Shown: positions 1 to 35,017 of the stretch, piece after piece
Layout of the letters: each line of letters begins with the position of its first letter
Position numbering within the stretch: position 1 is the first letter of the stretch
Assembly: GCA_038729465.1 (NCBI GenBank)
Contig: JAVYRZ010000007.1
Span: 28,692 to 63,708, forward strand
DNA: 35,017 nt
Direction: 5' to 3'
From: Thermoplasmata archaeon
GTDB lineage: Archaea; Thermoplasmatota; Thermoplasmata; Thermoplasmatales; ARK-15
The notes under the pieces: model-generated
Database searches by the model: none
What the model was told of the DNA's origin: nothing
Seen by the model: only the letters and a program-made list of their open reading frames with translations
Made by a program: the position numbers and the translations under genes

Positions 1-1139
1 ATGTACCCACAAAATCAGTATCTGACAAATACAAGGAAGCGTTTTTAGAAGATATCAAGAAACTGGATATTGATTCTATAGATCTATATGCGCCCGCTAC
101 CGATTATATTGCCGAGATCATAGCTCAGATTCAAGTTCTTATGAGTCGCGGATATGCATATGAAACTGATGATGGTGTATATTTTGACATCAGCAAGTTT
201 CCAGAGTATGGAAAATTGTCACACCAGACAATAGCATCATTAATGGCCGGAAGCAGGGTCGAAATCAACGAACTGAAAAAGAATCCTCTTGATTTTGTGC
301 TCTGGAAAAAACGAAAGCCAGACGAGCCGTACTGGAGCTCGCCATGGGGCGAAGGCAGGCCTGGTTGGCACATTGAAGACACCGCGATCACAGAGCATTA
401 TCTGGGAACGCAGTATGATCTGCATGGTGGTGGAAGCGACCTGATATTTCCGCATCATGAATGCGAGATTGCACAGATGGAAGCAGCAAGCGGCAAGAAG
501 CCGATGGTAAAATACTGGCTACATACAGGGCTATTGACAATTGAAGACAAGAGAATGGGCAAATCGATGGGCAATGCAATTAACATTCGTGACATTTTAA
601 AGATTGTAAGAAAGGAGGTATTGAGATTCTATATATTCAGTTCTCACTATCGCAGTCCTTTAAACTATTCAATACAGAGCGTTGAAGAGTCTAAAAATTC
701 TTGGGAACGTATAGTATCAGTATATTTCACATTGAAGAACATGAGCAAGTTTAGCAATGAGCCAAACGCGGATCTTGCCGGGCAGCTAGAAAAGTTCAAT
801 ATTGAGTTTATGGCTGCCATGGACGACGATTTAAACACCCCGAAAGCCATTTCGGTAATCATGAATTTGATTTCATGGGTTTATAAAAACCTGAACACAC
901 TGGCCCAAAACGATGTAGCAGCACTAATGCAGGAGTTTGAGAATATTGATTCTATATTCAGAATACTGCCCAGATACAGTGTTGAGACAGAATCATTGGT
1001 AAGGTTGGTATTGGAGCTTAGAGATAGGTTGAGAAAAGATAAAAATTACGAGTTATCGGATTATATCAGATCAGAGCTGAAAAAGCAGGGTATAACAGTT
1101 CAAGATACAGGATCTGGAATAATCTGGTACTTTTCCTGA
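1..1139 (+). CDS. cysS: cysteinyl-tRNA synthetase, 5'-truncated by window edge
   Basis: Charges tRNA-Cys with cysteine in the cytoplasm (class I synthetase). The reading frame is open from base 3 to the stop at 1137-1139. The ATG at 141 is an internal methionine: the codons before it encode a normal CysRS stretch ending in TDYIAEIIAQIQ, so the true start lies upstream of the window. Visible landmarks are GWHIEDTAITEHYLG, the HGGGSDLIFPHHECEIAQ block, and the KMSKS-type signature RMGKSMGN near base 555. The C-terminal helical anticodon-binding region is complete. In E. coli CysRS the residue after HIE is a zinc-binding Cys; here it is Asp, while the following His and Glu of the HHxxE block remain. 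I believe Asp also occurs there in some archaeal CysRS, but could not check. The gene is followed 8 bases later by the Mut7-C gene on the same strand. Confidence 0.96.
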   Translation, partial: VPTKSVSDKYKEAFLEDIKKLDIDSIDLYAPATDYIAEIIAQIQVLMSRGYAYETDDGVYFDISKFPEYGKLSHQTIASLMAGSRVEINELKKNPLDFVLWKKRKPDEPYWSSPWGEGRPGWHIEDTAITEHYLGTQYDLHGGGSDLIFPHHECEIAQMEAASGKKPMVKYWLHTGLLTIEDKRMGKSMGNAINIRDILKIVRKEVLRFYIFSSHYRSPLNYSIQSVEESKNSWERIVSVYFTLKNMSKFSNEPNADLAGQLEKFNIEFMAAMDDDLNTPKAISVIMNLISWVYKNLNTLAQNDVAALMQEFENIDSIFRILPRYSVETESLVRLVLELRDRLRKDKNYELSDYIRSELKKQGITVQDTGSGIIWYFS

Positions 1140-1147
1140 TCATTATT

Positions 1148-1603
1148 ATGAAATTTTTAGTTGACCAGATGCTTGGCAAACTTGCCAAATATTTGAGGTT
1201 TATGGGCTATGACACATTTTACACGAACGAGCCTATTAGCGACAGAGAGCTTATCGAGATTGCAAAGAAAGAGAATAGAATCATTCTCACCCGAGACAAG
1301 ATCATAGCACAGAATGTAGCCGGTTCTGTATATTTAAAAGGATCCAGTTTGAAAGAACAGTTTTTAGAGCTAAATCAGAACATCAAGATCACTAAAACCT
1401 CAATACTGTCAAGATGCAGCGTATGCAATTCAGTATTAGAGAAAGTAGATAAAGAGGCTGTTAAAAATATGGTGCCTGATTACGTATATTTGCACAACAC
1501 TGAATTCTACGTGTGCAATAACTGTAAAAAAGTGTATTGGTACGGATCTCACACAAAAAAGATAATAGACGAGATCGATTACTTATTAAGTGAGAGCAAA
1601 TGA
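1148..1603 (+). CDS. Mut7-C RNase-domain protein with zinc ribbon
   Basis: A 151-residue protein of the Mut7-C family (PIN-like fold), probably a metal-dependent RNase. The N-terminus KFLVDQMLGKLAKYLRFMGY is the typical family opening, with acidic D6 and the LTRD motif (D50) as likely catalytic residues. The C-terminal third has two CxxC pairs (C90/C93 and C123/C126) forming a zinc ribbon. The start at 1148 is chosen because the family begins exactly at this motif. The stop TGA overlaps the ATG of pelota (ATGA at 1600-1603), which predicts translational coupling with a ribosome-rescue factor. The molecular target is not known to me; the RNase activity is an inference from the family. Confidence 0.85.
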   Translation: MKFLVDQMLGKLAKYLRFMGYDTFYTNEPISDRELIEIAKKENRIILTRDKIIAQNVAGSVYLKGSSLKEQFLELNQNIKITKTSILSRCSVCNSVLEKVDKEAVKNMVPDYVYLHNTEFYVCNNCKKVYWYGSHTKKIIDEIDYLLSESK

Positions 1604-2634
1604 AAATCCTGGATTTTGATGAAAAAGAGCAGAAAATGCAGGTTATTGTAGAGGTAATCGATGATCTCTGGTATCTGGACAATAGCATAGCGATAGGAGA
1701 TATAGTTTACGGCACATCTTACAGACGCAGTGAAGAAAAAGCAGATTTGTTGCGCAGCAAGAAAGTTGATAGGATCAGAATCTGGGTTGGAGTTAGTGTT
1801 GAAAAAACAGAGTTTCAAGAGTTTTCAGACCGGTTCAGGGTTCATGGCAAAATTGTAGAAGGTGATGAAGAGTATCTGGGAGAGTATCAGACTCTGAACA
1901 TAGAGCTTGGAAACGAAGTGATAATAAAAAAGCAGAAATGGAGCGATATCCAGATTGAAGAGTTGAAAAAAGCAGAGCAAAACAGCAAGAAACCAGTACT
2001 GGTATTTTTGGCAATTGACACGGATGAAGCGACCATTGCAATGATGAGAGAATATGGAATACAAGAACTGGCAAGGATTAATATCGAGAAATCGGGAAAA
2101 GATTATGAAACAAGAGAGAACAAGCAGGATCAATATTCTGAGATTTTAGCTAAATTACGACAGTACAGTAGCGGTCAGATCCCGATTTTGATAATTGGCC
2201 CGGGATTTGCCAAAGAGCAGTTTTACGAATATTTGAAATCCAAGAGCTTCGATGTGAAAAACGTGATTGTGTCTAGCACCTCTTATGCAGGAATGCACGG
2301 AATATATGAAGCTTTAAAGAATGGCGCGCTGGACAGTATACTTGCAGAGCACAGAACAAAGATCGAAAGCGATCTTGTTGAGGCACTTTTGACAGAGATA
2401 CATAAGGAGGGGCTATATGCTTACGGCATTGAAGAAACTAAAAAATATGCAGAGATAGGAGCAATAAAAACATTGCTCGTTACAGACACGCTAATCAAAG
2501 ATCCACTGATCACAGAGCTGATGAACACTGTTAAAAACAGCAATGGCACAGTATACATAATCAGCACGCATCACGAACCTGGCAAAATATTAAAGTCACT
2601 GGGCAATATTGCTGCAATGCTGCGCTTTAAATGA
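1600..2634 (+). CDS. pelA: mRNA surveillance protein pelota (aPelota)
   Basis: Archaeal homologue of eukaryotic Dom34/Pelota, an eRF1 paralogue that enters the A site of stalled ribosomes with aEF1A (acting as Hbs1) and with ABCE1 splits them. At 344 residues it has the usual archaeal length. The N-terminal Sm-like domain starts MKILDFDEKEQKMQVIVE and runs to about residue 125; the central and C-terminal eRF1-like domains follow. No GGQ tripeptide is present, as expected, since Pelota does not hydrolyse peptidyl-tRNA. It overlaps the Mut7-C gene by four bases. Its stop lies only 5 bases from the end of the convergent ligase gene, so transcripts of the two must overlap or terminate inside each other. 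Confidence 0.95.
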   Translation: MKILDFDEKEQKMQVIVEVIDDLWYLDNSIAIGDIVYGTSYRRSEEKADLLRSKKVDRIRIWVGVSVEKTEFQEFSDRFRVHGKIVEGDEEYLGEYQTLNIELGNEVIIKKQKWSDIQIEELKKAEQNSKKPVLVFLAIDTDEATIAMMREYGIQELARINIEKSGKDYETRENKQDQYSEILAKLRQYSSGQIPILIIGPGFAKEQFYEYLKSKSFDVKNVIVSSTSYAGMHGIYEALKNGALDSILAEHRTKIESDLVEALLTEIHKEGLYAYGIEETKKYAEIGAIKTLLVTDTLIKDPLITELMNTVKNSNGTVYIISTHHEPGKILKSLGNIAAMLRFK

Positions 2635-2639
2635 TCTTA

Positions 2640-4421
2640 TTATGCATTACTTATCTTTTTGAGCTGATTGTTATAAAGCTCTAGTATTTCCTGTGATGTT
2701 GTTGCCTCTTCTGCACTTTTATCAGACCTGTACCTGCCTGTAAATCTGGGGAAACGTATAGATAATCCTGCACCTTTTTCCAGAGCGTCTCTGCAACAAG
2801 TATGAGATGGACTGATAGTAATCTCAGCACCTTTCAGTTCCAGGACCAGATATGGCTCAAACCAGTAATCAGGCAAGATCTCAGACACTACCCGAGGATG
2901 CTTGTGCGTGAGCAAATAGCTTTTTAGAAGATTGGGCAGTGCAAAAAGCTGGTCTTCTGTAAATCCGGATCCAAGCTTGCATACTGTCTCAAAACAGTCT
3001 TCTTTGTCGTTATAAGAAGCCATAAGCAGCGCACCGTAAGTGCCGTTTCTAGAGCCACGTCCCGAAAACGCGCCGATAACGACCAGATCTACAGTGTCTT
3101 CAATTGCAAGCTGATAATCTCTTTTGTACTTTACCCACAAAAATTCTCTGGCACCGGCCCTGTAAACAGACTGTTCGCTCACGTTTTTAGATACCACTCC
3201 TTCACAGCCATCCTCGATCGCTTTCTCGAAAAATCTCTTAATTTGCTCTTTATCATCAGACACGATTTGCTGTGCAATCTTGATATTATCGGTCTCTGCT
3301 ATGTTTTTTGTTAAGAGAGCCCTTCGCTCAGGATATGGTAAGGAAGTTAAATCTTCACCGTTAAGATACAGAATATCAAACAAAAACAGCACTACCGGAT
3401 ACTCTTCCTGCGCTTTGGTAAGCTCGTATTTTCTGCCTCTCCTGTGTGACACTGCCTGAAATGGCAGTATCTGGTTTGTATTGGGATCTACAGGCACTCC
3501 TTCCCCATCAAGTATCGCAGATTCGCCTTTAAACGCGGTTTTAATGTATTTTAATATATCTGGAAATTGTTGTGTGATATTTTCAAGTCTTCTGGAGTAA
3601 ATAACATCCTTATCTTTTGAAACATGTACCTGCATTCTTAATCCATCATATTTGTATTCATAAGCTGCTTTACCCCCCATCTTCTCTATTATCTCGTCGA
3701 TTGAAGGCAATCGCTCTGCCAACATAGACATAACAGGTACTCCGGTCTCAATTTTTATGTTTTTTACACCCTCAATGCCTTCTCTGATCAATATTTCTGC
3801 AATTTTTCCTAGATCTGGATAGATGCTGTACACTTTTTCAATTTCATCTCTCAATTCTTTCGATTCTGACAGATATACAGATAATGAATCTATAATCGTT
3901 TTGTCAGCAATGCCTAGTCTCAACTTTCCTACAACAGTTCTAGTCAGGTACTTAGCCTCTACAGGCTCTGCTAAATTTAGAAGCTCTTTAAACAATTTCA
4001 GTTTTCTAGCCTGACTGCTCTGCCCTGATAATGAAGCTATACTCATAAAATTATTGTATACCTTATCAATGGTCAATCGTTCTTCCTCTTTTTCATATAT
4101 CATTAATGTTTTCTGGGACTTTGAAGTGCAAATCTGCTCGGCAACAGAACCAAGATCGCCTAGCTTTAGATATATAGATTCTACATCCTTGACGTTTTTT
4201 CCGTATGCTTCAGATATTGCTTTTATTGCTAGCTTTTCAGCAAGCCCGAGTTCTATGCCTTCATAGTCCGGCCTGAGTTTTCCCTGCGTTAAATAAATTA
4301 CTTTCTCAATATCCTCAAAGGCAGTGTTTTTTAGCAGTTCCACTAATAAATCAGTCATCTCAAGTCTCTTAGTTGTATCTTCTATTTTCTGGTACTCATC
4401 CACTAAAATTTTGTAAAGCAT
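2640..4421 (-). CDS. lig: ATP-dependent DNA ligase
   Basis: Replicative/repair ligase that seals nicks through an enzyme-AMP intermediate. At 593 residues it has the standard archaeal LigI-like length. An N-terminal DNA-binding domain covers about 1-215. The adenylation domain contains the active-site lysine in EYKYDGLRMQVH (K257), later EGVVSKN and the VKYKRDY motif. The C-terminal OB fold ends in RFPRFTGRYRSDK, typical of the family; the last residues show no clear PIP box. On the minus strand it starts 25 bases after the thiQ stop, so it could be read through from the thi operon, although an AT-rich TATA-like stretch (about 4430-4440) could give it its own promoter. Confidence 0.97.
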   Translation of the reverse strand: MLYKILVDEYQKIEDTTKRLEMTDLLVELLKNTAFEDIEKVIYLTQGKLRPDYEGIELGLAEKLAIKAISEAYGKNVKDVESIYLKLGDLGSVAEQICTSKSQKTLMIYEKEEERLTIDKVYNNFMSIASLSGQSSQARKLKLFKELLNLAEPVEAKYLTRTVVGKLRLGIADKTIIDSLSVYLSESKELRDEIEKVYSIYPDLGKIAEILIREGIEGVKNIKIETGVPVMSMLAERLPSIDEIIEKMGGKAAYEYKYDGLRMQVHVSKDKDVIYSRRLENITQQFPDILKYIKTAFKGESAILDGEGVPVDPNTNQILPFQAVSHRRGRKYELTKAQEEYPVVLFLFDILYLNGEDLTSLPYPERRALLTKNIAETDNIKIAQQIVSDDKEQIKRFFEKAIEDGCEGVVSKNVSEQSVYRAGAREFLWVKYKRDYQLAIEDTVDLVVIGAFSGRGSRNGTYGALLMASYNDKEDCFETVCKLGSGFTEDQLFALPNLLKSYLLTHKHPRVVSEILPDYWFEPYLVLELKGAEITISPSHTCCRDALEKGAGLSIRFPRFTGRYRSDKSAEEATTSQEILELYNNQLKKISNA

Positions 4422-4446
4422 ATCTATTCAATTTATAATAATAGAA

Positions 4447-5424
4447 TTAATAAATTTTTTTATAACTTAGATAGTTATTTATCTTAAACTTTATAGATTT
4501 TGAAGTTTTGTCCGAAAATTTTTTGCCCGTGTCTGCATCTGTAACTACCGCAATTTTCTGGCCATTGTAGTTGAGTATGAGCCTCCAATTTGCCTTGCCC
4601 ACAAAAACACTGTCTAACACCGCCTCGTATTCTCCGTCTTCAAGAATGATCTGTTCAGGCTTGACATAGATTTCATTGCCTTTAATATTGATTTTATTAT
4701 ACCCTACAAACCAGGCAACAAACCCGTTTGCAGGGGCATTATAGATACTTTCTGGATCTCCTTCCTGCATCTTTGTTCCGTTCTCCATGATCACGATATT
4801 ATCTCCTATCATGAATGCCTCTTCATGATCATGAGTAACATAGACGTATGTCAATTTCAGGGATTTCTGGAGCATTTTAAGGTCATCCAAAATCTCCATC
4901 TTTATCCTTGCGTCAAGAGAACTCAACGGTTCGTCCAGTAACAGTACTTTAGGCATTGGCGCCAGCGCTCTCGCAATTGCAACTTTTTGTTGCTCTCCGC
5001 CAGATAGTTCTGATGGATATCTTTCTAATATATTTTGGATGCTTAACAGCTCTGAGAGATATCCTATTCGCTCTTCTATCCTGTCTTTTTTCCATTTTTG
5101 AGCAATCAACCCAAATTCAATATTGTTTTTTACTTTCATGTGTGGAAACAAAGTGTTTTGCTGAAAAATCATACCAATTCCACGCTGTGCAGGAGTAAAA
5201 CTGTTTATGCGCACATTATCCATGTATATTTCACCACTGTCTGGTTCTATCAATCCTGCTATAATCTTCAAAATTGTAGATTTTCCACAACCGGTTGGCC
5301 CCAGTAATACCGTTATCTTTTCACTATCTATATTCAATGTAAAATTCTTGATAAACTCTGTTTTATCGTATTTTTTAGAGATGTTTTTCAAAATTATGCT
5401 ACTCATATTCTGTATGTTCTCCAT
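4447..5424 (-). CDS. thiQ: thiamine-type ABC importer, ATPase subunit
   Basis: ATPase of an importer, cytoplasmic, pairing with the adjacent ThiP-like permease. Seen: Walker A GPTGCGKST (residues 42-50), Q-loop FQQN (about 87-90), signature LSGGEQQ (140-146), Walker B LLLDEP (161-166), H-loop H198, then a C-terminal TOBE-like region of about 80 residues. ThiQ of E. coli lacks such a long tail, so this subunit resembles the PotA/FbpC subfamily; the thiamine assignment rests on the neighbouring binding protein. The ORF overlaps the permease end by 26 bases. The internal Met7 (ATG at 5406) is an equally good start, with GGAG 12 bases ahead; I see no SD before the first Met. Confidence 0.85.
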   Translation of the reverse strand: MENIQNMSSIILKNISKKYDKTEFIKNFTLNIDSEKITVLLGPTGCGKSTILKIIAGLIEPDSGEIYMDNVRINSFTPAQRGIGMIFQQNTLFPHMKVKNNIEFGLIAQKWKKDRIEERIGYLSELLSIQNILERYPSELSGGEQQKVAIARALAPMPKVLLLDEPLSSLDARIKMEILDDLKMLQKSLKLTYVYVTHDHEEAFMIGDNIVIMENGTKMQEGDPESIYNAPANGFVAWFVGYNKINIKGNEIYVKPEQIILEDGEYEAVLDSVFVGKANWRLILNYNGQKIAVVTDADTGKKFSDKTSKSIKFKINNYLSYKKIY

Positions 5425-7030
5425 AGAATTGAATGATAAAGAAGTATATAAAACTCAATAGTATCAGTATACTTGCAGCCGCAGAAGCCAGCACAAACTC
5501 TTTCAAATTAAGAAGATTATATATGGATATTGCGAGGGTTGTGTATTTGGGAACATACAGGAAATTAGTTGCTGCAAATTCGCCAATGCTTATTGCAAAA
5601 CTGAATGAAAATGCTGTAATCACACCTTTTTTGATCAGAGGTAACTCTACCTTAAAAAAGGCAGATAACCGGGAAGCACCTAACAATATCGCAGAATCAC
5701 GAAGCTCTGGCTGAACATGCGCAACACTGCTGGTCAATACCCTGAGAGTAAGCGGGATCGCGATTACTGACTGTGCAAGAATGATCAACGGCCATACAAC
5801 AGACCCTACATTTATGTATATCCTGTAAGCAAGGTATATTGCAAGAGCCAGCACTATCGGTGAGATTACAAGAGGCAAAAATAGATTTATGTCATATGCC
5901 CACGCTCTTTTTTTTATGCTTTCTAAATTGTAAATTACAAAGAGTGATATTATCAGAACCCCTACACTTACTACCATTGCAAAAAATAGAGTGTTAACCA
6001 GTACATTGATCATGGATACTCCTAATTTAAAGGATATAAGTGGAGAAAACAGTTTTTGATAATAATAAAGTGTAAATATAGATGTATGTGGCACTAGAAC
6101 AGAGTATAAAACCGGAGAAAAGAGCACGGGAACAATAAACAACAATATGAATATCAGATATGTCGATACTAAAATAATCTCAACGTTACTGGCTTTTTTC
6201 AAAGGAATTGGTTCTCGCGCTCGTTCAGCCCTGTAAAACCTTCTCTTTTTTCTAGTGATCCATCTTATGTACAGCAATGATGGTACTACAAGTATCAAAA
6301 TCTCTACTACAGACAACAGCACCGCAGTTCTGAGATCCAGAAAATCAAAGTATAATGCGTAAATCTGGTCTTCCATAGTAAAATATTTAGCACCTCCCAG
6401 TATTAATGGGATTGTAAACCCCATAAAACTGTATATGAAAGCAATCAATGTTCCTGCCAATGCTGCAGCCTTGGAGTTTGGCCATATTATGGTCCTGAAA
6501 AGATGAAACTTAGAACTGCCAAGGGTTCTGGCAGCATTTTCCTGGCTCTGCTCAAAGCTCTCTAACTCTGCGTATGTAAAAAACATGATGAGCGGAGCAT
6601 TGAAAAACACATTTGCGTAGAGTATTGAAGGAAGTCCAGCACTGAAAATTTGCAGGAAAGGCACATATTTTGTTATAAATCCTCCAGCCGAATAGACGTC
6701 GATAATGCCTATGGCCACCACTATTGCAGGCATTAAAAACGGAATAATCAAAAGGGGTTGTATTATTTTCTTTCCGGGAAAGCTGTATCTTGCTAAAATG
6801 ATGCCTCCCGGATATCCGATCAAAAATGATAACAAAGCACTTAAAACGGCTTCTAACATTGATATTTTTATAGAATATATCAGAATATAGCTGGATAAAA
6901 TGCTCAGTATATTTACACTGTAAACAGTGTAAATTAGACTGAGAAGTGGATAGTATATCGTAAAAACCAGAAAAATAATGGGTATAAGCAGTAATATTGC
7001 TTTTTTTACTCTATCATTATTGTTTGCCAC
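5399..7030 (-). CDS. thiP: thiamine-type ABC importer, fused permease
   Basis: Membrane channel of the importer. The 543-residue chain holds two homologous BPD-transporter permease halves, about 12 membrane segments, like ThiP (536 residues in E. coli) and FbpB. Each half has an EAA-type ATPase-contact loop: ENAARTLGSSKFHLFRTI in the first half and RDSAILLGASRLSAFFKV in the second. The start is a GTG at 7030, overlapping the 3' end of thiB by 25 bases, which suggests coupled translation. Sequence alone cannot separate thiamine from iron permeases; context decides. Confidence 0.85.
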   Translation of the reverse strand: MANNNDRVKKAILLLIPIIFLVFTIYYPLLSLIYTVYSVNILSILSSYILIYSIKISMLEAVLSALLSFLIGYPGGIILARYSFPGKKIIQPLLIIPFLMPAIVVAIGIIDVYSAGGFITKYVPFLQIFSAGLPSILYANVFFNAPLIMFFTYAELESFEQSQENAARTLGSSKFHLFRTIIWPNSKAAALAGTLIAFIYSFMGFTIPLILGGAKYFTMEDQIYALYFDFLDLRTAVLLSVVEILILVVPSLLYIRWITRKKRRFYRAERAREPIPLKKASNVEIILVSTYLIFILLFIVPVLFSPVLYSVLVPHTSIFTLYYYQKLFSPLISFKLGVSMINVLVNTLFFAMVVSVGVLIISLFVIYNLESIKKRAWAYDINLFLPLVISPIVLALAIYLAYRIYINVGSVVWPLIILAQSVIAIPLTLRVLTSSVAHVQPELRDSAILLGASRLSAFFKVELPLIKKGVITAFSFSFAISIGEFAATNFLYVPKYTTLAISIYNLLNLKEFVLASAAASILILLSFIYFFIIQFYGEHTEYE

Positions 7031-8115
7031 TGCTCTAACCAGTTTGGTAGATTATTTGATATTTGCAGCTGGGTCAGATAATTGTTCAATACTATCACAT
7101 TTGCAGGATTTACCGCGTAATCGTATACTGCAGGCAAGGTTACATTTGAGTTTGCAGGATACATCCATTCATTAAGCGGTATCTCATTCTGAACCTGGCT
7201 CCCTAAAAACCAGTCTATGAATTTCTCTGCAAGTGCAAGATGCTTTGTGTGATTTACTATGCCTATTCCATAAATATCTTCCCATCCATAAAGTTTTTGC
7301 GCAAAATGAGCAATAGTAGCATTGTACTGCAGGCTACTGTAAAAATACATTGAATACGCAGGATCTGTTGCATAGCTTACTAAAAACTGTTTGTTTATAC
7401 TCGAGTTTGTAAAATCATTGAAAGCAGTACTCCAGTCATTAGTGATGTATACACTATTTTTCGTACTGTTCCAGAACGTGGTCCAGCTCTCGTTTAATAT
7501 GTATTTGTAATATGCAATCTCATAGAGCAAAAAACTTTCACCCGTGCTTGAATAAACTGGGTTTTCTACTATTAAATTATGTGCATATGTAGCATTGTAA
7601 AATGATTGAAAACTCAGGTTTTCAATGTTATCTTTATTGTTATTATAAAAAGTGGTGTTTAAAAGATAATCAAATGAAATCAGAGAATATTCGTAGGGAG
7701 AAAGATAATGTCCCGGGCTCAGGTCATTTACCAGATAGCTTGGAATATTATTTAGCATTGGAGAAACGTAGGGAGTCAAAAGACCGTTTTTAACTGCCAA
7801 TGGTTCATTCACATTAGTGAGCCCGATCACTATGTCCGCCTGCGGATTGGATTTTTGACTGTTTAATGTAGCAAGTAAGTTATCCTGATATTCTATATCT
7901 ACTGTAACATTATACTTTTTTTCAAATGCCGTAAAAACTTTTGCATATGTAGCATTTGGATTTGAGCCATACTGGAAAAGGGATGGATATGTATAGATTA
8001 CCAGTGTTTCTTTTTTTGAAGTATTCGATGTACTGCTGTTGTATATACCATAAATTGCGACAATGATCACGATTATTACAAACGCAACTACCAGTTTCTT
8101 TAACCAGCTTTCCAT
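7006..8115 (-). CDS. thiB: thiamine-binding protein of ABC importer (ThiB/TbpA-like)
   Basis: Extracytoplasmic substrate receptor, 369 residues. An N-terminal uncleaved-looking membrane anchor (about residues 7-25, LVVAFVIIVIIVAIYG) is followed by a Ser/Thr/Asn linker and no lipobox Cys. The mature part follows E. coli TbpA closely by eye: LVIYTYPS near the start, ADIVIGLTN, DWSTAFNDF, VSYATDPAY, IPLNEWMYPANSNVTLP and a C-terminal NWLEQWQ. These point to thiamine rather than iron. About ten Asn-X-Ser/Thr sequons fit a glycosylated external protein. It is the first gene of thiB-thiP-thiQ. A TATA-like box (minus strand, 8139-8148) lies about 27 bases before the ATG, indicating a leaderless transcript. 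Confidence 0.84.
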   Translation of the reverse strand: MESWLKKLVVAFVIIVIIVAIYGIYNSSTSNTSKKETLVIYTYPSLFQYGSNPNATYAKVFTAFEKKYNVTVDIEYQDNLLATLNSQKSNPQADIVIGLTNVNEPLAVKNGLLTPYVSPMLNNIPSYLVNDLSPGHYLSPYEYSLISFDYLLNTTFYNNNKDNIENLSFQSFYNATYAHNLIVENPVYSSTGESFLLYEIAYYKYILNESWTTFWNSTKNSVYITNDWSTAFNDFTNSSINKQFLVSYATDPAYSMYFYSSLQYNATIAHFAQKLYGWEDIYGIGIVNHTKHLALAEKFIDWFLGSQVQNEIPLNEWMYPANSNVTLPAVYDYAVNPANVIVLNNYLTQLQISNNLPNWLEQWQTIMIE

Positions 8116-8151
8116 AAAAACTATAAATATGATTTTACATATAAATTTGTT

Positions 8152-8166
8152 TATAACTGAGTTATA
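8152..8166. promoter_or_regulatory. palindrome upstream of thiB promoter
   Basis: A perfect 15-base palindrome, TATAACTGAGTTATA, with a single central base. It sits three bases upstream of the minus-strand TATA-like box of thiB (8139-8148). Position and symmetry suit a regulator operator; a thiamine-responsive archaeal repressor would be a sensible candidate, but this is inference. No TPP riboswitch fits in the short leaderless upstream region. Confidence 0.4.
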
Positions 8167-8235
8167 TAAAATATAAATTGTATTTAAAAATGCGTGTTTA
8201 AAATATTTTTTAAAAATAAAAAGTTTATAATGTAT

Positions 8236-9153
8236 TTATAGTATTCCACCTGCATATATTCTCGGAAACTTATCGAGTGCAATTATAGCGTAATGTACAG
8301 GCAGTAGCGGAATATCTTTTTCTAGATCCAGTATAATATGAGATTCAGAGATATCTGTGATCTTAGAAACAATGCTATTCATGGCAAAATGAAGCTGAAC
8401 TTTCTGCCCTTGCTCTAGTAAATACGGTACTGCCGGATTTTTCTTAATTTTGAGAGAAATTGTGTTTGATTCTTGAAATGCATCATCAAGTGCCAGAACG
8501 GAGCCTTTTGTAAAGTTCTCAACATCCAAGTTTTTTAATGCCACGCCTACTCTAGTGCCAATCTCGGCTCTGGGAATGTCAATATCCTGCGCTTGAATAG
8601 ATCTTATCTCTGTTTTTTTCTGGCCAGGATATAATCTCAAAGGTTCATGCCTTTCTATATAGCCATCCTTTACAAATCCTAGTGCAACAGTACCGGTTCC
8701 ATGAACCGTAAAAAACTGATCTACAACTATGTACCCTTTCTTATCTATTTGGTCGTATTTTATTGAATCCAGGTATAACAGCACTTCTGTCAGTGAATCT
8801 TCTATAAACTTATACTTTTCCAATACTGTATTCCTGAATATCTTTTGTAGTCTATCGCGCAGTTCTGGGGTGGTTATAATAGCACCATCAGTGATACTAA
8901 AAGCATCTAAAGCCAGTATTACTTCCCCGAGTTCTTTAGATAACTCATTAATTTTTAACAGTGCAGCATCAGCTACAGACGCAGAGTTGGTTAGCGAAGT
9001 GATCTTTTCTGGGAACCGAAATGGATCTAGAAATACAGTTATTTTCTCATCATTTTTCCTGTTGTAATATCGTATGTCTGTTTCTGCCCCTTTTTTTGCA
9101 ATCTTGTCCAGATAGTCTTCAAAATTATATGCTAAAATTATTTGATGTGACAT
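8236..9153 (-). CDS. archaeal SelB-like protein with degenerate GTPase domain (aSelBL)
   Basis: A 305-residue relative of SelB. Residues about 142-222 form a beta-barrel domain II (FFTVHGTGTVALGF, LRLYPGQKKTEIRSIQ, RVGVALKNLDVENF, KGSVL) that matches SelB domain II, and 228-305 look like domain III. The N-terminal 140 residues occupy the place of the G domain but lack a P-loop (no GxxxxGKT), DxxG or NKxD, although a short SITDG stretch echoes the fold. The SelB C-terminal SECIS-binding domain is absent. This matches the aSelBL family described in Sec-lacking archaea including Thermoplasmatales, thought to bind some aminoacyl-tRNA without classical GTP hydrolysis. A TTTTAAAA box (about 9174-9186) lies about 27 bases before the ATG, suggesting a leaderless mRNA. 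Confidence 0.75.
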   Translation of the reverse strand: MSHQIILAYNFEDYLDKIAKKGAETDIRYYNRKNDEKITVFLDPFRFPEKITSLTNSASVADAALLKINELSKELGEVILALDAFSITDGAIITTPELRDRLQKIFRNTVLEKYKFIEDSLTEVLLYLDSIKYDQIDKKGYIVVDQFFTVHGTGTVALGFVKDGYIERHEPLRLYPGQKKTEIRSIQAQDIDIPRAEIGTRVGVALKNLDVENFTKGSVLALDDAFQESNTISLKIKKNPAVPYLLEQGQKVQLHFAMNSIVSKITDISESHIILDLEKDIPLLPVHYAIIALDKFPRIYAGGIL

Positions 9154-9307
9154 AAAGGTTATAATACAAGCTTTGTTTTTAAAATTTTCTATGTTGGATC
9201 TTTTTTTAACATTTTAATTCAATACACCTCTTTAAAGTATTTTGAAGAAGGCACTCAAAGAAAAATTTATAATTATGTTATCACTCTTCCAGATTGAAGG
9301 TAAAAGA

Positions 9308-9673
9308 ATGGATATGCAAGAGAGCCTCGATGCCAATACACTTGAAAAGCTAAGCTTGAAGGCAAGGAGAGCACGTGCACTGTTAGTAGGAAGCATATTA
9401 ATATTTGTAATAATATTGCTAATCACGTTATTAGGTACTTACGCAAAGATTAGATCTGGAACCATATATCATACCTATCTGCAGCAATACCCAACATATT
9501 TTATTATATTATGGATCTTTGGAATTGTAATATATTTTGTATCTATAAACATAGGTACGGTTCAACAAATGCGCGTAGTTGAAGAATATGCAGGAAAGAA
9601 GTACAGAGAGATTCCGCCCTTGGAAAGAAGGCAGATATTGCTAAAATTGAAAAATTATCGTAAAAATATTTAG
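9308..9673 (+). CDS. small membrane protein, unknown function
   Basis: Not recognised. The predicted 121-residue protein has a charged N-terminus (MDMQESLDANTLEKLSLKAR), two membrane segments (about residues 27-47 and 66-84, LVGSILIFVIILLITLLG and FIILWIFGIVIYFVSI) and a basic C-terminal tail with many Lys and Arg. The frame is open upstream to a TTG at 9242, but a TATA-like box (TTTATAATTAT, about 9266-9276) lies inside that extension. ATG 9308 is therefore the likelier start, about 14 bases after the expected transcription start. It is divergent from the SelB-like gene and convergent with the next gene, one base apart. Confidence 0.65.
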   Translation: MDMQESLDANTLEKLSLKARRARALLVGSILIFVIILLITLLGTYAKIRSGTIYHTYLQQYPTYFIILWIFGIVIYFVSINIGTVQQMRVVEEYAGKKYREIPPLERRQILLKLKNYRKNI

Positions 9674-9674
9674 G

Positions 9675-10046
9675 TTAAAAATAATCCAGAAAGTTATCTG
9701 ACCACAGATCAAAATCTTCTTTTACATGCTTGACCGTATGGATCTTGAACGTTTTATCTTTCCTTGCTTCGTGAAATAATTTTAATAACTCTTCATTTTT
9801 GTATTTTGCAAGTTCGTCAAATCTCTCTTTTATGGTTTTTTCGATAAGTGGATGCAGTCTTGTCATCTTTGCCCCAATAAAACAAACTTTATAAAAATGG
9901 TCGCTTCCGGCTTCTATATTGTATATACGCCATTCAATTTCAAACTTTTCCTTAAACTCGTTGCCCACAAGATTTGATATAGCCTCTGCCACTTCATCCC
10001 TGTTTTCTTCAGGTATTTTAAACTGAATTTCCAATCCTTTTTCCAT
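9675..10046 (-). CDS. conserved-looking soluble protein, unknown function
   Basis: Not recognised. A 123-residue, highly charged protein (EKGLEIQFKIPEENRDEV at the start, DFDLWSDNFLDYF at the end) with no membrane segment or Cys pair. The frame is open to an ATG at 10106, but GGAG seven bases before the ATG at 10044-10046 marks the better start. The region upstream is rich in TATA-like sequence. It shares a short divergent promoter region with the next gene. Confidence 0.65.
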   Translation of the reverse strand: MEKGLEIQFKIPEENRDEVAEAISNLVGNEFKEKFEIEWRIYNIEAGSDHFYKVCFIGAKMTRLHPLIEKTIKERFDELAKYKNEELLKLFHEARKDKTFKIHTVKHVKEDFDLWSDNFLDYF

Positions 10047-10156
10047 TTTCATTCTCCATTTATACCATACTTGCTCTGATATATATATTTTAACATTCAC
10101 ACTCAAATTATATATAATATAAATGATTTACACTATTTTGAAATAATTGTAAAAAA

Positions 10157-10813
10157 ATGAGTGATAAAATGGAATATTCATATGAGAACGGTACGATTTA
10201 TGAAGGCACTAATCCCATAGCGACGGTAGTTATTGATGGCTATGGTCTCAGAACAAGATCCATAACCATATCCGGGCAAGTGCAGATCAAGCTTGAGCGG
10301 CAAAGAAGAGGATTTAATATACTAGACAATGGAATGATGATGGGTACTGCTAATGGATTTACTATCGAATATTTAGGTACTGTTTATGAGGTAAATAAGC
10401 AGGAAGTTTACAAGTTTGTTAACGGGCGAAGCAATAGTTTTAAAATAACCTCTCAAGGCTCAGAAATAGCGGAAGTGAGCAGGAAAGACAATCGCATTTT
10501 AATAAGCACTTTGATGAACTCAGATAAGGTTCCTCTGTTCATTTATCTCTCTTTTTTATCCCCATATTCCAACCCAGTCAGGGCTGGATATGCAAGAAAT
10601 AACAGAAGAGGGGTGGACATACCGATAGTATATAAGATTGCATATTACGTGCTCACGTTTGGAGCACTAATATTTCTGTTTTCAGATACAGTTTTACCGA
10701 TCAGTTATGCAGATAGTCTCATGATATTCTTGGCTATGATCATAGCTGGGTACGTGGTTAGGTACTATGGTGTTAGAAAAGGTAGAAAGAAAGATCAATC
10801 ATTGCAGCAATAG
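10157..10813 (+). CDS. membrane protein with cytoplasmic beta-rich domain, unknown function
   Basis: Not recognised with certainty. Residues 1-150 are soluble and beta-rich (repeated short strands such as ATVVIDGYG, SITISGQVQIKLE, GFTIEYLGTVYEV), somewhat like LURP-one/tubby-type folds. Two membrane segments follow near residues 163-180 and 187-203, then a basic tail. Two starts are possible: ATG 10157, or ATG 10169 four bases after a GTGA that could pair with the 16S tail. The product may be a membrane-tethered binding or scaffold protein; this is only a structural impression. Confidence 0.7.
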   Translation: MSDKMEYSYENGTIYEGTNPIATVVIDGYGLRTRSITISGQVQIKLERQRRGFNILDNGMMMGTANGFTIEYLGTVYEVNKQEVYKFVNGRSNSFKITSQGSEIAEVSRKDNRILISTLMNSDKVPLFIYLSFLSPYSNPVRAGYARNNRRGVDIPIVYKIAYYVLTFGALIFLFSDTVLPISYADSLMIFLAMIIAGYVVRYYGVRKGRKKDQSLQQ

Positions 10814-10868
10814 AGATGTAAAATCCTCGCTCTGTGCGTTAGGCTGAGAAGCAGTTCAAGGTGAAAAT

Positions 10869-11264
10869 ATGAAACTAGAAGTTAGATTAGTTGAGAACCT
10901 GAAATTCGATGTAAATGTAAATGAAAAATTTGATGTAGTTGTGGATGGAGACAGGATAGTTGCACCATCTTCAATGGACTATGTTTTGGTAGGGCTTGGA
11001 AGCTGTACTTCAATAAGCATAGTTTCAATTCTTAAAAGAATGCATGAGATTATTACAGATTTCAGGGTAGAGATCCAAAGTGAGCAGGCTAATGAGCCAC
11101 CCAGAGTATTCACCAAAATAAAATTGAAGTATATTGCATACGGTATGGCGGATGAAAATAATCTGAAAAAAGCAATAGACTTAACATTTGAAAAATACTC
11201 TCCCTCGGCGGTGATGCTCCAGAGAGCCGGCGTATTGCTAGAAAAGACTTATGAGCTTAGATAG
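10869..11264 (+). CDS. OsmC-like protein lacking the second conserved Cys
   Basis: Belongs to the OsmC/Ohr fold, whose members usually reduce organic peroxides with a Cys pair. The 131-residue chain carries the first motif LVGLGSCTSISIVSIL (C46). The second active-site motif, normally KYCPVS-like, reads EKYSPSAVML with Ser111 in the Cys place, and there is no other Cys. A classical disulfide-forming peroxidase cycle is therefore unlikely, and the protein may have another role. The start is supported by GGTGA four to five bases before ATG 10869. It lies 55 bases after the preceding membrane-protein gene on the same strand. Confidence 0.8.
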   Translation: MKLEVRLVENLKFDVNVNEKFDVVVDGDRIVAPSSMDYVLVGLGSCTSISIVSILKRMHEIITDFRVEIQSEQANEPPRVFTKIKLKYIAYGMADENNLKKAIDLTFEKYSPSAVMLQRAGVLLEKTYELR

Positions 11265-11342
11265 AGCATTATGCAAAGTTTACTTATTTGAATTGCTGTT
11301 TGAATGTAAGAATTAAATATTAAAAATGTATACCCTTCCTTT

Positions 11343-14300
11343 ATGTTTGAGAAAAGATTTGAGGCATTAGGCAATTATATCGGAAGAAACAAAAATAAGA
11401 TAATAGTAATATGGATAATAGTAATACTTGCATTTTTACCTTTTGCTAGCTTACTATTTTCGCAAACATCTTATAATATGGAAGGAAGTGTAGTCACTCA
11501 TAACAGCATGTCTTCCAAGGCTGATGCTCTTCAAAGTGCTGAGTTTCCATCTTCTAATAACAGTAGTACTGCAGACTTGATATTATTAGAAAATGCTAAT
11601 GTTAGCAACAGTCAGACGATTCGTTCAGTTCTGGCAATGCAAAATGCCATTATGTCCAACCCCGAGCTGAAAAAATATGGTGTATCTGTTAGTTCAATAT
11701 ATACTGTTGAAAATACTATTTTGACAAGCTTTGTAAATGGATCCAAAACACTTTACAACTCCACCTTACAATTAAACGAAAAAACAAAAAGCCTGGTTAA
11801 CGGGCTTTATTTGATTGGAAATTCCTCAAATCTTTACATGAAAAATTTAGTATTTTTGGCTCAGAATACAAAATCTAATTATTACAATTTTCTGAATCAG
11901 ACAAACGAGTCACTCAGTTTAATGTTTTTGCCACCACAATATTATACTGTTACATTTTTAAAGTATTATAATCATAATCAGACAAAGAATATTTCACAAT
12001 CAGAAAACTACGCTTATAACCACACTCTTAGTTTCATTTCTAATGAGTTTGGAAATTATACTGCATTATTAGATCCGTATTTCAATACGTTTACAGTTTA
12101 CTGGAACATATCTATGGTAGACCCTGCAAAAGCAGAATCTGTGGAAAATCAGAGTATTTACATGACTTTGTATAACTCATCCTTTGCCTATAACTTCAAA
12201 GATAATCAAATGGTGCAATTCTGGCAAATGCTCGGACAGTATTTCAATGTATATAATTACAATAACAAAACTGCTCAGATTTCATTTTCTATCAATTTTA
12301 TTGCCAACGAACTTTCACAGAACGCTACGGTAAATAGCATTCTTCCTTTAGGTGCACAAAGTTTCACTGAAAGCGTGGTATCTATGCAAAATTATACTGC
12401 ACTGGCCGAACAATACGCTCCGCTGATGTTTAACAGCACTATAAAAGGCATGATTTATCAGTTTTTTAACAGCACCTATTTTCAATATATTTATTATAAT
12501 TCACAGAACATATTAAACTACACGATTTCTCATGTTGCCACATATTATCAGGGCAATAGTACAGTTTACAATTTTATTGTCAATATTTTGAATATTCCTG
12601 TAATATCTTTTGTTCAAGAATCTTATCAGACTAATAATTTAACTGCGTTGACAATATCTGATGCGATCAGTTCATATAATAAAACATTTTATGGAAATCC
12701 GTTAACTAGCATAAATAAAGAAGCTTTGCCGGCATTTTTCCTGAAACTAAATGATAGCAGCTCCCCGAATATAGTGACAAATATTATTGCTACCGGCAAT
12801 TTCAATACTTACCCTATTATTCCTTCATCATATACTTATCACAAGCTTGTGAGCTATACAGATAATGTATCGATGGTACTCGTAACATTGAGCCCTAATG
12901 CTCCTAACAACACATTGAACATAATACAAAACATCTCTGACAGGTACCTGCCCCAGATCAGCGGTGTAAAATATTATGTGGCGGGCTCCAGTGCAATGGC
13001 TGCGCAACTAGAAAACCAGGCGAGTAACGGTCTGATGGATGCACTGCTTATCGGCATAATTGCTTCGGTCATAATCAGCCTCATATTTTTCAGGTCTCCG
13101 ATTGCCGGACTGATACCCCTTACAATATTTGGAATGGCGACAGTGATAGGAATGGGGCTAAATGGCCTGATCTACAAATACGTACTTCATGCCAGTGTAT
13201 CATTTATTACACCAACGCTGATGCTGATCTTGTTGCTAGGGTTGACTACAGATTACAGTGTATACATATTAGCAAGATTCAGAAGAGAGCTAATAAACAA
13301 GAATGACAAAGCAGAAGTAGAAACTGTCAAATGGGCAGGACATGCAGTATTTACGAGCGGGGTTACAGTAGTATTATCCTATTTGTTTCTATGGCTTGCA
13401 AACGTGCCTATTTTCAGTGATTCAGGATTGACAAACGCGATATCAGTTACAGTAGCATTGGTATTAAGCATAAGTTTGCTACCATCACTGTTAAAAAGAT
13501 TCAACGAGAAAATTTACTGGCCTAACAACCTAGAAAAATATAAACCCATCTCTGGAAGAACATACCATAAAATCGCAAAATTTGACAGAGATCATAAAAA
13601 GGCGTTGCTCGCAGTATTTGTGGTCATAGTTGTGGTTAGTGTAGGGGTTTATATGTACACGCCGACAGGAATGGACATATTCCAGCTCGTGCCACATGGC
13701 AGTGCTTTAACGGCAGTAGAAGTGATAAACAGTACTTTTAAGGGCGATGCTATATTTACAAGCTTTGTAATAATGCAATTTTCACAACCGGTTCTATTAA
13801 AGAATGGAAGTTATAATACACAGGAACTGAACGTTGTTACCAATCTTGAAAACAAGCTGTTGAGCACTGGCAAAATATCTTTCGTTTACGGACCTACCTA
13901 TCCATTTGGATCATATGTATCTCCATTTGATCTCAACTATACAAGCAGTACAAATTCCTTATATCTAAACCAGATAAATTCTTATATTGGTACAGATAAC
14001 AAAACTGTAATAGTAAATTTCCAACTTTCTATGCTTGGATGGACTTCTCAGGCGTCTAACTTTGTTTCATCTCTCAAAAATGAAATTGCACCGGTATTAA
14101 ACAGCAATGTGGATCAATGGTATATCGGAGGTCTAACGCAGGGACTCATAGACGTAAATAATTATGTAGACAATGCGTTCACAATGATCGTGCCTATACT
14201 GGCGCTAGCTATATTTGCAGTGCTTTTATTGCAGTTGAGCTCTGTCTTTACACCTTTAAGATTGGTATTGATGGTGCTTGGATCCGTGACATTCGCTCTG

Positions 14301-14699
14301 GTGATCGCATACGGCTTGTTCTACTATATATACAAGATACCAATCATAATATTCATGCCTATGTTCGTCGTGATCACGCTGCTGGCAGTAGGTCTTGATT
14401 ACGATATATTCATGATCACGAGGGCCAGAGAAGAGGTAATGAAAGGAAATAAAGATGAGGATGCAATAGAGAAAGCGATCGTTGAAAATGGTGGAATTAT
14501 CATGGTTCTAGGTCTAATTTTAATGTCCACATTTGGCTCTCTATATTTCAGCGGCATGGGCATTATTCAGGAGATTGGCGTGGCATTGGCAATGGGCGTA
14601 TTCATAGCCACTTTCGTCTCATGGATGTTCTTTATTCCGTCAGTGATGCTGATATTGAAATCTTATAACTGGTGGCCTTCAAAGATCCAGAAAAAATAA
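11343..14699 (+). CDS. RND/MMPL-family membrane transporter
   Basis: Very large (1118 residues) transporter of the MMPL branch of RND. One membrane segment at about 20-42 is followed by a roughly 500-residue extracytoplasmic loop. Then come a first membrane bundle (about 560-720) with LGLTTDYSVYILARFRREL, a segment near 750, a second loop (about 775-940), and a final bundle (about 943-1112) with VGLDYDIFMITRAREE. The paired G-L-x-x-D-Y motifs mark the proton-relay halves of MMPL proteins. The outer loops are rich in Asn, Ser, Thr and Tyr, with roughly 30 Asn-X-Ser/Thr sequons, so heavy N-glycosylation is expected. The first loop is unusually long for the family. The substrate (lipid, drug or surface component) cannot be read from sequence. 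It appears monocistronic with an AT-rich, T-rich 3' flank. Confidence 0.88.
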   Translation: MFEKRFEALGNYIGRNKNKIIVIWIIVILAFLPFASLLFSQTSYNMEGSVVTHNSMSSKADALQSAEFPSSNNSSTADLILLENANVSNSQTIRSVLAMQNAIMSNPELKKYGVSVSSIYTVENTILTSFVNGSKTLYNSTLQLNEKTKSLVNGLYLIGNSSNLYMKNLVFLAQNTKSNYYNFLNQTNESLSLMFLPPQYYTVTFLKYYNHNQTKNISQSENYAYNHTLSFISNEFGNYTALLDPYFNTFTVYWNISMVDPAKAESVENQSIYMTLYNSSFAYNFKDNQMVQFWQMLGQYFNVYNYNNKTAQISFSINFIANELSQNATVNSILPLGAQSFTESVVSMQNYTALAEQYAPLMFNSTIKGMIYQFFNSTYFQYIYYNSQNILNYTISHVATYYQGNSTVYNFIVNILNIPVISFVQESYQTNNLTALTISDAISSYNKTFYGNPLTSINKEALPAFFLKLNDSSSPNIVTNIIATGNFNTYPIIPSSYTYHKLVSYTDNVSMVLVTLSPNAPNNTLNIIQNISDRYLPQISGVKYYVAGSSAMAAQLENQASNGLMDALLIGIIASVIISLIFFRSPIAGLIPLTIFGMATVIGMGLNGLIYKYVLHASVSFITPTLMLILLLGLTTDYSVYILARFRRELINKNDKAEVETVKWAGHAVFTSGVTVVLSYLFLWLANVPIFSDSGLTNAISVTVALVLSISLLPSLLKRFNEKIYWPNNLEKYKPISGRTYHKIAKFDRDHKKALLAVFVVIVVVSVGVYMYTPTGMDIFQLVPHGSALTAVEVINSTFKGDAIFTSFVIMQFSQPVLLKNGSYNTQELNVVTNLENKLLSTGKISFVYGPTYPFGSYVSPFDLNYTSSTNSLYLNQINSYIGTDNKTVIVNFQLSMLGWTSQASNFVSSLKNEIAPVLNSNVDQWYIGGLTQGLIDVNNYVDNAFTMIVPILALAIFAVLLLQLSSVFTPLRLVLMVLGSVTFALVIAYGLFYYIYKIPIIIFMPMFVVITLLAVGLDYDIFMITRAREEVMKGNKDEDAIEKAIVENGGIIMVLGLILMSTFGSLYFSGMGIIQEIGVALAMGVFIATFVSWMFFIPSVMLILKSYNWWPSKIQKK

Positions 14700-14774
14700 T
14701 ATCCCTAAAATTTTTAATTTTTTATTAAAAATGTAAATAGATATATATATAAGATACTTAATATAACTTTTAAA

Positions 14775-16028
14775 ATGAACATATCTTTGGAGATTCTGCA
14801 GTTTTTGATACTGATAAGCGTTAGCTTAGTTGTATCAAGGATATTCTCTGCAATTGGCAATAAATATTTTGGATTTCCGGCAGTAATTGGAGAGTTGATT
14901 ACGGGAATTGTTATAGGTCCTTATGCAATAGGTTCTGTCACGGTTCTTGGTTTCACCCTGATTCCTCATACCGTCACAGGTTTTCTGGCACCGGTAAGCC
15001 GCAGTGTGCCAATTCCTCAATCTTTTTACATGTTCGGACAGGTAGGAGTGATTATACTTTTATTTTTCGTAGGGTTAAACACAGATCTCCAAAAATTTGT
15101 AAAAGCTATTAAAAGCTCAACATTTATAGCTATTGGAGCCTCTGCTGTTCCATTCTTGATAGGATATTTCACTGTTTTATGGTTGTTTCACAGTGTTATA
15201 AGTGCACTGTTTATGGGTGCTATTTTAACAGCCAGCTCTACGGGCATTACTGCAAGGGTTCTTGCAGACATGAAAAAGCTGAATAGCAGAGAAGGAATTT
15301 CTATTATGACAGGTACAGTCATAGTAGATGTAATTAGTATTACGTTGCTTGCAATAGTTACAGGCATAGCTTATAGCTCTCTGACTGTTAGTTCTTTAAT
15401 AGTAATTCTTCTGAAAGTCATTGTTTTCTGGGGTATCGCATTGTTAGTAGGATTGAAGCTCAGCAAATATGTTTCTAAGATCCTAGCAATTTTTAAGGAT
15501 AGTTTAACACAGTTTGCAGTCGTGCTTTTGATACTTTTTCTAGTGGTTTCTGGATCAGAGTTTCTGGGTTTGACAGTAATAGTAGGTGCCTATGCATTTG
15601 GTCTGGCATTATCAAAGGTGTCAAAGAAAGAAGAGATCAGTAAAAATACTGAGAATCTCTCCAATTTTTTCACACCCATCTTTTTTGTATCAATGGGTAT
15701 GATTGTAGACGTGTATTCACTTACTGCCGGTATCTTCATATCCTTATTCATATTAGCCATCGCGATAGCCACAAAGCTTTTAGGAGCAGCTTTTCCTGCC
15801 AAACTGATGGGCTATGATTTCAAAAAATCAATTATTATAGGCGCCGGATTGCTGTCAATGGGAGAAGTAGCATTGGTCATTGCGGGAAATGCAATACTGT
15901 ACGGGTTGATAAGCAACGAAATATATTCAATAGCAATATTTACGACCATTTTTACTACTATTATAGCCCCTATATTACTATCTAAACTTTATACAAGCAA
16001 TAAAACTATGAAAAACATACCAAATTAA
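14775..16028 (+). CDS. Kef/CPA2-type cation:proton antiporter
   Basis: A 417-residue membrane protein of the monovalent cation:proton antiporter-2 family, with about 12 hydrophobic segments. Family features are FPAVIGELITGIVIGP at the N-terminus, FFVGLNTDLQKF, TASSTGITARVLADM, and TGTVIVDVISITLL with a membrane Asp that probably carries protons. There is no C-terminal TrkA-N/RCK regulatory domain: the protein ends just after the last membrane segment, so it resembles short NapA/KefC-core proteins. It may take part in pH or K+/Na+ homeostasis, which matters in an acidophile. It follows the RND gene by 75 bases with its own AT-rich promoter region. Confidence 0.88.
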   Translation: MNISLEILQFLILISVSLVVSRIFSAIGNKYFGFPAVIGELITGIVIGPYAIGSVTVLGFTLIPHTVTGFLAPVSRSVPIPQSFYMFGQVGVIILLFFVGLNTDLQKFVKAIKSSTFIAIGASAVPFLIGYFTVLWLFHSVISALFMGAILTASSTGITARVLADMKKLNSREGISIMTGTVIVDVISITLLAIVTGIAYSSLTVSSLIVILLKVIVFWGIALLVGLKLSKYVSKILAIFKDSLTQFAVVLLILFLVVSGSEFLGLTVIVGAYAFGLALSKVSKKEEISKNTENLSNFFTPIFFVSMGMIVDVYSLTAGIFISLFILAIAIATKLLGAAFPAKLMGYDFKKSIIIGAGLLSMGEVALVIAGNAILYGLISNEIYSIAIFTTIFTTIIAPILLSKLYTSNKTMKNIPN

Positions 16029-16101
16029 TTTGCTATCGACAATCAACATACGAAAAGTTTATTAAATGCCGTTTTATAATATATTTGAGGTAAAACATAA
16101 T

Positions 16102-16281
16102 ATGGTTGAGGCAGAGCGAGCATTTGATTTTTACAGGGCCAGGCCAGTAAATCATAATAAGATAGAGTGTCCGCTGGATTATCCGACAGTTCAGCAAGTG
16201 TCTTTAGAAAACTGCAAAAGTTGCGGATACCATATAAAAATAGCGGATGAAAGTGTATATTGTGCACTTTACTGGCTCTAA
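16102..16281 (+). CDS. small four-Cys protein, unknown function
   Basis: Not recognised. A 59-residue protein (MVEAERAFDFYRARPVNHNK at the start) with four cysteines: one in IECPLDYP, a CKSC pair, and one near the end in VYCALYW. Their spacing suggests binding of one zinc ion or an Fe-S cluster. The frame is open to ATG 16066, but a TATA-like box at 16072-16085 lies 17-30 bases before ATG 16102, which predicts a leaderless transcript starting there. A T-rich tract directly follows the stop. Confidence 0.6.
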   Translation: MVEAERAFDFYRARPVNHNKIECPLDYPTVQQVSLENCKSCGYHIKIADESVYCALYWL

Positions 16282-16284
16282 AAG

Positions 16285-16304
16285 TTTTTATTTTTTTTAT
16301 TTTG
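16285..16304 (+). terminator. T-rich terminator after four-Cys protein
   Basis: A run of nearly uninterrupted T (only two A) starting four bases after the stop codon, typical of archaeal intrinsic termination. It also lies about 70 bases past the end of the minus-strand MFS gene. Confidence 0.45.
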
Positions 16305-16372
16305 TCAACTTTTTCATAGTAGTTGCAAGAAATAAAAATATTATGAAAAATGGTTAAAATTAGGTAGAACAT

Positions 16373-18037
16373 TTAACTTTTATGATAATGTTCTTCGTGA
16401 ACATATCTTTCACCCATCAATGCTGAGAATATTACTCCCAGAATGGACAAAGCCATTGCTATGTATATTGAGTCAGATAATCCCTTAATAAAAGAAGGGC
16501 CAATGACATTCGGGAAAAATGTTGTGGATTCAAGAGTTTTGAGTGCAGAGGCCGGTATAGTACTTAAAAGCTGTTGCGGGACTACAGATATAGGGTTTAC
16601 CCCTAAAAACGCACCAAAAAGTGCACCGGAAGCCGGGATCTTTGATAGAATATAGGCTATTTTTGTAGGGACTCCTGCAGCAAGAGAGCTTTGCAACATT
16701 GAAGCTGGAAGACTTTGTGAAAATATGGTTATTGCGATGGAGAAAAATATGGCCATGCTTATAGTTCCGGCCACATTGTTAATAGTCATTCTCATACCAT
16801 TTGCAGAAGCTCTGTCCTGTGAAGAGACCGCGTTCATTATAGCAGTGGTGTTTGGTGAGGCAAATAGCCCTCCCCCACTACCTATAACAAACATAATTCC
16901 CTCAAAATATACGGGATTGAAATTATAGGGCAGTAACGTCAATAAAAACAGTCCGATAACGGTTATAATCATACCCAACGTAGCGAATGTCCTGGCACCA
17001 TATTTATCTGTAAGCGCTCCACCAATGGGGCCAAATATACTCATTCCAAATATCATAGGCAGCATATATATTCCAGCCCATAACGGAGTTACAGTATAAG
17101 CAAAACCATGAAGTGGCAAGTATATACCCTGAAGCCAGATGACAACAAGAAACATTACTGCGCCTCTTCCGAGTGAAGATACTAACAAACTTATGTTACC
17201 ATATGCAAAAGGCTTTATCTTGAACAGGGACAGGTTAAAAAGAGGATTTTTTACTTTTCTCTCAACGATAATGAATGCAATGAGCATTATAATTCCGACA
17301 ATAAATGCAGCAATTACCCAAGGATTGGTCCAACCCATCTCTGAATTCCCGTAAGGTTCCAGAGTGTATGTGAATCCAAGTGAGATCAGTATAAGTGATA
17401 TCGCAAGCGTAATATTACCCCAGTAATCCATTGATACTTTTAATCTAGGAGAAGTTTCTTTCAATTTAAAGATGGACCATATTGTTCCAATTATTGCAAA
17501 TGGAATATTGACAATGAATACAAGATGCCAGTCATATTGCGAGAGCAAACCTCCAAGAACCAGTCCTAAGACTGACCCAACAGTAAAAGATACCATGTTT
17601 ATGCCCAGTGCTCTACCCCTCTCAGTAGTAGGAAATGCATCGGTAATAAGTGCGGTGCTGTTTACCATCAAGAATCCACCACCCACTGCCTGGATCATTC
17701 TGAAAAATATTATGAATAAAGCACCTGTATTTCCAGAGTTATCTGGCACAATAGACAACAGAACGGAGGCAATAGTGAATATTATAAATCCCAGGGTATA
17801 CATTCTTGTTCGGCCATGTATATCTGAAATTCTACCGAAGGTCACGAGAATAGTTGCAAGAACAACACTATATCCCATCAAGATCCAGAGAAGATATGTA
17901 AATTCTCCCTGTGCAAAGGGATTAATATTAAGTCCTCTGAAAATTGTCGGTAATGTTATCATGACAATATTCATATTTATTGATGCCATCAAAGCGCCTA
18001 GCATAGTATTTGTAAGTACCACGTTTTTGTACTGCAT
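16373..18037 (-). CDS. MFS transporter, DHA2 (EmrB/QacA) type
   Basis: Drug:proton antiporter-like efflux protein of 554 residues with about 14 hydrophobic segments. Motif A reads GRISDIHGRTRMY after segment 2, and the motif-C-like stretch is FTVGSVLGLVLGGLLSQYDWHLVFIVNIP. The first membrane segment has NMNIVMITLPTIF where the family normally has DxTIVNVALP, so the usual membrane Asp is replaced by Asn, which may alter proton coupling or substrate charge preference. The C-terminal half is typical. It is transcribed away from the catabolic cluster, sharing a 132-base divergent region (18038-18169). The substrate is unknown. Confidence 0.88.
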   Translation of the reverse strand: MQYKNVVLTNTMLGALMASINMNIVMITLPTIFRGLNINPFAQGEFTYLLWILMGYSVVLATILVTFGRISDIHGRTRMYTLGFIIFTIASVLLSIVPDNSGNTGALFIIFFRMIQAVGGGFLMVNSTALITDAFPTTERGRALGINMVSFTVGSVLGLVLGGLLSQYDWHLVFIVNIPFAIIGTIWSIFKLKETSPRLKVSMDYWGNITLAISLILISLGFTYTLEPYGNSEMGWTNPWVIAAFIVGIIMLIAFIIVERKVKNPLFNLSLFKIKPFAYGNISLLVSSLGRGAVMFLVVIWLQGIYLPLHGFAYTVTPLWAGIYMLPMIFGMSIFGPIGGALTDKYGARTFATLGMIITVIGLFLLTLLPYNFNPVYFEGIMFVIGSGGGLFASPNTTAIMNAVSSQDRASANGMRMTINNVAGTISMAIFFSIAITIFSQSLPASMLQSSLAAGVPTKIAYILSKIPASGALFGAFLGVNPISVVPQQLLSTIPASALKTLESTTFFPNVIGPSFIKGLSDSIYIAMALSILGVIFSALMGERYVHEEHYHKS

Positions 18038-18134
18038 AGAATTCTTACAATTATTTTACTTATAAAAATATTTGTATTAAAACAATATAAAGTCTGCCTT
18101 ATGAACTTCATTTCTCGGATAGTAATGATAAAGA

Positions 18135-18145
18135 TTTAAGTATAT
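18135..18145 (+). promoter_or_regulatory. TATA-like box of catabolic cluster, first gene
   Basis: TTTAAGTATAT lies 25-35 bases upstream of ATG 18170, the spacing expected for an archaeal promoter with a leaderless or near-leaderless transcript. A tiny two-codon ORF (ATG AAT TAA at 18160) lies just upstream of the start and is probably outside the mRNA. Confidence 0.45.
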
Positions 18146-18169
18146 GAAAAGTGATTAATATGAATTAAA

Positions 18170-19186
18170 ATGAAAGACTATGTGGGTGTTGGAATTGTAG
18201 GATTAGGAGGCATCTCAATAGTACATGAGGCAGGATATCAGGATGACCGCAGATCAAGGATAGTAGCAATGTGTGATAGTGATGGAGAGCTTGCCAGAGC
18301 AAGAGTCAAACAATATGATGCAAAAGCTTATACTAATTTCAAAGATTTAATAAGAGATCCGGCAGTGGATATTGTTGATATAACTCTTCCACATAAATTA
18401 CACTATAAAGTTGCAAAAGATGCCATAGAGCATGGAAAAAATGTGATTGTGGAAAAGCCAATAACGTTAACTTACAACGAAGCAGTAGCTTTGATAAAAA
18501 TCAGCAAAGACAGCAATGCAAAGTTTACTGTTGCTGAGAACACGAAATTTGTCAAATTGTATCAGGCGGTGGAGACGCTATTAAGAGAAGAGAAGATAGG
18601 TGAAATATGGCAGGTCAGAACTCTCATAGCAGGCAGTGAAGTGGAAAGACTTACAGATATCAATAACTGGATCAGAAAAAAAGAGAGCGGTGGAGGAATA
18701 ATAATAGATGCGGGAGTGCACACATTCTATCTTTATAAATGGCTGTTTGGAGGTGTAAAATCTATACATACATTTTTGTGGAACAGGATAAAAGGCACTG
18801 ATGTAGAGGATAACGCAATAATGGTCGGGGTTTTAGAGGACGGAGCTCAATTTCAAGCACAGCTAAGTGATACTGCGCAGAGCCCTTGGACTGAAAGATT
18901 AGAAATATATGGAAGCAAAGGTGTTATCATAGGAGATCAGCTTTCAGATCCTCCGCTTAAAATTTATGAAGGGCCTATGGATGATGAAGGGCAAGCGGTA
19001 GGCGGTATAGAGTATAATCCGGCGGGCTGGAAAGCAATATCAATAATGGAAGAAGTTAAAGACTTTGTCGGGGCGGTGATAGAGAACAGAATTCCTGGAG
19101 TAGACCCAGAAGATGCTGCTAATGCAGTAAAAGTGGCAGAACTGGCGTACAAGAATTTTTCCAGGCTAAGTGAAGGTCATGATTGA
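18170..19186 (+). CDS. Gfo/Idh/MocA-family NAD(P)-dependent oxidoreductase
   Basis: A 338-residue dehydrogenase. The Rossmann domain shows VGIVGLGGIS (residues 7-16) and the conserved EKP (95-97). The C-terminal catalytic domain has GGGIIIDAGVHTFYL with the D180-x3-H184 pair typical of sugar and inositol dehydrogenases of this family. The exact substrate is not readable; family members oxidise hydroxyls of sugars, polyols or amino-sugar derivatives. It is the first gene of a five-gene cluster that also encodes an importer, an M24 hydrolase, a BKACE enzyme and an SDR. It overlaps the next gene by about 8-17 bases. Confidence 0.88.
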   Translation: MKDYVGVGIVGLGGISIVHEAGYQDDRRSRIVAMCDSDGELARARVKQYDAKAYTNFKDLIRDPAVDIVDITLPHKLHYKVAKDAIEHGKNVIVEKPITLTYNEAVALIKISKDSNAKFTVAENTKFVKLYQAVETLLREEKIGEIWQVRTLIAGSEVERLTDINNWIRKKESGGGIIIDAGVHTFYLYKWLFGGVKSIHTFLWNRIKGTDVEDNAIMVGVLEDGAQFQAQLSDTAQSPWTERLEIYGSKGVIIGDQLSDPPLKIYEGPMDDEGQAVGGIEYNPAGWKAISIMEEVKDFVGAVIENRIPGVDPEDAANAVKVAELAYKNFSRLSEGHD

Positions 19187-20423
19187 GAGTTCAGTATCTA
19201 AACCAAGGAGGTCAATAGGGTTCTTGCTAGCGTTCAGCTCTTTTTACATTGGTTTGAATTATCTATGGATTTCATACAATTCTCTGATATTACCAACACA
19301 GGTCAGCATACTATTTCCAGTGCCTGAAAGAGGTCTCATAGTAGGTGCAGTGGCAGCATGTGGTGTTACTTTAGGCATAATCATGAATATTCTGTCAGGC
19401 ATAATAAGCGACCAGATTCATTCTAGCTGGGGTAGAAGAACGCCATTGATACTGTTAGGAAGTATGCTGTTGATACCGATCATGATTTTAGTAGCCGTAG
19501 TGCCATTGACGGTTATCCTTATGGCTTCGGGATATGTTTTTATGCAACTATTTTCCAATTTAGCGCAAGGATCGTTCCAGCCACTTCTCCCAGATTTAAT
19601 AGCCCAGGATCAGAGAGGAGAGGCAGGCGGGTTTTTAGGGCTATTTACGCTGATAGGCGATGCTTTGGGCTATGGTATCACCGGTTTGTTGGTTGGGCTG
19701 GGATATCTTTCAATATCTGCATTTATTACAATTGTTCCAATCATTCTAACCATGTCAATAGCATTATATGTGATCAAAAACCATGATCTGCCGTTTTTAG
19801 GTACTTCAAAGAGCCTGAAAAAAGCCTTTGCAAACATATTCAAGCCGGAAGAAGAAGCACCAGGATTTTTTTGGTTAGTGATGGGCTCTTTCTTTGTGCT
19901 CACTGGATCTTCTGGACTCACTTACTTTGAACTTTACTTTTTTGACGATGTGCTAAAACTTTCAACTCCGGCATACGGAGTTGCAATAAGCGGACTGGTA
20001 GTTTTATTTGTAGGCATGGTTGCAACGATTGGTCTTGGAAGCCTGTCTGATAAGGTAGGCAGAAAACTAATATTAATTTTAGCTGCAGTTGTAGGAGGTA
20101 TAGCCATGCCAATCCTGCCATTTACCAGATCTTTTGAATTTTTCTTGGTAGTGGCAGCGATAGTAGGTGCAACGACCGGACTATTTTTGAGTGTTGAGAT
20201 GGCATATGCTAGTGATCTCGTTCCTCTCAGGGCATCAGGACAGTATATGGCATACTCAAACATAGCGTTTGGCGGATCTTCTGCATTTGCGCCCATTATT
20301 GATGGCTCGATCCTTTATTTTTTCGGGTCAAATATGACCAATGCGTTCACCGCAATGTTTTTTACGGCCTCAATTTTCTATTTTTTTGGCGCTATATTCC
20401 TATTAAAAACGCCGAAACGTTAA
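19170..20423 (+). CDS. MFS transporter, probably importer of the cluster substrate
   Basis: A 417-residue MFS protein with about 12 membrane segments and a motif A variant SDQIHSSWGRRTPLILLG after segment 2, of the kind found in GPH-sugar and related carriers. A second motif A copy, GLGSLSDKVGRKL, lies in the C-terminal half. The start is either GTG 19170 or ATG 19179, both inside the end of the preceding oxidoreductase gene, so translation is probably coupled. Its place among catabolic enzymes suggests uptake of the pathway substrate; this is inference. Confidence 0.86.
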   Translation: MKVMIESSVSKPRRSIGFLLAFSSFYIGLNYLWISYNSLILPTQVSILFPVPERGLIVGAVAACGVTLGIIMNILSGIISDQIHSSWGRRTPLILLGSMLLIPIMILVAVVPLTVILMASGYVFMQLFSNLAQGSFQPLLPDLIAQDQRGEAGGFLGLFTLIGDALGYGITGLLVGLGYLSISAFITIVPIILTMSIALYVIKNHDLPFLGTSKSLKKAFANIFKPEEEAPGFFWLVMGSFFVLTGSSGLTYFELYFFDDVLKLSTPAYGVAISGLVVLFVGMVATIGLGSLSDKVGRKLILILAAVVGGIAMPILPFTRSFEFFLVVAAIVGATTGLFLSVEMAYASDLVPLRASGQYMAYSNIAFGGSSAFAPIIDGSILYFFGSNMTNAFTAMFFTASIFYFFGAIFLLKTPKR

Positions 20424-20437
20424 AAAAGTTTAAATAA
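20423..20437 (+). promoter_or_regulatory. TATA-like box of M24 hydrolase gene
   Basis: AAAAAGTTTAAATAA lies 24-38 bases before ATG 20461. The core GTTTAAATA is repeated exactly before the BKACE gene (21589-21597), so both genes seem to have matching leaderless promoters. Confidence 0.5.
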
Positions 20438-20460
20438 CGATAAATCGATTAGCTCTAAAG

Positions 20461-21579
20461 ATGAATAACATGATTCTAGCGATCGGCTATGATAGTAGCA
20501 AAGCATCGTATTTAATAAAAGAAAAAAAGATAGAAGGAATATTATTAAGTACTCCTGAAAATGTTTATTATTTTACAGGAGCGCCAGTGCTTCCAGGTAC
20601 AGGCAATCCAATCTTGTTTGCATTGCGAAACAACATTCCATCATTCGCATTTGTGGATAATGAAGGTAAAGTAACACTTTTCACATGGTTCGGAGTAACC
20701 ATGGGAATAGATTATTCTGTATCTGATATCAGGAGCTATATGGATCTAAACGGTGCAATAGATGAATTAGCATCATTTATAGGCGAGAAGCTAGGCAATA
20801 ATGCTAAAATCGGCATTGAATCTTTCTGCCCCTATATAATTACAGAGCTCTTAAATAAAAGCGGTATTACATTTGAGATAGTTGATGACCTTGTCAGCGA
20901 ATTGCGCATAATAAAGAAAAAAGAAGAAATAGAATACATAAAAAAATCTATTGAAATAGCAGAACGGGCGTTATCTGAACCTATCAATAAAATCAAAGTA
21001 GGGGTGAACAGGAAAGAGCTCGCAAAAATACTGAGAGAAGCAATGATAAAAAATGGCGCAACTGCTATAGATCACTTAACAATAGCATTCGGGGCATCTA
21101 ACCCGGAGGTTCTGATTGATGAAACACTGATTGAAGGGCAGATTGTTACGATAGATATAGGTGCGGTTTATGAAGGATATGTATCAGATATAAGAAGGTT
21201 ATTTTTCAGTGGTTCTGATATTCCTCAAGCAACTAATGATTTGTATAAAAAGATGGTCCAGATAGTAGATAAGGTAAGTCAAGCACTAAAGCCAGGGGTA
21301 AAGTTTGGAGCAATCTATGATCTCGCGGTTGAACTTTACAGAAATGCAGGGCTAGAGCCCATGTTTATCAGTGTCGGGCACAGCATCGGAATTTTAACGG
21401 AAGAACTGTTGATTTTGCAAGGTAGTGAAATTAACATTGAAGAAAACATGGTTCTCAATATTGAGCTTTATGCTCCGGATGAAAATGGAGTAATGATCGG
21501 AGATGAAGAAACTTATGTAATAGAGAATGGAGAAAGTAAAAGACTCACAAAGCTTGAAAGAGAGATATTTAAAGTTTAG
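20461..21579 (+). CDS. M24-family metallohydrolase (Xaa-Pro peptidase/creatinase fold)
   Basis: A 372-residue protein with a creatinase-type N-terminal domain (about 1-145) and a pita-bread catalytic domain. All five metal ligands are visible: D232 (TIDIGAVYEG), D243 (YVSDIRRLF), H307 (SVGHSIG), E335 (NIELYAP) and E349 (GDEETYVI). It is therefore probably an active dinuclear enzyme. M24 members include prolidase, aminopeptidase P, creatinase and DMSP lyase DddP, so peptidase action is not certain. The loop after H307 lacks the usual second His-rich signature of aminopeptidase P. Its location between an importer and a BKACE enzyme argues for a C-N or C-S bond-cleaving step in a small-molecule pathway. 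Confidence 0.85.
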   Translation: MNNMILAIGYDSSKASYLIKEKKIEGILLSTPENVYYFTGAPVLPGTGNPILFALRNNIPSFAFVDNEGKVTLFTWFGVTMGIDYSVSDIRSYMDLNGAIDELASFIGEKLGNNAKIGIESFCPYIITELLNKSGITFEIVDDLVSELRIIKKKEEIEYIKKSIEIAERALSEPINKIKVGVNRKELAKILREAMIKNGATAIDHLTIAFGASNPEVLIDETLIEGQIVTIDIGAVYEGYVSDIRRLFFSGSDIPQATNDLYKKMVQIVDKVSQALKPGVKFGAIYDLAVELYRNAGLEPMFISVGHSIGILTEELLILQGSEINIEENMVLNIELYAPDENGVMIGDEETYVIENGESKRLTKLEREIFKV

Positions 21580-21586
21580 AACTGAT

Positions 21587-21597
21587 AAGTTTAAATA
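21587..21597 (+). promoter_or_regulatory. TATA-like box of BKACE gene
   Basis: AAGTTTAAATA lies 24-34 bases before ATG 21621, overlapping the end of the M24 gene region. It shares GTTTAAATA with the promoter at 20423-20437. Confidence 0.5.
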
Positions 21598-21620
21598 GCA
21601 CCATTAATATTTAAACAACC

Positions 21621-22403
21621 ATGGAACCACTTATTATTACAGCCACTCCAAACATAAGCTGGTTGAATCCAAAAGTAAAATATCCCAAAAATCCAGAAGA
21701 AATGGCAGAATCTGCTAAGAAATGCACTGTTGCCGGAGCATCGATAATACATATTCATGCCGATAAAATGTGGGCAGAGACAATAAGAGCTTTGCGTAAA
21801 AAGACTCGGGCAATAATACAATGTGGTATGTCCAGTCTCAGCATTCAGGATAGATTAGAAGTTTTTTCAGAACATGCAGATATGATCTCTATAATTCTCG
21901 GGCACCATGATGAGGCGTTTATAAACTTAGATACAAACGTGCTGCATAATAGAGAAGAGCTGATAGAGTATTCAAAACTTATCAGGCAATATAAGCTTAG
22001 ACCTGAATTTGAAGTCTGGCACACTGGCAATATCTGGAACCTGAACTATCTGATTGAAAGGAAATATCTAGATCCTCCTTATTTTTCAACACTATTTTTT
22101 GGCTGGCCTGGAGGAAACTGGACTCCTCCAACAATTGAAGAATATCTGTACCGGAAAAGGTTTATGCCAGAGAAGAGTGTGATAAATGTGAGCGTTATGG
22201 GCGCAGAGCAGAAAGATATAATCACTGCTGCAATATTGTTGGGAGATCATGTGAGGGTTGGAACTGAAGACAATCCTTTTATAGGGGATAAAGAAGCTAC
22301 AACAGATCAACTGGTTGGGTGGGTATGCGATATCGCAAAATCGATAGGCAGAAAAGTTGCAACTGTGGAAGAGGCTAAACGGATTATTGGATTAAAGAGG
22401 TGA
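21621..22403 (+). CDS. beta-keto acid cleavage enzyme (BKACE, DUF849)
   Basis: Family enzymes condense a beta-keto acid with acetyl-CoA and cleave it to acetoacetate plus a new acyl-CoA. Characterised members include 3-keto-5-aminohexanoate cleavage enzyme (Kce) and dehydrocarnitine cleavage enzyme. Here SIIHIHAD supplies the zinc ligands H44 and H46, and HVRVGTEDN supplies the family Glu/Asp (E216, D217). FGWPGGNW and VSVMGAEQ are other family blocks. At 260 residues it is shorter than usual; the loop after HxH lacks the common RDP segment that contributes to substrate recognition, so specificity probably differs. It has its own promoter and is followed by an SDR gene preceded by a strong SD. 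Confidence 0.87.
   Translation: MEPLIITATPNISWLNPKVKYPKNPEEMAESAKKCTVAGASIIHIHADKMWAETIRALRKKTRAIIQCGMSSLSIQDRLEVFSEHADMISIILGHHDEAFINLDTNVLHNREELIEYSKLIRQYKLRPEFEVWHTGNIWNLNYLIERKYLDPPYFSTLFFGWPGGNWTPPTIEEYLYRKRFMPEKSVINVSVMGAEQKDIITAAILLGDHVRVGTEDNPFIGDKEATTDQLVGWVCDIAKSIGRKVATVEEAKRIIGLKR
22397..22403 (+). promoter_or_regulatory. ribosome binding site deciding SDR start
   Basis: GAGGTGA, complementary to the archaeal 16S 3' tail, ends five bases before ATG 22409. It overlaps the BKACE stop codon and shows that the GTG at 22400 is part of the SD, not the start. Confidence 0.7.
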
Positions 22404-22408
22404 ATATT

Positions 22409-23170
22409 ATGGATAAAAGTGTTGCTATTATCACTGGTGGAGCGAGAGGAATAGGTGAGGCCACTGCTAAGCTATTTGCTGAAAAAGGATATACGGTAAT
22501 CGTGATGGATATTATTGAAAGTAACGTCTGTACCGAAATAAACGGCAATGGCAGAGAGTGCATATTTATAAAATGCGACGTTTCTAAGGAAGAGCAAGTT
22601 AAGCAAGCTGTTACCAAGGTAATGAATCGATTTGGAAAGATAGATGCATTATTAAATATAGCAGGCATAGTGCTGGTAAAACCGGTGGATGAGATTACAT
22701 GGGATGAATTTAGAAAAGTTGTGGATGTAAACATCGGTGGCACATTTTTGACAATAAAATATGTAGTTCCCGTGATGAAAAAACAGAATCACGGAGTGAT
22801 TGTGAACATGGCATCTGTATCCGGTCATGTAGGTCAAGTAAGGCATTCGCTGTACGGAACTACGAAAGGTGGTATACTTGCAATGACCAGAGCACTGGCG
22901 TGGGAGCTTGCACCATACAATATTCGCGTAAATTCTGTGAGCCCAGGTTCAGTAGATACTCAGATGCTCAGAGACGATGTTGCAGGAGAGGCAGAACGGT
23001 TAAAAATAAGCTATAACGAAATAAAGAAGCAAAGAGAGGCAGAACAGGCATTTGGCAAATGGGCTGATCCGAAAGAGATAGCTGAAGCAATCTACTTTTT
23101 AGCCAGCGAATCTGCATCTTTCGTGAATGGAGCGGATTTATTGGTTGATGGTGGATGGGTTGCAAAATAG
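22409..23170 (+). CDS. short-chain dehydrogenase/reductase (SDR)
   Basis: Classical SDR of 253 residues. Seen: cofactor motif TGGARGIG (9-16), acidic D34 at the end of strand 2 (predicts NAD(H)), NIAG (83-86), N108, catalytic S136/S138 region, Y149 and K153 in YGTTKGG, and the PGSVDT loop. The C-terminus DLLVDGGW is typical of FabG-like and 3-hydroxyacyl/polyol dehydrogenases. Directly downstream of BKACE, it could oxidise a 3-hydroxy acid to the beta-keto acid that BKACE cleaves; this is inference. The start is set by the SD at 22397. Confidence 0.9.
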   Translation: MDKSVAIITGGARGIGEATAKLFAEKGYTVIVMDIIESNVCTEINGNGRECIFIKCDVSKEEQVKQAVTKVMNRFGKIDALLNIAGIVLVKPVDEITWDEFRKVVDVNIGGTFLTIKYVVPVMKKQNHGVIVNMASVSGHVGQVRHSLYGTTKGGILAMTRALAWELAPYNIRVNSVSPGSVDTQMLRDDVAGEAERLKISYNEIKKQREAEQAFGKWADPKEIAEAIYFLASESASFVNGADLLVDGGWVAK

Positions 23171-23174
23171 TTGC

Positions 23175-23501
23175 TCAGATCAACAGTTTCTGAAGCTTTA
23201 ATAGATCTTCCATAGAACCTTTCACTTTAATTTTTCGAGTAGAATATGCAATAACAGGATTTACTTTTTTATCTATGATTCCTGCCAGAATGTCTGTAGT
23301 AGTGCTGACGAGAACATCTGGGGCACTGACAGATTCTTTTGAAAGCGTAGCATTACCATTTTCTATAGATAGCAGATACTGTTCTTTAGTGTCAGAAAAA
23401 TCAAATTGTATCTTTTTCATGACATCTCTAAATTTTTCTTTTATTTCCGGATTTGAGAAACGGTCTCTTACCAGCACAAGAACAGGAAATATGTCTACCA
23501 T
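23175..23501 (-). CDS. SCP-2 sterol-transfer-fold protein
   Basis: A 108-residue single-domain protein of the SCP2 family: the C-terminal half DILAGIIDKKVNPVIAY and IKVKGSMEDLLKLQKLL match the family signature (VxGD/S-MxxLLKLQxLL). These domains bind lipids or acyl chains in a hydrophobic tunnel. Its gene is convergent with the SDR gene, with only 4 bases between stops. The upstream side contains repeated TTTAAA boxes about 20-35 bases before the ATG, suggesting a leaderless transcript. Its role is unknown. Confidence 0.8.
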   Translation of the reverse strand: MVDIFPVLVLVRDRFSNPEIKEKFRDVMKKIQFDFSDTKEQYLLSIENGNATLSKESVSAPDVLVSTTTDILAGIIDKKVNPVIAYSTRKIKVKGSMEDLLKLQKLLI

Positions 23502-23538
23502 GCCAATATCTACTTTAAACTATTATTTAAATATTTAG

Positions 23539-23983
23539 TTTTTGGCAATGGCAGAAATCAATCTTTATTTAACATTAAATTCATATGTATTATAAAGCAT
23601 GTATAATAGATTATCTTTAAAAGTACGTTTCTCCTAATTTTTATATCTTAGAAATCAGCCATTTTATGAGACTTTTTACCTGTAACTATATAAACGTGAT
23701 CTAAGGTTTATTTCCAATGTAATATTTTCAGGAGTAGAGATAAAAAACGTATTCGTATCAGTAATTAAGGCAGGAATAACTGCGTTAAAATATGGTATTG
23801 TCGAAGGAATGAAAATTGGGAGACATCAATGGAGCACATGGAAAAAGATGCATTATGCGACATACTAGAACTGTTCAATTCGAGTGTAGAGAAATAGAAT
23901 TGTATAATAAGTTTTTTGAGCAAAGTAAAAACGAATAATACAGAAATGTTTATTTATAGTCTTGGATAATACCATTTAAAAAC
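23539..23983. other. intergenic region with probable gene remnant
   Basis: No intact gene is visible in these 445 bases. The left part is AT-rich promoter sequence for the SCP-2 gene. The middle contains a decayed open frame described separately. The right part holds a TATA-like TTTATTTATA (about 23949) for the following small membrane-protein operon. Confidence 0.5.
23686..23897 (+). pseudogene. possible decayed 3' end of an unidentified gene
   Basis: A frame without an N-terminal start is open from 23686 to the TAG at 23866 and encodes protein-like sequence (NVIFSGVEIKNVF, KAGITALKYGIVEGMKIG). In another frame a helical tail (MEKDALCDILELFNSSVEK) runs to the TAG at 23895. Joining them by one frameshift near 23835-23845 would give a plausible protein C-terminus. 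I do not recognise the family, and chance cannot be excluded. Confidence 0.3.
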
Positions 23984-24006
23984 ATGGAAAGGAGCGTTAT
24001 GAAAAA

Positions 24007-24213
24007 ATGGAAAAAATGTACGAGTATTTGAGCTTGACCATGATAATCTTCGGATTCATATCTCTTTTAACCGGGGTATTTATAACATATACTATAAAGG
24101 CCCTAACAAACATGTTTTTCTTTGAGGATCTTTTCATTGGAATCATAATGTTTTTCCTGTTCATAATAGGTAGCATGATAGTTTGGATATTTGGCATAAA
24201 ATCCAGAAAATAA
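24007..24213 (+). CDS. small two-segment membrane protein, unknown function
   Basis: Not recognised. A 68-residue protein with two hydrophobic segments (about residues 8-30 and 43-64) and a short basic tail. Either ATG 24007 or ATG 24016 could be the start. GGAG at 23991 lies 12 bases before the first. A 15-codon ORF (ATG 23984, stop at 24031) in another frame, with in-frame ATG 23999 better placed after the same GGAG, overlaps the start. It is the first gene of a likely operon with the triple-module protein (20 bases downstream). Confidence 0.55.
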   Translation: MEKMYEYLSLTMIIFGFISLLTGVFITYTIKALTNMFFFEDLFIGIIMFFLFIIGSMIVWIFGIKSRK

Positions 24214-24219
24214 AAAAAT

Positions 24220-24224
24220 GGAGG
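24220..24224 (+). promoter_or_regulatory. ribosome binding site deciding start of triple-module protein
   Basis: GGAGG eight bases before ATG 24233. It overlaps the upstream in-frame ATG at 24218, which is therefore unlikely to be the start. Confidence 0.6.
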
Positions 24225-24232
24225 ACAAAAAC

Positions 24233-24796
24233 ATGGCAGATTCAACAGCCACAAAAAATCAGATAGAATTCATAAAAAAGCTTTGTGAAGATAGTAGTGA
24301 TAGAGAATCTAAGGTAACGGAATATTTGAACATAAAGGGCAAAGATGATGTTAAGGATCTATCTATGCAAGAAGCCTCTGAATTGATAGACTCTCTGAAA
24401 AAGATCAAGGGGCCTGAATCCGATAAGAAAGATGTACTCGCAACAGGAAAGCAGCTCACATTTATTACAAAGTTGCAGGATACAGAAGAGCGAAAAAACC
24501 AGATAAGCAGCTACTTAGCAGAGAAAAAGAAAGAGAACATAAACAGCCTTACTATGTCTGAAGCATCATCTTTAATAGACAGGCTTATGCAATTGAAAGG
24601 TGGGCCAAGAACAAACAGTGCTGATAACTTAGCCACAAAAAAGCAGATCCAGTTTATCAAGAATCTACAGGATACAGATTCAAAATTAAGATTTGCGCTG
24701 AGTTACTTGAAGGATCTTAAAAAGATGAGCGTGGAAGAGCTCACAAAAAAAGAAGCATCGACGCTTATTGAAAAATTGAAAGATATAAAAAAATAG
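24233..24796 (+). CDS. protein of three tandem ATxKQIxFI...EASxLI modules
   Basis: A 187-residue, Lys/Glu-rich protein built from three copies of a ~55-residue helical module (about residues 6-60, 70-124 and 134-187). Each copy opens with ATKNQIEFIKKL, ATGKQLTFITKL or ATKKQIQFIKNL and closes with SMQEASELIDSLKKIKG, TMSEASSLIDRLMQLKG or TKKEASTLIEKLKDIKK. Single copies of similar modules are, from memory, found at the C-terminus of some phage and plasmid recombination or ssDNA-related proteins. A protein consisting only of three of them is unusual. It has no catalytic motif, Cys or membrane segment, so a binding or scaffold role is likely. The next gene encodes a Hef-like helicase, suggesting a DNA-fork context. 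Confidence 0.75.
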   Translation: MADSTATKNQIEFIKKLCEDSSDRESKVTEYLNIKGKDDVKDLSMQEASELIDSLKKIKGPESDKKDVLATGKQLTFITKLQDTEERKNQISSYLAEKKKENINSLTMSEASSLIDRLMQLKGGPRTNSADNLATKKQIQFIKNLQDTDSKLRFALSYLKDLKKMSVEELTKKEASTLIEKLKDIKK

Positions 24797-24803
24797 TTAT
24801 AAT

Positions 24804-24810
24804 CTTTTTT
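24804..24810 (+). terminator. short T tract after triple-module gene
   Basis: A run of six T begins about 8 bases after the stop, ahead of the separate promoter of the helicase gene. Confidence 0.3.
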
Positions 24811-24821
24811 AAAATGTAAAA

Positions 24822-24831
24822 ATATTTAAGT
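24822..24831 (+). promoter_or_regulatory. TATA-like box of helicase gene
   Basis: ATATTTAAGT lies 26-35 bases before ATG 24857, the expected distance for a leaderless archaeal mRNA. It coincides with an upstream in-frame GTG (24830), which argues against GTG as the start. Confidence 0.5.
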
Positions 24832-24856
24832 GAATATTTATTACAAGTTCATAAAT

Positions 24857-26413
24857 ATGGATTATATAGTTCATCCTTTTATTAACAAAGATAAAATCGA
24901 AGCTCGAGAATTTCAGGTAAAAATTGCAAAAAACTCACTTGAAAAAAATACACTTGTAATTTTGCCTACAGGGATGGGTAAAACGGTTATTGCTACGCTT
25001 GCAATAGTAAACGTTTTGAAAGAGAAAGGACCAAAAATATTGTTTTTAGCACCTACTCGGCCACTTGTAAAGCAACATGAATACACACTTACAGATTTTA
25101 TATGTGGATTTAAAATTGGCAGCGTTACGGGTTTGGTAGACAGCAAAACTCGTAAAAAAGTATGGGACGATAATGATATTATAATTGCTACACCTCAGGT
25201 CGTAGAAAGCGACTTAAAAAATAATTTGATAGATCCGTCCCAGTTTAAGCTTGTGATATTTGACGAGGCACACAAATCAATTGGCAACTACGCATATACT
25301 TTTCTAAGCAATGTATTCAGCAAATATTCTCATATCATAGGGTTTACAGCCTCGCCAAGCTCGAAGGCCGAAAAGATAGAAGAGATAATGCGCAATTTAC
25401 AGATTGGCAATTTAGAAGTAAGAAATGAAAGTGATGAAGATATAAGTGAGTATTCTCACGAGATCAGCATAGACTGGTATAGATTAGACATGCCTGCAGA
25501 ATTGGCTCCATTGCATAGCCAGCTGAAACAGTTATATAATGATATTATCTTAATGCTTGAAAAATCTTCTTTATTTTCAGGCAGCACAAAAATAACCAAG
25601 CGAAATCTCATTGAGGCTCAAAAAAAGGCAAGCATATTTATTAAAGAGGGTAAAAAAGAGTATTTTTCAATAATATCTACAATTTCCATGGCGATCAAGG
25701 TGGATCAGGGGATAGAATATCTAGAAACACAGGGCTTTGATTCTTGTAAAGAATACCTGGAAAAGATAGTAACTGCTGGAAACTCAGAAGCGGGATCTAA
25801 AGCAGATAAAAAACTCGTAAAAACAGTAGGATTCGTCAATGCTGTAATCACTGCCAGAAACTTAGCAGAGAAAAATATAGAAGATCCAAAATTAAGTGCC
25901 ATTTTGAAGCTAGTAAAACGCCAGATCTCTATTAAGCCAGATTCAAGGATAATAGTTTTTACAAATTTCAGAAATGTAAATAACAACATTTACGAATCAT
26001 TAAAAAAAATAGAAGGTATAAAACCTCTGAGATTTGTGGGGCAGGCAAATAAAGAGTCTGATGCGGGGCTAACACAAAAAGAACAGGCTGAAATATTGGA
26101 TAGATTTAGGAGCGGAGAGTTTAATGTTTTAGTATCTACACAGGTTGGTGAGGAAGGTCTGGATATCCCGCAAACAGATCTGGTAATATTTAATGAGCCC
26201 ATTCCTTCCGAGATCAGAAGCATTCAGAGACGTGGAAGAACAGGCAGAAAAAGAGCTGGTAAAGTAGTAATTCTGATTTATAGAAATACAAGAGACGAAA
26301 TATATTTCTGGTCCAGCAAAAATAAAGAACGGAAGATGAAAACTCAGATCGAGAAGCTGAAAAATACTGATCATAGAAAAAAGAAGGGACAGACCACAAT
26401 ATTTGAATTTTGA
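24857..26413 (+). CDS. Hef/FANCM-type SF2 helicase without nuclease domain
   Basis: A 518-residue superfamily 2 helicase related to the helicase half of archaeal Hef, which remodels stalled forks and branched DNA. Motifs: LPTGMGKT (Walker A, 37-43), APTRPLVKQH (Ia), ATPQVVE, DEAH (136-139), FTASPS (III), VSTQVGEEGLDIP (V) and QRRGRTGR (VI). The Hef-specific insertion lies between the RecA domains (about 200-300). Full Hef carries a C-terminal ERCC4 nuclease; here the protein stops after a basic tail ending GQTTIFEF, which resembles a PCNA-interacting (PIP) motif. A separate XPF-like nuclease gene elsewhere would be expected. ATG 24857 is chosen because of the TATA box spacing; the frame extends to GTG 24830. 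Confidence 0.88.
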   Translation: MDYIVHPFINKDKIEAREFQVKIAKNSLEKNTLVILPTGMGKTVIATLAIVNVLKEKGPKILFLAPTRPLVKQHEYTLTDFICGFKIGSVTGLVDSKTRKKVWDDNDIIIATPQVVESDLKNNLIDPSQFKLVIFDEAHKSIGNYAYTFLSNVFSKYSHIIGFTASPSSKAEKIEEIMRNLQIGNLEVRNESDEDISEYSHEISIDWYRLDMPAELAPLHSQLKQLYNDIILMLEKSSLFSGSTKITKRNLIEAQKKASIFIKEGKKEYFSIISTISMAIKVDQGIEYLETQGFDSCKEYLEKIVTAGNSEAGSKADKKLVKTVGFVNAVITARNLAEKNIEDPKLSAILKLVKRQISIKPDSRIIVFTNFRNVNNNIYESLKKIEGIKPLRFVGQANKESDAGLTQKEQAEILDRFRSGEFNVLVSTQVGEEGLDIPQTDLVIFNEPIPSEIRSIQRRGRTGRKRAGKVVILIYRNTRDEIYFWSSKNKERKMKTQIEKLKNTDHRKKKGQTTIFEF

Positions 26414-26464
26414 AGCAACAGCAACTATAAATAACTCTTTGTAATATTCGATTGTATACAGAGT

Positions 26465-26537
26465 GGGCTGGTAGATCAGTTGGTAGATCGCCTCCTTGGC
26501 ATGGAGGAGGCCCTGGGTTCAAATCCCAGCCAGTCCA
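26465..26537 (+). tRNA. tRNA-Ala(GGC)
   Basis: A complete 73-base cloverleaf read by eye. The acceptor stem GGGCTGG pairs with CCAGTCC and includes G3:U70, the alanine identity pair. The D arm is GATC/GATC, the anticodon stem is CCTCC/GGAGG with loop TTGGCAT (anticodon GGC at 26498-26500), and the T arm is CTGGG-TTCAAAT-CCCAG. The discriminator is A, CCA is not encoded, and there is no intron. Its 3' flank is a mobile-element scar. Confidence 0.95.
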
Positions 26538-26722
26538 TTAGTACTGGACTCTAAAGTTTTTGGGCTCAGAAAAAAGTTCAACTTTCTCACCTCGTTTATA
26601 GCGTCTTTTTGAGATGGATGCAGATAGATCTGCGTACTAGACGGATTTTCATGCCTTAATAATCGAGCAACATAATAGACAGACAGCCTTTTTTTCAATA
26701 ATTCTGTGGCATATGTATCTGT
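26519..26722 (-). pseudogene. C-terminal fragment of a tyrosine recombinase (integrase)
   Basis: Minus-strand frame from 26722 to the TGA at 26519-26521. It encodes a typical integrase C-terminus: TYATELLKKRLSVYYVARLL, then RHENPSSTQIYLHPSQ, and a short helical tail. The Tyr in STQIYLH is the likely catalytic nucleophile. The preceding H-x-x-R box and the rest of the protein are missing: a stop (TAA at 26723-26725) lies directly upstream in frame. The frame runs through the 3' end of tRNA-Ala, so the fragment abuts a classic integration target. It is most likely the remnant of an integrated plasmid or virus. Confidence 0.65.
26532..26550. repeat. inverted repeat at tRNA-Ala 3' end, possible attachment core
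   Basis: AGTCCA and TGGACT are perfect inverted copies of six bases around a 7-base spacer. The left arm is the last five bases of the tRNA acceptor strand plus the discriminator. Geometry of short arms around a 6-8 base spacer resembles tyrosine-recombinase core sites, and an integrase fragment lies alongside. It could equally be a tRNA terminator hairpin. Confidence 0.35.
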
Positions 26723-27165
26723 TTAGAGTTATATCTAAGTTCAAGAAATGAGATATTCTCCAATCTGGATAATATTGTCATTGTATCTATGAGAACGTGC
26801 TCATCTCTCTCTGTAAGTACTCTCATGACCTTAATGCTCTAGTCCTCAGGAAGATGGAAGAGCATTCTTGACAGGGGATCAGGAGACATACTCTCATCCA
26901 TTATCCTTGCCAGATATGTCTTCTCATACATGTAATGCACGGATTTCATGGGTAATGATTGTATGTTCCTATATTCATAAACCTCTCTTATGCCAGTTAT
27001 GGGACTTTTCTTCACTATACCGTTCTTTGTAACTACACCAATGTATTCCCTCGTCACCTTCCTTTCTCTCTTGAGACTCTTGTCATACCTCTTCATGAGC
27101 TTATAGGCATAATATCGATCACCAAAATTCCTAATCTCTATCAGTTTTCTCTTCTGCTTTGTAAC
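26695..27165 (-). pseudogene. transposase N-terminal fragment, interrupted
   Basis: The minus-strand frame enters near 27165 (KLIEIRNFGDRYYAYKLM) and continues KRYDKSLKRERKVTREYIG, VVTKNGIVKK and SPDPLSRMLFHLPED to a TAG at 26839-26841. The opening resembles N-termini of IS4/IS1634-type transposases (G-x-RYYxY, then YDxxxKRxRK and EYIGxV). The same frame continues past the TAG (VLTERDEHVLIDTMTILSRL) to a TGA at 26695, where it meets the integrase remnant. No DDE catalytic core is present, so this is a dead fragment. The start codon is unclear; the first Met is at 27096. Family assignment is from pattern only. Confidence 0.45.
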
Positions 27166-27179
27166 TCAATCTGGTAGAG

Positions 27180-27616
27180 TATTAATATACTGTATATATA
27201 CGGAATATCTATATTTAATGTTTTGGAGATCAATATGTTACCAGGAATTGTAATATACCAGGTTCTATAACGATTCATGAAAAGATATCCATCATTCTAT
27301 TCCGTAAAAAATAGAGAGTTAAGGTTTGAATGACTTTTATTATACATTACGGGAATTGTTAGACAGACTATTCCCTAATCTGTTTTTATCAGCAGTAATA
27401 AAGAAAAAGCAGATGAATGCTCTAATCACGTTGTAAAAGACATAAAAATTTTAAAAATATAAATAAATAATCGTTGTCTCAGTGTAAAGACTTGTTGAAG
27501 TATAGAAAACTGCTAAATGACCGTTGCAATACTGACAATGTTCAATTAAAGAAAGCCTTATAAGGAATGAAAAATTACTCGTGGGTTAAAAACTATAATA
27601 AACAGAAGCGGTTAGT
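27180..27616. other. intergenic region with eroded sequence and NRAMP promoter
   Basis: No gene is supported in these 437 bases. Inverted 8-mers ACGGAATA (27200-27207) and TATTCCGT (27298-27305), and GGGAAT/ATTCCC (27351-27356, 27370-27375), may be leftovers of element ends or chance. The last 60 bases hold the presumed promoter of the NRAMP gene. Confidence 0.4.
27556..27565. promoter_or_regulatory. palindrome upstream of NRAMP promoter
   Basis: Perfect 10-base palindrome CCTTATAAGG, about 20 bases upstream of the TATA-like stretch TTAAAAACTATAATAA (about 27586-27601) and 52 bases before ATG 27617. It could be a metalloregulator site; unproven. Confidence 0.25.
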
Positions 27617-28972
27617 ATGGTGCAGATAGATATAAATAAAAAACTTGCAGAACTTCCAACTGATATAAGGGTTAGAACATTAGATAGACTGAAAATAACT
27701 GCACTGAGACATAATAAAAAGAGTGCATTTGCCAGAATTATTTTGATGCTGACGCTTATAGGACCTGGCATACTTGTAATGATTGCAGATAACGATGCTG
27801 GAGGTGTGGTAACTTATGCTCAAACAGGCTCAGTTTTTGGAATCGGCTTCTTTATCCCGTTCATGGTGCTGATGATCCCTGTAGCATATGTGGTCCAAGA
27901 AATGACGATAAGGCTCGCTGCAGTAACAAGAAGAGGGCATGCAGAAATGATATGGCAGAGATATGGGAGTTTCTGGGGCGCTTTTTCACTGATAGATTTG
28001 ATGGTCGCAAATTCACTCACATTGGTTACTGAATTTATTGGTATAACATTTGGGCTGAGCATGTTTGGAGTCAAACCAATATACGCAGTAATCTTTAGTA
28101 TTTTGGTTGTGTTAACAATAACACTTACGCTAAGGTACTATAAATGGGAGCGCGTAAGTCTTACCATTGCGGCATTAAACCTTGTATTTGTACCACTTGT
28201 ATTGTTTTCACATCCGAATGTGGGACTTGTAGCTCAGAGTTTTGCAACATGGAAGATTAATGGAGGTATAACTTCGCTTTTCATTTATGTGCTTTTAGCA
28301 AATATAGGTACTACGATAGCACCTTGGATGCTATTTTTCCAGCAATCAGCAGAAGTAGATAAAGGAACAGTTCCTGAGGACATAAAAGCAGCGAGAAGAG
28401 ACACATTAATAGGGGCCTGCGTAATGGGAATTGTTGCAATATCAATAATAATTTTAACAGCAACACTTGTGTACAGCCCAAGTATACATCCTTCCAGCGG
28501 ATATGATATGCAATATATTCTTACTACAATATCCAGCAAAATAGGTATAATCCCTGTAAAGCTCTTTGCTCTCGGACTAATAGAGGCTGGGCTTATAGCA
28601 ACTATCGCCATAACTGCAAGTACTTCCTGGGCAGTAGGTGAAGCTTTCCAGTGGCCAAAAAGCATAAATTTACCATTCTGGCAAGGTAGAAAATTTTACG
28701 CTCCTGGAATGATAAGTTTGTTAATAGCTGCAATAATAGTACTGATCCCAAATATCTCTCTCGGATTTCTTAACCTAACAGTGCAGGTAATAGCCTCTAT
28801 ATTTATGCCTGCGGCATTGCTATTTCTTCTTCTACTTATAAATGATAAAGAGATAATGGGTAAGTATGCAAATACAAAATTTCAGAACACAGCAGTAATA
28901 TCGATCATGTCAGTGCTTATACTCATGAGCGGCTTATATGGCATATCGTTGATATTTCCAAATTTATTTTGA
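27617..28972 (+). CDS. NRAMP-family (SLC11-like) metal transporter with atypical metal site
   Basis: A 451-residue membrane protein with about 11 hydrophobic segments and the NRAMP fold pattern. Segment 1 reads GPGILVMIADNDAGGVVTYAQTG where manganese/iron transporters have DPGN. Segment 6 reads ANIGTTIAPWMLFFQQSA where they have the MPH motif, so the metal-binding Met is Ala and the proton-pathway His is Trp. Loss of the soft sulfur ligand argues against classical Mn/Fe selectivity and recalls the NRAMP-related Mg transporters (NRMT). An N-terminal 40-residue cytoplasmic extension precedes segment 1. A 69-residue membrane protein follows 12 bases later. The start matches a leaderless promoter. 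Confidence 0.82.
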   Translation: MVQIDINKKLAELPTDIRVRTLDRLKITALRHNKKSAFARIILMLTLIGPGILVMIADNDAGGVVTYAQTGSVFGIGFFIPFMVLMIPVAYVVQEMTIRLAAVTRRGHAEMIWQRYGSFWGAFSLIDLMVANSLTLVTEFIGITFGLSMFGVKPIYAVIFSILVVLTITLTLRYYKWERVSLTIAALNLVFVPLVLFSHPNVGLVAQSFATWKINGGITSLFIYVLLANIGTTIAPWMLFFQQSAEVDKGTVPEDIKAARRDTLIGACVMGIVAISIIILTATLVYSPSIHPSSGYDMQYILTTISSKIGIIPVKLFALGLIEAGLIATIAITASTSWAVGEAFQWPKSINLPFWQGRKFYAPGMISLLIAAIIVLIPNISLGFLNLTVQVIASIFMPAALLFLLLLINDKEIMGKYANTKFQNTAVISIMSVLILMSGLYGISLIFPNLF

Positions 28973-28984
28973 TGGTGCTTAAAT

Positions 28985-29194
28985 ATGAAAATTAAAGATG
29001 AAGATTACACATTTATAAAAAACGACGAAGATTGGCAAAAGTTTTTAGAAGAAGAGAAACTTTTAGAAGACCACACAAAACCTGTTAAAAAAGCAAAAAT
29101 AAAAGGATGGATAAAGGTCGCATTCTGGTTTTTAAGAGCGTATGTAGTAGTAATGGTTATACTTGTTTTTCTTGGATTCATGCATATTTTATAA
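28985..29194 (+). CDS. small single-segment membrane protein next to NRAMP
   Basis: Not recognised. It has 69 residues: an acidic, helical N-terminal half (DEDYTFIKNDEDWQKFLEEE), a Lys-rich linker, one hydrophobic segment (about residues 45-66) and a short end. It begins 12 bases after the NRAMP stop, with a GGTG just upstream, so it is almost certainly co-transcribed. The acidic cytoplasmic tail could bind divalent cations or the transporter itself; this is speculation. Confidence 0.65.
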   Translation: MKIKDEDYTFIKNDEDWQKFLEEEKLLEDHTKPVKKAKIKGWIKVAFWFLRAYVVVMVILVFLGFMHIL

Positions 29195-29212
29195 GCCTAA
29201 AAAAAGATATTA

Positions 29213-29227
29213 TAGAGATTGTCTCTA
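29213..29227. repeat. small hairpin downstream of NRAMP operon
   Basis: TAGAGA-TTG-TCTCTA: a perfect six-base stem with three-base loop, 18 bases after the small membrane-protein stop. It may be a transcript-end structure or a dyad operator. Confidence 0.3.
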
Positions 29228-29653
29228 ATACCTAATAATCTAATAAATGACTTAAGCAAAGCTTCCGAAATAGCCTCAATCCTTCGCGCGTATAATAATA
29301 AAGAGGTCTGAGTAGATACCTTCGACGATAGATTGCGGAATCAGAAAAACATTTATTTGGTTGACGAACTCGGTTATGAATCTGGTTGGTATTTAAGAGA
29401 TCCTTACATAATACCAAAAAAGAATGCCACATTAAATGGATCAATAAAATGGAAAAACAGGATGAAAGAATTTATAGAAAATACATTGGAGTATCTGGGG
29501 CAATATTATTTAAGGAACAAATCTGAAAATGGACTTTCTGCAGATGAGAAAATGCTAGGCTGGTCTGTAATGCAAAAAAGGGATGACAGAATAGATTGTG
29601 TTATCAAAACTATTGGCCTTTTGCATAATTTATTCAATGTTGGTAGATATTAG
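29219..29653 (+). pseudogene. unrecognised gene interrupted by an in-frame TGA
   Basis: One frame, open from TTG 29219 to the stop at 29651-29653, is broken only by a TGA at 29309-29311. The first part encodes NNLINDLSKASEIASILRAY. The second encodes VDTFDDRLRNQKNIYLVDEL, GYESGWYLRDPYIIPKKNA and a C-terminal part with KRDDRIDCVIKTIGLLHNLF. Both halves look like real protein, so a nonsense change (for example from TGG) is likely. Alternatively a 106-residue protein starts at TTG 29333. No family was recognised; no nearby SD supports either start. Confidence 0.4.
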
Positions 29654-29740
29654 AATTTTGTTCCACTACCAAATCCATGAAAATTTTTAAGTAATACTAC
29701 AATATACTCTATATTATTAGTAATAGAAAGGTAGGTTTTT

Positions 29741-31441
29741 ATGGAAACGTATACACATGATATATTAATTTTAGGAACTGGGCTTGCAGGTATGCGAGCT
29801 GTAATTGCAGCAGCAGAAAAAGATCCAAATGTCAGCATTGCAATGATCTCTAAATTATATCCAATGCGTTCACACTCTATCGCTGCAGAGGGTGGTTCTG
29901 CCGCAGTGATAAGCGAGAAAGATAGTTTTGATCTTCATGCGTATGATACTATAAAAGGTGGAGACTATCTAGGAGATCAGGATGCAATAGAATTTTTTGT
30001 CCGGCAAATGCCACAGGAGATACTGGACTTAGATCATTGGGGCTGTCCATGGAGCAGAAATGAAGACGGGACAATTGCTCAGAGACCATTTGGTGGGCAC
30101 AGTTATCCAAGGGCAACGTTTGCGGCAGATAAGACAGGCTTTCATGAGCTACATACCATGTATGAGCATAGCTTATTATTCAGTAACATTACAAAGTACA
30201 ACGAATTCTTTGCGACATCCATAATTCTTGAAAACAATGAATTCAGGGCACTGACAGCCATAGATATCAAGACTGGAGAGATGGTTCTATTCAAAGGCAA
30301 GGCTCTTGTTATAGCCACTGGTGGAGCGGGTAGAATATACTCTTTCACCACTTATTCTCACACTGTTACTGGTGATGGTAATACAATGGCATTCAGGGCA
30401 GGGTTAGCCTTAAAAGACATGGAATTTATACAGTTTCATCCGACGGCGATTGTACCTTCTGGTATTCTCATAACTGAAGCTGCGAGAGGTGAAGGTGGTT
30501 ATTTATTGAATAAAGATAATGAGAGATTTATGAAAAACTATGCACCATCAAAGCTTGAGCTGGCACCCAGAGATATAGTGTCAAGATCTATTATGTGGGA
30601 GATAGAAGCAGGGCGCGGTTTTACTGGTGAAAACGGGCCATATGTATTGCTTGATATCAGGCATCTGGGTAAGGAGAAAATAGATGACAGATTGCCTATG
30701 ATAAGGGATATTGCAATAAAGTTCAATAACATAGATCCTGTAAAAGAGCCTATACCTATTCGCCCGGCAGCGCATTATTCAATGGGAGGCATAGCTGTAA
30801 ATGTAAATACAGAAACCTCTGTAAAAGGAGTGTTTTCTTCAGGAGAAGCGTCTTGTGTAAGCATTCATGGAGCTAACAGGCTTGGTTCAAACTCTACTGC
30901 TGAATGTGCAGCATTCGGAAAAGTTTCTGGAGAGAAGGCATTAGAGTATGCAAAAACGCATCAGTTTCATGATATTCCTATGGATCCAGTAAAACTGGAA
31001 GAGAAAAGAATATTCGATACAATCTTAAAACGCAAGGGTGACGAGGAAATTGGAAATTTGAGAACATTGCTGGGATCTACTATGCAGGAAAAAGTGGGAA
31101 TATTCAGAACTGAAAAAGACCTAATAGAAGGCTTGAAGATTATAAGAGATATAAATAAAAGAGTATTGAATATAGAAGTGAAAGATAAGACTAGCAAGTA
31201 TAATACGAATCTGATCCAGTATCTTGAGCTAGAGTTTTCTGCAGAGCTTGCAGAAGTGATTGCAATGGGAGCATTAGCAAGGACAGAAAGCAGAGGTTCG
31301 CACTACCGTCGTGATTATCCAAAGAGGGATGACGTGAACTGGATGAAGCATACAATTGCAGTAAAGAGAAAAGATGGAATTTCTATTTCATATATACCGG
31401 TCAGTGTTACTAAATGGCAACCAGAAGAGCGTAAATATTGA
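29741..31441 (+). CDS. sdhA: succinate dehydrogenase flavoprotein subunit
   Basis: Catalytic subunit of complex II, oxidising succinate to fumarate at the membrane's inner face. It has 566 residues. The FAD-binding GTGLAG (12-17) is near the N-terminus, and H45 in YPMRSHSIAAEGG is the covalent flavin-attachment His. The substrate region shows FHPTAIV, TEAARGEGGYL and RPAAHYSMGGI. It is the first gene of sdhABCD, with AGGTAGG shortly upstream of the ATG and an AT-rich promoter region (about 29680-29720). The gap to sdhB is nine bases. Confidence 0.96.
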   Translation: METYTHDILILGTGLAGMRAVIAAAEKDPNVSIAMISKLYPMRSHSIAAEGGSAAVISEKDSFDLHAYDTIKGGDYLGDQDAIEFFVRQMPQEILDLDHWGCPWSRNEDGTIAQRPFGGHSYPRATFAADKTGFHELHTMYEHSLLFSNITKYNEFFATSIILENNEFRALTAIDIKTGEMVLFKGKALVIATGGAGRIYSFTTYSHTVTGDGNTMAFRAGLALKDMEFIQFHPTAIVPSGILITEAARGEGGYLLNKDNERFMKNYAPSKLELAPRDIVSRSIMWEIEAGRGFTGENGPYVLLDIRHLGKEKIDDRLPMIRDIAIKFNNIDPVKEPIPIRPAAHYSMGGIAVNVNTETSVKGVFSSGEASCVSIHGANRLGSNSTAECAAFGKVSGEKALEYAKTHQFHDIPMDPVKLEEKRIFDTILKRKGDEEIGNLRTLLGSTMQEKVGIFRTEKDLIEGLKIIRDINKRVLNIEVKDKTSKYNTNLIQYLELEFSAELAEVIAMGALARTESRGSHYRRDYPKRDDVNWMKHTIAVKRKDGISISYIPVSVTKWQPEERKY

Positions 31442-31450
31442 GGTGAGCAA

Positions 31451-32179
31451 ATGAGTGATATTTATTTAAACATTATGCGAGGAAATTCAGAGTCTTCCAA
31501 GTTTGTAGAGTATAAAGTCCCTTTTGTAAAAGGTATGACTGTTTTGGATGCACTTTTATATATTAAAGAGCATATTGACCCAACGCTTGCTGTTCGATAT
31601 TCTTGCAGAATGGAAATTTGTGGAAGCTGTGCAGTAATGGTCAACGACAAGCCACATACTGCTTGCTCGACCCAGATAGAGACGCTCAAGACAGATCATA
31701 TAAAAGTAGAGCCTTTGAGTGGGTTTAAATGGGAAAAGGATTTAATAGTGGATTTCCAGCCGTTTTATGATAAGCATGAATCTGTGATACCCACACTAAT
31801 AAGAAAAGATCATGTTGAGGGAGAGCTGATACAGAGCCCAAAACAGCTGGCTAAATATCGTCAGTTTTCATTATGTATTAAGTGTGGAGTATGCTTAGCA
31901 GCTTGTCCTATTTCAAATTCAGACAGCAATTATCTCGGTCCTGCAGCATTAACTGCAGCATACCGATTCAACATTGATAGCAGAGATCAAGGAAAAGATA
32001 AGAGACTTGCAATAGTAAGCAGTCCGGAAGGATGCTGGAGATGCCATTTTGCTGCTGAATGCAGTGAAGCGTGCCCTAAAGATGTAGATCCTGCTTACGC
32101 GATACAGAAATTGAAGGTAGAGAGTGCAGTATTTGAAATAAAGCGTTTATTTACCGGTAAGAAGAAGGAGGAGAAATAA
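31451..32179 (+). CDS. sdhB: succinate dehydrogenase iron-sulfur subunit
   Basis: Electron-transfer subunit carrying three clusters. The [2Fe-2S] ligands are C52, C57, C60 and C72 (SCRMEICGSC...TAC). The [4Fe-4S] ligands are in CIKCGVCLAACP (C142, C145, C148). The third site is RCHFAAECSEACP (C198, C204, C208), with one additional Cys (C195) just before. The block GPAALTAAYRFNIDSRDQ is typical of SdhB. GAGGTGA four bases ahead of ATG 31451 is a strong SD. It is one base away from sdhC, so translation is coupled. Confidence 0.96.
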   Translation: MSDIYLNIMRGNSESSKFVEYKVPFVKGMTVLDALLYIKEHIDPTLAVRYSCRMEICGSCAVMVNDKPHTACSTQIETLKTDHIKVEPLSGFKWEKDLIVDFQPFYDKHESVIPTLIRKDHVEGELIQSPKQLAKYRQFSLCIKCGVCLAACPISNSDSNYLGPAALTAAYRFNIDSRDQGKDKRLAIVSSPEGCWRCHFAAECSEACPKDVDPAYAIQKLKVESAVFEIKRLFTGKKKEEK

Positions 32180-32180
32180 T

Positions 32181-32555
32181 ATGGATCTTAAAAAGTCTTT
32201 AAACTGGATTAAGATTAGAGGCAGGCACATACACGAAGGATTTGCCTTTTTGATTCACAGAGTCACAGGTTTGATAATACTGATCTATTTAATAGTGCAT
32301 CTTGGAGCTTTGACACAGATAATTACTGGGCACTATTCATCGTTTTTATCTACTGTAGAAAGCCCTCCATTCATAGCGCTGGATATTCTTTTGTTTCTTG
32401 CCATAATATATCATGGTATGAACGGAATAAGGTTGATATTTTCAGAACTAGGAATCGGAGCAAGAAAGAACAAGCTGTTCTTCTATGTGATGATGGGGAT
32501 CGGGTTAGTAATATGGATCGCAGCTGCGTATATAGTTGCAACAGGAGGTCTATAA
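32181..32555 (+). CDS. sdhC: succinate dehydrogenase membrane anchor subunit C
   Basis: A 124-residue protein with three membrane segments. The N-terminal IHRVTG (H26-R27) is the quinone-site-type motif of SdhC. H40 (LIVHLG) and H78 (YHGMNGIRL) are candidate haem or quinone ligands. A GGAGG sits just upstream of the start within the sdhB end. It partners SdhD in anchoring SdhAB. Confidence 0.88.
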   Translation: MDLKKSLNWIKIRGRHIHEGFAFLIHRVTGLIILIYLIVHLGALTQIITGHYSSFLSTVESPPFIALDILLFLAIIYHGMNGIRLIFSELGIGARKNKLFFYVMMGIGLVIWIAAAYIVATGGL

Positions 32556-32558
32556 ACT

Positions 32559-32909
32559 ATGGCAAACAATGAAAGTATAAAAGGCAGGCTCGAACCGATC
32601 GCATGGCTATTTCAGATATTTACAGCTATATTTCTAGTATTTTTCTTGACCGTGCATCTAATACTCGCACACATCTATGGAATATCTAATGATTTGTTGA
32701 ATGTGATACTTAACAACCTGAAAAATCCATGGTGGCAAGCGTTCTATATAGTTTTCATAATAGCACTGGCATATCACGGCACTAATGGGCTCAGAGGCGT
32801 GATATTCGATATGAACGTCAAAAATAAAAAAGCATGGAATGCATTGTTCTGGGCAATGGCACTGATAATTATAGGGTATGGCACATTTTTGCTTTATGCC
32901 ATCCACTAA
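32559..32909 (+). CDS. sdhD: succinate dehydrogenase membrane anchor subunit D
   Basis: A 116-residue protein with three membrane segments and the same architecture as SdhC: H33 (TVHLILAH) in segment 1 and H73 (AYHGTNGLRG) in segment 2. The YHGxNGxR motif is shared by both anchors, suggesting they are paralogues. It starts three bases after sdhC. A T-rich stretch (32911-32918) follows the stop. Confidence 0.86.
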   Translation: MANNESIKGRLEPIAWLFQIFTAIFLVFFLTVHLILAHIYGISNDLLNVILNNLKNPWWQAFYIVFIIALAYHGTNGLRGVIFDMNVKNKKAWNALFWAMALIIIGYGTFLLYAIH

Positions 32910-32920
32910 TCTTTTTTTAT

Positions 32921-33088
32921 ATGAAACTTGAAAATATTAAACTTTTATGCTGCCCTATCTGCAGAGAATCTCTAGAATTGGAGATTGAAGAAATAGATGG
33001 AGACAAGGTTAAAAATGGGTTTCTGGCCTGCAGAAAATGTGGTAAAAAATATAAGATAGAAAATTACATAGCCAGATTTTTAGATTGA
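32921..33088 (+). CDS. Trm112-like zinc-ribbon protein
   Basis: A 55-residue protein: LLCCPICRESLELE (C11, C14), then FLACRKCGKKYKIENYIARF (C37, C40). This is the Trm112 pattern; Trm112 is a zinc-binding activator of several tRNA/rRNA/protein methyltransferases in archaea. The frame is open into sdhD, but ATG 32921 gives the family-typical N-terminus, 11 bases after sdhD. Its last nine bases overlap the end of the convergent icd gene. Confidence 0.75.
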   Translation: MKLENIKLLCCPICRESLELEIEEIDGDKVKNGFLACRKCGKKYKIENYIARFLD

Positions 33089-34279
33089 CTGCATATTGTT
33101 TATAACAGCCTGTGCAAATTCTGAAGTTTTTAATGAACTGATCCCGACTAGCCTGGCAATATCATTTGTAAATTGTCTATTTGCGAACGTTTTTTCTATA
33201 GCTTTTTCAATAATAGACGCTACTTCCGTCCATCCAATATATTCAAACATCATCTTTCCACTTAATATTAATGATGTGGGATTTGCTACGTTTTTATCTG
33301 CATATTTTGGTGCAGAACCATGTACCGGTTCATACAGTGCTGCAAAATCTCCAATATTAGCGCTAGGTGCCAATCCTAATCCTCCAATCTGCGCAACTAC
33401 GGCATCGCTGAGATAGTCCCCATTCAGATTTGGCGTAATGATCACGTTGTATTCTGCAGGCCTTGTAAGCATCTGCTGAAACATACTATCTGCAATTCGG
33501 TCATTGATTATTATTCTCTTATCTGATGATACACTACCAAGCTCATCTTCTCTAATGAATTTATCTGGATATTCTTCTTTAGCTACTTCATAGCACCATT
33601 CTCTAAAAGCACCTTCTGTATATTTCATTATATTCCCTTTGTGCACAATTGTAACCTTTTTCTTTCCATTATTAATTGCAAAATCAAAACCTTTTCTTGC
33701 TATTCTCTTCGTGCCAAATTCTGAAATTGGTTTGATGCCGATCCCTGAATTTTCTCTTATGTTAACATTATATCTGCTCTTTAGAAATTCTATAATTTCT
33801 TTGCTTTCTTTAGAATCATAAGCCCATTCAATACCCATATACAGATCTTCAGTATTTTCCCTAAATATTATTGTATCAACAAGTTCTGGATTGCGCATAG
33901 GGCTAGGTACACCCCTGAAATATCTCACAGGTCTGATACTTGCATAAAGATCAAGTTCCTGCCTAATTGCAATGTTGATGCTTCTGAACCCTCCACCTAT
34001 TGGTGTGGTAAGCGGCCCCTTAATAGCTACCACGTATTCTTTTATTTTAGAAAGAGTTTCTCTTGGCAATAGTTCACCAGTTTGCCTCACTGATTTTTCT
34101 CCGGCAAATATCTCTAGCCAATCTATCGATCTTTCATCTTTATATGCTTTCTCTACAGCAAAGTTCCAAACTTTCATGGAGGCTTTCATTATGTCTGAAC
34201 CTATGCCATCTCCCAGAATATATGGAATGGTAACAGTGTTAGGAACTGTTAACTTATTATTCGAGATCGTAATTTTCAT
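33080..34279 (-). CDS. icd: isocitrate dehydrogenase, NADP-type
   Basis: Converts isocitrate to 2-oxoglutarate in the TCA cycle. The 399-residue chain shows ILGDGIGSD, the substrate-binding GGGFRSINIAIRQELDLYASIRPVR region, FRENTEDLYMGIEW, VHKGNIMKYTEGAF, and the cofactor loop HGSAPKYADKNVANP. Lys-Tyr after HGSAP matches the NADP-specific pattern known from E. coli IDH. The start has GTGATT about five bases upstream. It converges with and overlaps the Trm112-like gene, and lies next to sdhABCD, forming a TCA-cycle block. Confidence 0.95.
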   Translation of the reverse strand: MKITISNNKLTVPNTVTIPYILGDGIGSDIMKASMKVWNFAVEKAYKDERSIDWLEIFAGEKSVRQTGELLPRETLSKIKEYVVAIKGPLTTPIGGGFRSINIAIRQELDLYASIRPVRYFRGVPSPMRNPELVDTIIFRENTEDLYMGIEWAYDSKESKEIIEFLKSRYNVNIRENSGIGIKPISEFGTKRIARKGFDFAINNGKKKVTIVHKGNIMKYTEGAFREWCYEVAKEEYPDKFIREDELGSVSSDKRIIINDRIADSMFQQMLTRPAEYNVIITPNLNGDYLSDAVVAQIGGLGLAPSANIGDFAALYEPVHGSAPKYADKNVANPTSLILSGKMMFEYIGWTEVASIIEKAIEKTFANRQFTNDIARLVGISSLKTSEFAQAVINNMQSI

Positions 34280-34526
34280 AATTAATCACTTTTATAGTTA
34301 ATAATATAGTCTCCCACTATTATAACATTTTCTGTTAGTCTCTTCGTAACAGGTCACGGATCTGTAGTTAATTCTCATAAGGTAACGAGCATGAAGCGTA
34401 TTTAAAGGATAAAAGATCTATTTTTATCTTGTAATAATATATTGATATTATATTTTATTAAAGACACATTCTTTTAGATTGCAACATCATAAAACTGAGC
34501 TATTACTTTTTTTGAAGGTATTTATG

Positions 34527-34540
34527 TCATTTTGAAATGA
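34527..34540. promoter_or_regulatory. dyad 1, operator-like
   Basis: TCATTT-TG-AAATGA: a perfect 6+6 palindrome. Together with dyad 2 it forms a 15-of-16 inverted pair (34527-34542 versus 34599-34614). Confidence 0.4.
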
Positions 34541-34600
34541 TTGTATCCTTTAGCATAAGATATTTAATGATTGAAGCACTTAATATGAATCTTTAAAAAA

Positions 34601-34614
34601 TCATTTCAGAATGA
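34601..34614. promoter_or_regulatory. dyad 2, operator-like
   Basis: TCATTT-CA-GAATGA: the same palindrome as dyad 1 with one mismatch. A further half site, TCATTT, lies near 34658. Paired dyads upstream of a transporter gene suggest cooperative regulator binding. Confidence 0.4.
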
Positions 34615-34740
34615 AAACAATATAATTATATATTTTTTGTGATTATATTCTAAAAATCATTTAAAATATTAATATTATATTAATTTTGATGCAATTTTTA
34701 ATAGAAAAATCTAAATAGAGTTTAAAATATAACTTCAGTT

Positions 34741-34747
34741 GAGGTGA
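34741..34747 (+). promoter_or_regulatory. strong SD with no ATG at the right distance
   Basis: GAGGTGA, same as the SDs before sdhB and the SDR. Five bases after it stands ACG (34753-34755), in frame with the permease. The first ATG in frame (34771) is 23 bases away. A GTG at 34757 opens an 11-codon out-of-frame ORF. Confidence 0.55.
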
Positions 34748-34770
34748 ATAAAACGAGTGACCAACCTAAA

Positions 34771-35017
34771 ATGGAAAATAGTGAAGTAGCAGAAAAAATA
34801 GCAGTTCAGTCAGATAAGAAACTGAGAAAGGCATTGAGCTTTCAAGATCTTTTCTTTCTCTCTATGGGCGGAATAATTGGTTCTGGATGGCTTCTTGGTG
34901 TTGCTGCAGGGGCATCATTAGCAGGTCCTGGCGCAATACTGTCTTGGATTATCGGCGGAGTAATAGTTTTGTTCATAGCTTTGACCTTTGCAGAAATTTC
35001 CAGCGCAGTTCCAAAAA
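34771..35017 (+). CDS. APC-family amino-acid permease, 3'-truncated by window edge
   Basis: The visible 82 residues comprise a charged cytoplasmic N-terminus (SDKKLRKALSFQDL) and then segment 1 with GGIIGSGWLLG, the substrate-binding G-x-G bend of the amino acid-polyamine-organocation family. Segment 2 follows (PGAILSWIIGGVIVLFIALTFAEISS), a hallmark of such permeases. The start is uncertain: ATG 34771 is the first normal start codon, but the SD at 34741 is ideally spaced for an ACG at 34753, which would add six residues. The rest of the gene lies outside the window. Confidence 0.85.
   Translation, partial: MENSEVAEKIAVQSDKKLRKALSFQDLFFLSMGGIIGSGWLLGVAAGASLAGPGAILSWIIGGVIVLFIALTFAEISSAVPK

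Follow-up and report, generated by a model that had tools for sequence, protein, structure and literature searches.

The GemA protein of phage Mu (PF06252, phrog_286) has been linked to supercoiling. DUF3072 (PF11272; phrog_987) is represented by a model of 56 positions that has no assigned function, and no paper on it was found in the literature searched. Red-beta, the Bet protein of phage lambda, has a C-terminal domain (CTD; residues 193-261) that binds lambda exonuclease and SSB but not DNA (PMC8303780). Among archaeal helicases of the Hef/FANCM type, binding of Hef to PCNA has been reported for Thermococcus, Pyrococcus and Thermoplasma (PMC7776575).

The window analysed here is a stretch of 35,017 nucleotides from a Thermoplasmata archaeon (contig 7, 28692-63708). 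Its relatives place it in Thermoplasmatales, the named orthologues coming from Thermoplasmata. It holds a 192-aa ORF made up of three modules of ~52 residues with short linkers and no other domain, lying beside a gene for a shortened Hef. The features are as follows:

24007..24213, + strand: membrane-like ORF of 68 aa, 5' of the module gene and outside the module protein; no family match
24218..24796, + strand: gene of the three-module protein, an ORF of 192 aa that probably starts at ATG 24233, giving 187 aa
24220..24224, + strand: GGAGG, Shine-Dalgarno-like, 8 nt 5' of ATG 24233 (from the sequence)
24242..24409, + strand: module 1, residues about 9-64 (from the alignment)
24434..24601, + strand: module 2, residues about 73-128 (from the alignment)
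24626..24793, + strand: module 3, residues about 137-192 (from the alignment and an AF2 model, pLDDT 95.9)
24830..26413, + strand: Hef/FANCM helicase without the nuclease half, an ORF of 527 aa that probably starts at ATG 24857 (from NF010337 and the PDB)
26387..26410, + strand: C-terminal PIP-like motif GQTTIFEF (from the sequence; conserved in the family)

The first-pass annotation had placed the beginning of the feature at 24007, which falls in the separate membrane-like ORF rather than in the module protein. The true start is likely ATG 24233, since GGAGG is suitably spaced from it and the methionine is invariant among the aligned orthologues. Identity to module 3 is 42% for module 1 and 45% for module 2. 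Across 16 proteins the modules cluster by position (1, 2 or 3) and not by protein, with 3 label changes where shuffles gave 23, so the three-module structure is not chance; together with the alignment this confirms the earlier description of a protein made of modules only. Grouping by position rather than by protein argues for one triplication before the spread of the family and, judged from these sequences, the three-module form is the product of a single old event. The invariant polar residues, T-x-x-Q and T/S-x-x-E, look like helix caps, and no conserved binding surface is evident, which weakens a reading of the modules as docking domains. A scan for transcription signals, which does not cover archaeal promoters, gave nothing clearly above chance. 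PADLOC returned no match for the module protein, for which a defence role was rejected, and only generic helicase matches for the neighbouring gene.

Of the described families, DUF3072 shares with the window protein the pattern T-x-x-Q ... EAS-x-LI. The match lies above the cut-off (2.9e-7; 30.7 against 27.5 bits) and covers three stretches, the score being the sum of three weak matches to a model that spans one module; the match to phrog_987 reaches 2.9e-10. A phylum-wide DUF3072 search gave one weak match and did not detect the window protein, the modules of which fail singly, and the curated DUF3072 is therefore too narrow for the module family. Against GemA the window protein scores below threshold (18.3 against a cut-off of 27 bits).

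Structural comparison points towards Red-beta. The model of module 3 alone has a pTM of 0.79, as against 0.45 for the three-module model (pLDDT 83), which suggests folded beads on flexible linkers. When the single module was compared with the PDB by Foldseek, ranks 1-4 were all Red-beta CTD chains (6m9k, 8tg7 and 8tfu; probability 0.72-0.92, TM 0.65-0.71) and rank 5 was the SSAP 80-alpha Sak. The E-values of the CTD matches, 0.4-1.1, are singly not significant, as is usual for 56 residues, and the weight therefore rests on the agreement of several entries; these span two kinds of complex, 6m9k with lambda exonuclease and 8tg7 and 8tfu with an SSB peptide. Three-helix bundles are also simple folds, a caveat which, with these E-values, tells against the docking reading. 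The best credible match of the three-module model is likewise the Red-beta CTD, and phage ERF proteins are among its BFVD matches. The module as predicted would share with the CTD a three-helix fold of similar size; both have ELTxxEA at the beginning of the third helix and occur as a tail on recombination proteins.

At the sequence level the link is weaker. Alignment by hhalign of the module profile with Red-beta-type tails covers all three helices with an E-value of 0.0032, at a probability of about 10% that counts against the docking reading, and a second profile-profile comparison with Red-beta CTDs scores 18.4, where 40 column shuffles reached 12.3 at most. When lambda Red-beta was compared directly and on its own, the alignment was confined to the third helix, and PDB sequence searches, whether with the protein or with the profiles of orthologues and of modules, produced chance-level matches only. 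Sequence and model are thus suggestive of homology with the Red-beta CTD, not proof of it. Unlike Red-beta, the window protein has no annealing domain, carries three copies in one polypeptide and is encoded on a cellular chromosome. A further difference concerns SSB: Red-beta binds the acidic bacterial tail, whereas the SSB of the window's genome (L061:1327-1791, contig 2) has a basic, Phe-ending tail, RGKRDFRPRRQF. This weakens the docking reading as modelled on Red-beta, and the partner of the module or its binding chemistry would therefore differ.

The first reading had also proposed that similar single modules cap recombination proteins of phages or plasmids, and three proteins bear this out for recombination or DNA metabolism. 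In a genome of the sister family discussed below, a 208-aa SSAP-like protein (L079:3428-4054) carries the module at its C-terminus (hhalign E 9e-7). Its N-domain matches phrog_10048 and phage genes located between Gp157 and replication genes; we read it as an annealing domain from its KMAKKR...IFTQD signature and gene position, with no database assignment. Four further genomes match this protein, in two of which the match covers the module. On a viral contig (L066) an HNH protein has the module at its end, and on a Mu-like viral contig with transposase and ATPase genes (L067) a GemA contains it (hhalign E 2.6e-9). The relatives of the L079 annealing-like domain in phages D6E and E2 lack the module, a tblastn search of phage records with single modules brought no useful match, and the window's genome yielded no annealing protein of the L079 type, the last a point against the docking reading. 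As side observations, the SSAP-like proteins with a C-terminal module (L079, L085 and L086; Thermoplasmata) have no functional name in the family libraries used, and on the viral contig L066 (4653-5153 and 7800-8507) the HNH-plus-module gene lies near an ERCC4 nuclease and a long ORF resembling DNA polymerase.

We therefore propose, tentatively and with somewhat less than even confidence, that the module protein works as a free-standing trivalent adaptor for docking, of the kind seen in phage recombinases, and that its role probably lies in recombination or replication. Each module would be a ~52-residue three-helix domain like the partner-recruiting C-terminal tail of phage single-strand-annealing proteins, and by analogy with that tail would bind protein rather than DNA. 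Three such modules on flexible linkers, with no enzymatic domain, could hold multiple copies of the same partner, or different partners, and bring them together on DNA that is single-stranded or recombining. That the process served is recombination or replication we infer from the proteins on which the module occurs elsewhere. A bolder form of the proposal, which we consider improbable, is that Thermoplasmatales keep a chromosomal, three-headed form of the phage-recombinase docking tail to mediate recombination or replication; it would be a scaffold that gathers nuclease and SSB and has neither enzyme nor DNA-binding domain. If the proposal is right, DUF3072 would gain a function and a testable class of partner, and cellular archaeal proteins would be linked to phage recombinase tails.

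Could the three lysine-rich helical modules instead make direct contact with DNA, the protein being an accessory factor for nucleoid or topology as has been proposed for Mu GemA? The occurrence of the module in a Mu-type GemA speaks for this, as do the mostly basic orthologues (pI about 7.8-9.4), the pI of 9.7 of module 3 in the window and a weak match of the protein, below cut-off, to the topoisomerase C-terminal repeat. Yet the charge of the window protein is near balance (38 K+R against 34 D+E), module 1 is acidic (pI 5.3), as are two orthologues (L008 and L009, both at pI 5.3), and the isolated CTD of the structural relative Red-beta does not bind DNA (PMC8303780). Unlike the Mu case, no transposition genes are seen beside the module gene of the window. 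Direct DNA binding is on balance an unlikely account.

The distribution of the family bears on the docking adaptor and on a further alternative. In 151 related genomes, searched for the module gene and again with a module profile, modules are present in 59: the window's genome, one genome of another family (f5) and 57 of a single sister family (f6) that belongs to the Thermoplasmatales. Most have the three-module form, some have two modules, and one genus has a lone 60-aa module. Neither search found modules in the other four genomes of the window's own family. Between closely related pairs where it could be computed, dN/dS is 0.01-0.09, and the protein is under strong purifying selection. The genomic location of the gene differs between relatives, and among those named its neighbours are common to close kin only; beside the three-module gene of these relatives no repair gene was found to be conserved, which takes some weight from the docking reading. 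The lone-module gene (L070-L073) is flanked by radical-SAM and class I tRNA synthetase genes, and its cluster includes XPG/FEN1-type and Rad51-family (RadB-like) genes, although one genus counts as one observation.

Such a distribution would also suit a remnant of a phage or plasmid gene that was domesticated, reached the window's lineage from the sister family and now does a job in the host unrelated to recombination. The gene is found in one of the five genomes of the window's family against 57 in the sister family, among whose sequences the window protein falls at a position that the tree does not resolve; relatives of the module occur in phages, and the location of the gene varies. Losses in the other four family genomes would look the same as recent transfer, however, and for the window's copy transfer and survival after losses elsewhere both fit. 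A stable three-module form under strong constraint across deep divergence, moreover, implies a lasting host function. We consider a remnant with an unrelated job a minority explanation.

The earlier idea of a multivalent adaptor at replication forks, linking the adjoining helicase, PCNA and another partner, survives in part: the modules have a predicted fold resembling the protein-docking domain of a recombinase, but the tie to this helicase fails. In the window the two genes are adjacent on the same strand, 33-60 bp apart, the Hef has a PIP, and elsewhere the genome encodes an XPF-family nuclease whose ERK motif is intact, all of which would suit a Hef-specific adaptor joining helicase, PCNA and nuclease. 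In 32 other genomes holding both genes, hef is never adjacent to the module gene, an exclusion that is less strict where the genes lie on different contigs of draft genomes; in three genomes with both on one contig the distance is 181-867 kb. No hef was found at E<=1e-30 in 26 of the 59 module-bearing genomes, 11 of which are >=95% complete, and hef occurs without the module in 78 genomes. The association is negative (odds 0.23, kinship ignored), and there is no sign of mutual dependence between the genes.

Relatives within the window's family tell the same way: the other four members have hef and lack modules. In three of these four, hef lies directly 3' of a marC-like gene (read from sequence), and it faces an ATPase-like gene, whereas in the window's genome the marC homologue is on another contig than hef. 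The simplest account of the adjacency of module gene and hef is thus that it arose by local rearrangement and is coincidental, confined to this genome. Lack of a conserved neighbourhood among relatives had been named at the outset as grounds for refutation, and for the Hef link this is what is seen. As a general rule the Hef-specific adaptor is largely refuted, and we regard it as very improbable. Directly after hef lies a tRNA-Ala (GGC) gene (26464-26538, +), and past it an 85-aa ORF (26839-27096, -) with no Pfam match resembles a gene remnant, which fits a rearranged locus.

The helicase itself was correctly described at the outset as a Hef without its nuclease half. It matches NCBIfam NF010337 with 614 bits (cut-off 610) over positions 2-515 of 781, that is, the whole helicase half; positions 516-781, the ERCC4-HhH nuclease half of full Hef, are missing and the ORF ends. 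In the PDB its best match is 1wp9 (E 3e-112), the helicase structure of an archaeal Hef. The terminal GQTTIFEF was also found as reported, and helicase-only Hefs with similar PIP-like ends are present in all five genomes of the window's family. In full-length Hef, GQLRLFDF is placed between helicase and nuclease, and the simplest reading of these sequences is that the terminal PIP is the former inter-domain motif, left at the C-terminus after loss of the nuclease. The Hefs of the window's family form one clade (100/99) apart from other helicase-only groups, and the starred branches of the tree require the state to have changed at least twice. Most simply, the nuclease half would have been lost once in this family, before it diverged, and separately elsewhere; if so, Thermoplasmata lost the nuclease on more than one occasion and retained the PCNA motif at the new end. 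A separate 218-aa XPF-family nuclease with ERK and HhH motifs, on contig 21 of the window's genome (L053:2931-3587), is a possible replacement for the lost half. Short Hefs sampled from Thermoplasmata (L055-L059; L210-L229) mostly have PIP-like ends, degenerate in some, and some Thermoplasmata genomes have full-length and helicase-only Hef together.
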